From the NCBI GenBank assembly GCA_902609685.1, contig CACLSR010000001.1, positions 113,505 to 177,504 of the forward strand: 64,000 nt of DNA, written 5' to 3'. Below, piece after piece: positions 1 to 64,000 of the stretch (the first letter of the stretch is position 1; each line of letters begins with the position of its first letter). The notes beneath the pieces were generated by a model, which was given only the letters and a program-made list of their open reading frames with translations, ran no database searches and was not told where the DNA came from. The translations under genes and the position numbers were made by a program. This DNA is from an uncultured Pelagibacteraceae bacterium (lineage in GTDB: Bacteria; Pseudomonadota; Alphaproteobacteria; Pelagibacterales; Pelagibacteraceae).

Positions 1-1
1 C

Positions 2-652
2 AAAGCTTTAAAAGATTTTCTTTTCAGATTAAAGAAAAATGGATCAAAGTTTTCTTATAGAAAAATTCAAAATAAATCAAAAAAGATTTATGAAGCAAAT
101 ATAACGGTATTTGATGCTTTAAAAAAAACTAATTATGATAATGGCAAGTTTTCATTTGAAAGATATATATCTGCTCATTCAATAATGATTGCATTCGAAG
201 GAGTTCCAGCAGTTTACTTCAACTCCATATTTGGTACATCTAATGATGAGGCAAAATTTGTAATCACTGGAAATAATCGAGATGTTAATAGATATAAATG
301 GAATTTAAAAAATATTTCAAACAAACTTAATAATAAAGATTCTAAAGAGTATTATTTTTATAAAAAGATTTCCAACCTATTAAGTATCAAAAAAAAACAA
401 AAAGCATTTCATCCAAACGCGAGTAGAGAGAATATTAATCTTGGACCAAAAATATTTTGTTTTAAAAGAGAGAGTATTAATAAAAAACAAACTATAATTT
501 GTATAACAAATCTCTCCTCGAAAATTCAATATTTGAAGTTAAGTAAAAAATTTTTAAAATATAAAGACTTATTAGGAAGTAAAATATTTTTTACAATTGA
601 TAAGAGAATTAAACTAGATCCTTGTCAAACAATGTGGCTATCTAATAGATAA
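2..652 (+). CDS. GH13 sugar phosphorylase, C-terminal part (partial)
   Basis: The reading frame is open from the left window edge, so only the last 216 residues are visible. The segment AHSIMIAFEGVPAVYFNSIF followed by GTSND, then an NR..NRYKW-like stretch and HPNAS, is typical of the end of the catalytic barrel of GH13 subfamily 18 enzymes (sucrose phosphorylase, glucosylglycerate phosphorylase). The last 80 residues look like the small C-terminal beta domain. These enzymes phosphorolyse an alpha-glucoside to glucose-1-phosphate. The exact substrate cannot be read from this part; glucosylglycerate is a plausible guess for a marine organism. It converges on the next gene with 1 bp between stop codons. 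Confidence 0.8.
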   Translation, partial: KALKDFLFRLKKNGSKFSYRKIQNKSKKIYEANITVFDALKKTNYDNGKFSFERYISAHSIMIAFEGVPAVYFNSIFGTSNDEAKFVITGNNRDVNRYKWNLKNISNKLNNKDSKEYYFYKKISNLLSIKKKQKAFHPNASRENINLGPKIFCFKRESINKKQTIICITNLSSKIQYLKLSKKFLKYKDLLGSKIFFTIDKRIKLDPCQTMWLSNR

Positions 653-653
653 A

Positions 654-1379
654 TTATTTTTCCCAATCAAATCTTGGAAAAGAGTTGAAAATTTTAAATA
701 TACCATCCGACCATTGATTGCATACTTTAGAATATTCATCATCGGAAATATTCAAACACTTTTGTGATAGAATTTTATATTCATCTTTTTTATAAACCAC
801 GAAATCAATTGGTGGCCCAACAGTTAAGTCACTTTTTAAGGTAGAGTCGATTGAAATCAGAGCACATCTAGAGGCATCTCCAATTGAAACATCAGGTTTT
901 ATAACTCTATCTAAAATTGGTTTACCATATTTAACCTCACCAATTACTAGATAAGGTTTACTGTCTGCTGGTTTGATATAGTTACCTTGCGAGTAAATTA
1001 AATAAAGTTCCATCGGTTGGTCTTTAATTTGTCCACCAACAATAAAAGTTGAACCAAGCAGAACTGTATCTGTATTAATTCCTTTTGGCATTGAATGTTT
1101 TACATTTAGCGATCCAACATAAGAGGCTATTTGATCAAAATCTTTACAAGTATTTAAATTGAGTTTTCCAGATGTGTCCTCTAAATCTTTTTCAATGGAT
1201 TTATATACAGCTTGAGAGGTACCTAAATTTCCAGAGGTAACGATTACAATTGTTCTGTCACCAACATCATAAGTAAACATTTTTGAATAAATATTAACAT
1301 TATCTAAACCAGCATTGGTTCTTGAGTCTGATGCAAAAACTAGGCCATCTTTTGATTTTATACCAATACAATAAGTCAT
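654..1379 (-). CDS. Anbu-type proteasome-like peptidase (COG3484)
   Basis: A 241-residue member of the HslV/20S proteasome beta fold, the Anbu (ancestral beta subunit) family. The expected N-terminal nucleophile signature is visible: Thr2 directly after the initiator Met, Asp18 in the motif SDSRTNAG, and Lys33 in YSKMF. Anbu assembles into ring or helical particles. Its substrates are poorly known. It usually sits in an operon with a circularly permuted ATP-grasp protein, an alpha-E protein and a transglutaminase-like protease. Here the ATP-grasp gene is divergent next door, and the alpha-E and transglutaminase genes are not in the window. Confidence 0.88.
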   Translation of the reverse strand: MTYCIGIKSKDGLVFASDSRTNAGLDNVNIYSKMFTYDVGDRTIVIVTSGNLGTSQAVYKSIEKDLEDTSGKLNLNTCKDFDQIASYVGSLNVKHSMPKGINTDTVLLGSTFIVGGQIKDQPMELYLIYSQGNYIKPADSKPYLVIGEVKYGKPILDRVIKPDVSIGDASRCALISIDSTLKSDLTVGPPIDFVVYKKDEYKILSQKCLNISDDEYSKVCNQWSDGIFKIFNSFPRFDWEK

Positions 1380-1414
1380 TATTCTTTAAGCACTATTTTT
1401 AAATTTGCATAATG

Positions 1415-1453
1415 TATAATCTATTTCTTACATAACAGGTATAACAATTATAC
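1415..1453. promoter_or_regulatory. Divergent promoter region of anbu and the ATP-grasp gene, with small palindrome
   Basis: The 110-bp gap between the two divergent genes contains TATAAT at 1415-1420 (plus strand) and a perfect 6-3-6 palindrome GTATAA-CAA-TTATAC at 1439-1453. Each palindrome arm also resembles a -10 box, one on each strand. It could be back-to-back -10 elements or an operator. No -35 is convincing, so this is a weak call. Confidence 0.35.
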
Positions 1454-1489
1454 AATTGAATTAATTAACTTAAAATTTGAAGATATCTC

Positions 1490-2932
1490 ATGGCTTCAAA
1501 ATTATGGAAAGATTATAATGCTAAAAATGCATATGATGGTTATTTTACAGCAGATAACAAATTAAGAAAACACGCAAAAATAATATCTGGTATCTTAGAA
1601 AAGTACGGCAAAAAGAAACTGCAAGAAATTGAAAAAAATTGCCAGAGTACAATTAGTGCGAGGGGAATAAATTTTAGAGTATATGCTGCAAATAATAGAG
1701 CTGAAGAAAAAAAATGGCCTTTAGATATTATTCCAAGAATAATACCTAGGCCTGTTTGGAATAAAATTTCTAAAGGTTTAAAACAAAGAGCTAAGGCTCT
1801 CAATCTTTTTATTGATGATATCTATAATCAAAAAAAAATTTTTAAAGATAAGATAATTCCTGCTGACTTAATTTTTAAATCTCCCTATTATATAAAACAG
1901 TGTGAAGGTTTTTCTCCAAAATTTAAAGCTTGGTCAAATATATCTGGGATCGATTTAATAAGAAATAAAAATGGAGAATATTTAGTTCTTGAAGATAATT
2001 TAAGAGTACCATCAGGTGTCTCTTATATGCTTGAGAATAGAATGGTTATGATGGATGTCTTTCCAGAATTATTTTCTAGATATAAGGTTTCATCAATTCA
2101 TCAGTACACAAATAAATTATACAATTGTATGGTTGAGTGTATTCCAAAAAAGACAGCTAATCCTCATATGGTCGTTCTAACTCCAGGAATTTATAACTCA
2201 GCTTACTTTGAACATTCTTTTTTAGCAGAACAAATGGGAATAGCTTTAGTTGAGGGTAAGGACCTTTTTGTTGAAGATGATAATGTATATATGAAAACTG
2301 TCAAAGGGCCCCTTAAAGTTGATTGTATATATAGAAGACTTGATGACAGCTTTCTAGATCCCAAAGTGTTTAATAAAGAATCTTTAATTGGTGTGCCAGG
2401 TTTATTTAGGTGTTGGTTAAAAAAAAATGTTGGTATCATAAATGCAATAGGCACAGGTGTTGCGGATGATAAAGTTGTTTATTCGTATGTAAATAAAATG
2501 ATTACTTATTACCTTGGTGAACAACCTTTGTTAAACCAAGTAGAAACATATTTATGTCATGAAGAAGAACAAAAAAAGTATGTTTTAGAGAATTTATCTA
2601 ATTTAGTTGTAAAACCAGCAAATGCCTCTGGTGGCTATGGTTTAATGATAGGACCAAAAGCACCCAAAAAAGAAATTGAAGAAGTAAGACAGAAAATTTT
2701 AAAAAACCCAAGAGAATTTATCGCTCAACCACTAGAAGTGCTATCAACCGGACCAACTATAACTAATAATAATATCGAGCCGAGACATCTTGATTTGAGA
2801 CCATTTGTTTTGACAGGAAAATCAAATTATGTAACTTCGGGTGGACTAACAAGAGTGGCTTTGAGAAAAGGAAGTACTATTGTAAATAGTTCACAAGGTG
2901 GTGGATCCAAAGATACTTTAATTGTTGGTTAA
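1490..2932 (+). CDS. Circularly permuted ATP-grasp protein (COG2308)
   Basis: 480 residues, full length for the circularly permuted ATP-grasp type 2 family. Recognisable parts are the motif YLVLEDNLRVPSGVSYMLEN (about residues 164-183), an RRLDD segment (about 281), the NAIGTG region and the VVKPANASGGYG nucleotide-binding stretch (about 375-386), ending in a Gly-rich SSQGGGSKD tail. The family is predicted to form an amide or peptide bond at ATP cost and co-occurs with Anbu, alpha-E and transglutaminase proteins. No reaction is established. Only its Anbu partner is present here, divergent and 110 bp away. Confidence 0.85.
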   Translation: MASKLWKDYNAKNAYDGYFTADNKLRKHAKIISGILEKYGKKKLQEIEKNCQSTISARGINFRVYAANNRAEEKKWPLDIIPRIIPRPVWNKISKGLKQRAKALNLFIDDIYNQKKIFKDKIIPADLIFKSPYYIKQCEGFSPKFKAWSNISGIDLIRNKNGEYLVLEDNLRVPSGVSYMLENRMVMMDVFPELFSRYKVSSIHQYTNKLYNCMVECIPKKTANPHMVVLTPGIYNSAYFEHSFLAEQMGIALVEGKDLFVEDDNVYMKTVKGPLKVDCIYRRLDDSFLDPKVFNKESLIGVPGLFRCWLKKNVGIINAIGTGVADDKVVYSYVNKMITYYLGEQPLLNQVETYLCHEEEQKKYVLENLSNLVVKPANASGGYGLMIGPKAPKKEIEEVRQKILKNPREFIAQPLEVLSTGPTITNNNIEPRHLDLRPFVLTGKSNYVTSGGLTRVALRKGSTIVNSSQGGGSKDTLIVG

Positions 2933-2938
2933 AAATAT

Positions 2939-3340
2939 TTATTTAATAAGAGCTTTTTTTAAAAATTTTAAATCAAGTTTACAATCTTTGTACCCACGCT
3001 TGACTACATTAAGATATCTTTCAGTCGGAAATCTAAAAGGTGTTTTTTTTGTCATTGTATATGTCATAACTTTTTTTCCATAATATAAAAAATAATATTT
3101 TTTATATAAAATTGGAAAGTCTTCATAAATGTCAAGTTTTTTTTCATCACTTCTCGATATTTCAAAAAGTCCTCCTGGCACAATCGAATTTTTTTTAGGT
3201 TCTATATCTGCCGCTCTATATTTGCTTCTAAAGGTTAATCTAAAATCTTTTAAATTTATCTTTTTTATAAAAGTACTATCCTTACATCTTCTTTTCATTT
3301 GAAAATGATGAAGATTACTTCCATAAGCAAAATAAAGCAT
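2939..3340 (-). CDS. Gamma-glutamylcyclotransferase-like (GGCT/AIG2 family) protein
   Basis: 133 residues. It begins MLYFAYGSNL, the classic YGSN phosphate-binding loop of the GGCT fold, and continues with a LTF..K strand, a PGGLFEIS strand and a DIYEDFP segment in which the acidic residue corresponds to the family's general base. Members release 5-oxoproline from gamma-glutamyl peptides or amines, such as glutathione fragments. The specific substrate is unknown. The start abuts the stop of the following minus-strand gene with no gap, so the two are probably cotranscribed. The end converges on the ATP-grasp gene with a 6-bp gap. Confidence 0.75.
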   Translation of the reverse strand: MLYFAYGSNLHHFQMKRRCKDSTFIKKINLKDFRLTFRSKYRAADIEPKKNSIVPGGLFEISRSDEKKLDIYEDFPILYKKYYFLYYGKKVMTYTMTKKTPFRFPTERYLNVVKRGYKDCKLDLKFLKKALIK

Positions 3341-4090
3341 TTATCGATCTACTATTTCTATTTTTTTTTCTTTAATAAAATTTAAAATCTGAGCACTACA
3401 ATCATCAATTTTTGATTGTTGCTCAGATCGAAGAACTATGGATACTCCAAGTTTTCCTGCATGGAAAAAAGGATAGCTTCCAATTTCAACATCTTTATTC
3501 TGATCTTGAACTTTTGATAAAGAATTTGCAATTTCACTCTCCACAGTTCTCAAGCTTATTGTTTGGCTCAGTATTGGATCACCACCTACAATTTTTTGTT
3601 TCAAACTACCTAACATTGATTTTAATATCGATGGAACACCTGGTAAACAAAACACATTTTCAACACTAAATCCTGGTGCTCCACTCGTTGGATTTAAAAT
3701 TAATTTTGCATTCTGTGGCATCCAGACCATTTTTTGTCTGCCTTCATTAAATTCTCCTGGTTTATAATAACTTTCTAATATTTTAAAAGCTTCCGGATGA
3801 ATTTCATATTTTAATCCAAAAGCTTCTGAAACAGACTCAGCAGTAATATCATCATGTGTTGGACCAATACCACCAGTTGTAAAAACATAATCATTATTTT
3901 TTCTTAAGATATTTAAATTTTCAATTATAGTTTTTTTTGTATCTGGTATAACTCTTACTTCATTTACCTGAACTCCAAGTGAATTCAGCCAAACAGCTAA
4001 AGTGCTCGTATTTGTATCTTGAGTTCGACCTGAGAGAATTTCATTTCCAATAATTAATATAGCAGCATTAACTTTTGTATTTTTTTTCAT
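3341..4090 (-). CDS. CinA-type molybdopterin-binding (MoCF) domain protein
   Basis: 249 residues matching the N-terminal COG1058 half of CinA, with IIGNEILSGRTQDTN near the N-terminus and TTGGIGPTHDDITAE at about residues 71-85. The C-terminal nicotinamide-nucleotide amidase domain of full CinA is absent, and the protein ends at the length usual for the stand-alone form. These domains have ADP-ribose pyrophosphatase activity in some CinA proteins. The role in this organism is uncertain. It is divergent from sfsA, with only 18 bp between the start codons. Confidence 0.85.
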   Translation of the reverse strand: MKKNTKVNAAILIIGNEILSGRTQDTNTSTLAVWLNSLGVQVNEVRVIPDTKKTIIENLNILRKNNDYVFTTGGIGPTHDDITAESVSEAFGLKYEIHPEAFKILESYYKPGEFNEGRQKMVWMPQNAKLILNPTSGAPGFSVENVFCLPGVPSILKSMLGSLKQKIVGGDPILSQTISLRTVESEIANSLSKVQDQNKDVEIGSYPFFHAGKLGVSIVLRSEQQSKIDDCSAQILNFIKEKKIEIVDR

Positions 4091-4096
4091 ATTATC

Positions 4097-4102
4097 TATA
4101 AT
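4097..4102 (+). promoter_or_regulatory. -10 box of the sfsA-pur operon; transcript probably leaderless
   Basis: A perfect TATAAT ends 6 nt before the ATG of sfsA at 4109, so transcription would start at or next to the start codon. A weak -35 candidate (TTGTAT, 4075-4080, 16-bp spacer) lies inside the divergent CinA-like gene. No Shine-Dalgarno sequence is present. This would be the only visible promoter for the nine-gene operon. Confidence 0.5.
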
Positions 4103-4108
4103 TTGAAT

Positions 4109-4807
4109 ATGGAATTTACCAAGTCTTTAATAAAAGGCAAATTAATCAAAAGATATAAACGTTTTTTTGTAGATGTAAAAATAAATAAAGAAGTTGTTAC
4201 AGCTCATTGTCCAAATACAGGCTCAATGAAAGGACTGCTGGATGAGGGAAATGAAGTATACTTACTAAAAAATGATAATCCAAAAAGAAAATTAAAATAT
4301 GGTTTAGAATTGATTAAAGCCAATAATAATCTGGTTGGTGTAAATACTCACATGGCAAACAAAATTGTTGAACATGGACTAAATGCTAATTTAATAAATG
4401 AATTAAAAAACAATGATAGAATTCAGTCAGAAGTTTTTTACAACAAAGAAACTAGATTTGATTTTTTAATCGAGAAAAAAAAGCAAAAAAGTTTTGTTGA
4501 AGTTAAAAATGTAACTCTTTTTAGAGAGAAAAAAACTGCCGAATTTCCTGATGCAATTACTACAAGGGGCTCAAAACATCTTCTTACCCTTATTGATGCC
4601 ATAAAAAAAGGTTATAAATCATACTTGATCTTTTTAGTTCAGATACAAAATATGGAAAATTTTAAAATTGCGAAAGATATTGATGAAGAATACTATAAAA
4701 ACTATCTTATTGCGAAAAAAGCTGGTGTTAATTTTCTTGCTTATAGATGCAGATTAAATTCAAAAGAAATAAAAATAGAAAAAAAGTTAAAGATTATAAA
4801 TGAATAG
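4109..4807 (+). CDS. sfsA: SfsA family protein (sugar fermentation stimulation homologue)
   Basis: 232 residues. It starts MEF, with the KRYKRF stretch and AHCPNTGSM just as in E. coli SfsA, followed by FVEVKNVTLF and FPDAITTRGSKHL, motifs of a PD-(D/E)XK nuclease-like fold. A frame-extending TTG at 4103 exists, but the ATG at 4109 aligns with E. coli SfsA and follows a -10 box by 6 nt. The molecular function of SfsA is still unclear; nucleic-acid binding has been proposed. First gene of the sfsA-map-pur operon. It overlaps map by 8 bp. Confidence 0.9.
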   Translation: MEFTKSLIKGKLIKRYKRFFVDVKINKEVVTAHCPNTGSMKGLLDEGNEVYLLKNDNPKRKLKYGLELIKANNNLVGVNTHMANKIVEHGLNANLINELKNNDRIQSEVFYNKETRFDFLIEKKKQKSFVEVKNVTLFREKKTAEFPDAITTRGSKHLLTLIDAIKKGYKSYLIFLVQIQNMENFKIAKDIDEEYYKNYLIAKKAGVNFLAYRCRLNSKEIKIEKKLKIINE

Positions 4808-5573
4808 TTATTCAGAAAAATTTGAAAAAATGAGAATCGCAGGAAAACTTGCAGCTCAAACCTTAGATATGCTTACTGAAAATATAAAAGAAGGTATCTC
4901 AACTGCACAAATTGATAAACTTGGTTACGAATTTATTAGAGATAACGGAGGTTACTCTGCCCCACTTTATTACAGGGGCTTTACCAAATCATTATGTACA
5001 TCATTAAACCATGTTGTCTGCCATGGAATTCCATCTGAAGAAAGAATTTTAGAAGAAGGTGATGCAGTCAATGTGGATGTCACAGCAATCATTGATAACC
5101 ACTACGGAGATACAAGTAGAATGTTTTGTATAGGTAAAACTTCTGTAAAATTAAATAATCTTATAGATGCAACTCATGAGTCGATGATGAGGGCCATAAA
5201 AATCTTAAAACCTGGAAAAAAACTTGGAGATATTGGTCATGAAATTCAAACATATGTAGAAGAAAAAGGTTTTTCAGTTGTCAGAGATTTTTGCGGACAT
5301 GGTATTGGCACAACTTTTCATGAGTCACCAAATATTTTACATTATGGAACTAAAAATACAGGAATGGAACTCAAACCAGGAATGACATTTACAATTGAAC
5401 CTATGATTAATGCAGGTAAATTTGCCACAAAAATGCTTAATGATGGTTGGACAGCGGTTACAAAAGATAAATCTTTGTCTGCGCAATTTGAACATACAGT
5501 TGGAATTACAGAAAATGGTTATGAAATTTTCACAGAATCTGCTAAAGGTTATTCAAAGCCTCCTTATTTATAA
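4800..5573 (+). CDS. map: Methionine aminopeptidase, type I
   Basis: 257 residues. All five dinuclear-metal ligands of the M24 pita-bread fold are visible: the two Asp in NVDVTAIIDNHYGDTSRMF, His in FCGHGIGTTFHESP, Glu in TIEPMI and Glu in SAQFEHTVGIT. It removes the initiator methionine from nascent proteins in the cytoplasm. The start lies inside the 3' end of sfsA (8-bp overlap), which suggests translational coupling. purB follows after 3 bp. Confidence 0.96.
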   Translation: MNSYSEKFEKMRIAGKLAAQTLDMLTENIKEGISTAQIDKLGYEFIRDNGGYSAPLYYRGFTKSLCTSLNHVVCHGIPSEERILEEGDAVNVDVTAIIDNHYGDTSRMFCIGKTSVKLNNLIDATHESMMRAIKILKPGKKLGDIGHEIQTYVEEKGFSVVRDFCGHGIGTTFHESPNILHYGTKNTGMELKPGMTFTIEPMINAGKFATKMLNDGWTAVTKDKSLSAQFEHTVGITENGYEIFTESAKGYSKPPYL

Positions 5574-5576
5574 TTA

Positions 5577-6869
5577 ATGATTAAAAGATATTCGAGAAAA
5601 GAACTTACTGATATTTGGTCAGAAGAAAATAAATACAAAATTTGGTTAGATGTAGAGATAGCTGCAGCACAAGCTATGGAAAAATTAAATCAAATTCCTA
5701 AGGGAGTTTCTTCAATTGTAAGAAAAAAAGCAAGAATTAATGTTAAAAGAATTCATCAAATTGAGTCACAAGTTAAACATGATGTCATAGCTTTTTTAAC
5801 CTCTGTTACTGAGAAAGCTGGAATTAAAGCAAGGTATCTTCACCAGGGAATTACCTCATCAGATGTGGTTGATACAAGTTTCAATATTCAATTAGTTCAA
5901 TCAGGAAAAATAATTCTCAAAGACATTGACCAAATTTTAAAAGTATTAAAAAGACAAGCTAACAAATATAAATTTACACCATGCATGGGAAGAAGTCATG
6001 GCATACATGCTGAACCAATTACCTTTGGTTTAAAACTTGCCTCTTTTTACGCAGAATTTAAAAGAAATAGAAAAAGATTAGTAGATGCAATAAATGAAGT
6101 TTCGACATGTGCTATTTCAGGTGCAGTTGGAACATTTGCCAACATAAATCCAAATGTAGAAAAGCATGTTGCAAAAAAACTTGGCTTAAAAGCTGAACCC
6201 ATTTCAACTCAAGTTATTCCAAGAGATAGACATGCTTTTTATTTTTCAGTTCTTGGTATTATTGCTGGTTCAATTGAGCGAGTGGCTATAGAAATCAGAC
6301 ATTTACAAAGGAGTGAGGTGTATGAACTACAAGAATTTTTTTCAAAAAAACAAAAAGGCTCATCTGCTATGCCACATAAAAAAAATCCTATTTTGAGTGA
6401 AAATTTGACAGGCCTTTCAAGAATGGTTCGAAGTACAGTAATTCCTGCACTTGAAAATATAGCCTTATGGCACGAGAGAGATATTTCACATTCAAGCGTA
6501 GAGAGAAACATTGGTCCAGATGCTAATATTACTATTGATTTTGCTTTAGTAAGATTAACAAATATTTTAGATAATATGATTGTCTATCCAAAAAAAATGT
6601 TGGAGAATTTAAATATAACTAAAGGTTTAATTTTTTCACAAGAGTTAATGCTTGAACTTACAAAAACTGGATTAACAAGAGAAAAATCATATAGAATGGT
6701 TCAAAATTTCTCTAAAAAGTGTTTTGCTGAAAATTTGAATTTATTTGATGTAGCGCAATCTGACAGATATATAATGAATAAAATTTCAATAAAGAAATTA
6801 AAATCAATATTTAGCTATTCAAAACACATGAAAAATGTCAATTTTATTTTTAGAAGAGTTATCAAATAA
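5577..6869 (+). CDS. purB: Adenylosuccinate lyase
   Basis: 430 residues of the fumarase/aspartase superfamily. The signature loop GSSAMPHKKNP is at about residue 261 and the HQGITSSDVVDT motif is in the first third. The enzyme cleaves SAICAR to AICAR and adenylosuccinate to AMP, both releasing fumarate. It lies directly downstream of map and overlaps purC by 1 bp (TAATG). It starts a compact purine block that covers the FGAR-amidotransferase, SAICAR synthase and lyase steps. Confidence 0.96.
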   Translation: MIKRYSRKELTDIWSEENKYKIWLDVEIAAAQAMEKLNQIPKGVSSIVRKKARINVKRIHQIESQVKHDVIAFLTSVTEKAGIKARYLHQGITSSDVVDTSFNIQLVQSGKIILKDIDQILKVLKRQANKYKFTPCMGRSHGIHAEPITFGLKLASFYAEFKRNRKRLVDAINEVSTCAISGAVGTFANINPNVEKHVAKKLGLKAEPISTQVIPRDRHAFYFSVLGIIAGSIERVAIEIRHLQRSEVYELQEFFSKKQKGSSAMPHKKNPILSENLTGLSRMVRSTVIPALENIALWHERDISHSSVERNIGPDANITIDFALVRLTNILDNMIVYPKKMLENLNITKGLIFSQELMLELTKTGLTREKSYRMVQNFSKKCFAENLNLFDVAQSDRYIMNKISIKKLKSIFSYSKHMKNVNFIFRRVIK

Positions 6870-7654
6870 TGAAAAAAGGAAAAAAACTTTACGAGGGAAA
6901 AGCTAAGATTATTTATGCAACTTCAGATAAAAATTTAGTCATTCAATATTTTAAAGATGATGCAACAGCATTTAATAATCAAAAAAAAAGTACTATTGAG
7001 GGTAAAGGTGTCCTTAATAATAGAATTTCAGAACATATACTTTCAAACCTAAATCAAATTGGAATTAAAAATCATTTAGTAAAAAGACTAAATATGAGAG
7101 AACAACTTGTTAAACTAGTGGATATTATTCCTATAGAGTTCATTGTGAGAAATATTGCAACTGGATCTTTGACAAAAAGGTTAGGAATTGAGGATGGGAC
7201 TGTACTTGAATATCCATTAATAGAGTATTGTCTCAAAGATGATAAATTGGGTGATCCAAACATAAGTAGAGAACACATTTTGGCATTTAATTGGCTTAGC
7301 GCTATTCAGCTTGATTTGATTGATGAAAATTTAAAACGTTTGAATGACTTTTTATTAGGTTTATTTCGGGGTGTTGGAATCAAATTAGTTGATTTTAAAG
7401 TGGAGTTTGGCTTCACACACGAAAGCGGAAAAAATAATATTATTTTAGCAGATGAAATCAGCCCTGATACTTGTAGATTGTGGGACTCAATAACTGACAA
7501 AAAACTTGATAAGGACAGATTTAGAAAAGATTTGGGAGATTTGATACCAGCTTATACTGAGGTTGCAAAACGACTTGGAATTCTTCATGAACAATCAAAC
7601 GTATCTGCAGTTAATGTAACTAAACTTTCATCTGTAAAAAAAAAAAGTAAATGA
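6869..7654 (+). CDS. purC: SAICAR synthase
   Basis: 261 residues. The N-terminus KLYEGKAKIIYATSD is the ATP-binding hairpin of PurC, followed by FKDDATAFN, EFIVRNIATGSL and the C-terminal LADEISPDTCRLWD motif. The enzyme condenses CAIR with aspartate, using ATP, in the eighth step of IMP synthesis. It overlaps both neighbours by 1-4 bp, in line with translational coupling. A lysine-rich tail (VKKKSK) ends the protein. Confidence 0.96.
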   Translation: MKKGKKLYEGKAKIIYATSDKNLVIQYFKDDATAFNNQKKSTIEGKGVLNNRISEHILSNLNQIGIKNHLVKRLNMREQLVKLVDIIPIEFIVRNIATGSLTKRLGIEDGTVLEYPLIEYCLKDDKLGDPNISREHILAFNWLSAIQLDLIDENLKRLNDFLLGLFRGVGIKLVDFKVEFGFTHESGKNNIILADEISPDTCRLWDSITDKKLDKDRFRKDLGDLIPAYTEVAKRLGILHEQSNVSAVNVTKLSSVKKKSK

Positions 7655-7893
7655 AAGTTTCAGCAATAATAACATTAAAAAAAGATGTTTTGGATCCACA
7701 GGGCAAAGTCATCCATCAAGCTTTGGATGGGATGGGTTTTGAAAACATAAGTGAAGTAAGACAAGGTAAATATTTTGAAATAGATGTTAATGAAGATGAT
7801 CCAAGCAAAGCAAAAGCTGTTGTTGAAGATATGTGTAAAAAACTATTAGCTAATCTTGTAATCGAAAACTTTAAAATTATTGAAACACAATAA
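7651..7893 (+). CDS. purS: FGAM synthase subunit PurS
   Basis: 80 residues, the usual size. It begins MKVSAIITLKKDVLDPQGK, a typical PurS start, with the LDGMGF and VRQGKYFEI segments. PurS bridges PurQ and the small-type PurL in the three-part FGAR amidotransferase. It overlaps purC by 4 bp and precedes purQ by 3 bp, so the three subunits are made from adjacent cistrons. Confidence 0.95.
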   Translation: MKVSAIITLKKDVLDPQGKVIHQALDGMGFENISEVRQGKYFEIDVNEDDPSKAKAVVEDMCKKLLANLVIENFKIIETQ

Positions 7894-7896
7894 TTA

Positions 7897-8580
7897 ATGA
7901 AGTCATCTGTAATAACTTTTCCTGGCTCAAATTGTGATAGAGATATGGATGTTGCGCTCAAGAAATTTGGTTTTAACAACAAGATGGTTTGGCATGATGA
8001 TAATGAACTCCCTAAAAGCGATTTAGTTGTACTTCCGGGTGGTTTTTCTTATGGAGATTATTTACGATGTGGAAGTATGGCATCAAAGTCTAAAATTATG
8101 CAATCGGTAATAAATTTTGCAAAATCTGGAGGATTGGTCATGGGAATTTGTAACGGATTTCAAATACTGGTTGAAACAGGTTTAGTGCCAGGAGTTTTGT
8201 TAAGAAATAAGTATTTGGAGTTTATATGTAAAAATGTCTTTGTGAAATTGGACAACAAAGAAAATACATATTTTAAAAATCTTAATAAAGATGTTTTAGA
8301 ATTTCATATTGCTCATAATGAAGGAAATTATTTTTGTACCAAAGATCAATTAAAAGAAATTAAAGATAATAATCAAATAGCAATTTATTATTGTAATAGC
8401 GAAGGCAAAATAGAAGATCAATATAATCCAAACGGTTCAATTAAAAATATTGCAGGCATTTTTAATAAAGAAAAAAATGTGTTAGGAATGATGCCCCATC
8501 CTGAGAGAATGATAGACCAAAGTTTATCTGGGGAAGATGGCTCAATTTTTTTTAAAAACCTTATTAATAATATCAAATAA
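7897..8580 (+). CDS. purQ: FGAM synthase glutaminase subunit PurQ
   Basis: 227 residues, a class I glutamine amidotransferase. The nucleophile Cys85 lies in [11 protein letters not shown], the oxyanion strand is [14 protein letters not shown], and the His-Glu pair is in MMPHPERM near the C-terminus. It supplies ammonia to PurL. The stop overlaps the purL start codon by 1 bp (TAATG). Confidence 0.96.
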
Positions 8581-10769
8581 TGGAAGTTAATGAACAAATT
8601 GCTATAGATCATGGACTTAAGTCTGATGAATATAAAAAAATTTGTCAGTTACTTAAGAGAATACCAAATATTACTGAACTTGGAATTTTTTCCGCTATGT
8701 GGAATGAACATTGTTCATATAAGTCATCACGACTTCACCTAAAAAAGCTTCCAACCAAAGGAAAAAAAGTAATTCAAGGTCCAGGAGAAAATGCAGGTGT
8801 TATTGATATTGAAGATGGAGATGCAATAGTTTTTAAAATTGAAAGTCATAATCATCCTTCATTCATAGAACCTTATCAAGGAGCTGCAACGGGTGTTGGG
8901 GGAATCATGAGAGATGTATTTACAATGGGAGCAAGACCTATAGCTAATTTGAATTCGATACATTTTGGATCTCCACAACATAAAAAAACAAAAAATCTCT
9001 TACGAGGAGTTGTACATGGTATTGGTGGCTACGGAAATTGTATGGGTGTGCCAACCATAGCAGGACAGACCTCATTTGATAGTTCTTACAATGGAAACAT
9101 TTTAGTTAACGCAATGACACTTGGCCTAGTTAAAAAAAATAAAATTTTTTATTCTAAGGCCGCAGGTTTAAATAAACCTGTAATTTACGTTGGTTCTAAG
9201 ACTGGTAGAGATGGAATTCATGGTGCAAGTATGGCTTCAGCTAGTTTTGATGAAAAGATTGAAGAAAAGAAACCCACTGTACAGGTTGGTGATCCTTTTA
9301 CAGAAAAACTTTTATTAGAGGCATGTTTAGAATTGATGTCAGGTGACTCAATTATTGCCATTCAAGATATGGGAGCTGCTGGACTCACCTCTTCGAGTAT
9401 TGAAATGGCATCTAAAGGAAATTTGGGTATTGAAATTGATTTAAATAAAGTCCCATGTAGAGAAACTAAAATGACACCATATGAAATTATGTTGTCTGAA
9501 AGCCAAGAACGAATGTTAATTGTTCTAGAAAATGGCAAAGAAGAAATTGCAAAAAAAATATTTGATAAATGGAATTTAGATTTTGCAGTAATTGGAAAAA
9601 CAACAAACTCAAAAAACATTGAATTATTTTTTAATCGAGAGCAAGTAGCAAAAATACCTGTTAATATTCTTGTTGAAAATTCTCCAATGTATGATCGTAA
9701 GTGGAAAAAATCGAAGTTGCCCAAAAAAAATAAAATTAAAAATGAAGTTTTAAATAAATTAAAAATCAAAGATGTGCTTAAGAAGGTTTTGTCTAATCAG
9801 AATATATGTAGCAAGGAATGGATCTGGCAACAATATGATCATACAGTTATGGGTGACACTATTCAGAAACCAGGTGGAGACTCTGGTGTTGTAAGAATAC
9901 ATGGAACAAATAAAGCAGTAGCAGCATCAGTAGATTCTTCAGCCGTATATTGTTGGGCCCACCCGTTAACAGGAGGCAAACAAGTTGTTGCTGAAAGTTG
10001 GAGAAATTTAATTTCTGTTGGCGCCACGCCGATAGCAATTACAAATTGTTTAAACTTTGGGAGTCCCGAAAAGGAAGAGAGCATGGGTGAATTTGTTGAG
10101 TGTGTTCAAGGTATTGGGGAAGCAAGTAAATATTTAAATTTCCCTGTGGTATCTGGCAATGTATCTTTTTACAACCAAACCAAAGAAGTAGGAATCAAAC
10201 CAACTCCTTCGATTGGTGGAGTGGGTCTCATCAAAGATTATGCAAAAATGATTTCGATGGATTTAAAAGAAATTGATAATTTAGTTTTGATCATTGGTAA
10301 AACTGAAGGACATATTGACCAAAGTTTATTTGCGAGAACAATTTTAGATGAAAAAAATGGTCCTCCACCAGAGGTAAATCTTTTTAATGAAAAAAATAAT
10401 GGAGAAACAATATTAAATTTAATTGATAAAGGATATGTCAAAAGTGCTCACGACATATCTTTAGGAGGTCTATTAGTTGCTATAAGTAAAATGTGCATTA
10501 AAGGCAATAAGGGAATTAAGATTAGTAAGTCAAAGAATTTAATTAATGAAATTGAGTATTTTTTTGCAGAAGATCAAGGTAGATATTTAATAGAAGTAAA
10601 TAAGGACGATTTAAAAGAGGTTACAAAAATTTTAAACAAAAACTCAGTGCATCATGAGGAATTAGGTATTATCACACAAAACGATATGATTATTAATGAA
10701 AAGACAAAAGTTACAATTGACGAATTGAAGTCTTATTATACAAATTGGTTATTAAAGTTTATGAGTTAA
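8580..10769 (+). CDS. purL: FGAM synthase, small-type PurL
   Basis: 729 residues, the length of the short PurL form that needs separate PurS and PurQ, both encoded just upstream. Motifs seen are [42 protein letters not shown] and [11 protein letters not shown], in two AIR-synthase-like halves. It performs the ATP-dependent amidation of FGAR to FGAM. bolA follows after 3 bp, so the operon probably continues. Confidence 0.97.
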
Positions 10770-10772
10770 AAA

Positions 10773-11003
10773 ATGGCAATGGATTTAAAAGAAATCGAAA
10801 AATATATCAAAGAAGCAATGCCAGATGCTGTAATAGATATTCAAGATCTGGCTGGAGATGGTAATCATTATTCAGCGACTATAACCTCTTCTCAATTTGC
10901 AGGTAAAAGTAAAATTGAACAACACAAAATGGTTTACAATTCATTAAAAGGTAAGATGGGAAATGAACTACACGCTCTAGCAATTAAAACAAAGGAACAA
11001 TAA
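10773..11003 (+). CDS. BolA family protein
   Basis: 76 residues with the BolA core (IQDLAGDGNHYSATITSSQF, then KSKIEQHKMVYNSLKGKM, then LHALAIKT). BolA proteins pair with CGFS monothiol glutaredoxins to share a [2Fe-2S] cluster, and the next gene is exactly such a glutaredoxin, overlapping by 1 bp. A role in iron-sulfur handling or iron sensing is therefore likely. A second in-frame ATG lies two codons downstream. Confidence 0.93.
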   Translation: MAMDLKEIEKYIKEAMPDAVIDIQDLAGDGNHYSATITSSQFAGKSKIEQHKMVYNSLKGKMGNELHALAIKTKEQ

Positions 11004-11335
11004 TGGATGATCAAACAAAAAATTTAATTCAAAATCACATTGATACTAATGATGTGTGCCTTTTTATGAAAGGTACTCCAGATCAACCACAATGTGGTTT
11101 TTCAATGACCGTTTCAAATATACTTAAAATGTTAGAAATAAATTTTAAAGGTATAAATGTATTAGAAGATCAATCTTTAAGAGATGGAATAAAAGTCTTT
11201 AGTGATTGGCCAACAATCCCTCAACTTTATATCAAAAAAGAATTTATAGGTGGGTGTGATATCATCAAAGAAATGTATGAGAACGGAGAATTAAAAAAAG
11301 TATGTGATGATAAAGGTATTAACTATAAAAAATAA
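11003..11335 (+). CDS. grxD: Monothiol glutaredoxin, CGFS type
   Basis: 110 residues with the active-site motif PQCGFS (Cys31), KGTPDQP before it, and WPTIPQLYIKKEFIGGCDI with the cis-Pro and GG-type glutathione site. CGFS glutaredoxins carry [2Fe-2S] clusters for transfer or iron sensing rather than acting as reductants. It is coupled to bolA by a TAATG overlap. It ends the operon and converges on rpsD with a 3-bp gap and no visible terminator. Confidence 0.94.
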   Translation: MDDQTKNLIQNHIDTNDVCLFMKGTPDQPQCGFSMTVSNILKMLEINFKGINVLEDQSLRDGIKVFSDWPTIPQLYIKKEFIGGCDIIKEMYENGELKKVCDDKGINYKK

Positions 11336-11338
11336 TTA

Positions 11339-11956
11339 TTATCTAGAGTAATATTCAATTACTAAATTTGGCTCCATAACAACTGGATATGGTACTTCCT
11401 CGAATTTTGGAATTCTAACAAACTTAAATTTTTTATTTTTTTCATCCATTTGAATATATTCTGGAGCTTCTCTTTCTTTACTGGCTAATGCAATGTCGAT
11501 TATTGCAAGTTGTTTTGACTTATCTCTAATTTCTATGGAGTCTTCTTCTCTAACAGAATAACTAGAAATATTTACTTTTTTTCCATTAACTTTTACATGT
11601 CCATGGTTGATTAATTGTCTTGCAGAAAAAATTGTAGTTGCAAACTTTGCCCTATATATTACTGCATCTAATCTTCTTTCCAATAAACCAATAAGGTTTT
11701 CACTCGTGTCACCTTTAAGCATACTAGCTTTTTTATAAATATTTCTAAATTGTCTCTCGTTAATATTTCCATAATAAGCTTTTAGTTTTTGTTTCGCTTG
11801 TAGCTGAATTCCATAATCAGAAGGTTTTGAAGTTTTCGTTTGACCATGTTGTCCTGGTCCATAGGCTCTTGTATTAAAGGGGCTTTTAGGTCTTCCCCAA
11901 AGATTTACTTTTAATCTTCTGTCAACTTTATGTTTAGAGTTTAATCTTTTTGTCAT
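11339..11956 (-). CDS. rpsD: 30S ribosomal protein S4
   Basis: 205 residues. It has the usual S4 organisation: basic N-terminal region ([16 protein letters not shown]), the YGPGQHGQ motif, an S4 RNA-binding domain ([30 protein letters not shown] region) and a C-terminal tail ending in YYSR. It nucleates 30S assembly on 16S rRNA. It is encoded alone at the end of the minus-strand block, 40 bp downstream of the true end of trmJ. Confidence 0.97.
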
Positions 11957-11996
11957 TTAATAGTGGGGTTTATAAACTTACTCATTATTTTGTCAA

Positions 11997-12180
11997 TCAA
12001 CGTTTTTTACCCAAACTTGCAAATACACCAGATAATATACGTGTTTCTTTATCAGATAAGTCCATTTTGTAAAAAATGTTTCTTAGGTTTTCTAGCATTT
12101 TTGGTCTCTTCTCTTTAGGTCTAAAAAAATTTATTTCATCTAAATTTTTAATGCAAAGGCCTAACATTGATTGAATTTCT
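11997..12180 (-). pseudogene. trmJ: Out-of-frame C-terminal part of trmJ
   Basis: Reading the minus strand in the frame shifted by one base after the A7 run gives KEIQSMLGLC, then IKNLDEINFFRPKEKRPKML, then NLRNIFYKMDL, then SDKETRILSGVFASLGKKR and a TGA at 11997-11999. This is the conserved C-terminal extension of TrmJ. Removing one A from the run at 12180-12186 (T on the plus strand) joins it to the upstream frame as a 237-residue protein. So one base has been gained, or one is skipped during expression, or it is an assembly error. Confidence 0.85.
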
Positions 12181-12711
12181 TTTTTTACTTGCTGATTTAA
12201 CCTTTTTTGATTTTTTAAACGGAATATCTTTTAATTTAATAAGACTAGCTACATATTGAGCAATGATGATTAAACTGTGAGATAAATTTAATGACCTGAA
12301 ATCAGGATTGGTAGGTATTTGTAAAGTATAATTTGCATAGCTAATCTCATCATTTGATAAACCTGATGCTTCTGACCCAAATAAAAATCCAACTCTCTTC
12401 TTAAAATTAATCTTTTTTAAGTCCACTAAATTAATATGTTTTATATTCTTATTTCTAAATCTTGCTGAAGTTGCAATTAAAATATCAATCTTTCCTAAAG
12501 CTTCATCTAAAGTATCGTATTTTTTACTTTGATTAATGATGTCTTTTGCACCAACAGAAGTAGCTAAGATTTTATCATTTGGGAAAATAGGTTTTGGATT
12601 GATTAAAACTAATTTTTTAAAATTAAAGTTCTTTATTGCTCTAGCACATGCACCAATATTTTCTGATAATTGAGGTTTGTGTAAAATAAATGAGATATTA
12701 TTTTTACTCAT
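12148..12711 (-). CDS. trmJ: TrmJ-type tRNA 2'-O-methyltransferase, frameshifted at its C-terminal region
   Basis: 187 residues in the intact frame. This is a SPOUT methyltransferase with LHKPQLSENIGACARAIKNF at the N-terminus and the trefoil-knot motifs VGFLFGSEASGLSNDEI and IPTNPDFRSLNLSHS. TrmJ 2'-O-methylates position 32 of several tRNAs. The last residues (KRNSINVRPLH) are unrelated to the family; the expected continuation KEIQSML and the rest of the C-terminal extension lie in another frame down to 11997. The shift occurs at a run of seven A residues. The start codon is adjacent to the stop of cimA. Confidence 0.85.
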   Translation of the reverse strand: MSKNNISFILHKPQLSENIGACARAIKNFNFKKLVLINPKPIFPNDKILATSVGAKDIINQSKKYDTLDEALGKIDILIATSARFRNKNIKHINLVDLKKINFKKRVGFLFGSEASGLSNDEISYANYTLQIPTNPDFRSLNLSHSLIIIAQYVASLIKLKDIPFKKSKKVKSASKKRNSINVRPLH

Positions 12712-14313
12712 TTATTTACTAGCAGGAGCATTATCTTTAAATAGTTTATAATCTAAGCTATCAATTAATGCTTTGAACGAAGCATCGATAATGTTTGTAG
12801 ACACACCAATAGTAAACCAATTCTTTCCTTTAGAGTCTGTGCTTTCAATAGACACTCTAGTAACCGCCTCTGTTCCTGTATTTAAAATTCTTACTTTATA
12901 ATCAACAAGTTTTAAATCTTTCAGATATTTTGAATATTTTGCTAGTCTATCTACGTTTTGTCTAATAGCATTATCTAATGCATTTACTGGTCCATTCCCC
13001 TCTCCTTCACACATAATTTTTTCTCCATCAACTTCCAATAGAGCTTTTGCAGAAGAAACTATTTCTCCAGACTTATTTTTTTTAACAGAAACGTCATATT
13101 CATTAATTGAAACATACCTCGGTATTTCTCCAATAATTCTTCTAGCCAATAATTCAAAAGAGGCATCAGCTCCATCATAACTATAACCAATAAATTCCCT
13201 ATCTTTAACTTCGTCTAACAATTTTTTAATTTTTGGATCACTTTCCTCAATATTAATTTTAATACTTTTTAGTCTAGATATAATATTTGATTTTCCAGAT
13301 TGATCTGAAACAACAATATTTCTTGTATTACCAACTTCTTCTGGGTTGATATGTTCATAAGTTTTTGGATCTTTTTGTACAGCGGATACATGCAATCCTC
13401 CTTTATGTGAAAATGCTGCAGCACCAACATAAGGTAAATGCTGATTAGGTTTTCTGTTTAAAATTTCATCTAATAATCTTGAACATTCAGTTAAATTTTT
13501 AATGTTTTCTGATTTGATACTGATTTCAAATTGCGATGAAAAATCTTTTTTCAAAAAAAAAGTTGGAATTAATGACATTAAATTTGCATTACCACATCTT
13601 TCACCTAAACCATTGATTGTTCCTTGAATTTGTCTCACTCCAGATAATACTGCAGCTAATGAATTTGCAACTGCATTGCCAGTATCGTTATGTGCATGGA
13701 TACCCAGGTTCTTACCTGGAACAACTTTAGAAACTTCGGTAATTATTTGTGTAACTTCGTGAGGCAATGTTCCTCCATTCGTATCACATAAAACGATCCA
13801 TCTTGCACCTTGATCATATGCGGCCTTTATACAAGACAATGCATATTTTGGATTTGCTTTGTAACCATCAAAAAAATGCTCTGCATCAAACATGAACTCT
13901 TTTTTTGCTTTTACAAAATGTTTAGCGCTTTCAGAAATATTTTCTAAATTTTCCTCATTTGTTATTCCTAAAGCTACATCAACATGAAAATCCCAAGACT
14001 TTCCTACCAAACAAACAGCAGAGGTATTTGAATTCATGAGTGCTGATAAACCAGTATCATTTTCTGCACTTCTTCCAGATCTTTTAGTCATTCCAAAAGA
14101 TGTTAGCTTTGAGTTTTTAAAATTATGTTTCTTTTGAAAAAATTCTGTATCTGTTGGATTAGCACCAGGCCATCCTGCTTCAATATAATCAACACCTAAG
14201 TTATCTAAAGCTGAGGCAATTTTTTCTTTATCCTCTAAAGAAAAGTCAACACCTTGAGTTTGGGCGCCGTCTCGAAGAGTTGTATCAAATATGTATAATC
14301 TTTCTTTACTCAT
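12712..14313 (-). CDS. cimA: Citramalate synthase
   Basis: 533 residues with the LeuA-like catalytic barrel (FDTTLRDGAQTQGVDFSLED near the N-terminus, HAHNDTGNAVANSLAAVLSG with the metal-binding His pair, and GERCGNANL) and a C-terminal regulatory domain. The length and the DTTLRDGAQTQG start mark the CimA branch rather than isopropylmalate synthase. It condenses pyruvate and acetyl-CoA to (R)-citramalate, which allows isoleucine synthesis without threonine deaminase. It overlaps cysS by 4 bp. Confidence 0.92.
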   Translation of the reverse strand: MSKERLYIFDTTLRDGAQTQGVDFSLEDKEKIASALDNLGVDYIEAGWPGANPTDTEFFQKKHNFKNSKLTSFGMTKRSGRSAENDTGLSALMNSNTSAVCLVGKSWDFHVDVALGITNEENLENISESAKHFVKAKKEFMFDAEHFFDGYKANPKYALSCIKAAYDQGARWIVLCDTNGGTLPHEVTQIITEVSKVVPGKNLGIHAHNDTGNAVANSLAAVLSGVRQIQGTINGLGERCGNANLMSLIPTFFLKKDFSSQFEISIKSENIKNLTECSRLLDEILNRKPNQHLPYVGAAAFSHKGGLHVSAVQKDPKTYEHINPEEVGNTRNIVVSDQSGKSNIISRLKSIKINIEESDPKIKKLLDEVKDREFIGYSYDGADASFELLARRIIGEIPRYVSINEYDVSVKKNKSGEIVSSAKALLEVDGEKIMCEGEGNGPVNALDNAIRQNVDRLAKYSKYLKDLKLVDYKVRILNTGTEAVTRVSIESTDSKGKNWFTIGVSTNIIDASFKALIDSLDYKLFKDNAPASK

Positions 14314-15656
14314 TTAAATTTCCAAAGTGTTTTACCATCTTTGTCTTCTATTAAAACACCTTTGTCATAAAGTTCATCTCTGATTCTGTCTGCTTCTTTA
14401 TAATTCTTATTTTCTCTAGCTTTATCTCTTAAACTAAGCATGTTTTTAATTTCAGATTCACTAATAGATGCTTTATTCTTTTTAAAGTTATTCCATTGTT
14501 CTCTACTTTCATTCATCAGGCCAATAAACTGGCATGCCGATATGAATAAATTTATGTTCTCACCTTTAGAGGCTTTTTCGAATAAATTATGAAGATTTGC
14601 AATATAACCAGGTGTATTCAAATCTTCATATAATGGCTTTAAAATTTCATCTGGGACTTTAATTGATTTTAGATCAGATGAATAAACTCTGTACCATTTA
14701 TCTAAAGTATTTTCACAATCACTTAATAACTTATCATTCCAATCAAGTGGTTGTTTGTAATGCGTACTTATTAGAGCCAATCTAATTATTTGACCACTAA
14801 TCTTATTTCTAAAATCTTTAATCTTTAAGATATTACCTTGGGACTTAGCCATTTTTTCATTAGACATTGTTATAAAGGCGTTATGGATCCAATATTTTGC
14901 AAAAACTTTTGTTTCATTTGCACATCTAGATTGTGCTATTTCATTTTCGTGATGTGGAAAAATTAAATCTATACCACCGCCGTGAATATCAAATTCATTG
15001 CCCAAAAATTTTTTTGACATTGCAGAACATTCCAAATGCCAACCAGGTCTACCTTTTCCCCAAGGAGAGTCCCAAAAAGGCTCATCATCAGTTGACGGTT
15101 TCCATAAAACAAAATCCTCAGAATTTTTTTTATTTTCACTAATTTCTATTCTTGATCCAGCAATCAATTCATCTAAATTTTTATTTGATAATTTTCCGTA
15201 ATCTGCAAATTTTTTTACCTCAAAATAGACATGTTTTTGATTTTCATAAGCAAAACCTTTTTTAATTAGTTCAGTTATCATCTCTATCATTAGATCTATA
15301 TGTTCTGTAGCTTTAGGTTGATGAGTTGGATTTTCACAATTTAAAAATTCACAATCTTTTAAAAAACTTGAAGTCACTTTTTCAGTAAGATCTTTTGTGG
15401 AAATTTTTTGTTCTTGAGACGATTTAATAATTTTGTCATCAATATCAGTTATATTTCTAACATAAGATACTTTTGAATAATTATTTTTAAGTAATCTAAA
15501 TAAAATATCAAAAACAACTAAAGGTCTTGCATTACCAATATGTGGATCATCATATACAGTAGGTCCACAAACATACATTCCTATTTTTTCTCTATCTTTT
15601 GGAATGAATTGCTCTTTTTTATTTGTTAAATTATTTGTTAAAAAAATATCCATCAT
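14310..15656 (-). CDS. cysS: Cysteinyl-tRNA synthetase
   Basis: 448 residues, class Ia. The HIGH-type motif is PHIGN in CGPTVYDDPHIGNARP, zinc ligands are expected in CGPT, LECSAM and the HHENE segment, and the KMSKS loop reads KMAKS in NEKMAKSQGN. It charges tRNA-Cys. The start is about 50 bp from nadE. It overlaps the downstream cimA by 4 bp, so the two are likely cotranscribed. Confidence 0.97.
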   Translation of the reverse strand: MMDIFLTNNLTNKKEQFIPKDREKIGMYVCGPTVYDDPHIGNARPLVVFDILFRLLKNNYSKVSYVRNITDIDDKIIKSSQEQKISTKDLTEKVTSSFLKDCEFLNCENPTHQPKATEHIDLMIEMITELIKKGFAYENQKHVYFEVKKFADYGKLSNKNLDELIAGSRIEISENKKNSEDFVLWKPSTDDEPFWDSPWGKGRPGWHLECSAMSKKFLGNEFDIHGGGIDLIFPHHENEIAQSRCANETKVFAKYWIHNAFITMSNEKMAKSQGNILKIKDFRNKISGQIIRLALISTHYKQPLDWNDKLLSDCENTLDKWYRVYSSDLKSIKVPDEILKPLYEDLNTPGYIANLHNLFEKASKGENINLFISACQFIGLMNESREQWNNFKKNKASISESEIKNMLSLRDKARENKNYKEADRIRDELYDKGVLIEDKDGKTLWKFK

Positions 15657-15704
15657 CGATGATTAAGAAATATACCTTATTTGGTGATTTGTTAATCTAA
15701 TTGA

Positions 15705-16442
15705 TTAACTAGGAATCTTGCAAACTGGAATAGGCTCCATTTTATGCAAGTTTTGATTTCTAATTTTTTCGTATTGGTCTCTGTGTGGTGAGTTTGGGTT
15801 GCTCATTGCATCTTCTAACTCACTATAATTAAATCCTAATTGACCCTCATCTGTTCTGCCATCATCCCACAATCCATCAGTTGGTGGAGCATCGATTATC
15901 TCTTTTAATATTCCAAGTTCTTTACCTAATTCCCATACTTCAGTCTTATTACAATCTGCTATTGGAGAAATATCAACACCACCATCACCATATTTTGTGT
16001 AAAAACCAACACCAAAATCTTCAACTTTATTTCCAGTTCCAACAACAATACCTTTGTTGGCTGCAGCAACCTGGTAAAGAGTTGTCATCCTTAATCTCGC
16101 TCTAGAATTTGCATAACCATGTTCATTATCAAATTTATTTAACGTGGATGAAAATGTTTCAAACAAATTATCTAAACTAATTGTATGGGCTTCAACGTTT
16201 TTAAATTTTTTTGTTAACCATTCCTGATGTTTTAAACTTAAATCATGCTGATTTTCTTTTTGTTTTATTGGCATGGTTAAAACGATTGTTTTTAAACCTG
16301 TCATCGCACTCAAAGTACTTGATACAGAGGAGTCAATACCTCCCGAAATACCAATCACTAAAGATTGAGCTTTGTTTGGCATTTGATCGACATAGCTCTT
16401 AATCCAATTTGATATATATTTTACTTTTTCTCCAAGATTCAT
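15705..16442 (-). CDS. nadE: NAD synthetase, ammonia-dependent
   Basis: 245 residues, the short form without the N-terminal glutaminase (nitrilase) domain. The ATP pyrophosphatase loop SGGIDSS is at residues 33-39, followed by RARLRMTTLYQVA, VVGTGNKVED and a C-terminal SPHRDQYEKIRN segment. It amidates nicotinic acid adenine dinucleotide to NAD using free ammonia. Confidence 0.93.
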   Translation of the reverse strand: MNLGEKVKYISNWIKSYVDQMPNKAQSLVIGISGGIDSSVSSTLSAMTGLKTIVLTMPIKQKENQHDLSLKHQEWLTKKFKNVEAHTISLDNLFETFSSTLNKFDNEHGYANSRARLRMTTLYQVAAANKGIVVGTGNKVEDFGVGFYTKYGDGGVDISPIADCNKTEVWELGKELGILKEIIDAPPTDGLWDDGRTDEGQLGFNYSELEDAMSNPNSPHRDQYEKIRNQNLHKMEPIPVCKIPS

Positions 16443-16481
16443 AATTTATTATTTAATCTTTAATAATTTGAAAACAATAGT

Positions 16482-17861
16482 CTAAGATGCCGCTTGAATA
16501 GCATTTTTTGAATAGCTGCTATTCTTTTTAATCTCATCAGAAATTAAAAATGCTAATTCAATTGCTTGATCTGAGTTTAAACGAGGATCACAATGAGTGT
16601 GATATCTACTAGATAAGTCTGCATCAGATATTTTTCTTGCACCCCCTGTGCACTCTGTCACATCTTGTCCAGTCATTTCAACATGTAAACCGCCAGCGTA
16701 AGAACCTTCAGACTGATGGACAGCGAACACATTTTTAACCTCACTAACAACATCATTAAAAGGTCTTGTTTTAAAACCAGTCGTTGATTTAATAGTATTT
16801 CCATGCATTGGATCGCATGACCAAACAACATTTAAACCTTCTTTTTTAATTCCTCTAATTAATTTAGGTAAAAATTTCTCAACATTTTTATGACCGAATC
16901 TGGATATTAATGTAATTTTACCCTTTTCGTTATTTGGATTTATTAATTCACAAATTTTTGCAATCTCGTCTGGCTTAGAAGTTGGTCCACATTTTATTCC
17001 TATAGGGTTTTCAATACCTTTACAAAATTCTACATGACCACCATCAATTTGTCTTGTTCTATCCCCAATCCAAACAAAGTGAGCTGAGGTATCGTGGTAC
17101 TCTCCAGTAGTAGAATCAATTCTGGTCATACTTTCCTCGAAAGGTAAATGTAAAGCTTCATGTGAGGTCCAGAAATTAACTGTGTATAATCTATTATTAA
17201 AATCTGAAGTGATACCACAAGCTTCCATGAATGCTAATGCGTCAGCAATCTTATCCTCTAATTCTTTAAATTTTTTAGCTTGTGGACTTTTCTTAATATA
17301 ATCTAAGTTCCACAAATGAACTTTGTTTAAATCAGCAAAACCACCTTTCGAAAAAGCTCTTAAAATATTTAAGGTTGAAGCTGATTGTGAATAAGCTTTA
17401 AACATTCTTTTTGGATCTGGTCTTCTAGCTTTTTCTGTAAAATCAATTGCATTGATATTGTCACCTAAATAGCTTGGTAGTTCTTTACCACCCTGTATTT
17501 CAGTTGGGGCACTTCTTGGTTTTGAAAACTGACCAGCTATCCTTCCAAGTTTAACAACCGGTAGAGATGCTGAATAAGTTAAAACTAATGACATTTGAAG
17601 AATAACTTTAAATGTATCTCTAATATTATCTGGATGAAATTCTGCAAAACTTTCTGCACAATCTCCACCTTGTAATAAGAAGGCTTTTCCATCCACAACC
17701 TCAGCAAGTTGCTGTTTCAGATGTCTCGTTTCTCCTGCAAAAACCAGAGGCGGAAAGGTTTTGATTTTATTCAAAACTTGATCCAATTCTTTTTTATCCG
17801 GATATTCCGGAATATGTTTTACTGGATACTTTCTCCAACTATTAACTTTCCAATTTTTCAT
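16482..17861 (-). CDS. Class II 3-deoxy-7-phosphoheptulonate (DAHP) synthase
   Basis: 459 residues from the ATG at 17861 (a TTG at 17867 adds two codons). This is the plant/actinobacterial-type class II enzyme: FAGETRHL and LLQGGDCAESFAEF near residue 80, KLGRIAGQFSKPRS, then HEALHLPFEES, WSCDPMHGNT and GGLHVEMTGQDVTECTGG at the C-terminal side. It condenses PEP and erythrose-4-phosphate, the entry step of the shikimate pathway. It is surrounded by unrelated housekeeping genes on the same strand. Confidence 0.94.
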   Translation of the reverse strand: MKNWKVNSWRKYPVKHIPEYPDKKELDQVLNKIKTFPPLVFAGETRHLKQQLAEVVDGKAFLLQGGDCAESFAEFHPDNIRDTFKVILQMSLVLTYSASLPVVKLGRIAGQFSKPRSAPTEIQGGKELPSYLGDNINAIDFTEKARRPDPKRMFKAYSQSASTLNILRAFSKGGFADLNKVHLWNLDYIKKSPQAKKFKELEDKIADALAFMEACGITSDFNNRLYTVNFWTSHEALHLPFEESMTRIDSTTGEYHDTSAHFVWIGDRTRQIDGGHVEFCKGIENPIGIKCGPTSKPDEIAKICELINPNNEKGKITLISRFGHKNVEKFLPKLIRGIKKEGLNVVWSCDPMHGNTIKSTTGFKTRPFNDVVSEVKNVFAVHQSEGSYAGGLHVEMTGQDVTECTGGARKISDADLSSRYHTHCDPRLNSDQAIELAFLISDEIKKNSSYSKNAIQAAS

Positions 17862-17904
17862 ATTCAACTCAAGATTGTTGTAACAGACTTTTAGAATTAT
17901 TCAA

Positions 17905-18741
17905 CTAATCGGCCTTAAGAATTTCAGCAGGGATGTACCAAGCATCAAAAGCGGTTAATTCCCTAAATATTCTTACATAACCCTTTGGTATTAAAAGATC
18001 ATCTATTTTTGACTCATTTTTGGTATGATTGTGTTCGATGGTAAATAATTTAGGTCTGAATTTATCTAAATCAAATGGTTTTAATATTTCGTACTCTGAA
18101 CCTTCAGTATCAATTGATATATAAGAAGGGCAAATACCATTAAAATTATTTTTTACAATATCATTTAAAGATATAGTCTCAACTGAAATTGTTTTTCCTC
18201 CCCCTTTTCTCAATTTAGTATTTTCTGGCATTGAGGCTAAATCACTATCAACAAAATCTTTTAAAGTAGAAGCTTCTCCAACATCCGACATAAAAAAATC
18301 TAGTTGTTTTCCAGACTCTTTCCAAATACACTCTGTTATAATCTTGGTATTATTTCTATTTTTTTTCAATGATTCATGCCATTGAGGACTTGGTTCTGAT
18401 AATACACCTCTCCAATTAAAAAATTTTTCAAGTAAATAAGAATTTGATAGTTTTAAACCATCTGTTGCGCCAAATTCAAGAAAAGTTTTTTCGAATTTAC
18501 CCCCTATTAAAAATAATGCAAAAGCATCTTGATACAATTGAGAATAAATATTTTCTATAACATCAAAACTATTAATAAAATTTTTTAAAAAATCTTTGTT
18601 GTCTTCTATCAATACATTTTGATTAAAAGCCTGTATTAAACATTCTTTATGATTTAATTTATTTTTTTTAGCAGTCTCTGCTAATCCAAAAAAATTTACT
18701 TTCTCATTATTAAAATTTATTTTAAATGAACCTTTATTCAA
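17905..18741 (-). CDS. FkbM family methyltransferase
   Basis: 278 residues. Signatures are FLEFGATDGLKLSNS (SAM-binding Gly-rich turn, about residue 88), GVLSEPSPQWH and the hallmark SYISIDTEGSEYEILKPFDL. FkbM proteins O-methylate sugars or secondary metabolites. It overlaps the 3' end of glmS by 8 bp, so it is probably expressed with the amino-sugar genes and could modify a cell-surface glycan, though that is inference. The first 60 residues have no recognised fold. Confidence 0.85.
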   Translation of the reverse strand: MNKGSFKINFNNEKVNFFGLAETAKKNKLNHKECLIQAFNQNVLIEDNKDFLKNFINSFDVIENIYSQLYQDAFALFLIGGKFEKTFLEFGATDGLKLSNSYLLEKFFNWRGVLSEPSPQWHESLKKNRNNTKIITECIWKESGKQLDFFMSDVGEASTLKDFVDSDLASMPENTKLRKGGGKTISVETISLNDIVKNNFNGICPSYISIDTEGSEYEILKPFDLDKFRPKLFTIEHNHTKNESKIDDLLIPKGYVRIFRELTAFDAWYIPAEILKAD

Positions 18742-20554
18742 CAGTTACCGACTTTGCCAAATTTCTTGGTTTATCTATATCGTAGCCTTTTTTTAGTGCT
18801 GAGTAATATGCTAATTTTTGAAGGGGGATTGTTAAAAGAAAAGGTAAAAGATCCTCATTAGTGCTTTCAACCTCAATCTTTTCCCAAATATTCTCTGAAA
18901 TTATCTCATCTTTACTTTTATTTGTAATTAATAAAACTTTAGCTCCTCTTGCAATTACCTCCTGCATATTTGAAATCGTTTTTTTATAATAATTGTCTCT
19001 TGGAGCCAATACGACAACTGGCATACCTTCCTCTATTAATGCGAGAGGTCCGTGCTTCATCTCACCTGCTGGATAACCTTCAGCGTGTATATAAGATAGT
19101 TCTTTCAGTTTCAATGCACCTTCAAGTGCAATCGGATAAGAAAAACCACGTCCCAAAAACATAGAACCCTTTGCCTCATTAAAAGTATTTGAAATAGTTT
19201 GTATTTTGTTATCAATCAGTAATGTTTGCTCAACAAGTTTTGGTAAATTTTTAAGATCATCAATTTTTTTATTAAAATTATTTTTTTCAATGTCTTTTCT
19301 CCATAAAGCAAGTTTCAAGGCTAAAATGTATAAAATTAATATTTGTCCAAGAAAAGCTTTAGTTGAAGCAACGCCTATTTCAGCTCCACAATGTATGGGT
19401 AATACAAATTCAGAATCTCTTGCAATTGAGCTTTCTACTACATTTACAACTGCACAGGTTTTAACACCACTTTGTTTACAAAGATCTAAAGCAGCATAAG
19501 TATCTGCTGTTTCTCCAGATTGTGAGACAAATACATAAAGTGTCTCTTTTTTAAATCTATTTTTTCTGTATCTAAATTCTGATGCTATATCTATATTTAC
19601 ATCTAATGATGTTATTTCCTCAAACCAATATTTTGCCATTAAACATGAGTGATATGCTGTTCCACACCCAATCAATGTTATTGATTTAATCTCATTACTT
19701 TTCCAAGGAAAGTTATAAATATTTATATCTTTATTAGACATATCTATATACTCATTAATTCCATTTCTAATTGTGTTCGGTTGTTCCTCTATTTCTTTAG
19801 CCATAAAATGTTTGTATTCACCTTTGTCATATTTCTCTTCTGTAGATGACAATTCTAAAACTTTTTTATTAATTTTAATTCCTTCCTCATTAAAAAACTC
19901 CACATGATCTTTTTTAATAATGCAGAATTCACCATCATTTAAATAAGTAATCTTATTTGTCATCGATTTAAGTGCATAGGAGTCCGAACCCAAATAATTT
20001 TCATTAGGGCCATAACCAACAGCTAATGGTGAACCTCTTCTTGCACCAGCAATTAAATCTGGTTGATCTTTAAAAATTATACCAAGTGCAAAGCTTCCAT
20101 GTAATGACTTTAAAGTTTTTTGAATTGAATTAACTATATTGTCAGTTTTAAGATTTTCAGTAATTAAATGGACTATTACCTCTGTATCGGTTTGAGATTT
20201 AAATTTGTGACCTTTTCCAATTAAAAATTTTTTTAATATTGTTGAGTTTTCGATAATTCCATTATGAACAACAGAGACATTCTGGGAAGAATGTGGATGA
20301 GCATTAACACTATTAGGGAGCCCATGCGTTGCCCATCGAACATGACCAATACCAATAGTTCCTTCCATGTTTTGGACTAAGGAATTTTTTTCTAAATTTT
20401 CTACTCTTCCCTCAGATTTTACTTCATTTATCAATCCATTGTATAGTGTTGCCATACCAGCTGAGTCATAACCTCTGTACTCTAATTTTTTTAAAGAATT
20501 AATTATAGTTACTGATACAGGTTTATTGCTGTTAATTCCAATTATTCCACACAT
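18734..20554 (-). CDS. glmS: Glucosamine-6-phosphate synthase (isomerizing)
   Basis: 606 residues, full length. The N-terminal glutaminase has the nucleophile Cys2 (MCGIIGIN) and GHVRWATHG. Two SIS domains follow (TLIGCGTAYHSC, VFVSQSGETADTYAAL, STKAFLGQ). The end DKPRNLAKSVTVE is the canonical GlmS C-terminal tail. It makes glucosamine-6-P from fructose-6-P and glutamine. It lies 2 bp after the GlmU-like gene, so the amino-sugar steps are adjacent. I see no glmS ribozyme upstream. Confidence 0.97.
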   Translation of the reverse strand: MCGIIGINSNKPVSVTIINSLKKLEYRGYDSAGMATLYNGLINEVKSEGRVENLEKNSLVQNMEGTIGIGHVRWATHGLPNSVNAHPHSSQNVSVVHNGIIENSTILKKFLIGKGHKFKSQTDTEVIVHLITENLKTDNIVNSIQKTLKSLHGSFALGIIFKDQPDLIAGARRGSPLAVGYGPNENYLGSDSYALKSMTNKITYLNDGEFCIIKKDHVEFFNEEGIKINKKVLELSSTEEKYDKGEYKHFMAKEIEEQPNTIRNGINEYIDMSNKDINIYNFPWKSNEIKSITLIGCGTAYHSCLMAKYWFEEITSLDVNIDIASEFRYRKNRFKKETLYVFVSQSGETADTYAALDLCKQSGVKTCAVVNVVESSIARDSEFVLPIHCGAEIGVASTKAFLGQILILYILALKLALWRKDIEKNNFNKKIDDLKNLPKLVEQTLLIDNKIQTISNTFNEAKGSMFLGRGFSYPIALEGALKLKELSYIHAEGYPAGEMKHGPLALIEEGMPVVVLAPRDNYYKKTISNMQEVIARGAKVLLITNKSKDEIISENIWEKIEVESTNEDLLPFLLTIPLQKLAYYSALKKGYDIDKPRNLAKSVTVE

Positions 20555-20556
20555 AA

Positions 20557-21180
20557 CTATTTAGGCTTTCTTTTATAATTTTTAATTTCAGTCTGCAAAC
20601 TTCTTGTTAGTGCTAATGTTTTTTTCTTAACATTCTTTGTTATAGCTGAACCAGCTCCAACTACACTACCCTCTTCAATTGTTAGTGGTGCTATTAATGA
20701 TGAATTTGAACCAATAAAAACATTGTCTTTTATTTTTGTTTTACTTTTTTTTACCCCATCATAATTACAAGTGATTGTTCCAGCACCAATATTAACCGAT
20801 TTACCTATCTCACTATCACCAATATATGTTAAGTGGTTTACTTTTGAATTATTACCTAAAGTACTTTTTTTGATTTCAACAAAATTTCCAATTTTTGAAC
20901 CACTCTTTAAAACAACGCCTGGTCTTATTCTGGCATATGGTCCAATATCAACTTTATTTTCTATTTTACAATTTTCTAGATGTGAAAAAGATTTAATTGT
21001 AACATTGTTTCCTATTTTCACTTTTGGACCAATTACCACGTAGGGTTCAATAATCACATTCTTTCCTATTTTAGTATCTTTTGAAAAAAAAATTGTTTCA
21101 GGGCCAATCATTTTTACACCCGCTTTTAAAAATTTTTTTCTAAAATTATTTTGAACATTTTGTAAATTTAATTGTTTCAT
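20557..21180 (-). CDS. glmU: GlmU C-terminal acetyltransferase domain only
   Basis: 207 residues that align only with the C-terminal left-handed beta-helix half of GlmU: IGPYARIRPGVVLKSGSKIG, GNFVEIKKSTLG, KVNHLTYIGDSEIG, NIGAGTITCNYDGVKKSKTK and GSNSSLIAPLTIEEGSVVGA. The NFVEIKK, HLTY and NYDG residues of the acetyltransferase site are present. The N-terminal uridylyltransferase half (about 230 residues) is missing; only 71 bp lie between this start and the divergent gph. It should acetylate glucosamine-1-P, with UDP transfer done by another protein. Confidence 0.85.
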   Translation of the reverse strand: MKQLNLQNVQNNFRKKFLKAGVKMIGPETIFFSKDTKIGKNVIIEPYVVIGPKVKIGNNVTIKSFSHLENCKIENKVDIGPYARIRPGVVLKSGSKIGNFVEIKKSTLGNNSKVNHLTYIGDSEIGKSVNIGAGTITCNYDGVKKSKTKIKDNVFIGSNSSLIAPLTIEEGSVVGAGSAITKNVKKKTLALTRSLQTEIKNYKRKPK

Positions 21181-21251
21181 CTATGAAATTCTTTATATTA
21201 AGTATATATGTTTCTTAATTCACATAATATTTCTTAATAAAACTTTTATTT

Positions 21252-21935
21252 ATGGGTCAAAATTTTACAATTCTTTTTGATTTAGATGGAACTTTAGTTG
21301 ATACAGCGCCAGATTTGATGCGTGCTCATAATCATGTGATGAAAAAATTTGGTTACCCTACTAAATCTACTGAGGAAATAAGAAATCTTGTCGGCCAAGG
21401 TGCAGGTGCAATGCTCGGAAGATCAATTTGGGGACAAGCTAAAAAAGAGTTTGGAAAAGTTCAAGATGAAAAGATCAAAAAAGAAATGATAAAAGATTTC
21501 ACTGACTTCTATGGAAAAAATATTGTCAAAGAGAGTACCCTAATAAATGGCGTCAAAGAATTTTTGATATGGTCAAAGGAAAATAAAATTTCTATGGCTG
21601 TTTGTACAAATAAAACTGATTACCTAGCTGTCGATCTTTTAAAAAAAATTGGAATTTATGATTTTTTTGAGTACGTTGCTGGACATAACACATTCGATTA
21701 TTGTAAGCCGGATCCAAGACACCTAACATCTGTCATTGAAATATTACAAGGTGATATAAAAAAATCGTTAATGATTGGAGATAGTGAAACTGACGCAAAT
21801 GCAGCAAAAAATGCAGGGATACCAGTCATTCTAATGGAAGACGGATATACTGAAAAAAAAACTGATGAAATTTACCATAATCACTTAGTAAAAGACTTCG
21901 TTGGTATCGAAAAGATAGTTTCAAAATATCTTTAA
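21252..21935 (+). CDS. gph: HAD-family phosphoglycolate phosphatase-like hydrolase
   Basis: 227 residues. HAD motif I is LFDLDGTLVDTAPDL at the N-terminus, motif II CTNKTD, and motif III/IV region KPDPRHL and MIGDSETDANAAKNAG. The cap domain layout matches Gph. It likely dephosphorylates 2-phosphoglycolate from DNA repair or RNR damage, but HAD specificity cannot be proven by motif. It is divergent from the GlmU-like gene and 54 bp upstream of prpD. Confidence 0.8.
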   Translation: MGQNFTILFDLDGTLVDTAPDLMRAHNHVMKKFGYPTKSTEEIRNLVGQGAGAMLGRSIWGQAKKEFGKVQDEKIKKEMIKDFTDFYGKNIVKESTLINGVKEFLIWSKENKISMAVCTNKTDYLAVDLLKKIGIYDFFEYVAGHNTFDYCKPDPRHLTSVIEILQGDIKKSLMIGDSETDANAAKNAGIPVILMEDGYTEKKTDEIYHNHLVKDFVGIEKIVSKYL

Positions 21936-21989
21936 TATTGATTATTTTTTTTTAACTATTAAAAACAATCTCGTTAATTAGGAGTTATT

Positions 21990-23492
21990 TTGATAGTCCA
22001 TAAAGTTAGAGTTTATCCATCTAAAGTACATTTAGCAAAAAAAAATCAGCTTGCATGGAAAATTGCAGAAATCGCAAATGATAATTCTAAATTAGATAAA
22101 AATGCAATTGAAATGTCCATAAATAGGATTATTGATAACGCATCAGTAGCAATTGCATCACTTAATAGAAAACCAGTTATTTCATCTAGAGAAATGGCTA
22201 TAAAACATTCAAGAAAAAATGGCGCAACATTATTCGGTGTTAATAGTAAATTAAAATTTGATTGTGAATGGGCAGCTTGGTCTAATGGAACTGCTGTAAG
22301 AGAATTAGATTTTCATGATACTTTTTTAGCTGCTGACTATAGTCATCCTGGAGACAATATTCCTCCTCTCATAAGCGTTGCTCAACAAAATAAAAAAAGT
22401 GGTTTAGATCTTTTAAGAGGAATTATAACTGCCTATGAGGTTCAAGTTAATTTAGTTAAAGGAATATGTTTACACAAACATAAAGTAGATCATATAGCTC
22501 ACCTTGGTCCAAGTGTTGCAGCTGGGATTGGTTCATTGTTGAGATTGAAAACTGAAACTATTTATCAAGCTGTTCAGCAAGCACTACATACAACAATTTC
22601 TACAAGACAATCTAGAAAAGGTGAAATTTCAAGTTGGAAAGCCTATGCTCCAGCTCATGCGGGTAAACTTGCTATAGAGGCTGTTGATAGAGTTATGCGT
22701 GGTGAGGGAGCACCAAGTCCAATTTATGAAGGTGAAGATAGTGTGATAGCAAGAATTCTTGATGGAAAGAAGGCGTTATATAAAGTTCCATTACCCAAAA
22801 AAGGTGAAACCAAAAAAGCGATTCTTGAAACTTATACAAAAGAATATTCTGCAGAATATCAATCTCAAGCCTTAATTGACTTAGCAAAAAAACTTAAAAA
22901 GAAAGTTAAAAACCTAAATCAGATAAAAAAAATAGATATTTTTACAAGTCACCACACTCATTATGTAATTGGGACAGGTGCAAATGATCCGCAAAAAATG
23001 GATCCTAATGCTAGCAGAGAAACCTTAGATCATTCTATAATGTATATATTTGCAGTTGCACTTGAGGACGGTACTTGGCACCATGTAAAATCTTATACAA
23101 AAGCAAGAGCTAAAAGAAAGAGCACGATTAAAATATGGAGATCAATTAAAACTCATGAAGATAAAAAATGGACTAAAAATTATCATGATCCTGACCCTAG
23201 AAAAAAAGCATTTGGTGCTAAAGTAGTAATAACTCTCAATAATGGTAAAAAGATTACTGAAGAACAAGGTGTAGCAGATGCACATCCTTATGGTTCACGT
23301 CCTTTTAAAAGAAAAAATTATATTAATAAATTCTTAACTTTAACTGAAAATATCTTGGATAAAAAAGAAAGTAATAGATTTTTAAAGGTTGTACAAAATT
23401 TAAAAAAATTAAAACCAGGTCAACTTGATAAGTTAAATATTGAAGTAAAAAAGAGTAAACTAAAAAGAAATTTTAAAAAAGGTATTTTTTAA
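21990..23492 (+). CDS. prpD: 2-methylcitrate dehydratase (MmgE/PrpD family)
   Basis: 500 residues with MmgE/PrpD features ([66 protein letters not shown]). It starts at a TTG (21990) preceded by AGGAG at 21980-21984, a good Shine-Dalgarno at 5-nt spacing that decides the start. It dehydrates 2-methylcitrate to 2-methylaconitate in propionyl-CoA catabolism. It is followed by prpB and prpC with 1-bp TAATG overlaps, which fixes the pathway assignment. Confidence 0.92.
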
Positions 23493-24388
23493 TGCATTTT
23501 ATAGAAAAAGAACCAGCTCAAAAAAGAAAGGACTTTGTTGATAAATTAAAAACTGGCAAGATTTTAAGAGTTCCCGGTGCATACAACCCTTTAACTGCAA
23601 AGTTAATTGAGGAAATTGGGTATGATGCAGTTTATGTTTCTGGTGGAGTCATGGCAAATGATTTGGGGTTTCCTGACATTGGATTGACTACTTTACAAGA
23701 TGTAAGTACACGATCTTATCTAATTTCGAGAGTGACTAATCTTCCAACCATTGTTGATATTGATACTGGTTTTAAATCCTGTAGAGAAACAATTGAAACT
23801 TTTGAGGATTTTGGGGTTTCAGCTGTTCATTTGGAGGACCAAATTGAAAGAAAAAGATGTGGTCATCTTGATAATAAAGAATTGATATCAACTAATGACA
23901 TGGTGAAAAAAATTAAGGAATGTGTATCAGCAAAAAAAGATAAAAATTTTAAAATCATAGCTAGATCTGATGCGAAAAGTGTTGAGGGGATAGACAAAAT
24001 GATAGAAAGATGTAAGGCATACATCGATGCTGGAGCAGAAATAGTATTTCCAGAAGCTTTACAAGATGAAAAAGAATTTGAAAAAGTTAGAAAAGAATTG
24101 TCTTGTTACTTACTAGCCAATATGACTGAATTTGGAAAATCTAAATTATTTAATTATAAAGAATTAGAAAAACTTGGCTACAATATTGTAATTTATCCAG
24201 TAACTACACAGAGACTAGCTATGAAAAATGTAGAAGATGGATTACGAGACATTTATGCAAATGGACATCAAAATAACATATTAGATAAAATGCAAACTAG
24301 AAAAAGATTGTATGAGCTTGTTGATTACGAAAAATACAATAGTTTAGATGAAAAAATTTATAATTTTAGTACTGAGGGACATGAATAA
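23492..24388 (+). CDS. prpB: 2-methylisocitrate lyase
   Basis: 298 residues of the isocitrate lyase/PEP mutase superfamily: RVPGAYNPLTAKLIEEIGYD, YVSGGVMANDLGFPD, metal-binding IDTGF, then VHLEDQIERKRCGHLDNKEL with the KRCGH catalytic loop. It cleaves 2-methylisocitrate to pyruvate and succinate. It lies between prpD and prpC, with 1-bp overlaps on both sides. Confidence 0.95.
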   Translation: MHFIEKEPAQKRKDFVDKLKTGKILRVPGAYNPLTAKLIEEIGYDAVYVSGGVMANDLGFPDIGLTTLQDVSTRSYLISRVTNLPTIVDIDTGFKSCRETIETFEDFGVSAVHLEDQIERKRCGHLDNKELISTNDMVKKIKECVSAKKDKNFKIIARSDAKSVEGIDKMIERCKAYIDAGAEIVFPEALQDEKEFEKVRKELSCYLLANMTEFGKSKLFNYKELEKLGYNIVIYPVTTQRLAMKNVEDGLRDIYANGHQNNILDKMQTRKRLYELVDYEKYNSLDEKIYNFSTEGHE

Positions 24389-25512
24389 TGAGCGACGATA
24401 TTAAAAAAGGTTTATTGGGGATAGTGGTTGACGAGACAGAAGTTTCTAAAGTTATGCCCGAAATTAATTCTTTAACATACAGAGGGTACGCGGCACAAGA
24501 TTTGTGTGAGTATTGTAGATTCGAAGAGGTGGCATATTTAATTTTAAATAAAGATTTACCAAACACAATACAACTTAGAAAATTTGAAAAAGAAGAAAAA
24601 AATAACAGGGATTTATCAAAAGATCTTTATTCAATAATTAAGAAAATGCCAAAAAAATCTCATCCAATGGACGTTGCAAGGACTGCAGTAAGTATAATGG
24701 GACTTGAAGATAAAGAAACCACAGACTCATCTCAAGAGGCAAATATGAGAAAAGCTATAAGAATATTAGCAAAAACTCCAACAGCTTTAGCTGCCTTTTA
24801 TAGAATAAGAAAGGGAAAAAAAATTATTAAACCTAAAAAAGATTTAAATATAGCAGAAAACTTTTTTTATATGTGTTTTGGCAAGGTGCCACAAAAAGAA
24901 ATTGTAAAAGCTTTTGATGTCTCGTTGATTTTATATGCAGAACATAGTTTTAATGTATCAACATTTACTGCAAGAACTATTACTAGTAGTTTGTCGGATA
25001 TTCATGGTGCTATAACTGGAGCAATAGCCAGTCTTAAAGGCCCTCTACATGGTGGTGCTAATGAAGAGGTTATGCACATGATGAATAAAATAAAAAGCCC
25101 AAAAAATGCTCTTAAATGGATAAATAATGCTCTAGATAAGAAAGAGGTAGTTATGGGCTTTGGTCATAGAGTTTATAAATCTGGAGACTCTAGAGTTCCA
25201 ACTATGAGAAAGTATTTTGCAAAAGTAGCTAAAATTAAAAAAGATAAAAAGTTTGAGAAAATTTACGATATCGTTGAAAAAGTAATGATAGAAAGAAAAA
25301 ACATTCATCCAAATGTTGATTACCCTACGGGGCCCACTTATCATTTAATGGGTTTTGATACAGATTTTTTTACACCAATATTTGTTGTTTCAAGAATTAC
25401 AGGATGGTCAGCTCACATAATGGAACAACATGCAGCTAACAAATTAATTAGGCCTTTGGCAAGTTATAAAGGAAATCAACATAGAAAAGTCGTTCGACTA
25501 AATCAAAGATAG
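24388..25512 (+). CDS. prpC: 2-methylcitrate synthase
   Basis: 374 residues, citrate synthase fold. Catalytic segments are LYAEHSFNVSTFTARTITSS, GPLHGGANEEVM, VVMGFGHRVYKSGDSR and NVDYPTGPTYHLMGF, with a C-terminal WSAHIMEQ region. It condenses propionyl-CoA with oxaloacetate. The prp context and the short N-terminus favour methylcitrate over citrate synthase. Its stop codon directly abuts the stop of the convergent methyltransferase gene. Confidence 0.93.
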   Translation: MSDDIKKGLLGIVVDETEVSKVMPEINSLTYRGYAAQDLCEYCRFEEVAYLILNKDLPNTIQLRKFEKEEKNNRDLSKDLYSIIKKMPKKSHPMDVARTAVSIMGLEDKETTDSSQEANMRKAIRILAKTPTALAAFYRIRKGKKIIKPKKDLNIAENFFYMCFGKVPQKEIVKAFDVSLILYAEHSFNVSTFTARTITSSLSDIHGAITGAIASLKGPLHGGANEEVMHMMNKIKSPKNALKWINNALDKKEVVMGFGHRVYKSGDSRVPTMRKYFAKVAKIKKDKKFEKIYDIVEKVMIERKNIHPNVDYPTGPTYHLMGFDTDFFTPIFVVSRITGWSAHIMEQHAANKLIRPLASYKGNQHRKVVRLNQR

Positions 25513-26139
25513 TTACTTTTCAATTTTTGCAAATCGACCATCACATATTATCTGACAATTCAAATTGTTATTCTTAACAAACTCATCAATTGCATTTTTT
25601 ACGTCTGGAAGATGACCAAAATTGTAATCATCACACATAATCGTTCCATTCGATAGGACTACATCGAGACAACATTCAAGATCATTTTTAACTGTAGGAT
25701 AGGAATGACCTCCATCTAAAAATACATAATCAATTTTTGACATATCAATCTTTTTTAAAACTGATTTTGAATTACCTTTAATTAAGCTAACATTGTTTTT
25801 AAATTTTTTTAAAAGATCTTCTACTGCCTCTTTACTGTATGGATTTTGTTTTTTTATATATTTGAAATATATGTTTTTTAATGGATTCGAAAATAATGTA
25901 CTTGGTATTACCTCTGATTTATTTTCATCATTTTCTTCAAATAAATCCAATCCAATATATTTAAAATCATTTTTGTGAATTGTATACAACAATTCACATA
26001 CATTTCTTGCTGTGACGCCATGAAAAACACCTACTTCTAAAAAAATTTTAGGACTTTTTTCCTTAACCACATTTAAAAAAAAATCACCAACCCCTTTTTG
26101 TTTTAAGCTAGTTTTTCTAAAATATTTTTTATATTTCAA
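25513..26139 (-). CDS. Class I SAM-dependent methyltransferase (Methyltransf_24 type)
   Basis: 208 residues. SAM-binding motif IFLEVGVFHGVTARNVCELL, acidic motif II YIGLDLFEE, and VFLDGGHSYPTVKNDLECCL followed by GTIMCDDYNF, as in CmcI/TylF-like or Methyltransf_24 enzymes that act on sugars or natural products. Substrate unknown. It lies 5 bp downstream of nrdB on the same strand but is functionally unrelated to it. A similar type of methyltransferase lies at 58977-59654. Confidence 0.8.
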   Translation of the reverse strand: MKYKKYFRKTSLKQKGVGDFFLNVVKEKSPKIFLEVGVFHGVTARNVCELLYTIHKNDFKYIGLDLFEENDENKSEVIPSTLFSNPLKNIYFKYIKKQNPYSKEAVEDLLKKFKNNVSLIKGNSKSVLKKIDMSKIDYVFLDGGHSYPTVKNDLECCLDVVLSNGTIMCDDYNFGHLPDVKNAIDEFVKNNNLNCQIICDGRFAKIEK

Positions 26140-26144
26140 ATGAA

Positions 26145-27161
26145 TTAACTAAACGCTTCTACCCAAGTGCCTTGAGTTGATGCTTTAGAATATTCTGTTG
26201 CACGACCTTCAAAAAAGTTCATATGCTCAACAGCATTTAACATAGTATCAAGCCATCCTAGAGGATTCTTTTCTACATCATAAATTGGTTCAAGACCTAA
26301 TTGAACTAATCTTCTATTACCAATAAATCTGATGTAGTCTTTAACCTCTTGTGCAGTTAAGCCTTCCATCGGACCCATCTCAAAAGCTAAATCAATAAAA
26401 GAATCCTCATGCTCAACTATTGTTCTGCAGGCTTCATAAAGTTCTTTCTTTAGTTTTGGTGTCCAAATTTCAGGATTTTCTTTTATAAACTCTTTAAAAA
26501 TTCTTATCATAGAATTACAATGAAGAGTTTCGTCTCTAACCGACCAAGTTACTATCTGACCCATACCTTTCATTTTATTGTGTCTTGGAAAATTTAACAG
26601 AATTGCAAAACTTGCAAATAATTGAAGTCCCTCAGTGAAAGCACTAAATACAGCAACAGTTTTAGCAATATCTTCTTTTGAATTTACATTAAATCCTTGC
26701 ATGTAGTCATATTTATCTTTCATCTCTTTGTATTTCATGAAAGCTGAATATTCCGATTCAGGCATTCCAATTGTATCAAGTAAATGAGAATAAGCTGCTA
26801 CGTGAACTGTTTCCATAGATGCAAAAGCAGTCATCATCATTAAAACTTCTGTTGGCTTAAACACTGTTGTGTAATGTCTTAAGTAACAATTATTTACTTC
26901 AACATCCGCTTGAGTAAAGAATCTAAAAATTTGAGTTAAGAGATTTTTTTCTGGTTGAGACAAGTTTTTTTGCCAATCTCTTACATCATCTCCCAGAGGC
27001 ACTTCTTCTGGCAACCAGTGTATTCTTTGTTGGGTTAACCAAGCATCATAACACCATGGATATCTAAATGGCTTATATACAGGGTTCTCAACTAATAGAC
27101 CCATCTTTTTAGGTTGAATTATTTCTTTATTTTCTGTCTTAATTTTATCTGCTACTGACAT
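26145..27161 (-). CDS. nrdB: Ribonucleotide reductase class I, beta subunit
   Basis: 338 residues from the ATG at 27161, which has AGGAG 8 nt upstream; a longer start at 27170 lacks this spacing. Metal ligands and the radical site are visible: QADVEVNN, then ASMETVHVAAYSHLLD with Glu, His and the radical Tyr, and SVRDETLHCNSM with the second Glu/His pair. It houses the diiron-type tyrosyl radical cofactor. It overlaps the end of nrdA by 10 bp, so the two subunits are coupled. Confidence 0.96.
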   Translation of the reverse strand: MSVADKIKTENKEIIQPKKMGLLVENPVYKPFRYPWCYDAWLTQQRIHWLPEEVPLGDDVRDWQKNLSQPEKNLLTQIFRFFTQADVEVNNCYLRHYTTVFKPTEVLMMMTAFASMETVHVAAYSHLLDTIGMPESEYSAFMKYKEMKDKYDYMQGFNVNSKEDIAKTVAVFSAFTEGLQLFASFAILLNFPRHNKMKGMGQIVTWSVRDETLHCNSMIRIFKEFIKENPEIWTPKLKKELYEACRTIVEHEDSFIDLAFEMGPMEGLTAQEVKDYIRFIGNRRLVQLGLEPIYDVEKNPLGWLDTMLNAVEHMNFFEGRATEYSKASTQGTWVEAFS

Positions 27162-29092
27162 GATAAACACTCCTCATATTCTGGTTGATCGTTAGTTTGT
27201 TGGTTTTTTGATTTATATACATTGGCTGTAACATCAGTCGATTTTGCGTTGTTGATATTTTCAGCTCTTTGAATTGATTTTGATCTACAATAGTAAAGGC
27301 TTTTAAGACCTTTTTTCCATGCATCAAAATGAATTCTATGTAATTCTTTTTTATGTACATCAGCCGGTAAAAATAAATTTACCGATTGTGCTTGGGAGAT
27401 ATATTGAGTTCTGTCTCCACTCAATTCAATAATCCATTTTTGGTTTAACTCAAAAGCAGTTTTAAAAACATCCTTCTCCAAATCTGTTAAAAAATCTAAA
27501 TGAGATACTGATCCTTGATTTGTTGTTATTGTTGACCAAGTTTCGTCATCATTTTTACCATGGCTCTCTAAAATTTCCTCTAAATATCTGTTTCTAACAT
27601 TAAAAGATCCAGATAGAGTTTTATGTGTATAACTATTGGCTGCAATTGGTTCAACACCAGGAGAGGCTCCTCCGCAAATAATGGAAATAGAAGCTGTTGG
27701 CGCTATTGCTGTCTTGTTAGAAAATCTCTCATTAAATCCATATTCTGCTGCATCAGGACACGCACCTCGCTCCTCAGCTAATTCTTTTGATGCTTTATTA
27801 ACTTTTTCATCAATTTGTTTAAATATTTTTTTATTCCAAGATTTAGCCATTACAGACTCAAGTGGGATTCTATGTTTTTGTAAAAAGGAATGAAAACCCA
27901 TTACTCCAAGGCCAACACTTCTTTCTCTTTCTGCAGAATATTTTGCATCTTTGAATTGATCTGGAGCCTTATTAATAAAATCTGACAAGACATTATCTAA
28001 AAATCTCATTACATCACTAATCATGTTTGGATCGTCTTTCCATTCATCATATTTTTCTAAATTTAAAGATGATAAACAACAAACAGCAGTTCTGTCTCTT
28101 CCATCTTTATCAATGCCCGTAGGGAGAGTTATTTCACTACACAGATTTGAAGTTTTAACAGTTAGGTTTGCAAGTTTGTGGTGTTGTGGAATTTGTCTAT
28201 TAACTGTATCAATATAAATAATGTATGGCTCACCGGTTTCAATTCTTGCTGTTAATAATCTAATCCATAAATTTCTTGCAGATATAGTTTGTTGAATAGA
28301 TCCATCAGCTGGACTTTTAAGTGCCCACTGATCATCAGTTTCAACAGCACGCATAAATGCATCTGAAACTAAAACTCCGTGATGTAAATTTAAAGCTTTT
28401 CTGTTTGGATCACCACCAGTTGGTCTTCGCATTTCAATAAACTCTTCTATTTCAGGATGATCAATAGGAAGATAACAAGCTGCTGAGCCTCTTCTTAAAG
28501 ATCCTTGACTGATTGCCATAGTTAAAGAATCCATAACTTTAATAAATGGAATTATCCCAGAAGTTTTTCCAACCTTACCAATTTTTTCACCAATTGATCT
28601 TAAATTACCCCAGTAACTTCCTATACCTCCACCCTTAGCAGCTAGCCAAACATTTTCACTCCAAAGATCCAAAATGCCACCTAGACTATCTGAAGCCTCG
28701 TTTAAAAAACAAGAAATGGGTAATCCTCTTTTTGTTCCACCATTCGACAAAACTGGAGTTGCAGGCATGAACCAAAGATTACTAATGTAATTATAAATTC
28801 TTTGAGCGTGTAAATTATCGTCAGCATATGTGCTTGCAACTCTTGCAAACAAATCTTGATAAGATTCATTGTGACCAAGATATCTATCTTTCAAAGTTGC
28901 CTTACCAAAATCGGTCAAGTTTGCATCTCGAGAACGATCTATTTTAATTATGATACCTTTATCATTCTGAAAAAGTTCAGTTTCGTTGTTTAGTGAAAAA
29001 AGGTCTGGTCTGTTATTTTTTTCTACCTCTTTAACTTGTGGGCTATATTCAGAGACAGCTTTCTTTAGGGCCTGCGATAGAATTTTATTCAT
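27152..29092 (-). CDS. nrdA: Ribonucleotide reductase class I, alpha subunit
   Basis: 646 residues. Active-site features include PATPVLSNGGTKRGLPISCF with the first redox Cys, SNLCSEITLPT with the radical Cys-Glu pair region, and the C-terminal tail ending CLSCQ with the CxxC-like shuttle cysteines. No N-terminal ATP-cone domain is seen, so the allosteric activity site is probably absent. It reduces ribonucleoside diphosphates with NrdB. It is preceded by a candidate promoter with tandem NrdR-type boxes. Confidence 0.96.
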   Translation of the reverse strand: MNKILSQALKKAVSEYSPQVKEVEKNNRPDLFSLNNETELFQNDKGIIIKIDRSRDANLTDFGKATLKDRYLGHNESYQDLFARVASTYADDNLHAQRIYNYISNLWFMPATPVLSNGGTKRGLPISCFLNEASDSLGGILDLWSENVWLAAKGGGIGSYWGNLRSIGEKIGKVGKTSGIIPFIKVMDSLTMAISQGSLRRGSAACYLPIDHPEIEEFIEMRRPTGGDPNRKALNLHHGVLVSDAFMRAVETDDQWALKSPADGSIQQTISARNLWIRLLTARIETGEPYIIYIDTVNRQIPQHHKLANLTVKTSNLCSEITLPTGIDKDGRDRTAVCCLSSLNLEKYDEWKDDPNMISDVMRFLDNVLSDFINKAPDQFKDAKYSAERERSVGLGVMGFHSFLQKHRIPLESVMAKSWNKKIFKQIDEKVNKASKELAEERGACPDAAEYGFNERFSNKTAIAPTASISIICGGASPGVEPIAANSYTHKTLSGSFNVRNRYLEEILESHGKNDDETWSTITTNQGSVSHLDFLTDLEKDVFKTAFELNQKWIIELSGDRTQYISQAQSVNLFLPADVHKKELHRIHFDAWKKGLKSLYYCRSKSIQRAENINNAKSTDVTANVYKSKNQQTNDQPEYEECLSCQ

Positions 29093-29126
29093 ATTTTTGT
29101 ATTATATTTTGTTATTAGTACGAAAA

Positions 29127-29142
29127 CAACTATATGTTGTGT
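29127..29142. promoter_or_regulatory. NrdR-type operator, box 1
   Basis: The 16 bp CAACTATATGTTGTGT match 12 of 16 positions of the NrdR box consensus (ACACTATATATAGTGT-like) and are partly palindromic (ACAAC-TATAT-GTTGT). The box sits just downstream of the likely nrdA transcription start, with its centre 31 bp from box 2. Confidence 0.65.
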
Positions 29143-29152
29143 ACGTTTAGCG

Positions 29153-29180
29153 TTAATACACTATATAAACAACAAATCAA
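29153..29180 (-). promoter_or_regulatory. Candidate nrdAB promoter
   Basis: On the minus strand, TTGATT (29175-29180) is followed by a 16-bp spacer and TATTAA (29153-29158). NrdR box 2 fills the spacer and box 1 lies just downstream of the expected start, a repressor-type layout. The resulting leader is about 50 nt, with no clear Shine-Dalgarno before nrdA. Confidence 0.45.
29158..29173. promoter_or_regulatory. NrdR-type operator, box 2
   Basis: ACACTATATAAACAAC matches the first ten positions of the NrdR consensus exactly; the second half is degenerate. The gap to box 1 is 15 bp (31 bp centre to centre, about three helical turns), the tandem arrangement known for NrdR-regulated nrd operons. 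Confidence 0.6.
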
Positions 29181-29251
29181 TAGAACATTTATAGAACACA
29201 AGGAAAAAAAATCAATAAAAAAATTAAAAAAAATGTAAGTAATTAACAATA

Positions 29252-30706
29252 ATGTCAGTAAATTTAAAAATCGACCCCTATGGTTTTAGAGAGTATGACG
29301 CTCGATGGTTGTATGAAAAAGACATAAATCTCCTAGGCATAACGAATCTTGGCAAAGGACTAGGTACACAAATTATAAATCATACAAATAAAACTAATCC
29401 AAAAATAATTGTTGGTCATGATTATCGGTCTTATAGCGAAGATATAAAAGCAGCGCTTAAAAAAGGTTTAGTTTCAACAGGTTGCTATGTTGAAGACATA
29501 GGTTTGTCTTTATCTCCAATGGTTTATTTTGCACAATTCCATTTTAATTCTGACGCTGTTGCAATGGTAACTGCAAGTCATAACGACAATGGTTGGACAG
29601 GTGTTAAAATGGGTATCAGGAAAGGATTAACACATGCCCCTGATGAAATGAGAGAATTAAAAGAAATAACATTAAGTGAAAACTTTGTAAACGGACAAGG
29701 TCAGGAAAAAAAAATAGAAAATTTTCAAGACATATATAAACGAAGCTTAGTAGATAATAATAAGATTAAAAAAAAAATTAAAGCAGTAGTAGCTTGTGGT
29801 AATGGAACTGCAGGAATTTTTGCCCCCGATGTTTTGCGTGGAATTGGTTGTGACGTAATAGAACTAGATTGTAATTTAGACTGGACTTTTCCTAAATACA
29901 ATCCTAATCCAGAAGACTTAAAAATGTTACATGCAATTTCGGATGCTGTTAAAAAAAATAATGCTGATATCGGGTTTGGATTTGATGGTGATGGTGACAG
30001 AGTAGGAGTAATTGATAATGAAGGAAATGAAATATTTTCAGATAAAATAGGATTATTAATTGCAAGAAGTTTATCAAATAAATATAAAAATTCAGTTTTT
30101 GTAGTGGATGTAAAGTCAACAGGGTTATATGCAAATGATAAGTTATTAAATACTAATAAATGTAAAACAATTTATTGGAAAACTGGCCATTCACATATTA
30201 AAAGAAAAGTTAACAATGAAAACGCCTTGGCAGGATTTGAAAAAAGTGGACACTTTTTTTTCAATCAACCTTTAGGTTATGGATATGATGATGGTATCAA
30301 TTCAGCGATCCAAGTTTGTCATTTATTAGACAATCAAGATAAAAAAATGAATGAAATCATTAAAGAAATTCCAAAAACATTTCAAACACCTACTATGGCT
30401 CCTTATTGTAAAGATGAGGATAAATATGCTTTGGTAGATAAAATTGTTAAAGATATTGCAAAACTAAAAAATGAAAAAGTTAAAATAGATGACCAAGAAA
30501 TTGATGAAATTTTAACTGTGAATGGTGTTAGATTTTCATTTAAAGATGGTTCATGGGGTTTGATTAGAGCCTCCTCTAATAAACCTTCATTAGTGATTGT
30601 AACAGAAAGTCCTACGTCCGATGATAGAAAGTTAAAAATATTTAAATTTATAGATTCTTTACTTCAAAAAACAGGTAAAATTGGTGAATACGACCAAAAA
30701 ATTTAA
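29252..30706 (+). CDS. Phosphomannomutase/phosphoglucomutase
   Basis: 484 residues, alpha-D-phosphohexomutase family. Catalytic phosphoserine loop VTASHNDNGWTGVKMG (about residue 110), metal loop GFGFDGDGDRVGVID (about 245), sugar-binding GFEKSGHFFFN and the C-terminal phosphate-binding RASSNKPSLVIVTES. It interconverts hexose 6- and 1-phosphates for surface polysaccharide or nucleotide-sugar synthesis. The sugar preference cannot be told from sequence. It is divergent from nrdA and its stop abuts that of the convergent coiled-coil gene. Confidence 0.93.
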   Translation: MSVNLKIDPYGFREYDARWLYEKDINLLGITNLGKGLGTQIINHTNKTNPKIIVGHDYRSYSEDIKAALKKGLVSTGCYVEDIGLSLSPMVYFAQFHFNSDAVAMVTASHNDNGWTGVKMGIRKGLTHAPDEMRELKEITLSENFVNGQGQEKKIENFQDIYKRSLVDNNKIKKKIKAVVACGNGTAGIFAPDVLRGIGCDVIELDCNLDWTFPKYNPNPEDLKMLHAISDAVKKNNADIGFGFDGDGDRVGVIDNEGNEIFSDKIGLLIARSLSNKYKNSVFVVDVKSTGLYANDKLLNTNKCKTIYWKTGHSHIKRKVNNENALAGFEKSGHFFFNQPLGYGYDDGINSAIQVCHLLDNQDKKMNEIIKEIPKTFQTPTMAPYCKDEDKYALVDKIVKDIAKLKNEKVKIDDQEIDEILTVNGVRFSFKDGSWGLIRASSNKPSLVIVTESPTSDDRKLKIFKFIDSLLQKTGKIGEYDQKI

Positions 30707-31777
30707 CTAATCATTCTTTTCTTCAGGTTCATCTTTAAAAGATGAGTTGTCACTATAAAATTTTTTAATTAATTCTTCTTCTTTCTTTTTTTGCTCTAAA
30801 TCAAATTTTTCCTCCCACTCTTTCAATCTTCTCTCTTCTTCTAGTATTCTTTGTTCTTCCTCTAATTTCTGTTTAATTTCTAGTTCTTTTTCCTCTTCTA
30901 TTCTTTTTTGCTCCTCTTCTTCTTTTCTTAATTTCTCTGTTCTTTCATATTCCTCTTTTTGACGTAAAAATCTCTCCTCTTCTTCTGCTTTAATTTTTTC
31001 CTCTTTGAGTCTTAACTCTTCCTCTTTAACTCTCTGTTCTGCTTGCTCTTTTAAGATTTGTCTTTCTATCTCTTTTTGTCTCTCATTTTCGATCTCTTTT
31101 AACCTTATTTCCGTCTCTTTAAGTTTTTCCTCCTCATATTTTAATCTTTTAGCAGCTTCTCTTATTCTTTGTTCCTCATCTAGTCTTTTTTGTCTCTCTA
31201 TCTCATTAAGTCTAATTTGTTCTTGTCTTTCTCTTTCTTTTTCTTCTCTTAATTGCTGTGCTCTAATCTCCTTTTCTTTTAAAGCTTGTTCTTTTACTTT
31301 AATTTTTTCTTCTAGAGCTTTTTGTCTCTCAAGCATTCTTAATCTAAGTTCTTCCTCTCTGATCTTTCTAGCATCCTCTCTTATTTTTTTAGCTTCCTCA
31401 TCTTTAATTTTTTGTTGTTCAATAAATATTCTTTTTGCTTCAATTTTTTTCCTTTTTTCCTCATTTTTTTTAATTTGCTTTTCATTTTCAATAATCAGTC
31501 TTCTTTGCTCAAGAATTTGTTTTTTTTCCTCTTTTATTCTCTCTTCTTTTTCTCTTTGGGCTTGTTTTTTTTGGTTCTCAAGTTCTTTTTTTTCCTTAAT
31601 AATTCTCTGTCTTGCTGATCTCTCTTTGCTTATTTTTCTTTCTTTTTGGAGCTTTGTATAATAATTCTGTAATTTATTTTTACCTTGTTCAATGAAATTA
31701 AATGGGTTCATATCAAATTTACCCTTTTTACTATCTCGACTATCAGATTTATTGTTAACTCTTTTTTTTTGAGCCAT
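30707..31777 (-). CDS. Lys/Glu/Arg-rich helical (coiled-coil or single alpha-helix) protein
   Basis: 356 residues from the ATG at 31777 (a GTG at 31792 would add five). Apart from a basic N-terminus (MAQKKRVNNKSD) and an acidic tail (SSFKDEPEEKND), nearly the whole length is uninterrupted E/K/R/Q with periodic L and I, such as EKERERQEQIRLNEIERQKR. No Pro or Gly breaks are seen in the central 280 residues. There is no signal peptide or membrane segment. Function unknown; it could be a coiled-coil scaffold or a stable single helix. Similarity to myosin or trichohyalin-type proteins would be compositional. Confidence 0.7.
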   Translation of the reverse strand: MAQKKRVNNKSDSRDSKKGKFDMNPFNFIEQGKNKLQNYYTKLQKERKISKERSARQRIIKEKKELENQKKQAQREKEERIKEEKKQILEQRRLIIENEKQIKKNEEKRKKIEAKRIFIEQQKIKDEEAKKIREDARKIREEELRLRMLERQKALEEKIKVKEQALKEKEIRAQQLREEKERERQEQIRLNEIERQKRLDEEQRIREAAKRLKYEEEKLKETEIRLKEIENERQKEIERQILKEQAEQRVKEEELRLKEEKIKAEEEERFLRQKEEYERTEKLRKEEEEQKRIEEEKELEIKQKLEEEQRILEEERRLKEWEEKFDLEQKKKEEELIKKFYSDNSSFKDEPEEKND

Positions 31778-31870
31778 ATTAAAAGGTAACACTATTTAAA
31801 TTATTTTAAATATAAACCATGTGTTTAAATTGAGGTTTTTTGATTATTTCAATTTTTACGTGCACAATAG

Positions 31871-31967
31871 GATAATTTTTTTAAAAAAAATATTTTGATT
31901 TGTAAGGAGAATCGAATAATTTTCAAATATGGGTGGTAGAGGGAGACTGAAACCACCCTTTTTTTTT
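31871..31967 (+). ncRNA. Candidate small RNA ending in an orphan intrinsic terminator
   Basis: No plus-strand gene ends within 1.2 kb upstream, yet a strong terminator faces right at 31931-31967. GATAAT at 31871-31876 could be its -10 box, giving a transcript of roughly 85 nt that would also be antisense to the region behind the GNAT-like gene. The -35 is poor, so the 5' end is a guess. Confidence 0.35.
31931..31967 (+). terminator. Rho-independent terminator, GGGTGG/CCACCC stem with T9 tail
   Basis: GGGTGG at 31931-31936 pairs with CCACCC at 31953-31958, enclosing a 16-nt loop region, followed directly by nine T residues (31959-31967). The T-run is only on the plus-strand side. The minus-strand gene that ends at 31966 would read the hairpin without a U-tract after it, so the terminator belongs to a plus-strand transcript. 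Confidence 0.75.
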
Positions 31968-32616
31968 AGTACTTCTTATTCTTAATAACTTTATATTCAA
32001 AATTTTGAGTTGTTTCATTTACACTAATAAGTTTAGCGCCATTTTTAATATGAAACTTATAAGCCATATCTGTTAAAGGAGACAAAGTAACTAGTCTGTT
32101 GAGATGATTTGATTTTTTTATTTTGTTAAATACTTCTTTGACAATTAATTTACCACCACCTTTTTTTTTAGACCAAACAGTATAAGCAATAGCAATTTTA
32201 CCTACATTCTGTCCTCTTAAAGTGCTTTGTAAGTGAGCATCTTGACTCATAATATCTAGCTCTTCTACAGACTTTGGTATTTCATTCGTATAAGCAAAAC
32301 ACATGACGGCATGGATTTCTCTTTTATACTTAACCCCAAAAATTTTTCTTCCATAACTTCTTCTAAAAGTATTATCAAGTTCTGGTCTCACAGGGTCTTC
32401 TTTAGTATTACATTCTTTCAACTCAACTAACTCTGCGCCTTTAATCCAATCAAAGAAATTACCAATATTTTTACCAATAATTTGTTTATTTTTTCTAAAT
32501 CTTGCTTTTATTCTTGGCTTAAATTTTTTAGCTCTCTTTGAATAGTTTTTAATAGAACCATCTTTCAAATATTTAGCTACAAGTTTTTCTTTAACAACTT
32601 TAATAATTTCTCTCAT
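31966..32616 (-). CDS. GNAT-like hypothetical protein
   Basis: 216 residues. The first 60 are basic and helix-rich. The rest reads like a GNAT acetyltransferase fold: a strand with HAVMCFAYTNEIP, then GKIAIAYTVWSKKKGGGKLI where KKGGGK could be the acetyl-CoA pyrophosphate loop, then VTLSPLTDMAYKFHIKNGAK resembling the C-terminal GNAT motif. I have a weak memory of similar proteins in marine phages but cannot verify it. Substrate unknown. It lies 13 bp downstream of the TauE genes and may be cotranscribed with them. Confidence 0.5.
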   Translation of the reverse strand: MREIIKVVKEKLVAKYLKDGSIKNYSKRAKKFKPRIKARFRKNKQIIGKNIGNFFDWIKGAELVELKECNTKEDPVRPELDNTFRRSYGRKIFGVKYKREIHAVMCFAYTNEIPKSVEELDIMSQDAHLQSTLRGQNVGKIAIAYTVWSKKKGGGKLIVKEVFNKIKKSNHLNRLVTLSPLTDMAYKFHIKNGAKLISVNETTQNFEYKVIKNKKY

Positions 32617-32629
32617 ATTTTTAGATTAG

Positions 32630-33463
32630 TTATAAACTAAAATATCTAAATATAAAAATTGTCCCAACAACATAGAGAAAAACTCCAAACATCCTTTGAG
32701 CTTTAATTTTACTCATTTTATGCACTGTATTAACTCCTACCCTTGCCATTATTGTTGTTATTGGAATAAATATTAAAAAAGCTGGAATATTTACAAAACC
32801 AATGCTTAGAGGCAGACTAACATCTAAATAAAGTCCTGTTGAAAAAAATCCTACTGTACCAGAAACGGAAATAACCCAACCGATTGCAGCAGCACTCCCA
32901 ATAGCTTTTGTAATTGGATATCCAAAAAATCTTAGTATAGGAACATTCATCATTGCCCCTGTAATACCCATTGGTGCAGAAATTGAACCAGATATAAATC
33001 CTAAAATAGCTTTGGAAAAAAAACCAAAACTAGGTTTGATTTTATTGGAATTTTCTTGTTGTAAAAGCAAGTAAGCACCAAAAATGAAAACAACAATTGA
33101 AAAAAAAAGAACTAAATATTTTGTTTTTAAAATAGCTGCTAAAAAAGATCCAAAAAAAACTCCTAAAATAACAAAAAATCCAAAAATTTTTAAAATACTT
33201 AAATCAACTGCATTATGTTTTCTGTGTGTAAGAACTGAAGCTGTAGAGGTAAATATTGTTATGAAAAATGCAGTACCAACAGCTAAGTGCATTGTGTAAT
33301 CATTAGTAAGATTTAAAAAATCAAATATAAAAAAAAGAAATGGGACTGATATTAAGCCACCTCCTATCCCAAAAAGTCCAGCAAAAAAACCAACTGGTAC
33401 AGCAGCCATAACCATCAAAATAATCAAATAAAGGTAATTTAGATTTGTAAGGGAGTCGGTCAA
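32630..33463 (-). CDS. TauE/SafE family membrane transporter (copy 1)
   Basis: 277 residues with about eight hydrophobic helices. The family repeat is clear: GFFAGLFGIGGGLISVPFLF near the N-terminus and GFISGSISAPMGITGAMMNVP in the second half. TauE/SafE proteins are predicted exporters of sulfite, sulfonates or related organic anions. It is the downstream member of a tandem pair, with 11 bp between the two genes, and has a similar length and identical domain layout to copy 2. Confidence 0.85.
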   Translation of the reverse strand: MTDSLTNLNYLYLIILMVMAAVPVGFFAGLFGIGGGLISVPFLFFIFDFLNLTNDYTMHLAVGTAFFITIFTSTASVLTHRKHNAVDLSILKIFGFFVILGVFFGSFLAAILKTKYLVLFFSIVVFIFGAYLLLQQENSNKIKPSFGFFSKAILGFISGSISAPMGITGAMMNVPILRFFGYPITKAIGSAAAIGWVISVSGTVGFFSTGLYLDVSLPLSIGFVNIPAFLIFIPITTIMARVGVNTVHKMSKIKAQRMFGVFLYVVGTIFIFRYFSL

Positions 33464-33474
33464 TTTTTATATTT

Positions 33475-34311
33475 TTAGTTTATACTTAAATACTCGATAA
33501 ACGATCGTATTGATACCAAAATTAGAAATATCCCAAAAATTTTACTGAGCAACTTCTTATCAATTTTATGAACAGCTTTAGCTCCTATTCTAGCCATAAC
33601 CATCGTGACAGGTACAAATACTGCAAATCCTAGTAGATTTATGTAACCAACACTATAGGGTGTTCTTACATTATCAATTATTTTACCACCTGTTATCATT
33701 GTAATAGTTCCTGTTACAGCAATCAAAAATCCAACTGCTGCTGCTGTACCAATTGATTTTCTAATGTCATATCCAAAAGTTCTCATAAAAGGAACCATTA
33801 AAGATCCACCTCCAATACCTAAAGGCACAGATATAAATCCAATAATTACACCAGAAATATTTTTTACGATAGCTGAAATTTGTTTTGGGTTATCTACTAA
33901 TTTTTCTCTTAAAAAAATAAAAAACAATCCAACCATAAGGGCGAAGATTGAAAAAAATAAAACTAATGCAGGAGTTTTTAAATTCACAGCTAAGAAAGTT
34001 CCACCAATAACACCGGCTAAAATATAAACACCAAATGATCTTACCATTTTAAAATCAACAGCATCATACTCTTTATGGGTCATTGTTGAAATGATTGAAG
34101 TAGGAATAATTATTGCAAGTGATGTTCCAACCGAAAGATGCATTCTCGTAACGATATCAAAATCCAAAACAGTAAAAGCATAATAAAGCGCTGGAACCAT
34201 TACAATACCACCACCTACTCCCAACAATCCAGCCATAAAACCTGCTCCTGCAGCCGCAACTGCTAAAACAAATAATAAATTTATTAATTCAGCAGTAGCG
34301 ATTGTTTCCAT
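33475..34311 (-). CDS. TauE/SafE family membrane transporter (copy 2)
   Basis: 278 residues, same fold as its neighbour: GFMAGLLGVGGGIVMVPALY (N-terminal half-repeat) and GFISVPLGIGGGSLMVPFMR (C-terminal half-repeat), with HLSVGTSLAIIIPTS matching HLAVGTAFFITIFTS of copy 1. The two are paralogues from an old duplication and may form a heteromer. The start overlaps the stop of dusA by 1 bp, so dusA and both transporters probably share a transcript. Substrate inferred only at family level. Confidence 0.87.
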   Translation of the reverse strand: METIATAELINLLFVLAVAAAGAGFMAGLLGVGGGIVMVPALYYAFTVLDFDIVTRMHLSVGTSLAIIIPTSIISTMTHKEYDAVDFKMVRSFGVYILAGVIGGTFLAVNLKTPALVLFFSIFALMVGLFFIFLREKLVDNPKQISAIVKNISGVIIGFISVPLGIGGGSLMVPFMRTFGYDIRKSIGTAAAVGFLIAVTGTITMITGGKIIDNVRTPYSVGYINLLGFAVFVPVTMVMARIGAKAVHKIDKKLLSKIFGIFLILVSIRSFIEYLSIN

Positions 34312-35315
34312 TAAGAACTTACTTGATTGGCTTTTTCATTATTTTGAACAATAGTCATAATATGTTTTGCCTTTTGAAAATCAGAATCTCTCGCCATCAT
34401 ATTATCACTTAAATATCTTTTCCAATCTTTGGAACCTACCTGACCATGGTATAAACCAACTGTGTGTCTCATTATATGATTTACTTTAGTTCCCTTCTTT
34501 ACTTCATCATCCAAATATTCTAAAAGTCTTTTAACCACTTCTTCTCTTGAAGGATTGTCATTTGTTTTGAATATCTCTTTTTCAATTTCAACCAGCGAAT
34601 ATGGATTTTGGTAGATGGACCTACCAATCATTACTCCGTCACAAAATTTCATGTGATTATTTATTTCGCTTACTTTGGTTATACCGCCATTTATAATTAT
34701 TTCTAAATCTGGATTTGCTTTTTTAATCTCATAAACCATGTTGTAATTTAATTTTGGAATATTCAAATTTTGCTTTGGTGATAATCCAGAAAGCATTGCT
34801 TTTCTTGCGTGTAAAATAAATGTTTTTGCACCTACGTCTCTTAATTTGTGAACAAAATTATTAAGATATTCAAAATCTTCAACATCATCAAAACCTATAC
34901 GAGTTTTAGCTGTTACTGGAATTTTACATACTTTGACCATAGAATGAATACATTCCGCTACTAGGTCTGGTTCCTTCATTAGACATGCGCCGAACTTATT
35001 TTTTTGAACCTTTTTACTTGGACACCCAAGATTAATATTTATTTCATCATAACCCATGTCCTCTGCAATTTTTGCAACCTCTGCTAATTCATTTTTATCA
35101 GATCCACCAACCTGTAAAGCTAGAGGTTTTTCCTCTGGACTAAATGATAAAATTTTATTTCTATCTCCATGAATTGCTGATTTAGAAGCGACCATCTCAG
35201 TATAGAGCATGACATTTTTACTCATTAATCTGAGAAAAAAACGATCGTGCCTATCAGTACAATCCATCATTGGAGCGACTGAAACTTTTCTATTAATTTT
35301 TTGTTTAGTATCCAA
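34311..35315 (-). CDS. dusA: tRNA-dihydrouridine synthase A
   Basis: 334 residues from a TTG at 35315. Motifs: SVAPMMDCTDRHDRFFLRLM at the N-terminus, NLGCPSKKVQKNKFGACLM with the catalytic Cys, and IIINGGITKV in the FMN barrel. It reduces U20/U20a in tRNA. An upstream TTG at 35354 is also in frame, but the 35315 start puts about 10 residues before SVAPM, as in E. coli DusA, and gives an 11-bp overlap with dctM instead of 50. No good SD is seen for either, so the start is uncertain. Confidence 0.9.
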   Translation of the reverse strand: MDTKQKINRKVSVAPMMDCTDRHDRFFLRLMSKNVMLYTEMVASKSAIHGDRNKILSFSPEEKPLALQVGGSDKNELAEVAKIAEDMGYDEININLGCPSKKVQKNKFGACLMKEPDLVAECIHSMVKVCKIPVTAKTRIGFDDVEDFEYLNNFVHKLRDVGAKTFILHARKAMLSGLSPKQNLNIPKLNYNMVYEIKKANPDLEIIINGGITKVSEINNHMKFCDGVMIGRSIYQNPYSLVEIEKEIFKTNDNPSREEVVKRLLEYLDDEVKKGTKVNHIMRHTVGLYHGQVGSKDWKRYLSDNMMARDSDFQKAKHIMTIVQNNEKANQVSS

Positions 35316-36636
35316 GTGCTTTACCCATGATTTTATCAGGTAACCATGTAACAATTTCAGGAAAAATACATAGAATTAAAATAGCCAATGCCATAATTAT
35401 CATGAAAGGAATAGAGCCTTTTAAAATTTCAGACAAACTTACATCTGGGGTAATGCCCTTTATAATATAAAGATTTAATCCTACAGGAGGTGTTATCAAT
35501 CCTATTTCCATATTGATAGTGAATACAATTGCAAACCAATAAGGATCAAATCCTAAAGTTGTTATTACGGGCAACAAAATTGCAGAGGTCATAACAATCA
35601 CTGCAACAGGAGGTAAAAAGAAACCAGCGATCAAAAGAAATATATTAATTAAAATAAATACAACCCACTTATTTGAACTTAACTCAACCATACTTTGGGC
35701 TAAAGATTGAGTTACGTACAATTGTGAAAGAGTGAATGCAAAAAGATAAGAAGCTGCAATAATAAACATTATCATTACACTTTCCTTCATTGATACTTTA
35801 ACAATATTCCAAATCTTTTTTGGTTGATAAATTTTGTAAACAACGGCTATTAATACAAAAACTAAGAACGCTCCGACACCAGATGCTTCCGACGGAGTTG
35901 CAACCCCACCATATAAAACATATAAAACTCCAGCAATAATTGCTAGGAATGGAAGAATTCTTGGTAATACCTCAAGTTTTTCTTTCAATGTTGGCTTTAC
36001 CCTGTTTCGTAAAGCTTTTGCAGCATCTTTATCTATAAAATAACTATGGATAAGTGCCCAAATTGCAAACATTCCTGCCAACATGAAACCTGGCACCAAT
36101 CCACATAAAAACAATCTTCCAATTGATGTTCCGGTTGCAATTCCATAAACAATTAAAACAATGCTTGGAGGAATTAAAACTCCTAGTGTTCCACCAGCTG
36201 CTATAGTTCCAGTAGCTATTTGATCTGAGTAGCCCCTTTTTCTCATTTCGGGTATTCCCATAGTTCCAATAGCTGCACAAGTTGCAGGACTTGATCCACT
36301 TAATGCAGCAAAAATTGAACATGCTCCTATATTAGAAATAACTAGTCCACCTGGTACTCTCCAAAGCCATCTATCTAATCCTGTGTATAAATCTTTACCT
36401 GCAGGAGAATTAGCAACTGCCATTCCCATTAAAATAAACATTGGTATTGAAAGTAAAACGAATGAATTTAAACCAGCAAAGAATGTTTCAGCAAAAACAT
36501 CAAGCATTTGAAAACCTTCAAATGATACTAAAAGAACTATCGATACAAAACTCAAACCAAAAGCAATTGGAATTCCAGAAAAAAGCACTAGCAAAGTAAA
36601 AACTGCAACGATTAAAGCTATTATTAATGGATCCAT
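35305..36636 (-). CDS. dctM: TRAP transporter large permease (DctM)
   Basis: 443 residues, highly hydrophobic, about 12 membrane helices. Typical DctM stretches: IPMFILMGMAVANSPAGKDLY, SGSSPATCAAIGTMGIPEM, GGTLGVLIPPSIVLIVYGI and NMEIGLITPPVGLNLYIIKG. It forms the ion-coupled transport channel with DctQ, fed by the DctP binding protein. The ATG overlaps the dctQ stop by 1 bp. All three TRAP components are present. Confidence 0.94.
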   Translation of the reverse strand: MDPLIIALIVAVFTLLVLFSGIPIAFGLSFVSIVLLVSFEGFQMLDVFAETFFAGLNSFVLLSIPMFILMGMAVANSPAGKDLYTGLDRWLWRVPGGLVISNIGACSIFAALSGSSPATCAAIGTMGIPEMRKRGYSDQIATGTIAAGGTLGVLIPPSIVLIVYGIATGTSIGRLFLCGLVPGFMLAGMFAIWALIHSYFIDKDAAKALRNRVKPTLKEKLEVLPRILPFLAIIAGVLYVLYGGVATPSEASGVGAFLVFVLIAVVYKIYQPKKIWNIVKVSMKESVMIMFIIAASYLFAFTLSQLYVTQSLAQSMVELSSNKWVVFILINIFLLIAGFFLPPVAVIVMTSAILLPVITTLGFDPYWFAIVFTINMEIGLITPPVGLNLYIIKGITPDVSLSEILKGSIPFMIIMALAILILCIFPEIVTWLPDKIMGKALGY

Positions 36637-37130
36637 TAATTATAATCCTTATCGTCAGTAAGTTTAATAATTTCAGCTATATATTGAAGAATCATTAGTA
36701 TAGCACCTAAAGCCATTGAAGAATATGGTATCCATAAAGGTGGATCCCAAACAGTCCCTGTTGAATAATTTTTTGTAAATGCTTCTTCAACCATTAAAAA
36801 TCCAAAATAAAATAAAATTAGAAAAAATAATAAACTTAATAATGAAGTAAAAATTTTTAAGCGAATGATATTTTTTTTGGATAAAAAATCATAAATCCAT
36901 TCCATACTAACGTGAGCTTTTTCACTTAGTACATACACACTTCCTATGAAAGTTGATGCAACTAATAACATGGTAACTAATTCTGTTTGCCAAGTAATTG
37001 CTCTTTGAAAAAAATATCTCTCAAAAACTAACTCTACAATTACTAAAATTGACAATAGCAAAGCTAATACTGCAAAAGCACCACAAGCTTTTGCAATTAA
37101 ATCACAAAATTTAAGATATTTTTTTTTCAT
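36636..37130 (-). CDS. dctQ: TRAP transporter small permease (DctQ)
   Basis: 164 residues with four predicted helices and the family markers FERYFFQRAITWQTELVTML and LSEKAHVSMEWIYDFLSKKN. The ATG follows immediately after the T-run of a hairpin (37136-37166), and the only SD-like bases (AGGGG) lie inside the 3' arm of that hairpin. Translation is probably limited when the stem forms. It is cotranscribed with dctM. Confidence 0.92.
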   Translation of the reverse strand: MKKKYLKFCDLIAKACGAFAVLALLLSILVIVELVFERYFFQRAITWQTELVTMLLVASTFIGSVYVLSEKAHVSMEWIYDFLSKKNIIRLKIFTSLLSLLFFLILFYFGFLMVEEAFTKNYSTGTVWDPPLWIPYSSMALGAILMILQYIAEIIKLTDDKDYN

Positions 37131-37135
37131 AAAAA

Positions 37136-37166
37136 AACCCCTATTTAATAAGAATAAATAGGGGTT
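37136..37166 (-). terminator. Intercistronic hairpin/attenuator between dctP and dctQ
   Basis: A perfect 12-bp stem AACCCCTATTTA / TAAATAGGGGTT with a 7-nt loop, followed on the minus strand by TTTTT and then directly the ATG of dctQ. It has the form of an intrinsic terminator, and its 3' arm holds the AGGGG that would be the dctQ Shine-Dalgarno. It should give far more DctP than permease. Confidence 0.75.
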
Positions 37167-37180
37167 CTTTATATATTATT

Positions 37181-38191
37181 TTATTTAACTGCTAAAGCCA
37201 TTTCCATCAGCTTATCGCCACCTGGAACTTTATCAGCAAATGCCTTGTGAGATGATTTTTTTGCAATCTCTACCCACGCAGCATGATCTTTTTCATTCAT
37301 GTATACTAATTTAACACCTGCAGCTTTATAAGCTTCTTCAAACTTTTTATCTAAGTTTTCAACTTGAGCTGTCATGTATTTTTCAGCAACTTTTCCTGCC
37401 TTCATTAAAGCTTTTTGCTGCTTAGAATTTAAAGCATCAAAAGACTTTTTAGACATCAGAATTGGCTCATACATAAACCATAATCCAAATTTTCCTGGAG
37501 GTGTTGCGCATGAAACTTGCTCATAAATTTTGTAACTGACAAAACTTCCTGAGCTAGTGTTTGCACCTGTTAATACACCTGTTTGTAAACCAGTATAAAT
37601 TTCAGATGATGGCATACTTTGTATACCTGCTCCTGCAGCTTCTAACATTTGGTTAAATGCTTTACCAGCAGCTCTCATCACTTGTCCTTTTGCGTCACTA
37701 GGATTTTTAATACATTTTGTTTTTGAAGCAAAACCACCACCTAACCAAGCATCAGATAAAACTACAACACCAGCATCATTAATGATTTTTTTAATTTCAG
37801 TCATCATTGGACCTTTGTTAAATCTTAATGCATGGTCATGATTTTTAACAGTTCCTGGCATTAACGTTGCATCAAATTCTGGATGAAACTTAGATGCATA
37901 TGCTAAAGGAAAAGCAGAAATATCTAACTGACCAGTTGTCATAGGCTTCCACTGTTCTTTTGGTTTATACAATGATTTAGCTGGATAAATTCTGATATCT
38001 ATTCCAACATTTGCTTTTTTAACCTCGTCAGCAATGATTTGAACCATTTCATGACGTGGATCATAAGATCCATCAGCTCTTGGAGTACCAGGCCATTGGT
38101 GACTTGCTTTTAGCGTAACTGCATAAGCAGAACCAATAGTAGTAAAAACAAAAACTAATGAAGTTAAATATAAAGATATTCTTTTTAACAT
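37181..38191 (-). CDS. dctP: TRAP transporter solute-binding protein (DctP family)
   Basis: 336 residues. A Sec signal peptide ends near GSAYA (about residue 24), followed by VTLKASHQWPGTP, GQLDISAFPLAYASKFHPEF and KGQVMRAAGKAFNQMLEAAGA, where the Arg is the carboxylate-binding residue of DctP proteins. It should bind an organic acid in the periplasm; which one is unknown. Strong SD (AGAGGG), in contrast to the permease gene, and a good promoter at 38227-38255. Confidence 0.93.
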   Translation of the reverse strand: MLKRISLYLTSLVFVFTTIGSAYAVTLKASHQWPGTPRADGSYDPRHEMVQIIADEVKKANVGIDIRIYPAKSLYKPKEQWKPMTTGQLDISAFPLAYASKFHPEFDATLMPGTVKNHDHALRFNKGPMMTEIKKIINDAGVVVLSDAWLGGGFASKTKCIKNPSDAKGQVMRAAGKAFNQMLEAAGAGIQSMPSSEIYTGLQTGVLTGANTSSGSFVSYKIYEQVSCATPPGKFGLWFMYEPILMSKKSFDALNSKQQKALMKAGKVAEKYMTAQVENLDKKFEEAYKAAGVKLVYMNEKDHAAWVEIAKKSSHKAFADKVPGGDKLMEMALAVK

Positions 38192-38226
38192 TATTTTTTC
38201 CCTCTATTGTTATTTTTAATAATTCA

Positions 38227-38255
38227 ATTAAAGTGAACTTATTAATAAGAGTCAA
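38227..38255 (-). promoter_or_regulatory. Promoter of dctPQM
   Basis: On the minus strand TTGACT (38250-38255), a 17-bp spacer and TTTAAT (38227-38232). The predicted start is about 30 nt before the dctP ATG. Both hexamers and the spacing are identical to those in front of tctC (48842-48870). Confidence 0.7.
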
Positions 38256-38272
38256 GTCGACAAAAACTCATG

Positions 38273-38278
38273 TAAGAT
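38273..38278 (+). promoter_or_regulatory. Weak -10-like box before the CaiB/BaiF gene
   Basis: TAAGAT (4 of 6 matches to TATAAT) ends 8 nt before the ATG at 38287, so the message would have almost no leader. No convincing -35 or SD is seen. Confidence 0.3.
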
Positions 38279-38286
38279 GAAGTAAT

Positions 38287-39432
38287 ATGGATGGACCTTT
38301 AAAAAACCTACTGATAGTTGATTTAACAAGAGTATTAGTTGGTCCTTACTGCACCATGATATTATCTGATTTAGGGGCAAGAGTAATTAAAGTTGAAGCA
38401 CCTGAAATTGGAGATGACTCAAGAAAATTTGGACCATTCATAAAAGATTATTCTGCTTATTTCATGTCTCTTAATAGAGGAAAGGAAAGTATTGCACTTA
38501 ATTTAAAGAATGATGAAGATAAAAAAATTTTTGAAAAAATTTTATCCAAAGCAGATATTTTAGTTGAAAATTTTAAACCTGGAACTTTAGAAAAATGGGG
38601 GTTTGGCTGGAAAGATGTTAATAAGAAATATCCAAAACTAATTTATGCTTCAGCATCAGGCTTTGGTCAAACAGGTCCACTTAAAGAATTACCCGCTTAT
38701 GACATGGTAGTTCAGGGTATGGGTGGATTAATGAGTGTTACTGGTCAACCAAACTCTGAACCTACTAGAGTTGGAACCTCAATCGGAGATATTACTGCTG
38801 GGCTTTTTACTGCGATAGGTATTAATGCAGCTTTATACGATAGACAAAAAACTGGAAAAGGAATGTTCATAGATGTTTCCATGCTTGATTGTCAAATAGC
38901 TATATTAGAAAACGCTATAGCACGTTATTTATCTAAAAATGAAATTCCAAAACCAATGGGATCAAGACATCCATCAATTGCACCCTTTGAAGCCTTTAAG
39001 ACAAAAGATAGTTACATAATCATTGCAGCTGGAAATGATAAACTTTTTGAAAAACTTTGTAATCTTCTTCAAATCCCAGAAGTAAGTAAAGATCCAAAAT
39101 TTTCAGATAATTCATCTAGAGCAAAAAATATGGACCAGCTTAAAAAAATTTTAGAGGAAAAATTATTTAGTAAAAAAACAAGTGATTGGGTCAGTGAAAT
39201 GGAAAAAGATAAAATTCCATGTGGACCAATTTTCAATATTAAAGAGGCTGTTGAAAACCCACAAATAGAGTCTAGAAACATGATTGTTAAAGCATTTCAT
39301 AAAGTTGTTGGAGATTTTAAACTGGCTGGTAACCCAATTAAAATGTCAGCTTATAAAGACGAAAAAATAAGAGGTGACATACCTGATCTAGATGAACACC
39401 GACAAAAAATTATCAAGGAATTTTGTAATTAA
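38287..39432 (+). CDS. CaiB/BaiF family CoA-transferase (family III)
   Basis: 381 residues. N-terminal VDLTRVLVGPYCTMILSDLGARVIKVE, then GDDSRKFGPF, LNRGKESIALNLK and DILVENFKPGTLEKWGFGW, followed by YDMVVQGMGGLMSVTGQ: all standard for family III CoA transferases, with the catalytic Asp in the segment DMVVQ. It moves CoA between carboxylic acids. Divergent from the TRAP operon (95 bp), which suggests, but does not prove, that it activates the imported acid. Confidence 0.9.
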   Translation: MDGPLKNLLIVDLTRVLVGPYCTMILSDLGARVIKVEAPEIGDDSRKFGPFIKDYSAYFMSLNRGKESIALNLKNDEDKKIFEKILSKADILVENFKPGTLEKWGFGWKDVNKKYPKLIYASASGFGQTGPLKELPAYDMVVQGMGGLMSVTGQPNSEPTRVGTSIGDITAGLFTAIGINAALYDRQKTGKGMFIDVSMLDCQIAILENAIARYLSKNEIPKPMGSRHPSIAPFEAFKTKDSYIIIAAGNDKLFEKLCNLLQIPEVSKDPKFSDNSSRAKNMDQLKKILEEKLFSKKTSDWVSEMEKDKIPCGPIFNIKEAVENPQIESRNMIVKAFHKVVGDFKLAGNPIKMSAYKDEKIRGDIPDLDEHRQKIIKEFCN

Positions 39433-39438
39433 TAATTC

Positions 39439-39966
39439 TTAAGAATTTGAAGTATCAGTGTCGTCTGCTGCTTGATCTTCACTTTCAGAGACTTGATCCA
39501 AAGAAACATCTCCCTGTTCAGCTTCAGCATCTTCGGATACAGGAACTTCTGGCACGTCTGGTTTAGCTGTCTCAGACAATTCTGCTAGATCATCTTTAGA
39601 AACTTGAATTTTTTCAGGAGCTTTTCTTGCTCTTTTAGATGGCAAGATAGGTGTTCCACTTTTTGAAATCTCACCTTTATATAAACTTTCAAAATCGTCA
39701 CCTACATCCTCATCAGCTTCAGCACCATCATCAACTTGTTCTACATGCTTTCTTAATTTGTAGACAGCGCTCTCAGTTAAATCATCTACTTTGATATTTT
39801 CTTCAGCTATTTCTCTTAATGCAATAACTGTATTTTTATCGTTATCACGATCTAAAGTTGGTTCTATTCCAGTATTGAGTTGAGTTGCTCTTTCTTTTGC
39901 AACCAAAACTAATTCATATGGACTATCTACTTTATCAATACAATCTTCTACTGTAACTCTCGCCAT
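39439..39966 (-). CDS. rpoZ: RNA polymerase omega subunit with long acidic C-terminal extension
   Basis: 175 residues, about twice the usual length. The first 75 residues are standard omega ([19 protein letters not shown]-like [33 protein letters not shown]). A short basic patch ([10 protein letters not shown]) follows, then about 60 residues rich in Asp, Glu, Ser and Ala, predicted disordered. Omega aids RNA polymerase assembly. The tail could contact other factors; its role is unknown. The promoter lies 6 nt before the start codon. Confidence 0.9.
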
Positions 39967-39972
39967 GCCGGT

Positions 39973-40001
39973 TATCTATAAGCTGTAATTAAAAAAAGCA
40001 A
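39973..40001 (-). promoter_or_regulatory. Promoter of rpoZ, probably leaderless
   Basis: Minus strand: TTGCTT (39996-40001), 17-bp spacer, TAGATA (39973-39978), then 6 nt to the rpoZ ATG at 39966. The start of transcription would fall at the start codon. No SD is present. Confidence 0.5.
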
Positions 40002-40008
40002 GGATTAT

Positions 40009-41217
40009 TTAAATATATTCAGGATTTAATCTATTTCTAACCACAAATAGAGCTATTAAAGATAAGAAAATATATACAAATGAAATCACTGCTATTTGCT
40101 CAATAGTAAAGCCTTTATCAATTAACAATCCAAATAAAGCTGTACCAAAAGCAGTAGAAAATACCATCAATGCTGTTGTTAATGCTTTAATTGATCCAAT
40201 ATATTTTACGCCGTAAATCTCTGCCCAAGTCGAAGATCCCAAGACATTGGCAAGCCCATTTGAAATTCCAATTAAACCAAGGAATATAAAAGCAGAAATA
40301 GAAATATCTAAATAAAACAAAACTAGCATTGAAATCAACAGAGGTATGTTCATAAAGATTAATAATTTTCTGCTGGTAAATTTATCGATTAAAAAACCAG
40401 AGCCTAATAAAGTAATGACTGATAAGACAGAATAAGCCATAAATGATTGTGCTATGACAAATTCACCCCACTCTTTTGATTCCGTTATATATGATTGATA
40501 AACAAATACACCGGTAGCAATCCAAGGCATTGCCAACATATTTAAACAAACTATATAAAATCTATAATCTTTTAAAACCTCAACACGTGTCCAATTTTTA
40601 ATTTCTTTTTCAACAAAATTTTGATCATTTACATCTTCTCTAGAATCAAAGCTCAGGTTTTTGATTAACGCAAAAGAAATTAATGGTAAAAAAAACAGAA
40701 TTAATACAGAAATAGACAGCCAAATGTTTTGCCACGCAGTTAAAGTAAGTAAATAGACAGTTAAAACTGGTAAAATGAATTCTGCAGTTGATAATCCAAA
40801 CCATCCAATACTTAAAGCTTTACCCCTAGATTTAGTAAAAAATCTTGAAATAGTTGTAGTTGCAGTATGAGACATTAATCCTTGACCAGAAAACCTCATT
40901 AAAAAAACAGCAATAAATAAAAAAACTATTGATGAAATTTTTGAAAAGAAAAAACAAGAAAAAGCTAACAAAAGGGTTACATATAATGCAAATCTAAAAA
41001 TATTTATGTCATCAATTTTTTTACCAACCCAAATTAAAATAAAGCTGCTTAATAATGTTGCCGAAGCATAAATTGAGCCAAATTGTCCATGAGTTATTGA
41101 AAGTGTTTCTCTAATACTTGAATTAAATAAACCAAGAAAAAAACTCTGTCCAAAACTAGAAAAAAATGTAAAAATAAATCCAAATATAATTACTTTTAAA
41201 CTTAAACTTTTAAACAT
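40009..41217 (-). CDS. Major facilitator superfamily transporter
   Basis: 402 residues with about 12 membrane helices. The first half has FGQSFFLGLFNSSIRETLSI and TLLSSFILIWVGKKIDDINIFR (a variant of the MFS loop 2-3 motif), then GQGLMSHTATTTISRFFTKSRGKALSIGWF, as in monocarboxylate-transporter-like or OFA-like MFS proteins. Substrate unknown. Its start codon is only 8 bp from that of the divergent dehydrogenase gene, so both promoters lie within each other's coding sequence. Confidence 0.85.
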   Translation of the reverse strand: MFKSLSLKVIIFGFIFTFFSSFGQSFFLGLFNSSIRETLSITHGQFGSIYASATLLSSFILIWVGKKIDDINIFRFALYVTLLLAFSCFFFSKISSIVFLFIAVFLMRFSGQGLMSHTATTTISRFFTKSRGKALSIGWFGLSTAEFILPVLTVYLLTLTAWQNIWLSISVLILFFLPLISFALIKNLSFDSREDVNDQNFVEKEIKNWTRVEVLKDYRFYIVCLNMLAMPWIATGVFVYQSYITESKEWGEFVIAQSFMAYSVLSVITLLGSGFLIDKFTSRKLLIFMNIPLLISMLVLFYLDISISAFIFLGLIGISNGLANVLGSSTWAEIYGVKYIGSIKALTTALMVFSTAFGTALFGLLIDKGFTIEQIAVISFVYIFLSLIALFVVRNRLNPEYI

Positions 41218-41225
41218 AAAAAATT

Positions 41226-42095
41226 ATGAGCTGTAATGTTGCTTTCATAGGTCTTGGTGTAATGGGCTATCCAATGGCAGGTTTTATATCAAAAGGTGGT
41301 CACAATGTAACTGTTTTTAATCGTACAAAATCAAAAGCAGAAAAATGGATTGGGGAATATAAAGGTAAAATCGCTGAAACCCCAGCAGATGCAGCTAAAG
41401 ATGCAGAATATATTTTTACCTGTGTTGGAAATGATAACGACTTAAGAGAGGTAACTTTTGGTGACAGAGGAGCATTCAAAACAATTAAAAAGGGCGCAGT
41501 CTATATTGATAACACTACGGCCTCAGCAACAATTGCTAGGGAGATTTATGATTATGCAAAAAAAAATGGATTTGGCGCATTAGATGCTCCTGTATCTGGT
41601 GGACAAGCTGGAGCAGAGAATGGTGCATTAACAGTTATGATCGGTGGTGATCAAGCTGACTTTGATAAAGCAAAAGATAAAATTGATTGTTATAGCAAAA
41701 AAATGAAGTTGCTTGGCAAAGCTGGTTGCGGACAATTAGCTAAGATGGTTAATCAAATTTGTATTGCAGGATTGGTTCAAGGATTGTCTGAGGGAATTAA
41801 CTTTGGAATGAAAGCTGGATTAAATATGGAGGATGTAATCGAGGTTATTTCAAAAGGTGCAGCCCAGTCTTGGCAAATGGAAAATAGATACAAAACAATG
41901 ATTGATGATAAGTTTGATTTTGGTTTTGCGGTTGACTGGATGAGAAAAGATTTAAAGATTGCAATGGATGAGGCAAAAAATAATGGTTCATTGTTACCTG
42001 TAACAGAACTTGTTGATAAATTTTATGGAGAAGTACAAGGATTAGGAGGTAATCGTTGGGACACTTCAAGCTTAATTAAAAGATTCAGAAAGTAA
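41226..42095 (+). CDS. Beta-hydroxyacid dehydrogenase (3-hydroxyisobutyrate/tartronate semialdehyde reductase type)
   Basis: 289 residues. Rossmann motif FIGLGVMGYPMAG at the N-terminus, VFNRTKSKAEKW suggesting NADP preference (NRT), DAPVSGGQAGAENGALTVMIGG substrate loop and catalytic Lys in AKMVNQICIAG. Family members oxidise 3-hydroxyisobutyrate or reduce tartronate or glyoxylate-type semialdehydes. The exact substrate is unresolved. The PNPOx-like gene follows after 3 bp. Confidence 0.88.
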   Translation: MSCNVAFIGLGVMGYPMAGFISKGGHNVTVFNRTKSKAEKWIGEYKGKIAETPADAAKDAEYIFTCVGNDNDLREVTFGDRGAFKTIKKGAVYIDNTTASATIAREIYDYAKKNGFGALDAPVSGGQAGAENGALTVMIGGDQADFDKAKDKIDCYSKKMKLLGKAGCGQLAKMVNQICIAGLVQGLSEGINFGMKAGLNMEDVIEVISKGAAQSWQMENRYKTMIDDKFDFGFAVDWMRKDLKIAMDEAKNNGSLLPVTELVDKFYGEVQGLGGNRWDTSSLIKRFRK

Positions 42096-42098
42096 TGT

Positions 42099-42698
42099 AT
42101 GCAACCAGCATACTATGAAAATTTCGAGGAAATCCAAAATAAGTATTGGTCTATGCTTGATGATGCTGTGACTAATAGAGGTTCTCCTTTTAGAATTCCC
42201 GTCTTTATTTGTGCCCACCAAGATGAGGTAGAAGGAAGAGTCGTTGTTCTAAGAAAATCAGATAGAGCAAACAATCTTTTACAATTTCATACTGATTTAA
42301 GATCACCAAAAGTAGAAATTCTAAAAAAAAATAATAACGCTTCTCTAGTTTTCTACGATAAAGAAGAAAAGATACAATTAAGAGTAAAAGTTGATTGTGA
42401 AATAAATAATCAAAATTCTACGACAGAAGAATCTTGGAAAAAAACTCAACATATCAGTAGAAGATGTTATCTAACTGATAGTCCTCCAGGAACTGCATCA
42501 GAAAATCCAACATCAGGTATGATATCTAAATTAGAGGACTTTGATTATACAATGGAACAAAGCGAAGAAGGTTATAAAAACTTTACAGTTATAAAATGTA
42601 AAATAAAATCTATTGAATGGTTATATCTCGCAGCTAAAGGGCATAGAAGAGCAAAATTTGATTTGGAAAGTAATAAATATACTTGGTTAGTTCCCTAA
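42099..42698 (+). CDS. Pyridoxamine 5'-phosphate oxidase-like flavin protein
   Basis: 199 residues of the PNPOx split-barrel fold: PVFICAHQDEVEGRVVVLRKSDRANNLLQFHTD resembles the FMN-binding beta strands, followed by KVEILKKNNNASLVFYDKEEKIQLRVK and a C-terminal EWLYLAAKGHRRAKFDL that mirrors the PdxH C-terminus. It lacks the full PdxH substrate motifs, so it may be a pyridoxamine oxidase or another FMN reductase. It is cotranscribed with the upstream dehydrogenase. Confidence 0.75.
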   Translation: MQPAYYENFEEIQNKYWSMLDDAVTNRGSPFRIPVFICAHQDEVEGRVVVLRKSDRANNLLQFHTDLRSPKVEILKKNNNASLVFYDKEEKIQLRVKVDCEINNQNSTTEESWKKTQHISRRCYLTDSPPGTASENPTSGMISKLEDFDYTMEQSEEGYKNFTVIKCKIKSIEWLYLAAKGHRRAKFDLESNKYTWLVP

Positions 42699-42707
42699 TA
42701 AATTCTT

Positions 42708-43661
42708 TTATTCTAGATTTTTTAATCTTTTATTGAATACAAAATAAAATTTCTCAAGCTTTTCAATAAGCCACTCGACATATTCATCCCATTTATCTTC
42801 ATTATCAAAAAAACTATTTTCTTTGGCAAGTTTAATTCTAGATGCAGTTCTATGAGGCAAAGGTTCCCAGTTTAATTTTTCTCCAAAATCTTTTTCAACA
42901 GAATCTTTGTCTTTCTCCAAGCTATCAAAAATGCTTTTATCATCTACAATATAAAGTTCAGCGACAAGTCTATTTTCTCTTGCATTGACCACCGCATGAA
43001 CGCCTATTCCCGACACTCCACTTGCAAATGTATGCCAATGTTGAGGTCTTGGTTTTCTAATTGTTAATGGCGACTCATCTTTTTCCTTAATTTTTAAGAT
43101 CAATTTTTCCCAAAAAGCTAATTGTTTTATCTTTGTTTCACTAAGATTTTCAGTATCAATTTTTTGTGCAGCAGTTGAAACTTTTTTTGACCAGTTGTTT
43201 GGTTTGCTTACAATATCAAATTTTGGAGCCATGCTTTCTCCGATTTTTAAAACTTCAATCTGTATACCAAAAAAATTATATTCTTCTCCGGTGATCTTAT
43301 TCAACCAATCTAAAGTTGCTCTATGCTCTTCATTAAATTTTGCAGCTACCCATATGATTGTAACTGCATTTAAACCTGTTGCATAAGTTAAAAGTTGGCC
43401 AAGGTGTTTGTGGTCAGTTTTTTCCAATTGATTTTCTATCAAAACCCAATTTCCTGTTCCTTCATCTTTGCATAAAATATCTGCTCTAAAAGGTCCAACA
43501 TCTTTTTCTTGTGCTTCAACCACCAAATCAATACCGATAGCAGAGCCCAAAAGCTCAATATTTTCCTCTTTAGCAAGCCATGGCGTAAACTCTGAACCCT
43601 CATGCTCCCAAATATTTCTAATTTCTACTTTTTCAATTCTTTTTAAATCAAATTTTTTCAT
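42708..43661 (-). CDS. DUF4268-type protein with PD-(D/E)XK nuclease-like N-terminal domain
   Basis: 317 residues from the ATG at 43661, which sits 2 bp after the upstream carbonic anhydrase stop; a longer frame to 43694 would overlap that gene. Residues around 60-95 read FRADILCKDEGTG, VLIENQLEKTDHKHLGQLLTY: an Asp, then E-x-Q and a following helix with QxxxY, as in restriction-endonuclease-like folds. The C-terminal half matches my memory of DUF4268. The cellular role is unknown; a DNA-acting or defence function is possible. No methyltransferase or other restriction partner is nearby. Confidence 0.65.
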   Translation of the reverse strand: MKKFDLKRIEKVEIRNIWEHEGSEFTPWLAKEENIELLGSAIGIDLVVEAQEKDVGPFRADILCKDEGTGNWVLIENQLEKTDHKHLGQLLTYATGLNAVTIIWVAAKFNEEHRATLDWLNKITGEEYNFFGIQIEVLKIGESMAPKFDIVSKPNNWSKKVSTAAQKIDTENLSETKIKQLAFWEKLILKIKEKDESPLTIRKPRPQHWHTFASGVSGIGVHAVVNARENRLVAELYIVDDKSIFDSLEKDKDSVEKDFGEKLNWEPLPHRTASRIKLAKENSFFDNEDKWDEYVEWLIEKLEKFYFVFNKRLKNLE

Positions 43662-43663
43662 AA

Positions 43664-44176
43664 TTAAAAAATAGATTTTGAATATTTTTTCCAATTATCT
43701 TGATAGTGCTTTGTGTTTTCAAAAACTGCTTTCTTTTCTTCTTCAGTAACTTCTCTTACAACTTTACCAGGTGAGCCTATTACCAAAGAGTTATCTGGTA
43801 TCTCTTTGTTTTCAGTAATTAAAGCTTTTGCACCTATGATGCAATTTTTTCCAATCTTTGCGTTATTAAGAATCACTGCACCAATTCCAATCAAACTATT
43901 ATCCCCTATCGTACATCCATGAAGCATAACCATATGACCTATAGTTACATCCTTGCCAACTTTAATGGGATATCCTGGATCAGTATGCAAAACACATCCA
44001 TCTTGAACATTTGATCCCTCCCCTATATGAATATTTTCAATATCTCCTCTTAGAGTTGCATTAAACCAAACACTTGTATTTTTTTCTAAAGTTACATCCC
44101 CAATCACAACCGCATTTGGTGCTACCCAATTTTCGCCAGAGTTTTTTGGTTTTTTATCTTTTAAATCGTAAAACAT
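43664..44176 (-). CDS. Gamma-class carbonic anhydrase-like protein
   Basis: 170 residues with a left-handed beta helix (hexapeptide repeats such as [23 protein letters not shown]). Three zinc-binding His are in place: His64 in VLHTDPG and His81 and His86 in GHMVMLHGC. It belongs to the YrdA/PaaY/CaiE group, for which carbonic anhydrase activity is shown in some members and thioesterase in others. It is divergent from the thioredoxin-like gene, with 20 bp between start codons. Confidence 0.85.
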
Positions 44177-44184
44177 AATTTATA

Positions 44185-44190
44185 TATTAT
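44185..44190 (+). promoter_or_regulatory. -10-like box before the thioredoxin-like gene
   Basis: TATTAT ends 6 nt before the ATG at 44197, the spacing seen for sfsA and rpoZ. The whole divergent intergenic region is 20 bp of A and T with one C, so the opposite gene must also have a very short or no leader. No SD on either side. Confidence 0.35.
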
Positions 44191-44196
44191 TACATT

Positions 44197-44751
44197 ATGC
44201 CAATACAAACTCCAATATGTGATTTCGGTCAAAAGGCTCACGACTTTAAGCTTAAATCAACTGATAATAAAATTTTATCTTTAGAAGACATTAAAGGTGA
44301 AAATGGAACCTTAATCATGTTTATTTGCAACCATTGTCCCTATGTTAAAGCAGTTACAAAAGATATAGCTGAGGATACTAAAAAATTGAAAGATTTAGGA
44401 ATTAACGCTGTAGCAATCTGTGCCAATGATGCTGAGAATTATCCAGAAGACTCGTTTGAAAATATGATTGAATTTGCAAAAAAAAATCAATTCAGTTTTC
44501 CATATTTAGTTGATGAAACACAAGAGATAGCAAGAACTTATGATGCGGTATGTACTCCAGATTTTTTTGGTTACAACAAAAATTTAGAGCTTCAATATCG
44601 AGGCAGATTAAGAGAATTAAAAAATTTAGTTCCTGTAAGGGATGGTGATAGTGATTTATTTAATGCAATGAAACAAATTGCTGAAACTGGTAAAGGACCT
44701 GAAAATCAAACTCCGAGTGCTGGCTGTAGTATTAAGTGGAAAAATAGTTAA
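44197..44751 (+). CDS. Thioredoxin-fold peroxiredoxin-like protein
   Basis: 184 residues. Thioredoxin fold with MFICNHCPYVKAV, giving Cys44 and Cys47 in a CxxC site, DETQEIARTYDAVCTPDFFG with the cis-Pro region, and a C-terminal PSAGCSIKWK tail typical of this AhpC/TSA-related family. Probably a cytoplasmic thiol-disulfide or redox protein, as no signal peptide is present. The stop overlaps the start of the glycosyltransferase gene by 1 bp. Confidence 0.85.
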   Translation: MPIQTPICDFGQKAHDFKLKSTDNKILSLEDIKGENGTLIMFICNHCPYVKAVTKDIAEDTKKLKDLGINAVAICANDAENYPEDSFENMIEFAKKNQFSFPYLVDETQEIARTYDAVCTPDFFGYNKNLELQYRGRLRELKNLVPVRDGDSDLFNAMKQIAETGKGPENQTPSAGCSIKWKNS

Positions 44752-45833
44752 TGTATTTAATCGTTACGAGATCTTTTCCCCCAGAGGTGGGTGGGATGCA
44801 AAGTTTAATGTGGGGTTTGGCAAAAGAAATGTCCAAAAACTTTATGATCAAAGTTTTTGCTGATCACTACGAAAATCATAAAGAATTTGATAAAAAAGTA
44901 AATTTTTCAATTGAAAGAGTTGGTGGGATTAAATTCCTAAGAAAAATAAGAAAAGCACAGCTAATTAATGAATATTTAAAAGAAAGTAAAGTTCAAGGCA
45001 TTATAGCTGATCATTGGAAAAGTTTAGAATTAATAGTAACTGATAAAAAAAAATATTGTTTAATTCACGGAAAAGAAATCAATCACGCTAAAGGAAGCTC
45101 TTTAAATAAGAGAGCAAACAAAGTTTTAAATAGTGTTGAAAAAGTAATAGCAAATTCTGAATATACAAAAAATTTAGCCATTCAAAATGGTGTAGAACAA
45201 GAAAAAGTTGTTGTGATAAATCCAGGAATTAACCCTGCCCAAGAATTAAATAAGACATCGTTAACTAAAGTTGAAAGCTTACTTAAAACAAAATCACCAC
45301 GTTTAATTACAGTTTCAAGATTTGATAAAAGAAAAAATCATGAAAAAGTTTTGATGGCTGTAAGAAACTTAAAACAAATTTATTCAAATATTGTTTACAT
45401 TTGCATTGGCTACGGAGAGGAAGAACAAAATTTAAAAGATTTGGTAAATGAACTCGATTTAAATGGTCAAGTTATGTTTTTTAAAGAAATAACTGATGAC
45501 CTTAAAAATGCTTTAGTGGCAAAATCAAATATATTTGTGATGCCATCGGTAAAATATAAAAGCTCAGTAGAAGGTTTTGGCATAGCTTATATAGAGGCTG
45601 CACAATACGGAGTTCCCTCTTTAGGTGGAGCTGATGGTGGTGCGGCAGATGCAATTCAACATGATAAAACTGGATTAATATGTGATGGAAATAATCTAGA
45701 TGAAATTTATTCATCATTAAATTCTATGATTGAAAATAAAAAATATTTACATTTTGGTAAAAATGCGAAAGAGTTATCATCTAAATTTGATTGGTCCAAT
45801 ACTATTGATGAGTATAAAAAAATTTTAGTTTAA
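44751..45833 (+). CDS. Glycosyltransferase family 4
   Basis: 360 residues, GT-B fold. N-terminal VTRSFPPEVGGMQSLMWGLA, central IANSEYTKNLAIQNG and the C-terminal donor-binding domain with LITVSRFDKRKNHEKVLMAV and VEGFGIAYIEAAQYGVPSLG (the E-x7-E type signature). It adds a sugar to a surface glycan or lipid; donor unknown. Its end overlaps the convergent tctA end by 4 bp. Confidence 0.9.
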   Translation: MYLIVTRSFPPEVGGMQSLMWGLAKEMSKNFMIKVFADHYENHKEFDKKVNFSIERVGGIKFLRKIRKAQLINEYLKESKVQGIIADHWKSLELIVTDKKKYCLIHGKEINHAKGSSLNKRANKVLNSVEKVIANSEYTKNLAIQNGVEQEKVVVINPGINPAQELNKTSLTKVESLLKTKSPRLITVSRFDKRKNHEKVLMAVRNLKQIYSNIVYICIGYGEEEQNLKDLVNELDLNGQVMFFKEITDDLKNALVAKSNIFVMPSVKYKSSVEGFGIAYIEAAQYGVPSLGGADGGAADAIQHDKTGLICDGNNLDEIYSSLNSMIENKKYLHFGKNAKELSSKFDWSNTIDEYKKILV

Positions 45834-47332
45834 GATTTCTTTTTAGTAAAAGTTTTATAAATATGCCAAAGAACAATTAGAATGGTTGTAACCAATATAC
45901 AGACTGTAAGAGTTCTGTCCCATAGAAACTCCCAAGATCCATTACTTAAAAGTAATGATCTTCTTAGATTTTCCTCCATCAAGCCCCCGAGAACAAACGC
46001 CAGTATTAAAGGTGGCATGGGAAAATCATAAAGTCGTAAAAATGTTGCAACAACTGCTATGCCAATCATTAAATAAATGTCGAAATTATTAAATGACATT
46101 ACATAAATTCCTGTAATAGAAAAAAATAAGATTAATGGAATCAAATAATTTTTTGGTACTGCAAGAATTCTAGCGATGTAGGGAATTAATGGTAAATTTA
46201 ATATTAATAATATTACCATTCCAATATACATCGACATTATTACTGACCAAAAAATTTCAGGATTCGTCATATAAAGTCTTGGACCTGGCTGTATACCAAA
46301 ACCTAAAAGTGCTCCAAGCATTACGGCTGTAGTTCCGCTACCTGGAATACCCAAAGTTAACATTGGTACAAAAGAACCAGAGCATGCTGAATTATTTGCT
46401 GTTTCAGGTGCAGACAATCCATTCACACTTCCTTTTCCAAACTTTTCTTTTTCTTCATCCTTTACTAAATTTCTTTCCATTCCATATGCTAAAAATGATG
46501 CAATAGTGGCACCTGCACCAGGTAATACTCCAATCAAGAAACCAATAACTGAGGATCTTGGAATAGTTCGATACATTTTACCTCGTTCTTCTTTATTAAT
46601 TCTTATTGATCCAAGTTCGGTTAGAGAAACTTGTTTTGCTGCAGCTGTTGGATCATTTCGCTTTAATATAATTGTTAAGGCTTCGCTCATAGCAAATGTT
46701 GACATAACCACCAAAACAAAGCTTATTCCATCTGTTAAATTCATATTATCAAAAGTAAATCTTGTAATATCAGACAGAGAGTCTTGACCAACAGATGCTA
46801 GCATCAAACCAAGTACTACCATCATCATTGCTTTTAAGAATTGTCCTTTAGATGAAAAAGCTGCTATTGCCGTTAACCCTAAAATCATTAATGCAAAATA
46901 ATCTGGCGATCTAAAAGATAAACTTACTTTTGATAAACTTGGAGCCATAAACAATAAATAAATTGCTGAAAGTGTTCCACCTGCAAATGAACTCCAGGCG
47001 GCGATAGCTAATGCTTTACCAGCTTTACCTTGTTGTGCCATTGGATATCCATCAAAAGAAGTTGCGACAGTTCCTGGAACTCCTGGTGCATTTAACAAAA
47101 TTGAGGAAGTAGAACCACCAAATACTGCCCCATAATAAACTCCAGCCATTAAAATCAAGCCCGTTGCGGGATCAAAACCATAAGTAATTGGTATCATTAA
47201 AGCAATCGCTGTCATGGGACCTAAACCAGGTAACATTCCAATAATTGTTCCAAAGAAACAACCAATCATAACCATAAAAATATTTTGAAATGATAATGCT
47301 GTGGTTAAACCAATTAATATTCCTTCTGTCAT
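45830..47332 (-). CDS. tctA: Tripartite tricarboxylate transporter, large permease TctA
   Basis: 500 residues, about 12 helices. The family signature GTIIGMLPGLGPMTAIALMIP is near residue 35, repeated as IGFLIGVLPGAGATIASFLAYG at about 265, with FVPMLTLGIPGSGTTAVMLGALL. It is the transport channel of a TTT system that takes up carboxylates, such as citrate or other organic acids, with TctB and the binding protein TctC. It overlaps tctB by 4 bp. Confidence 0.94.
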   Translation of the reverse strand: MTEGILIGLTTALSFQNIFMVMIGCFFGTIIGMLPGLGPMTAIALMIPITYGFDPATGLILMAGVYYGAVFGGSTSSILLNAPGVPGTVATSFDGYPMAQQGKAGKALAIAAWSSFAGGTLSAIYLLFMAPSLSKVSLSFRSPDYFALMILGLTAIAAFSSKGQFLKAMMMVVLGLMLASVGQDSLSDITRFTFDNMNLTDGISFVLVVMSTFAMSEALTIILKRNDPTAAAKQVSLTELGSIRINKEERGKMYRTIPRSSVIGFLIGVLPGAGATIASFLAYGMERNLVKDEEKEKFGKGSVNGLSAPETANNSACSGSFVPMLTLGIPGSGTTAVMLGALLGFGIQPGPRLYMTNPEIFWSVIMSMYIGMVILLILNLPLIPYIARILAVPKNYLIPLILFFSITGIYVMSFNNFDIYLMIGIAVVATFLRLYDFPMPPLILAFVLGGLMEENLRRSLLLSNGSWEFLWDRTLTVCILVTTILIVLWHIYKTFTKKKS

Positions 47333-47799
47333 CCCATCACTCCAATAGATTTTAAGAAGGGATCCCTTAAATAAATTTCAAGAACTCCATGAAGCAAATA
47401 CATAAATCCGGCAACAAATGGAAAAGAAAGTAAAAACATCAAGATCCATCTTCTCTCACCTAAAAAGTAATAAGAAGCAAATAAAAACAAAGATGTAGTT
47501 AAAAAGTAACCCACTTTTAAAATTGTTGCCCCGTAGATAATTGCAATAACAATTAGTAATGCCGTTTTTTTGTATTCCAATGTTCTATGTTCAACTTTTA
47601 TAGTATCTGGATCAGGTAAGATTAATTTTAAACCAGAAAAAAATAAACCAGCATATCCTAAATAAATTGGAAATGTTCTTGCATTAAATGGTGCATTTTC
47701 ATCGAACGCAAAAACCTGAATTTGATAAGCTGTATATAAGTAGAATGCTGAGAAAATAAAAAAGAGCAGTGATATAATTTTTGTTGTATTTATATTCAC
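47329..47799 (-). CDS. tctB: Tripartite tricarboxylate transporter, small permease TctB
   Basis: 156 residues with four hydrophobic segments, the first directly at the N-terminus (IISLLFFIFSAFYLYTAY). It starts with GTG at 47799. The start codon sits inside the 5' arm of a strong hairpin with a T-run (47756-47807), so both translation and transcription into tctB seem restricted. TctB is the poorly conserved small subunit of TTT systems; the assignment rests on position and topology. Confidence 0.88.
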   Translation of the reverse strand: MNINTTKIISLLFFIFSAFYLYTAYQIQVFAFDENAPFNARTFPIYLGYAGLFFSGLKLILPDPDTIKVEHRTLEYKKTALLIVIAIIYGATILKVGYFLTTSLFLFASYYFLGERRWILMFLLSFPFVAGFMYLLHGVLEIYLRDPFLKSIGVMG

Positions 47800-47807
47800 T
47801 GCTCTTT
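47756..47807 (-). terminator. Terminator-like hairpin overlapping the tctB start
   Basis: Minus strand: AAAGAGCAGTGA pairs perfectly with TCACTGCTCTTT over 12 bp (plus-strand 47796-47807 and 47761-47772); about five more pairs form across a 1-nt bulge. The 3' arm runs into a T-rich tract (six T in a row, then ATTTT). The tctB GTG codon is within the 5' arm. It could terminate most transcripts after tctC or block tctB initiation. Confidence 0.75.
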
Positions 47808-47814
47808 AAATTAA

Positions 47815-47831
47815 TTAATCCAGAGGATTAA
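47815..47831 (-). repeat. Small hairpin at the tctC stop codon
   Basis: TTAATCC-AGA-GGATTAA, a perfect 7-bp stem with a triloop that includes the tctC stop codon. It precedes the larger terminator-like hairpin by 7 nt. It may protect the tctC message from 3' exonucleases. Confidence 0.5.
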
Positions 47832-48808
47832 ATAACTCCTAGTTTCTTCATAAGAGCTGTCATTTCTTTCGTTTGAGTTTTTAAAAACTTAACAAACTTT
47901 TTGTCTGGGTTATAAATATTTACCCAAGCATTTCTTGCTCTTACTGCTTCCCATTCAGGAGTTTTTTGTACATCGCCTAACATTTTAGCAATAGCTTTTT
48001 TATCTTTGCTACTCATGCCTGGAGGACCAAAAAATCCTCTCCAGTTTACGAATTGTACATCATATCCTTGCTCTTTAAGTGTGGGTGCATCAGGTGCATC
48101 ACCAACTCTATCAGGCGCAGTTATACCAATGATTCTTACTTGGTCTCTTGCTCCCATTAATTCACCTAAACCTGTAGATATAATTTGAGTTTCTCCAGAT
48201 AAAAGTCCAGCTAATGCTTTTCCACCTGCATCATAAGGAATATAAGCTACAGCATTCGGATCTGCACCAGCAGCTTGAAATGCTAAAGCACCAATTAAAT
48301 GGTCCATACTTCCTCTAACAGAACCGCCAGCCATTTTTATTGAACTAGGGTTTGCTTTATATGCATCAACAACATCTTTAAAGTTTTTGAAAGGTGAGTC
48401 TTTTGCAACAGCAATTGCACCATAGTCACCAATTACTCCAGCAATTGGCACAACATCTTTATAAGATAAAGTTCCACTTCCACTCACATAACCTTTGTGT
48501 CTTGTGATTGATCTCAAAACTAGTGGTGTTGATTGAACTAAGATTGTATTTTCTGGCTTAGTATTAATCATGTAAGCAAGAGCTTTTCCACCACCACCAC
48601 CTGACATATTTTCAAATGATGCGCTTTTTAAAAATCCAGCTTTTGTCAAAGCTTCTCCAGTACCTCTAGCAGTTCCATCCCAACCACCACCAGCACCACC
48701 ACCAATTACAAAGTGTAACTTTTCAATTGCAATTGAGTTGACTGTTGTTGTTGATAATAAAAGAGCGGCAGAGAATAAAACTGAAAAAAAAGATTTAATT
48801 AGTTTCAT
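47828..48808 (-). CDS. tctC: Tripartite tricarboxylate transporter substrate-binding protein TctC
   Basis: 326 residues. A signal peptide (MKLIKSFFSVLFSAALLLST, cut near residue 25) is followed by HFVIGGGAGGGWDGTARGTG, the TctC carboxylate-binding loop, and by AGGSVRGSMDHLIGALAF and IPYDAGGKALAGLLSGE, standard for the family. Periplasmic binding protein for an unknown organic acid. Strong SD (GAGAGGAAA before the ATG) and its own promoter at 48842-48870. Confidence 0.94.
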   Translation of the reverse strand: MKLIKSFFSVLFSAALLLSTTTVNSIAIEKLHFVIGGGAGGGWDGTARGTGEALTKAGFLKSASFENMSGGGGGKALAYMINTKPENTILVQSTPLVLRSITRHKGYVSGSGTLSYKDVVPIAGVIGDYGAIAVAKDSPFKNFKDVVDAYKANPSSIKMAGGSVRGSMDHLIGALAFQAAGADPNAVAYIPYDAGGKALAGLLSGETQIISTGLGELMGARDQVRIIGITAPDRVGDAPDAPTLKEQGYDVQFVNWRGFFGPPGMSSKDKKAIAKMLGDVQKTPEWEAVRARNAWVNIYNPDKKFVKFLKTQTKEMTALMKKLGVI

Positions 48809-48841
48809 TATTTCCTCTCGTTGTTATAGTTAATTACATAG

Positions 48842-48870
48842 ATTAAACATACTTTTAGTAATCTAGTCAA
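48842..48870 (-). promoter_or_regulatory. Promoter of tctCBA
   Basis: Minus strand: TTGACT (48865-48870), 17-bp spacer, TTTAAT (48842-48847), about 34 nt before the tctC ATG. Both hexamers and the spacing are identical to those of the dctPQM promoter. Confidence 0.7.
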
Positions 48871-48888
48871 CAACCAAAGACAGAGCAC

Positions 48889-49968
48889 ATGCAGAACGTG
48901 ATTCCCTTTAACCGAGAAAGTTTTAGGCAATTATTATCAAAAAAATTTTTATTAGTTATTGTGATCTCTATTCCTAGTGCGATTGTCGCTGACTTTTTTA
49001 AGGTTCCCCTTGCCTGGATGATTGGTCCGATGATAGCAACCTCTTTGATTGCCCTAAAAGGTTTTCAAGTAATAATGCCAAGATTAGCCCTTAGCTCAAT
49101 CTTAATTATTTTAGGATTACATATTGGAAACTATATTGATCAAAATTTACTTAATCAGATGGTTAATTGGATTTGGACCACAATTATAATGTTTTTTTAT
49201 ATTGTTATTAGCATTCTAATTGTTTCTAAATATTTACAAAAATTTTCTGATTACAAAGAAAAAACATCTATATTTTCTGCAGCCCCAGGTGCTTTAGGAC
49301 CATTAATGATTTTAGCAGAGTATGAAAAATCAGATTTATCTCAAGTAGCTACAGCTCATTTAATTCGATTAATAATTATAATAACTTTATTCCCTTTTAT
49401 AATAGTTAGTCTTTACCCAGCTGAAGCTTTAGAATTAGAAAAATTTGATTACATTTCTCAAAACCATTGGGAATTAATTATATTAATTATTGTTTCGTTA
49501 GTGTTCATATTTTTTTTTGATAAATTTAAAGTTCCAGCTGCACTCTTATCTGGAACACTAGTTGCAAGTGGAGTTTTGCAAATATCTGACATCGCGTCAT
49601 ACAAATTACCTGATGCATCAATAAATTTTTGTTTATTAATTTTAGGAGCTTCTGTTGGGTGTAGGTTTGCAAATAAAACATTTAAAGAAGTGGCAAATAA
49701 CTCTTTTCATGGATTAGTTGCAACTATACTTTTAGTTTTATTAGGTCTGATTGCAGCATACGTTGCAACATTTTTTGTAGATAATAACATTTTATCACTG
49801 ATCCTATCCTTTTGCCCTGGAGGTATTTATGAGGTGGCAGTAATAGCGATTGCTTTTGACCTTGAGCCAGATTTTGTTGCTTTTCATCATATTATAAGAT
49901 TGTTATTTATACTATTTGTTGTGCCAGTGATTTTGAGAATAATTGAAAAAACTAGGTTAAAGAATTAG
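48889..49968 (+). CDS. AbrB family integral membrane protein (COG3180)
   Basis: 359 residues with about 10 helices in two repeats: PLAWMIGPMIATSLIALKG and VPAALLSGTLVASGVLQI are the paired AbrB motifs, followed by SFCPGGIYEVAVIAIAFDLEPDFVAFHHIIRLL. The family was named for a putative regulator in E. coli but looks like a transporter. It is divergent from tctC, so it may share substrate or regulation with the TTT system, but this is only context. Its 3' end overlaps the convergent GT9 gene by 17 bp. Confidence 0.85.
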   Translation: MQNVIPFNRESFRQLLSKKFLLVIVISIPSAIVADFFKVPLAWMIGPMIATSLIALKGFQVIMPRLALSSILIILGLHIGNYIDQNLLNQMVNWIWTTIIMFFYIVISILIVSKYLQKFSDYKEKTSIFSAAPGALGPLMILAEYEKSDLSQVATAHLIRLIIIITLFPFIIVSLYPAEALELEKFDYISQNHWELIILIIVSLVFIFFFDKFKVPAALLSGTLVASGVLQISDIASYKLPDASINFCLLILGASVGCRFANKTFKEVANNSFHGLVATILLVLLGLIAAYVATFFVDNNILSLILSFCPGGIYEVAVIAIAFDLEPDFVAFHHIIRLLFILFVVPVILRIIEKTRLKN

Positions 49969-50893
49969 ATAATCTTTCAAAAACTCTTTCAGCACTTAAA
50001 TTTTTTAGATCCGTAACTTCAATTGGTTTAAAATTTTCTCTTTCAATACTCACTTTGTAAGCTGTTGTGTGTTTGCCAAATAATGTAAGACCTTTAGCTC
50101 CCACATGAGCTGCTATATGAGCAGGACCAGTATCATTTGCAACAACAAATGAACTATCTTTTATCAAGGCGGTAAGTTGAGAAATATCTAGCGCTCTTCC
50201 ATTATCCAGTAAAGCTAATGCATTAATATTTTTTGCCTCACTTATCTCATTTGAGCCAGGAGCTGTAACAACTTTATATTCTTCACTATATTTGTCGGAT
50301 ATTAATTCAATAAGCTTGTTGTAATAAGGCCATTTTTTTATCGTTAAATGAGGTGAACAGAAAGGAAATAATAAAATATATTTTGTTATTTTATAAAAGT
50401 TTTTAATTTCACTTATGTCAGTAGCAGCCCAATTAAAATCTGGCCTTAGTGTATTCAATGTACTTAATCCTGAGTCTTTCAATTGATATTCAAATCTTTC
50501 GAGAACAGAATTTTTATCAAATTCGCTTTTGTTTTTTCCTTCTGGTAAAGTTGTTATTGAGCTCGACCATATTTCCTTACCTGCTTTTGGAAAAAGAATA
50601 TTTTTATAAAAGTTAGTTCTAGATGAATTTTGCAAGTCAAAAACTTTAGAAAAATTATACTTTTTAATTTCACGCATTAAAAAATATAAATATATTAAAT
50701 TAAATCTTGGTAGTCTTTTGTCTAAAATAACATTATGAATAAATGGATTTTTTTTGAATAAATCAATAAATGGTTTTGTAGTAAGAAGATGAATTTGATC
50801 ATTTTTATGATTTTCAGATATGTCTTGAATAGCACCACTAGCTTGAGATATATCTCCTAAAGATCCGTGCTTGATAATTAGTATATTAGACAT
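49952..50893 (-). CDS. Glycosyltransferase family 9 (heptosyltransferase-like)
   Basis: 313 residues, GT-B fold. It starts ILIIKHGSLGDISQASGAIQDI, the GT9 N-terminal loop, and has FVVANDTGPAHIAAHVGAKGLTLFGKH, the ADP-heptose-binding motif region. Likely adds a heptose or other sugar to the lipopolysaccharide core. It lies next to the divergent DUF6165-like gene, a pairing common in LPS loci. Confidence 0.87.
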   Translation of the reverse strand: MSNILIIKHGSLGDISQASGAIQDISENHKNDQIHLLTTKPFIDLFKKNPFIHNVILDKRLPRFNLIYLYFLMREIKKYNFSKVFDLQNSSRTNFYKNILFPKAGKEIWSSSITTLPEGKNKSEFDKNSVLERFEYQLKDSGLSTLNTLRPDFNWAATDISEIKNFYKITKYILLFPFCSPHLTIKKWPYYNKLIELISDKYSEEYKVVTAPGSNEISEAKNINALALLDNGRALDISQLTALIKDSSFVVANDTGPAHIAAHVGAKGLTLFGKHTTAYKVSIERENFKPIEVTDLKNLSAERVFERLSNSLT

Positions 50894-50925
50894 ATTTATA
50901 ACAAGATAACATAGTATTAAATTTT

Positions 50926-51315
50926 ATGAATAAAATTATAATAGAAGTTTCAATTGGAGAACTTTTAGATAAAATTTCTATTTTAGAGATTAAAAAAGAA
51001 AAGATAAAAGATGCTGAAAAATTAAAATTCATTAATAACGAACACTCTATTCTTAAAAATCAGTTAGAAAAAAATATCAAATCTGATGAAAAACTGAATA
51101 ATCTTTACCAATCTCTTAAAGTGATTAATTCAAAACTTTGGGTTATTGAGGATGATAAAAGACAATGTGAGAAAGATAAGGATTTTGGGGAAAAATTTAT
51201 TAAACTTTCAAGGGATGTTCATTTTCTAAATGATGATCGCGCAAAAATTAAATTAGAGATTAACAATCACACTGGATCAACTATCAAAGAAATAAAAGAA
51301 TACACCAATTATTAA
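50926..51315 (+). CDS. DUF6165-like hypothetical protein
   Basis: 129 residues, mostly helical and charged (ISIGELLDKISILEIKKEKI pattern, LYQSLKVINSKLWVIEDDKRQ, FIKLSRDVHFLNDDRAKIKLEIN). It matches my memory of DUF6165 proteins found beside LPS glycosyltransferases. Function unknown. It is divergent from GT9 (32 bp). A weak TAGTAT at 50912-50917 ends 8 nt before its ATG. The next gene follows after 7 bp. Confidence 0.7.
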   Translation: MNKIIIEVSIGELLDKISILEIKKEKIKDAEKLKFINNEHSILKNQLEKNIKSDEKLNNLYQSLKVINSKLWVIEDDKRQCEKDKDFGEKFIKLSRDVHFLNDDRAKIKLEINNHTGSTIKEIKEYTNY

Positions 51316-51322
51316 ATCATTA

Positions 51323-52474
51323 ATGGGACTTCATTTTTCAAAAAAGGAATTTAGAACTAGGAAATCCAAAGTTTTAGATTCCATGAAAGATCAAAACATA
51401 GATGCTTTATTAATGTTTAGACAAGAGTCTATGTATTGGTTAACTGGTTATGACACATTTGGATATGTTTTCTTTCAAACTTTAATTTTAGATAAAAAAG
51501 GAAACACTATATTACTAACTAGAGCTCCAGATTTAAGACAGGCACAAAATACATCCAATATTGAAGATATAAGAATTTGGGTTGATAAAGATGGATCGAA
51601 CCCAACCGATGATCTTAAAGTTATTTTGGATGACTTAAATCTTAAAGGAAAAAAATTAGGAATTGAATATGAGGCTTATGGATTGACCGGAAAAAATACA
51701 TTGAAGCTTAATAGGTCCTTAGAAAATTATTGTTCTGTTGAAGATAAATCAGACTTAATAACAAAGTTAAGAGTAGTGAAATCCAAAGAGGAAATTGTTT
51801 ATGTAAAAAAAGCTGCAGAACTGGCTGATCAAGCTTTGGATGAAGTTTGGAAATATGCCAAAGCGGGCGTGAATGAATCTAAGATTTTAGCTGAAATGAA
51901 TAAAGTTATATTTGAAGGCGGTGGAGATTATCCTGCAAATGAATTTATTATTGGTTCAGGAAAAAATGCTCTTCTTTGCCGTTATCAATCAGAAAAACAA
52001 ACTTTAAATGATCAAGATCAATTAACTATAGAATGGGCTGGTACTTATAGACATTACCATTCAGCAATGTTTAGAACAATACCTATAGGTAAAGCAGACC
52101 CTAAACATCATAAAATGCATGAGGCGTGTGTTGAAGCGTTAAAGAATTGTGAAAATAAATTAAAACCTGGAAATAAAATTGGAGAGGTTTTTGATATTCA
52201 CGCAAAAACTTTTGATGATCTTGGTTTTAATAAAGCAAGAATGAATGCATGTGGATATTCTTTAGGTACTACTTTCGCTCCAAATTGGATGGATTGGCCA
52301 ATGTTATATACTGGAAATCCATATGTGATTGAACCTGGAAATGTTTTTTTTATGCATATGATTTTAATGGACTCAGAAAATCAATTAGCAATGAACCTAG
52401 GTGAAACTTATTTAGTCACTGAACAAGGTAACGAAAGACTTGGTAAACAAAAAATTGATTTAGTTGTGCTTTAA
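51323..52474 (+). CDS. M24-fold hydrolase with lost metal ligands (ectoine hydrolase-like)
   Basis: 383 residues: creatinase-like N-terminal domain (to about 150), then a pita-bread domain. Compared with true M24 peptidases the metal site is broken: the expected DxG...D region reads IEWAGTYRHYHSAMFRT, the GHGIG His is Tyr (CGYSLGTTFAPNW), and the TIEPG Glu is His (VFFMHMIL). The GYSLGTTFAP pattern resembles ectoine hydrolases (DoeA/EutD). It probably hydrolyses a cyclic or amide compound without dinuclear metal. DddP-type DMSP lyase is less likely. It converges on the ABC permease with a 4-bp overlap. Confidence 0.75.
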   Translation: MGLHFSKKEFRTRKSKVLDSMKDQNIDALLMFRQESMYWLTGYDTFGYVFFQTLILDKKGNTILLTRAPDLRQAQNTSNIEDIRIWVDKDGSNPTDDLKVILDDLNLKGKKLGIEYEAYGLTGKNTLKLNRSLENYCSVEDKSDLITKLRVVKSKEEIVYVKKAAELADQALDEVWKYAKAGVNESKILAEMNKVIFEGGGDYPANEFIIGSGKNALLCRYQSEKQTLNDQDQLTIEWAGTYRHYHSAMFRTIPIGKADPKHHKMHEACVEALKNCENKLKPGNKIGEVFDIHAKTFDDLGFNKARMNACGYSLGTTFAPNWMDWPMLYTGNPYVIEPGNVFFMHMILMDSENQLAMNLGETYLVTEQGNERLGKQKIDLVVL

Positions 52475-53145
52475 TTAAAGCTGTATTTCTTTTCTAAAAA
52501 CTTAATCACATTATGAATTATAAAGGTCATAAATAAATAAATACCACCAGCAACAATAAATACCTCAATTGGTTTAAAAGTTGTTGAAATTATATATTTT
52601 GCAACACCTGTAAGGTCCATTATAGTAACAGTACTTGCTAAAGAAGTTCCTTTCATCATTAGGATAATCTCATTTCCATAAGCTGGTAAAGATTGTCTAA
52701 TAGCAATAGGAATTTGAATTTTATAAAAGATTACTTTACTTGAGATACCCAAACTTTTACCTGCCTCTATTATTCCAGGTTTAATAGTTTGAAATGCTGA
52801 TCTCAATATCTCTGAAGTGTAAGCACCCGTGTTTAGAGCAAAAGCAATAATTGCACACCAATATGGTTCTTTTAAAATTACCCATAAAACTGTCGATCTT
52901 AAATATTCAATCTGACCTAATCCAAAATATATAATGAATATCTGTACTAAAAGTGGTGTACCTCTAAAAACATACGAATATCCATATGCAAATCTATTGA
53001 TAAATATATTTTTATTTAATCTAAGAATTGCAAAAAATAAGCCAATGAATAATCCAATTATTAAAGAAACTGAAAGAAGTTTTAAAGTTATTACAGCAGC
53101 ATTTAGCAACTTTGGAAAACTATTAATCATTAATTCAAGATCCAT
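52471..53145 (-). CDS. Amino acid ABC transporter permease (HisM/ArtM type)
   Basis: 224 residues, about five helices, with FRGTPLLVQIFIIYFGL and the cytoplasmic EAA loop EAGKSLGISSKVIFYKIQIP. Polar amino acid permease of the HAAT class, paired with the upstream permease. The start overlaps that gene by 1 bp. The gene is last in the operon, and no ATPase gene follows. Confidence 0.9.
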   Translation of the reverse strand: MDLELMINSFPKLLNAAVITLKLLSVSLIIGLFIGLFFAILRLNKNIFINRFAYGYSYVFRGTPLLVQIFIIYFGLGQIEYLRSTVLWVILKEPYWCAIIAFALNTGAYTSEILRSAFQTIKPGIIEAGKSLGISSKVIFYKIQIPIAIRQSLPAYGNEIILMMKGTSLASTVTIMDLTGVAKYIISTTFKPIEVFIVAGGIYLFMTFIIHNVIKFLEKKYSFN

Positions 53146-53837
53146 TAGTAACCCCTACTATATTTAACTTCTAATCTGTTAATTAATTTCATGCTCACAA
53201 AAGTAAGTAGTAAATACAAAACTGCAGCAAATGAATAAAAGAATAATGGATCTCTCGTTGATCCAGCAGCTATATAAGATTGTCTCATGATTTCAACTAA
53301 ACCTGTAACTGAAATTAGAGAAGTGTCTTTTAGAGTTATCTGCCAAACATTACTTAGATTTGGAATAGCTAATCTTAATGTTTGAGGAAAAATAATTTTA
53401 AAAAATTTTCCAAATTTATTTAAACCTAATACATTGGCAGCCTCGAACTGGCCTTTATCAATTGATTGAATTGCTCCCCTAAAAACTTCAGTTGAATAAG
53501 CACCAGAAATTATTCCAATTGCAAATGCACCTGTGATAAATGCATTTATTTCAATATACTCATTATAACCAAATATTGATGCAACAAACATAACTGCACC
53601 AGTTCCACCAAAAAAGAAAAGGTAAATTACTAATAATTCTGGAACACCTCTTATTATAGTTGTGTAAGAATTAGCTATGAAATTTAAAAATTTATTTTTA
53701 GATAATTTTAATGGAGTAAAGATTAACGCAAAAAGAAAACCTATAATCATTGCTGTAATTGAAACAGCTATAGTCATTAGAGTGGCACGAAATAACTCGT
53801 CACCCCAACCAGTATCTCCAAATGCGAGAAGTTCCAT
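53145..53837 (-). CDS. Amino acid ABC transporter permease (HisQ/ArtQ type)
   Basis: 230 residues, five helices, with TTIIRGVPELLVIYLFFFGG, STEVFRGAIQSIDKGQFEAANVLGLNKFGKFFKIIFPQ (EAA loop) and SLISVTGLVEIMRQS. It forms the channel with the next gene. Its ATG lies 5 nt after a 12-bp hairpin (53843-53869) and there is no standard SD, so expression relative to the binding protein is probably low. Confidence 0.9.
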   Translation of the reverse strand: MELLAFGDTGWGDELFRATLMTIAVSITAMIIGFLFALIFTPLKLSKNKFLNFIANSYTTIIRGVPELLVIYLFFFGGTGAVMFVASIFGYNEYIEINAFITGAFAIGIISGAYSTEVFRGAIQSIDKGQFEAANVLGLNKFGKFFKIIFPQTLRLAIPNLSNVWQITLKDTSLISVTGLVEIMRQSYIAAGSTRDPLFFYSFAAVLYLLLTFVSMKLINRLEVKYSRGY

Positions 53838-53842
53838 ATAGA

Positions 53843-53869
53843 TTGGCGACTATACATTATAGTCGCCAA
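53843..53869 (-). repeat. Perfect 12-bp hairpin between ABC binding protein and permease genes
   Basis: TTGGCGACTATA / TATAGTCGCCAA with a 3-nt loop, just before the permease ATG and 13 bp after the binding-protein stop. No T-run follows on the minus strand, so it looks more like an mRNA-stabilising or translation-limiting stem than a terminator. Confidence 0.8.
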
Positions 53870-53881
53870 ATCTAAAATTAA

Positions 53882-54712
53882 TTACATAGAGGCATCAAAA
53901 CCAAACCATTTAGTAGCTATTCTACTAATGTCTCCGTTTTTTCTAGCCTTCTCGATTGCTTTGTTAAATGCTTTTAATAATTCAGTGTCGTCTTTTCTAA
54001 TTCCAACTCCAACACCATTACCAAATGCTCCACCTGAAAAAGTTGGACCTACAAGAACAACTGGTTTACCAGATTTCTCAGCATAATCTGTAAAAGCAAC
54101 TGCAGCTGCTAATGCAACATCGCATCTTCCTGATGCTAAGTCTAAGTTGACTTCATCTTGTGTTTTGTAAGTTCTTAGATTTATTTTTCCTACGTCACCA
54201 GACTCTAAAAAGTTTTGGTGAATAGTTGCTGTTTGTGTACAAACAGTTTTACCAGCAAGAGCACCCGTTAAAGTTTTTAAAGTTTTTTTAACACCTGAAC
54301 CACCTAAAGTAAGATTGATTCCTTCAGGAGTATCCATACCTTCAAGGTCAGAACCTTTCATAACTGCTAAAGATGCAACTTCATCTGCATAACCTTGTGA
54401 AAAGCTAATAGCTTTCTGTCTTTCAGCAGTAATAGACATACCTGCCATAATTGCATCAAATTTTCTCATAATTAAAGCTGGTATCATTCCATCCCAATCT
54501 TGTTCAACAATCTCACATTGTTGTCCAATATATCTGCAAAGTGTGTAAGCTAATTCAACTTCAAATCCGATTAATTTACCTGATGCATCTTTAGAATTCC
54601 ATGGAGGATAAGCGCCTTCTGTTCCAATTTTAATTTTGTCAGCATTAACATTTCCAATAATTAACAATGAAAACAAAACTGAAAAAATAATTTTTTTAAA
54701 TTTATTCATCAT
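53882..54712 (-). CDS. Basic amino acid ABC transporter substrate-binding protein
   Basis: 276 residues. Signal peptide to about residue 24 (IIGNVNA), then IKIGTEGAYPPWNSKDASGKLIGFEVELAYTLC, DWDGMIPALIMRKFDAIMAGMSITAERQK and a C-terminal ISRIATKWFGFD, the pattern of lysine/arginine/ornithine-type binding proteins (ArgT/AotJ/HisJ). SD AAAGGAGAG precedes the ATG. It lies downstream of speDE on the same strand (58 bp), so it may be part of the polyamine transcript. Confidence 0.9.
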   Translation of the reverse strand: MMNKFKKIIFSVLFSLLIIGNVNADKIKIGTEGAYPPWNSKDASGKLIGFEVELAYTLCRYIGQQCEIVEQDWDGMIPALIMRKFDAIMAGMSITAERQKAISFSQGYADEVASLAVMKGSDLEGMDTPEGINLTLGGSGVKKTLKTLTGALAGKTVCTQTATIHQNFLESGDVGKINLRTYKTQDEVNLDLASGRCDVALAAAVAFTDYAEKSGKPVVLVGPTFSGGAFGNGVGVGIRKDDTELLKAFNKAIEKARKNGDISRIATKWFGFDASM

Positions 54713-54770
54713 TCTCTCCTTTAATAAAAAAAATATTATTTCACAAATCAGAGACTTTAAAAAGAAAAAA

Positions 54771-55811
54771 CTAATGATTTATTGAAGACGAGAAATTCCA
54801 AGAACAATCAAAACTAGGTACATAAACCCTAGATAATTTGGTATTTCCAAAATGATGGTGAAAAACATTCATCCAATTTTCAACTTGAAGAGGTTTTTTA
54901 TCTTGGCTGCCAACTTGTGCTGTGATCACACCCTTTGGTTTTAATATTCTTACTAATGAGTCCATATTTTTTGCAGCCAAATCTATACAAAACTGATCAT
55001 CATTTAAATCTACAAAGATATGATCGTATGTATCATCTTTTACTGATTTAATACTATGAAACGCATCTCCCCAAACACATTTAACTGAATTTTTCTCTGT
55101 AGCTTTTTTTCCAATGTCCCCTAAATGTTTGTTACAAACTTCAACTACTTCTGGATCAAGCTCATACCAATCGATAAAATTAAATTTTTTAGATATACAC
55201 TCTCTAGCAACACCTCCATCACCACCACCAATGATTGCAGCTCTTTCATTATTTTTATTTAACTTCAATCCGGCACCTACAAACGTTGAGCTGTACAAAT
55301 GTTCATCAGACTCAGCTACTTGAATTTCACCATCAATAAATAATGATTTACCAAATTGCTCTAACTCTAAAATTTCGATGTGTTGACCCACCTTTGATTT
55401 AAAATCTTCCAAAACTTCATTTACAACATATGATTTTTGTAAACCTGGTGAGCTGTAAATATCGTGATAAAGAGATCTCGTATCTCTATTAAACTCTTTT
55501 TTTACAATTCTTTTGTGCTTAAATTCTTTTTTAACAATATCAACCGCTACTGAGGGACTGATTTTTCCACATGTAAAGAAGTCAAAACTTATAATTCCTT
55601 TCTCGGGAAATGTATGAAAACTGATATGACTTTCAGCTAATAATGCAAGAATTGTAAAGCCCTGTGGTTCAAACTTATATTTTGATATATTTAAGATTGT
55701 AACTTTAGCTACTTTAGCAATCTCTTTGATAACTCTTTCATAAACTGATGGATCATATTCTTTATCAGTACCAATTATATCTAAAGTAATGTGCTCCCCT
55801 ACTTTTATCAT
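54771..55811 (-). CDS. Fused S-adenosylmethionine decarboxylase-spermidine synthase (SpeD-SpeE)
   Basis: 346 residues, two domains. Residues 1-115 are prokaryotic AdoMet decarboxylase: LLAESHISFHTFPEKG with the self-cleavage site Glu60-Ser61 (pyruvoyl-forming), His66, and Cys81 in FFTCG. Residues about 140-340 are an aminopropyltransferase with SLFIDGEIQVAESDEHLY, IIGGGDGGVARE (195-204), YELDPEVVEVC and VDLNDD in place of the usual DxTDP. It should make decarboxylated AdoMet and spermidine, releasing methylthioadenosine. Decarboxylation of ornithine or arginine by SpeD is an alternative. It is 1 bp from the aldolase gene. Confidence 0.9.
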   Translation of the reverse strand: MIKVGEHITLDIIGTDKEYDPSVYERVIKEIAKVAKVTILNISKYKFEPQGFTILALLAESHISFHTFPEKGIISFDFFTCGKISPSVAVDIVKKEFKHKRIVKKEFNRDTRSLYHDIYSSPGLQKSYVVNEVLEDFKSKVGQHIEILELEQFGKSLFIDGEIQVAESDEHLYSSTFVGAGLKLNKNNERAAIIGGGDGGVARECISKKFNFIDWYELDPEVVEVCNKHLGDIGKKATEKNSVKCVWGDAFHSIKSVKDDTYDHIFVDLNDDQFCIDLAAKNMDSLVRILKPKGVITAQVGSQDKKPLQVENWMNVFHHHFGNTKLSRVYVPSFDCSWNFSSSINH

Positions 55812-55812
55812 A

Positions 55813-56469
55813 TTACCCTTTTTTATAATCTTTAGCTTTTTCCAAAACTTTATTCATTTCTTCTAATGAAAGAATTTTTGGGTCTCCTAACTTTAGTGCA
55901 ATAGTGTATTGATGACAAATATTTTCTATCTCTTGTGCTAGTTCAAATGCTTGGTCTAAATTTTTTCCAAAAGCAACCTGTCCGTGATTAGACATCAAAC
56001 AAGCACTTCTATTTTCTAAAGCTTTAATTACATTTTGTGAGAGTTCTTTTGTCCCAAAAGTAGCATATTTAGCACATTTAATGTCTTCTCCTCCTGCAAG
56101 AGCAATCATGTAATGAAACGGAGGTATAGATTTTCCGTGTGAAGATACAGCTGTTGCGTGTGGAGAATGTGCATGAACAATTGCATGAGCATCTTTTTTA
56201 TTAACATAAATATCTCTATGAAATCTCCATTCGGAGGAGGGTTTGTTCACTGAGTCGTTATTTTCTGCTTCTTCATTTAAACCCATAAAAACAATATCTT
56301 CTGGCTTTAAAGTTTCATATTTTTTTCCTGACGGAGTAATCAAATAACCTTGAATATTATCTTGTTCTGCTCTCAAAGATATATTTCCTGATCGTAGCGG
56401 TGAAAGATTTGTAGAGTTCAATTTAAGAGAATGCTCAATAATTTGATTTCTTTGGTCTAAATTCCTCAT
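55813..56469 (-). CDS. Class II aldolase, FucA-like; probable Ald2 of the DHAP shunt
   Basis: 218 residues, very close to FucA: KPSSEWRFH, HYMIALAGGEDIKCAKYATF and GTKELSQNVI. Catalytic Glu80 and zinc ligands His99, His101 and His162 match FucA Glu73, His92, His94 and His155 with a constant offset of seven. Beside mtnA and mtnP, in the order known from Rhodospirillum rubrum, it probably cleaves methylthioribulose-1-P (and deoxyribulose-1-P) to DHAP and (methylthio)acetaldehyde. The MtnB dehydratase role is less likely, as no mtnC, mtnD or mtnK is nearby. It overlaps mtnA by 4 bp. Confidence 0.82.
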   Translation of the reverse strand: MRNLDQRNQIIEHSLKLNSTNLSPLRSGNISLRAEQDNIQGYLITPSGKKYETLKPEDIVFMGLNEEAENNDSVNKPSSEWRFHRDIYVNKKDAHAIVHAHSPHATAVSSHGKSIPPFHYMIALAGGEDIKCAKYATFGTKELSQNVIKALENRSACLMSNHGQVAFGKNLDQAFELAQEIENICHQYTIALKLGDPKILSLEEMNKVLEKAKDYKKG

Positions 56470-57536
56470 TTAAATAACTCTTTTAGTCCTCTTTCTGATG
56501 CTTCACATATGCCTTTTTCGGTGATTAATCCTGTAACATATTTTGCCGGAGTTACATCAAAAGCCAAATTCATAGCTTTACTTTTTTTTGGATAAATTAG
56601 TATTTTTTTTACATTTCCTTTCCCATCTAAACCTTCCACATGAGATAATTCCTCTGAATTTCTCTCCTCAATTGGAATATCTTTATGGTCTTTTATATTC
56701 CAGTCAATTGTTGAACTTGGTAGTGCAACATAAAAAGGAATTTTATTATCATGAGCTGCTAGTGCTTTTAGATAAGTTCCAACTTTATTACAAACATCTC
56801 CATTTGCTAGAGTTCTGTCTGTTCCAACAATACACATATCAACCTCTCCTCTTTGCATCAAAATTCCACCTGTGTTATCTGCAATGATTGTATTTTTAAT
56901 TCCTTCTTCATTTAATTCATATGAAGTAAGATTTGCCCCTTGATTTCTTGGTCTAGTTTCATCTGCCCACACATGAACTGGGATACCTTTTTTGTGCGCA
57001 TGATAGATTGGAGAAGTTGCGGTTCCCCAATTTATTGTTGCAAGCCAACCTGCATTACAATGAGTTAATATATTAACTGTATCTTTTTTTTTATTATAAA
57101 TTTCCTCTATTATTTTAAGACCATTTAATCCTATATTTTCGCAAAATTTTATATCTTCTTCACATATATCTTTTGCTTCATTAAGAGCTATTTCTAAAAT
57201 TTTATCACTATTTAAACCTGATAATTTATTCATCATTCTATCAACAGCCCATTTTAAATTTATTGCTGTTGGTCTTGAGCTAATTAATTCATCTGCAGAT
57301 TTTTTCAAAAATGATTGATCATTATTTTCAATAATTGCCAAGACTAATCCATAAGCTGCTGTAGCACCTATCAAAGGTGCTCCTCTTACTTCCATTATTT
57401 TTATAGCATTAATTGCATCTTTAACTGACTTTAGATCCTTTATGACGAATTGATGTGGTAGTTTTGTTTGATCAATAATTTTTACAACATTATTTTCAAA
57501 CCAAATAGTACGATAATCTTTTCCTTCTATTCTCAT
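56466..57536 (-). CDS. mtnA: Methylthioribose-1-phosphate isomerase
   Basis: 356 residues, eIF2B-like isomerase. Catalytic Cys160 (ILTHCNAGWLAT) and Asp240 (IVGTDRTLANGD) fall at the same numbers as in B. subtilis MtnA, and MEVRGAPLIGATAAYG and TRPRNQGANLTSYEL are family motifs. It converts methylthioribose-1-P to methylthioribulose-1-P. It overlaps its neighbours by 4 bp on both sides, so mtnP, mtnA and the aldolase are one transcript. Confidence 0.96.
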   Translation of the reverse strand: MRIEGKDYRTIWFENNVVKIIDQTKLPHQFVIKDLKSVKDAINAIKIMEVRGAPLIGATAAYGLVLAIIENNDQSFLKKSADELISSRPTAINLKWAVDRMMNKLSGLNSDKILEIALNEAKDICEEDIKFCENIGLNGLKIIEEIYNKKKDTVNILTHCNAGWLATINWGTATSPIYHAHKKGIPVHVWADETRPRNQGANLTSYELNEEGIKNTIIADNTGGILMQRGEVDMCIVGTDRTLANGDVCNKVGTYLKALAAHDNKIPFYVALPSSTIDWNIKDHKDIPIEERNSEELSHVEGLDGKGNVKKILIYPKKSKAMNLAFDVTPAKYVTGLITEKGICEASERGLKELFK

Positions 57537-58405
57537 TTATTTAAAACTCTACCCGCAACTGTTTTAAGTTTATCTATAGTTTTTTTAGTTCGTTTTTCAG
57601 GTGAAGTAATAATAGCAACATCCAAACAATTGTTTGTTGGATCTTTAGGATCAATATGATTTTCAAAATTTTCTATTAAATTTTTAATCATATTTTTGGC
57701 TTTTGCAGCATTTCCTAAAAGAACTTTTATTACTTGTTGCACATCTACATTTTCATGATCTGGGTGCCAACAATCATAATCAGTTACCATTGAAACCGAT
57801 GCATACCTAATTTCTGCTTCTCTAGCTAATTTAGCCTCTGGCATATTTGTCATACCAATCACATCAGCTTTCCATGATCTATAAAGATTGGACTCAGCTA
57901 AAGTTGAAAATTGTGGCCCTTCCATTACTACATAGGTTCCACCTCTTTGATATTCTATTTTTTCTTTTTTAATAGCTTCTTCACACGCATTCATAAGACC
58001 ATTTGATGTTGGATGAGCCATAGAAACATGGGCAACGATTTCGTCATCAAAAAAAGTTTTATTTCTTGCGAAAGTTCTATCTATAAATTGATCAACAATT
58101 ACAAATTTACCTGGCGGTAAATCTTCTTTTAAAGATCCAACAGCTGATACAGAAACAATGTCAGAAACACCTAATTGTTTTAACGCATCAATATTAGCTC
58201 TAAAATTTATTTTTGAGGGTGAAATAAAATGCCCCCTTCCATGTCTTGGTAAAAAATAAACCTCTTTATTTTTATATTTTGTCTTTAAAATTTGATCTGA
58301 GGGTTTTCCCCAAGGAGTTTGTAAATCAACTAACTCTCGATTTTCAAATTCCTCAACATCATATAAACCGCTTCCACCAATGATTGCTAATTTATTTATT
58401 GTCAT
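57533..58405 (-). CDS. mtnP: Methylthioadenosine phosphorylase
   Basis: 290 residues. Phosphate loop IIGGSGLYDVEEF, FLPRHGRGHFISPSKINFRANI, VSAVGSLKEDLPPGKFV, and the substrate region IGMTNMPEAKLAREAEIRYA followed by VTDYDCWHP, specific for MTA phosphorylase. It splits methylthioadenosine to adenine and methylthioribose-1-P. First gene of the salvage/polyamine operon and divergent from apt, which reuses the adenine. Confidence 0.94.
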   Translation of the reverse strand: MTINKLAIIGGSGLYDVEEFENRELVDLQTPWGKPSDQILKTKYKNKEVYFLPRHGRGHFISPSKINFRANIDALKQLGVSDIVSVSAVGSLKEDLPPGKFVIVDQFIDRTFARNKTFFDDEIVAHVSMAHPTSNGLMNACEEAIKKEKIEYQRGGTYVVMEGPQFSTLAESNLYRSWKADVIGMTNMPEAKLAREAEIRYASVSMVTDYDCWHPDHENVDVQQVIKVLLGNAAKAKNMIKNLIENFENHIDPKDPTNNCLDVAIITSPEKRTKKTIDKLKTVAGRVLNK

Positions 58406-58432
58406 ATAAAAATTTTTAATTAATTATTAATA

Positions 58433-58438
58433 TATAAT
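58433..58438 (+). promoter_or_regulatory. -10 box of apt
   Basis: A perfect TATAAT ends 8 nt before the apt ATG at 58447, within the 41-bp divergent gap to mtnP. The leader would be one or two nucleotides at most. The -35 would overlap the mtnP start region and is not convincing. No SD. Confidence 0.45.
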
Positions 58439-58446
58439 TTAACCAT

Positions 58447-58974
58447 ATGAATTTAAAAGATTTTATTAGATCAATTCCAGATTATCCAAAAAAAGGGATA
58501 TTATTTCGAGATATAACAACACTAATTAAAAATGAAAAAGCATTTTCTGAAACAATAAACCAGATAGTTGAGAGGAGTAAAAAAGTAAAATTCGATAAAA
58601 TTGCAGCTATTGAGTCAAGAGGCTTTGTTTTTGCTTCTGCTGTTTCATACATATTAAAAAAACCCTTTGTGATGCTTAGAAAGAAAAATAAATTACCAGC
58701 TGATGTTCACTCAATAGATTTTGAACTCGAATATGGTACCGCAACAATAGAGGTGCATAAAGACTCTATTGATGAAAATGATGAGGTTTTAATTATTGAT
58801 GATTTAATTGCAACTGGAGGGACGGCAGAAGCTGCAGCTAGGTTAGTTGAAATTTCTAAAGGAAAAGTTGCTGCTTTTATTTTTGTTATTAATTTATTTG
58901 ATCTCAGTGGTACGGACAAATTAATAAAAAAAGGTTATAAAGTTGAAAACCTTATTGATTTTCCGGGTCATTAA
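58447..58974 (+). CDS. apt: Adenine phosphoribosyltransferase
   Basis: 175 residues. N-terminal IRSIPDYPKKGILFRDIT, IAAIESRGFVFASAVSYIL, and the PRPP-binding loop VLIIDDLIATGGTAEAAARL. It converts adenine and PRPP to AMP. Divergent from mtnP, whose product is adenine, which makes a direct functional link. A methyltransferase gene follows after 2 bp. Confidence 0.96.
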   Translation: MNLKDFIRSIPDYPKKGILFRDITTLIKNEKAFSETINQIVERSKKVKFDKIAAIESRGFVFASAVSYILKKPFVMLRKKNKLPADVHSIDFELEYGTATIEVHKDSIDENDEVLIIDDLIATGGTAEAAARLVEISKGKVAAFIFVINLFDLSGTDKLIKKGYKVENLIDFPGH

Positions 58975-58976
58975 AA

Positions 58977-59654
58977 ATGGAAAAATTAAATAAAATTTCT
59001 AAAATATTTAATAAGATTTATTACAATCTTTTCGTTGAAAGTTTTAAGTGTAAACTTCATTACAATTTTCCACAAAATTATTATCGTTGGGATCTTATTG
59101 AATATTTGATTAACAAATATGATTATTCTGATTACTTAGAAATAGGTTGTGATCAAAATCAGTTATTTTCAAAAATTAAGATACAAAATAAAGTTGGTGT
59201 AGACCCAAGTAGTGGTGGGAATGTTAGAAAAACAAGTGATGAATTTTTTAAAGAAAATAAGAATAAATTTGACATCGTTTTTATCGACGGCCTTCATATT
59301 TATGATCAAGTAAAAAAAGATATTCTTAATTCAATAAATTGTTTAAAAGACAATGGTATTATCTTGGTTCATGATTGTATGCCCGACTGTTTAAGTAAAC
59401 AGGCCGTTCCTAGATATAGAATGATATGGAATGGTGATGTTTGGAAAGCAATAGTTGACTTAAGACAAAGAGAGGATTTAGAAATTTTTACATGTGAAAT
59501 GGATCAAGGTATAGGAATAATTAAAAAAAAGAAAAATACCTCGATCTTAGAAATAAAAAAACCAGCAAGAAATTTAAAATTTAAAGATTACTATGCTAAT
59601 TACAAAAATTTTCTTAGAGTAATAAGTGTAGAAGAATTAAAACAGAAATATTAA
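58977..59654 (+). CDS. Class I SAM-dependent methyltransferase (Methyltransf_24-like)
   Basis: 225 residues. SAM-binding DYLEIGCDQNQLFSKI, acidic strand VGVDPSSGGNVRKTS, DIVFIDGLHIYDQVKKDI and GIILVHDCMPD, as in methyltransferases of surface-sugar clusters. Substrate unknown; it lies beside an epimerase and a GT2 gene, so a sugar is a reasonable guess. It starts 2 bp after apt and ends with a 4-bp overlap on the convergent epimerase. Confidence 0.8.
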   Translation: MEKLNKISKIFNKIYYNLFVESFKCKLHYNFPQNYYRWDLIEYLINKYDYSDYLEIGCDQNQLFSKIKIQNKVGVDPSSGGNVRKTSDEFFKENKNKFDIVFIDGLHIYDQVKKDILNSINCLKDNGIILVHDCMPDCLSKQAVPRYRMIWNGDVWKAIVDLRQREDLEIFTCEMDQGIGIIKKKKNTSILEIKKPARNLKFKDYYANYKNFLRVISVEELKQKY

Positions 59655-60667
59655 ATTTCTTTATTTTTCCACGTATCTGGAGTTAAATCATTATCAATCT
59701 CAATAGTTAAACGATAATTGAAATCTTTGGGTCCTCTTTTTTTTATATAATCGTAAGTTTTTTTGACACCATCACTCAAACTCACTTTTGTCTCATAATT
59801 TAATAATTTTCTTGCTTTATCAGCGGAACAGGTAGCATGCTTTACCTCTCTTGGCCTGTCTTCTTTAAAAACCGCCTCAAGATTTGAACCAGTTATATTA
59901 GAACAAATTTCAACCACTTTATTTATAGTTACAAATTCTTCATCTGGTCCTATGTTAATTACCTGTTTATTTAAATTTTTTTGATCCAACATGGGAACTA
60001 AGCAGCTTAAACAATCGTCAATATATGAAAAGCATCGTTTTTGCTCACCATCACCATAAACTACTGGAGGTTTTCCTTGAAGCATTCTATTTAAAAATAT
60101 AGAGACCACATTTCTATATGGATCAGTGTAAATTTGTCTAGGACCTATTATATTATGAGGAACAGCAATTACCCACTCTATATTATTTAAATCACAAAGA
60201 TTCTTTAATACATCTTCAGCTGCCACTTTCGAAATACCATAGGGGTCGACGGGTTTAGGAGTCATATCTTCTGTAAAGGGTGTTTGTTGATCTCCATATC
60301 TTGCCATAGAGGAGCAAAAAATAATTCTTTTTACTTTTTCATTAACTGCTGCAGAAAAAATTGAGACTGAAGCAAGGTAATTATTTTTTGTAATTTCATA
60401 AGGTGAAAATACCGACAAACCCTCATGAGCTGTTGCTGCACAATGATAAACTATATCAATATTTTTCATTATTTTTTTTACTTTTGAAAAATCGCTACAA
60501 TCAAAATTATGAAACTCTATATCTTTATGTATATTATCTTCATAACCACCAATCATATTATCTACACCAACAACTTTATGACCAAGATCTAATAATTTTT
60601 CTGATAAATGTGAACCTAAAAAACCCGCTACACCAGTTACTAGAATATTGTATTTAGTTGTCATCAA
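59651..60667 (-). CDS. NAD-dependent nucleotide-sugar epimerase/dehydratase
   Basis: 338 residues, extended SDR. Rossmann loop VTGVAGFLGSHLSEKLLDLG at the N-terminus, YHCAATAHEG, IFCSSMARYGDQ (catalytic Ser), DPYGISKVAAED (YxxxK), and the C-terminal SYIDDCLSCLVPML and NIGPDEEFVTI. It probably converts a UDP-sugar (UDP-glucose or UDP-GlcNAc 4-epimerase-like) for surface glycans. The exact sugar cannot be told. A C-terminal tail of about 20 residues goes beyond the usual fold. Confidence 0.87.
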   Translation of the reverse strand: MMTTKYNILVTGVAGFLGSHLSEKLLDLGHKVVGVDNMIGGYEDNIHKDIEFHNFDCSDFSKVKKIMKNIDIVYHCAATAHEGLSVFSPYEITKNNYLASVSIFSAAVNEKVKRIIFCSSMARYGDQQTPFTEDMTPKPVDPYGISKVAAEDVLKNLCDLNNIEWVIAVPHNIIGPRQIYTDPYRNVVSIFLNRMLQGKPPVVYGDGEQKRCFSYIDDCLSCLVPMLDQKNLNKQVINIGPDEEFVTINKVVEICSNITGSNLEAVFKEDRPREVKHATCSADKARKLLNYETKVSLSDGVKKTYDYIKKRGPKDFNYRLTIEIDNDLTPDTWKNKEI

Positions 60668-60687
60668 AAATCTAAATTATTATACAT

Positions 60688-61530
60688 TTAAAGCTTAGGT
60701 CTATACCATGATTTTCTTAATAAAACAGAATTAATAATACCTGATAATCTATGTTTATAAATTTCACTTTTATCCTTTTGAAATGTTATCAAAAAAATTA
60801 TAAATTTTATCAAAGATGAAGATAATTTCGGTAGAATTTTTATCATTGCAGCTGAGTATCCATAATGTTTTTTGTGAAAATAGAATGTTGACCACATCCA
60901 GTGCCAATTTCTAGAAAGCTCCATGGGTTTCTCAATTTCTGAATTATGTGATGTACCACCTAAATGGCTTACTTTGATTGTGGGATCTATAAATATTTTT
61001 GAATTATTTTTTTTTAATCTTCTACATAAATCTATTTCTTCAAAATAAAGGAAAAAATTATCATCAAAAAAATTAATTTGCTTAAGATTTTTCATATTCA
61101 AAAACATTGCAAAACCTTTGACATTATCTACCTCTTTAATTTCTTTATCCTCATTAATATTAAAATTATTGTATTTTTCATTTTGAGATATAGGAGCGAT
61201 AATTCCAAAATCCCCCAAATTATTGATGCTTAAAAAAAATTTATTCACTGCATCATTATTTAAAGTCACATCAGGGTTTACTATTAAAGCATAACTAGTT
61301 TTAACCCTTGATAGACCTAGATTGTTTCCTGCTCCATACCCTAAATTTTCTTTTGACAAAATACATTCCACATTTTGATATTTAGAGTGAATTTCTTCCT
61401 TTAATTTTTCATCATTTGAATTTTCAATAACGATAATTTTAATACTTTTTTCAATTGACTCTATACAACTGAAAATTTTATCCCTGCTATAAAATGAAGT
61501 GATTATGACAGTTAAATCGAAAGTTTTCAT
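60688..61530 (-). CDS. Glycosyltransferase family 2
   Basis: 280 residues, GT-A fold: VIITSFYSRDKIFSCIESIE, LSKENLGYGAGNNLGLSRVK and SYALIVNPDVTLNN where the NPD is the DxD-type metal site, then FFLYFEEIDLCRRLKKN and VSHLGGTSH as in rhamnosyltransferase-like GT2 enzymes. It likely adds a deoxy sugar to a surface polymer. It is 20 bp downstream of nothing coding except the tRNA and 20 bp upstream of the epimerase. Confidence 0.88.
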   Translation of the reverse strand: MKTFDLTVIITSFYSRDKIFSCIESIEKSIKIIVIENSNDEKLKEEIHSKYQNVECILSKENLGYGAGNNLGLSRVKTSYALIVNPDVTLNNDAVNKFFLSINNLGDFGIIAPISQNEKYNNFNINEDKEIKEVDNVKGFAMFLNMKNLKQINFFDDNFFLYFEEIDLCRRLKKNNSKIFIDPTIKVSHLGGTSHNSEIEKPMELSRNWHWMWSTFYFHKKHYGYSAAMIKILPKLSSSLIKFIIFLITFQKDKSEIYKHRLSGIINSVLLRKSWYRPKL

Positions 61531-61542
61531 ATAAAATTAATA

Positions 61543-61619
61543 TGGTAGCGGGAAGTGGGATCGAACCACTGACCTCGGGCTTATGAGTCCCGCGCTCTAA
61601 CCAACTGAGCTACCCCGCC
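61543..61619 (-). tRNA. tRNA-Met(CAT), elongator type
   Basis: 77 nt including an encoded CCA. Cloverleaf on the minus strand: acceptor GGCGGGG pairing with TCCCGCT (G-U wobbles at both ends), D arm GCTC/GAGC, anticodon loop CTCATAA and T arm AGTGG/CCACT. The acceptor and D arm resemble alphaproteobacterial elongator tRNA-Met rather than tRNA-Ile2 or initiator tRNA. The last anticodon stem pair (31-39) is an A-G mismatch. Confidence 0.93.
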
Positions 61620-61712
61620 TTTTGATGAGATTTATAATAGTTTAATAATTTGATTCAATATTTATTAATTAAGTAAAAGTTATAAATTTAGAGAAAATTA
61701 ACTAATATTTTC

Positions 61713-61919
61713 TTAGAAAATGATTAGACCAAATAAAATCAACCCTGTTGAAGCAGCTGCTGAAAAATACAATTTTTTTCTGCTTTCATTTTTTTTATTT
61801 ACTGCAATTCTATTTAAAAGAACGTTTATGTTGCTACTTTTTGATTGAGTTGATGGTGGATCTTTTTCAAGGTATCTGGCTATAAGCTTTTCTTTGACGT
61901 TAATACCTGAGTTTTTCAT
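61713..61919 (-). CDS. Small tail-anchored membrane protein A
   Basis: 68 residues. The first 48 are charged (KEKLIARYLEKDPPS) and the last 19 form a single hydrophobic helix (YFSAAASTGLILFGLIIF). No signal peptide, so it is probably a C-terminal anchor facing the cytoplasm. The block NINVLLNRIAVNKKNESRKK plus helix resembles INILKSKLEETETKELKK plus helix in the neighbour at 61960, so the two may be paralogues. Function unknown. Confidence 0.6.
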   Translation of the reverse strand: MKNSGINVKEKLIARYLEKDPPSTQSKSSNINVLLNRIAVNKKNESRKKLYFSAAASTGLILFGLIIF

Positions 61920-61959
61920 GTCATTATTTAATCACGTAAAATCAATTTTTGCAAATTTG

Positions 61960-62181
61960 TTAGAAAGAAAGATAAATTCCAAAGGTTCCCACACCAATTA
62001 TCAGCAAAGATAAAATGAAAATATTTTTTTTGAGCTCCTTCGTTTCTGTTTCTTCTAGCTTTGACTTTAGAATGTTTATATCAACTCTTTTCTTTAATGT
62101 TTTTAAAGGCTTTTCAGCAACATCAACATCATTTGGGGTCTCGATGTTAGTATGTGTCTCTGCAAAGCCTTTATTATTCAT
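61960..62181 (-). CDS. Small tail-anchored membrane protein B
   Basis: 73 residues. A polar N-terminus (THTNIETPNDVDVAEKPLKT) is followed by a basic helix and a C-terminal membrane segment (IFILSLLIIGVGTFGIYLSF). It is in tandem with protein A (40-bp gap), with the same design, and divergent from a two-winged-helix regulator. Function unknown; not recognised from any characterised family. Confidence 0.6.
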   Translation of the reverse strand: MNNKGFAETHTNIETPNDVDVAEKPLKTLKKRVDINILKSKLEETETKELKKNIFILSLLIIGVGTFGIYLSF

Positions 62182-62226
62182 GTATGGATTAGTACATTAA
62201 AATATCTGTCGAACAATTTTTCTGAA

Positions 62227-62278
62227 GTTCAATTTGGGTCACTATTAGATTGACATGTGTTCAATTTGGGTCAATATT
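62227..62278. repeat. Direct repeat, candidate operator of the winged-helix regulator
   Basis: Two 20-bp copies, 62227-62246 and 62259-62278, share GTTCAATTTGGGTCA and then TATT, with one mismatch (19 of 20). They are 32 bp apart, three helical turns. A TTGACA (62250-62255) lies between them and could be the -35 of the plus-strand gene, so a bound regulator could cover the promoter. Confidence 0.75.
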
Positions 62279-62280
62279 CT
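62250..62280 (+). promoter_or_regulatory. Candidate promoter of the winged-helix regulator
   Basis: A perfect TTGACA at 62250-62255, 19-bp spacer and TATTCT at 62275-62280. The ATG at 62295 follows. It lies between and over the direct repeats, which suggests autoregulation. The spacer is long and the -10 imperfect. Confidence 0.4.
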
Positions 62281-62294
62281 CGAATTCAAATTTT

Positions 62295-63275
62295 ATGAGT
62301 ATAGAACAAATCGATTTCAGTAAAACCTTAACCGACGATCAGGTTTATGAAAGTATAATGAATAACTACTCTGACTTAGCAAATGAGTGGATATCACATC
62401 AGTGGAATTGGATGAACAATGTGTACTGGGCTTTTAATGATCACTACAAGTACATGATTATAATTTCATTAATAGAAAAAACACTACAATTTTATGATCA
62501 AATGAATATTCAGCAATCGTATGAAGAATATTATTCTAAATCATATGTTCAAATAGATAAGTTTAGTATTACTGAACTATGTGAAAAATTAGATTTACCA
62601 AAAGAAACGATAAGAAGAAAAGTTTTAGAACTTGAGAAAGAAGGTGTTATTAAAAGAGATAAAAAAAAGATTATAATTGACGGTAAAGCATTTTCTTTTG
62701 TTAAACCTCAAAATCAAATTAAACTTTCATCAAAATATATCTTATTAGTGGCTGAAGCTTTATATAGAGATAAGCACTTTTCAAAAAAAGTTGATGTCAA
62801 GTTAATTGAAAGTTTAATCAAAAAAAAATTTACATTATGTTGGCGGTGGTTTTATCGAATGCAAATACCATTAATAATTGGGTATCACAAATTCATGCAA
62901 GATCTAAGTACCTTTCATGTTTGGGGAACTATTTGTATGAACCAATCATTGAATGTAACAAAAAATTTAAAAAATTCACATATAAAAAAATTACCATTGG
63001 ATTTTGGTGCTGCAAGTAAATTACTAATTGATAATGTTGGTTCGACCTCAGGTATAAGCGCAATGTCTATTTCAGACATGACATTAATACCAAGAGCAAC
63101 AGTAATAAGAAAATGCAAATACTTAATAAAAAATGATTTGATAAAACTTAATGAGAAAAAACAATATACTTTATCCTCATTCAATTTTAAGAAAATTTTA
63201 CCTTACCAAACTGAAGCTTTTAAGTTTAAAGCTAAATTTATACGTAAAGTTCTAAATCTTCTTGTAATTTCATAA
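62295..63275 (+). CDS. Double winged-helix DNA-binding protein
   Basis: 326 residues from the ATG at 62295; the longer frame from 62250 would make the direct repeat coding, so I prefer the internal start. Two winged helix-turn-helix units are visible: residues 91-130 (SITELCEKLDLPKETIRRKV, LELEKEGVIKRDKK) and 258-293 (SISDMTLIPRATVIRKCKYL, IKNDLIKLNEKKQYTLS). The segment between (131-257) is helical and partly hydrophobic, with no recognised ligand domain. Likely a transcription regulator of itself and the small membrane proteins. Confidence 0.75.
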   Translation: MSIEQIDFSKTLTDDQVYESIMNNYSDLANEWISHQWNWMNNVYWAFNDHYKYMIIISLIEKTLQFYDQMNIQQSYEEYYSKSYVQIDKFSITELCEKLDLPKETIRRKVLELEKEGVIKRDKKKIIIDGKAFSFVKPQNQIKLSSKYILLVAEALYRDKHFSKKVDVKLIESLIKKKFTLCWRWFYRMQIPLIIGYHKFMQDLSTFHVWGTICMNQSLNVTKNLKNSHIKKLPLDFGAASKLLIDNVGSTSGISAMSISDMTLIPRATVIRKCKYLIKNDLIKLNEKKQYTLSSFNFKKILPYQTEAFKFKAKFIRKVLNLLVIS

Positions 63276-63319
63276 ATCTTAAATAAATTATAGACGTTAT
63301 ACTATTACACAGAGGGGTC

Positions 63320-64000
63320 ATGGAGATAGTAACAAAAATAGCACCTATCATACTCGCATTAATAATGTTGGGTTTAGGTTTGGGATTAAAGATTGACGAT
63401 TTTACGAGAATATTAAAAACTCCAAAAGATTTTTTTGTAGGTTTTTTTTCTCAATTAATTATTCTTCCATTAGTTGCTTACTTATTAGTTGTTATTTTAA
63501 AAGTACCGCCTGAAATAGCAATTGGAGTTATGATTATCGCTGCTGCACCAGGTGGAGTTACATCTAATATACTAACAAAATTTGCTAATGGAGATGTTGC
63601 TTTATCTATTTCTTTAACAGCTGTAATCAGTTTAATTTCTATTATTACCGTTCCTCTTATAATTTTTACATCTGCTGATTTATTTGGAATTACTGATATT
63701 TCTCAAAATATTTCAATGACTGGTATAGCACTAAAAATGTTTTTGGTTGTAACTGTTCCGGTAATCTTAGGAATGATTATAAGAAAATTTGCTGAAAATT
63801 TTGTAAATTCGAAAATTCAGATATTTGAAAAACTCAACATAATATTATTTGTTATTTTTTTTATAGCTGCATTTTATGAAGAAAGAGAAAGTTTTATAGA
63901 TTTTCTAATGCAAGCAGGTTTCATTACTTTTATTCTAAATATAACAATGATGATTGTGGCTTATTACCTTGGTAAAACTTTTGCCTCAGGAATAAAACAA
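63320..64000 (+). CDS. Bile acid:sodium symporter (BASS) family transporter, partial
   Basis: 227 residues visible; the frame runs off the window. About seven helices are seen. Markers: MLGLGLGLKIDDFTRILKTP, IIAAAPGGVTSNILTKFANG (the BASS motif with the PGG turn) and DVALSISLTAVISLISIITVP. It is a probable sodium-coupled carrier of an organic anion. GAGGGG lies before the ATG, but only 2 nt away, so the true start may differ. Confidence 0.87.
   Translation, partial: MEIVTKIAPIILALIMLGLGLGLKIDDFTRILKTPKDFFVGFFSQLIILPLVAYLLVVILKVPPEIAIGVMIIAAAPGGVTSNILTKFANGDVALSISLTAVISLISIITVPLIIFTSADLFGITDISQNISMTGIALKMFLVVTVPVILGMIIRKFAENFVNSKIQIFEKLNIILFVIFFIAAFYEERESFIDFLMQAGFITFILNITMMIVAYYLGKTFASGIKQ

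Follow-up and report, generated by a model that had tools for sequence, protein, structure and literature searches.

A probable DHAP shunt for methylthioadenosine from spermidine synthesis in a SAR11 genome, with an aldolase position apparently exchanged between two enzyme types

The window analysed here, by which we mean the whole stretch of 64,000 nucleotides, adds a SAR11 member to the known dihydroxyacetone-phosphate (DHAP) shunt. Its operon mtnP-mtnA-ald2-speDE is probably (we put the chance at roughly 0.8) such a shunt for methylthioadenosine (MTA), the by-product of spermidine synthesis; the two kinds of aldolase found at the ald2 position would then be equivalent, and one of them, a fusion protein, would also oxidise. 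Sequence comparison shows that, in SAR11 and in Alphaproteobacteria at large, the ald2 position is a slot holding either a FucA-type Ald2 or a fusion of the NF006192 family, and very rarely the two together. By comparative genomics, this swap nominates a candidate for the reaction that follows the aldolase and hints at the fate of the sulfur aldehyde. It also offers a possible role for a large family whose annotation goes no further than bifunctional aldolase/short-chain dehydrogenase.

All four genes lie on the minus strand and, in the gene calls, overlap by 4 bases or are separated by gaps of 1 base. The 290-aa product of mtnP (57533..58405), a methylthioadenosine phosphorylase, scores 448.5 bits against NF006492 (cut-off 437) and 315 against TIGR01694 (274.85), and the 356-aa product of mtnA (56466..57536), a methylthioribose-1-phosphate isomerase, scores 422 bits against TIGR00512 (cut-off 279); the MTA phosphorylase and MtnA of a DHAP shunt are thus both present. 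Downstream of them are ald2 (55813..56469), for a FucA-like class II aldolase, and speDE (54771..55811), for a 346-aa S-adenosylmethionine decarboxylase-aminopropyltransferase fusion, the presumed MTA producer. Its SpeD half reaches 101 bits against TIGR03330 (cut-off 75.65); its SpeE half is above the cut-offs of Pfam PF01564 and PF17284 and below those of the NCBIfam SpeE models (best 124.5 versus 260). On the plus strand, apt (58447..58974) encodes a 175-aa adenine phosphoribosyltransferase (TIGR01090, 199.3 bits; cut-off 185.85), which would recycle the adenine that MtnP sets free. Its start is 41 bases from that of mtnP, and the A+T-rich gap between them (58406..58446) is presumed to be a divergent promoter. 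The gene calls agree with the operon, the divergent apt and the span given in the first-pass annotation.

Conserved neighbours, also on the minus strand, are a gene for an SBP_bac_3 binding protein of an amino-acid-type ABC transporter (53882..54712; PF00497, 130.7 bits) and two permease-like open reading frames (53145-53837 and 52471-53145, together 52471..53837), beside which no ATPase gene was seen. No Rfam match to an RNA switch was found in 52000-60800, and neither promoter-like sites (22, versus a shuffle mean of 27.7) nor terminator-like sites (3, versus 2.0) exceeded those in shuffled sequence.

The third gene had been described as FucA-like, with all catalytic and zinc residues at a constant offset. 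The family assignment holds (PF00596, 173.7 bits), and so does the offset at five of six positions. Specifically, in E. coli FucA from the PDB, whose metal ligands we take to be E73, H92, H94 and H155, with Y113 and Y209 as further residues, the ligands and Y113 align to E80, H99, H101, H162 and Tyr120 of Ald2 at an offset of 7, while Y209 aligns to Tyr215 at an offset of 6. All six positions are invariant in an alignment of nine sequences; the clustered FucA-like class II aldolase that a DHAP shunt calls for is thus present, its metal-binding and catalytic residues preserved. The nearest solved relative of Ald2 is FucA (167.5 bits, versus 138.4 for PDB 6btd, presumably the 5-deoxyribulose-1-phosphate aldolase DrdA), and Ald2 scores below all the curated FucA cut-offs shown (best 195.8 versus 264 bits). 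Both observations count against the main reading, as does the breadth of the NF006192 family. Because of the missed cut-offs and the gene context, we rejected FucA as the identity of Ald2.

Another candidate is the MtnB dehydratase, which would feed the universal methionine salvage pathway. It belongs to the same superfamily, and Ald2 weakly matches its model TIGR03328, but the score of 66 bits is half of the cut-off of 137.05, and neither mtnC nor mtnD was found in the genome (1.19 Mb, 96.85% complete); mtnD was found in none of the 61 genomes compared, this one included. We rejected MtnB for these reasons and consider this reading scarcely credible. The only Aldolase_II (class II aldolase) protein in the genome is Ald2 itself, so that a full MtnB, MtnC and MtnD set was not found there. 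With one class II aldolase and no detected mtnC or mtnD, the DHAP shunt is therefore the best reading, and the earlier claim that polyamine-linked MTA salvage ends in an aldolase rather than in MtnB/C/D is borne out at the level of the genome. A gene for MtnK is unnecessary because MtnP is present. The genome has four PF01053 matches, of which two were identified, and its MetY (the L285 protein) scores 575 bits against TIGR01326 (cut-off 495.1), which supplies the O-acetylhomoserine sulfhydrylase of the DHAP-methanethiol shunt.

In relatives, the ald2 slot often holds a 677-residue aldolase/short-chain-dehydrogenase fusion. Among the 61 genomes, mtnA occurs in 29, ald2 in 25 (rows at 63% identity or more, the remaining matches being 22-30% paralogues) and the full-length fusion in 5. 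The genomes with mtnA comprise 23 with ald2, 5 with the fusion, one with neither (G031) and none with both, and the full-length fusion was seen exclusively in genomes that have mtnA and lack ald2. Within the genus, speDE is present in 31 of 37 genomes and mtnA in 27 of those 31; in the other family, full-length speDE is present in 0 of 24 and mtnA in 1 of 24. Seven of the 37 genus genomes carry none of mtnA, ald2 and the fusion, which counts against the main reading; one of the seven (G012) is complete and has speDE.

The association of ald2, speDE and mtnA in relatives is more than chance. Around ald2 in 24 relatives, speDE adjoins in all 24, mtnA lies within the 1.5-kb flank in 19 and the binding-protein gene is in the flank in 22, even though some flanks end at contig ends. 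The neighbours identified for the SAR11 fusion, which occurs for example in AG-426-C20 (L132/L072), are mtnP, mtnA and speDE. At 80 named SAR11 fusion loci, speDE adjoins the fusion in 78, and the flank contains mtnA in 68 and the binding-protein gene and both permease-like genes in 75 each, while ald2 is found in none of the 80 within the 6-kb flanks; these counts drop ald2 matches below 45% identity, fusion matches below 60%, and the neighbours mt59 and epim below 50%. A speDE tree, built by a quick method from 103 of 107 candidate rows (a few being one genome under two locus ids, for example L087 and L172), requires 11 exchanges between ald2 and the fusion, at least six of them forced. Genes inserted among mtnP, mtnA and ald2 in relatives (a 65-67 residue open reading frame, a GFA-domain protein and others) were too inconstant to be the missing step. 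The first-pass annotation had missed the exchange at the slot, which is the better lead to that step.

We found the same alternation in a class-wide sample of 289 alphaproteobacterial genomes from 70 families, counting as fusions matches with E <= 1e-110, with weaker rows kept apart, and as adjacent only genes on the same contig and strand. Of 127 genomes with mtnA, 71 have ald2 only, 43 the fusion only, 2 both and 11 neither (Fisher p 5e-21, uncorrected for kinship), and both states occur within 5 families. The fusion lies within 400 bases of mtnA in 22 of 49 genomes, always downstream, and ald2 does so in 53 of 81, downstream in 48 of the 53. Ruegeria sp. AD91A, for example, has an mtnA-fusion arrangement, and in Ensifer, Mariluticola and Pararhizobium the fusion accompanies mtnK-mtnA; long loci cover 20 of the 49, and 19 of those genomes are also among a set of 30. 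One or both aldolases are present in 116 of the 127 genomes, compared with 10 of 127 for mtnD, and MTA in mtnA-carrying Alphaproteobacteria may therefore usually go to aldol cleavage rather than to the textbook pathway. Several counts go against the main reading: neither aldolase is present in 11 of these 127 genomes and in G031 (1 of 29), 4 of the 49 fusion genomes lack mtnA, and mtnD co-occurs with the aldolases, its 12 genomes among the 289 including 6 with the fusion and 5 with an ald2-like gene, of which one has both.

The fusion could instead be RhaEW, an enzyme of rhamnose catabolism whose position would have nothing to do with MTA. The two share their domain order and presumably their chemistry, and the fusions match the RhaEW model TIGR02632 at 438-458 bits. 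This is under its cut-off of 567.75, while three fusions reach 905, 874 and 796 bits against NF006192 (bifunctional aldolase/short-chain dehydrogenase; cut-off 639). According to PMC3870299, rha loci are invariably where RhaEW is located; the SAR11 fusion is found with mtnP, mtnA and speDE. The restriction of the full-length fusion to genomes with mtnA and without ald2 also speaks against this reading, as does the distribution of mtnA in the class sample: 45 of the 49 genomes that carry the fusion have it, versus 1 of 8 with only the weaker RhaEW-like type. We rejected RhaEW on the cut-off and the gene context, and regard the reading as very unlikely. The tested active-site residues are intact in 116 of 116 aligned fusions, and both active sites look undamaged in sequence.

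SpeDE, as is known for its family, would make MTA. In the shunt that we favour, MtnP would split MTA into adenine, which Apt would return to AMP, and methylthioribose-1-phosphate, which MtnA would convert to methylthioribulose-1-phosphate. From its family and operon, Ald2 is predicted to cleave this to DHAP and 2-(methylthio)acetaldehyde, and the fusion should perform the same cleavage. By analogy with its relative RhaEW, which needs NAD+ to oxidise its aldehyde and with which no activity was seen with NADH (PMC3870299), the fusion would also oxidise the aldehyde with NAD+. The aldol equilibrium lies strongly on the sugar phosphate side (PMC6079011); oxidation could pull the otherwise unfavourable cleavage and hide the reactive aldehyde, whereas genomes with ald2 would leave the aldehyde to an unlinked dehydrogenase or reductase.

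Because RhaEW is oxidative, we predict an oxidative DHAP shunt in Alphaproteobacteria including SAR11, in which the fusion converts methylthioribulose-1-phosphate, and also 5-deoxyribulose-1-phosphate, to DHAP, NADH and (methylthio)acetate (or acetate), fusion and Ald2 having been exchanged many times at one chromosomal slot. We give this extended proposal an even chance. Oxidation is inferred, and the direction may be wrong, since the product seen in R. palustris is an alcohol, 2-(methylthio)ethanol (PMC5893883), that is, a product of reduction. If the proposal is true, the recovery or release of sulfur by these marine bacteria would start from (methylthio)acetate rather than from 2-(methylthio)ethanol.

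Two further readings concern the substrate and the sulfur. The aldolase might serve the 5'-deoxyadenosine of radical SAM enzymes, cleaving 5-deoxyribulose-1-phosphate to DHAP and acetaldehyde, with MTA cut for its adenine only. Bacillus thuringiensis DrdA does this and prefers acetaldehyde (PMC6079011), and in E. coli the shunt favours 5-deoxyribose (PMC10986504). The tight operon with speDE and the presence of mtnA in most speDE-carrying genus genomes (the 27 of 31 above) point the other way, and MtnA and Ald2 reportedly accept either substrate (PMC10986504), so exclusive use of 5'-deoxyadenosine is unlikely. A stronger contender, to which we give slightly less than even odds, holds that the shunt serves only detoxification and carbon recovery and that the methylthio group leaves as 2-(methylthio)ethanol or methanethiol without reuse. 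E. coli ATCC 25922 behaves in this way (PMC10986504), and a review cites export of methanethiol by Pelagibacter (PMC6302742); on the other side is the MetY of this genome, over its cut-off and of the enzyme type proposed for methanethiol uptake in R. palustris. As far as the aldehyde, this reading is compatible with the shunt that we favour, in which MetY could bring the sulfur of methanethiol back into methionine.

The first-pass annotation had placed the shunt in an aerobic genome and suggested that an undescribed route onward to methanethiol or methionine may exist. Neither an aerobic DHAP shunt nor a route to methanethiol is a new idea: R. palustris has been shown to run a DHAP-methanethiol shunt aerobically with MtnP, MtnA and Ald2, and its strain without rlp1, rlp2 and ald2 grows very poorly on MTA (PMC5893883). 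The R. rubrum and R. palustris shunts share with the present one the three enzymes, the predicted steps and aerobic use, and methionine recovery by O-acetylhomoserine sulfhydrylase was proposed for R. palustris as it is here (PMC5893883). That study names the step after the aldolase only as a putative or presumed alcohol dehydrogenase, and calls the enzymes after 2-(methylthio)ethanol unknown (PMC5893883). The drdK-drdI-drdA cluster of Bacillus thuringiensis likewise uses an isomerase and a class II aldolase to yield DHAP and an aldehyde, but by a kinase route (PMC6079011), and Ald2 scores nearer to FucA than to 6btd. A SpeE gene fusion has been reported for SAR11 (PMC8437039, citing earlier work) and is very likely the speDE of the window; the portions of that paper available to us make no mention of a link to MTA salvage. 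Among the titles and abstract openings searched, none described a DHAP shunt for SAR11 or linked an aldolase/dehydrogenase fusion to MTA metabolism, a subject on which a 2020 Mol Microbiol paper on a bifunctional shunt may say more. Unlike in R. rubrum and R. palustris, the genes here share an operon with a SpeD-SpeE fusion in a 1.19-Mb SAR11 genome, and SAR11 relatives replace Ald2 by the aldolase/dehydrogenase fusion.

SAR11 bacteria are the dominant cells of the surface ocean and depend on external reduced sulfur, and the fate of the methylthio group in them therefore bears on ocean sulfur. Prochlorococcus has been reported to excrete MTA (PMC11698098).

Relatives of both aldolases also occur on plasmids. 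There are 51 plasmid records with the fusion, and of seven examined, one has mtnA beside it, three have mtnK-mtnA further on, one has mtnK at the edge of the stretch, one has neither mtnA nor mtnK, and one is without annotation. A Rhizobium etli plasmid member that has no annotated mtnA inside 5 kb passes the NF006192 cut-off. For Ald2 there are 167 plasmid records, and both of the two examined are in sugar-kinase clusters. In a 28-row tree whose deep forks are weak, these two group with E. coli FucA and one class gene away from mtnA (92/83, not a strong fork), and a second class gene away from mtnA is placed among the mtnA-linked rows.

The part of this locus that is unexpected to a specialist is an exchangeable aldolase/dehydrogenase fusion, which in some relatives occupies the slot held here by ald2, and which makes the missing step of the DHAP shunt testable. 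We compared 61 genomes, 37 from the same genus and 24 from another family of the order. The ald2 gene adjoins speDE in all 24 relatives that carry it, and the recurrent order is apt, mtnP, mtnA, ald2, speDE, sbp3 and permeases, with inserts in some; within 1.5 kb flanks, mtnA was found in 19 of the 24 and a binding-protein gene in 22. In two genomes with mtnA and no ald2 (G013 and G027), the interval from mtnA to speDE holds, on the opposite strand, a gene for a 677-residue protein. The same protein lies in this interval in G024, separated from mtnA by two further ORFs, and adjoins speDE in G023, with mtnA 15 kb away; in G041, from the other family, a homologue of 674 residues comes after mtnP-mtnA and shares their strand. 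A domain search found a class II aldolase domain joined to a short-chain dehydrogenase domain in the 677-residue protein. Fusion scores against NF006192 were 905, 874 and 796 bits (cut-off 639), and the protein falls under the cut-off of TIGR02632, the model for the rhamnulose-1-phosphate aldolase/lactaldehyde dehydrogenase RhaEW.

Full-length fusions occur in 5 of the 61 genomes, all of them within the set of six with mtnA and no ald2; the sixth, G031, has neither aldolase. None of the 61 has both. Two incomplete genomes (G001 and G005) have ald2 with no mtnA detected, and all three genes are absent from 7 of the 37 genus genomes. One genus genome, a single contig listed as 100% complete (G012), has speDE, with mtnA, ald2 and the fusion all undetected.

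A scan of species genomes for the fusion gave 510 confirmed loci, of which the best 80 are all titled Pelagibacteraceae or Pelagibacter; at least two of these 80 come from genomes also among the 61. Among these best 80 of 510, speDE lies beside the fusion in 78, the other two being ended by a contig edge, and the neighbors include a binding-protein gene in 75, mtnA in 68, mtnP in 62 and apt in 62, while ald2 was found in none within flanks of up to 6 kb. We built a speDE tree of 103 rows (78 with the fusion, 25 with ald2) by a quick method; on it the state changes 11 times, compared with 22.4 in shuffles, and at least 6 changes are forced by well-supported branches. The speDE gene could itself move by recombination; in either case the neighboring aldolase alternates between the two types.

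The same alternation extends to an evenly drawn sample of 289 Alphaproteobacteria, which included the window's genome and two others of its family. Here we found mtnA in 127 genomes, mtnD in 12, an ald2-like gene in 81, the fusion in 49 and only a weaker RhaEW-like match in 8. Of the fusion genomes, 45 of 49 have mtnA (p = 3e-14, kinship ignored); the weaker RhaEW-like set shows no such co-occurrence (1 of 8). The 127 genomes with mtnA divide into 71 with ald2 only, 43 with the fusion only, 2 with both and 11 with neither (p = 5e-21, kinship ignored), and in neither genome with both is ald2 adjacent to mtnA. By family, 37 of the 70 with mtnA have ald2 only, 17 have the fusion only, 5 include genomes of both states, and the remaining 11 involve genomes with neither or both. 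In 22 of the 49 fusion genomes the distance to mtnA is at most 400 bases, with the fusion always downstream, and in 26 it is at most 5 kb; for ald2 the 400-base limit holds in 53 of 81 genomes, 48 of which have ald2 downstream. Flanks of 1.5 kb contained mtnA or mtnP at 18 of 30 class fusion loci, and longer flanks at 13 of 20, mostly in genomes of the 30-locus set. Six of the 12 genomes with mtnD have the fusion and five an ald2-like gene, one of these having both, which speaks against treating these aldolases and the textbook pathway as strict alternatives.

In the window itself, gene calls bore out the gene positions of the first-pass annotation. The surrounding genome comprises 1.19 Mb in 20 contigs (completeness 96.85%). 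The minus strand carries mtnP, mtnA, ald2 and a speD-speE fusion, with neighboring genes either overlapping by 4 bases or lying 1 base apart; apt, on the plus strand, begins after an interval of 41 bases. Matches to curated models confirmed mtnP, mtnA, apt and the SpeD portion of the fusion; its SpeE portion scores above Pfam cut-offs and below those of NCBIfam for SpeE. An earlier report describes a SpeE gene fusion in SAR11 (PMC8437039). Downstream of speDE lies an amino-acid-type ABC transporter (52471-54712), with a binding protein gene, two permease-like genes and no adjoining ATPase gene seen. This transporter is conserved at the same position in 75 of the 80 fusion loci, and its binding protein in 22 of the 24 ald2 loci. 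Past apt, an ORF at 58977-59654 looks methyltransferase-like by eye and has matches in few relatives (2 of the 80 fusion loci).

A link to polyamines is seen in the genus, where speDE occurs in 31 of 37 genomes and mtnA in 27 of these 31. Four genomes have speDE without detected mtnA (G001, G005, G012 and G019), and G031 has mtnA without speDE. No full-length speDE match was found in the 24 genomes of the other family, and the only one of them with mtnA is G041, whose mtnP-mtnA-fusion cluster adjoins an agmatine-deiminase-like gene (PF04371; under the curated AguA cut-off).

The window's ald2 product is a class II aldolase of the FucA type and the sole Aldolase_II match in its genome, scoring under the curated cut-offs of both FucA and MtnB. 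The catalytic and zinc residues that the first-pass annotation placed at a constant offset are present: relative to FucA numbering, the metal ligands and two tyrosines lie at offset 7 except the last, at 6, and are invariant in an alignment of nine sequences. Neither gene whose presence elsewhere in the genome was to speak against a shunt was found there, mtnC by a strict model (above cut-off in 1 of 14 controls) and mtnD in none of the 61 genomes, the window's own included, so that reading is not refuted. It holds as far as the aldehyde, on the operon, the enzyme families and the undetected mtnC and mtnD; in kind, such a route had already been described. R. palustris uses MtnP, MtnA and Ald2 aerobically to give 2-(methylthio)ethanol, and methanethiol is released or, according to a proposal in that study, captured through O-acetylhomoserine sulfhydrylase. 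The study only presumes the alcohol dehydrogenase and gives the enzymes leading to methanethiol as unknown (PMC5893883). E. coli with the shunt showed no significant sulfur recycling, according to another report (PMC10986504). As far as literature searches show, the shunt is new in SAR11. The window's genome encodes MetY (TIGR01326, 575 bits; cut-off 495.1); it also encodes a protein resembling cystathionine beta-lyase, which scores 333.7 bits where the model requires 365.9.

In the fusion, the metal ligands E125, H139, H141 and H200 and the dehydrogenase residues G437, G443, D461, N509, S562, Y575 and K579 (numbered as in L072, one SAR11 copy) are invariant across 80 SAR11, 30 class and 6 plasmid fusions. 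Because these active-site residues do not vary, both halves should be functional. The characterised relative, RhaEW, converts rhamnulose-1-phosphate to DHAP and lactate; this enzyme requires NAD+, and no activity was seen with NADH (PMC3870299). For sugar phosphates of this kind, aldol cleavage is described as strongly unfavourable, with an equilibrium of about 1e-4 (PMC6079011), and coupling to oxidation would be a reason for the fusion. On these two grounds, by analogy, the fusion is predicted to cleave its substrate and then oxidise the aldehyde to (methylthio)acetate. It could instead reduce the aldehyde, as the alcohol formed by R. palustris would suggest; the NAD+ dependence that favors oxidation is that of RhaEW.

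Seven of 51 plasmid records with the fusion were inspected, the Gemmatirosa record being unannotated. In Ruegeria sp. AD91A, mtnA is followed by the fusion. Ensifer sp. PDNC004, Mariluticola halotolerans and Pararhizobium qamdonense carry a cluster that opens with a regulator gene and the fusion and continues with a sugar ABC transporter and mtnK-mtnA; the cluster of Agrobacterium sp. MA01 starts in the same way, as far as mtnK, and the fusion-family member on Rhizobium etli p42a has no annotated mtnA within 5 kb. In the Rhizobiaceae and Devosiaceae plasmid loci (L255/L281, L256/L282 and L284), split transketolase genes follow mtnK-mtnA, and L281 and L282 also contain a RuBisCO-like protein gene. 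This cluster is possibly a second sugar pathway.

Three further ORFs recur at the compared loci. One, of 65-67 residues and hydrophobic at its N-terminus, separates mtnA from ald2 in some relatives (L037 10437-10634, L038 2086-2283, L044 9522-9725, L045 5481-5684 and L046 from 9949); the L037 and L044 copies had no NCBIfam match and the L044 copy no Pfam match. Some genomes have another, of 260-261 residues, which we take to resemble a beta-keto acid cleavage enzyme, beside ald2 or beside the fusion (L048 10604-11389, L051 from 4244 and L087 712-1494). Where mtnA is not beside speDE, a 527-residue ORF follows mtnA or lies a few genes away (L076 10169-11752, L078 from 994 and L073 7627-9210), and the L076 copy belongs to the sulfatase family.
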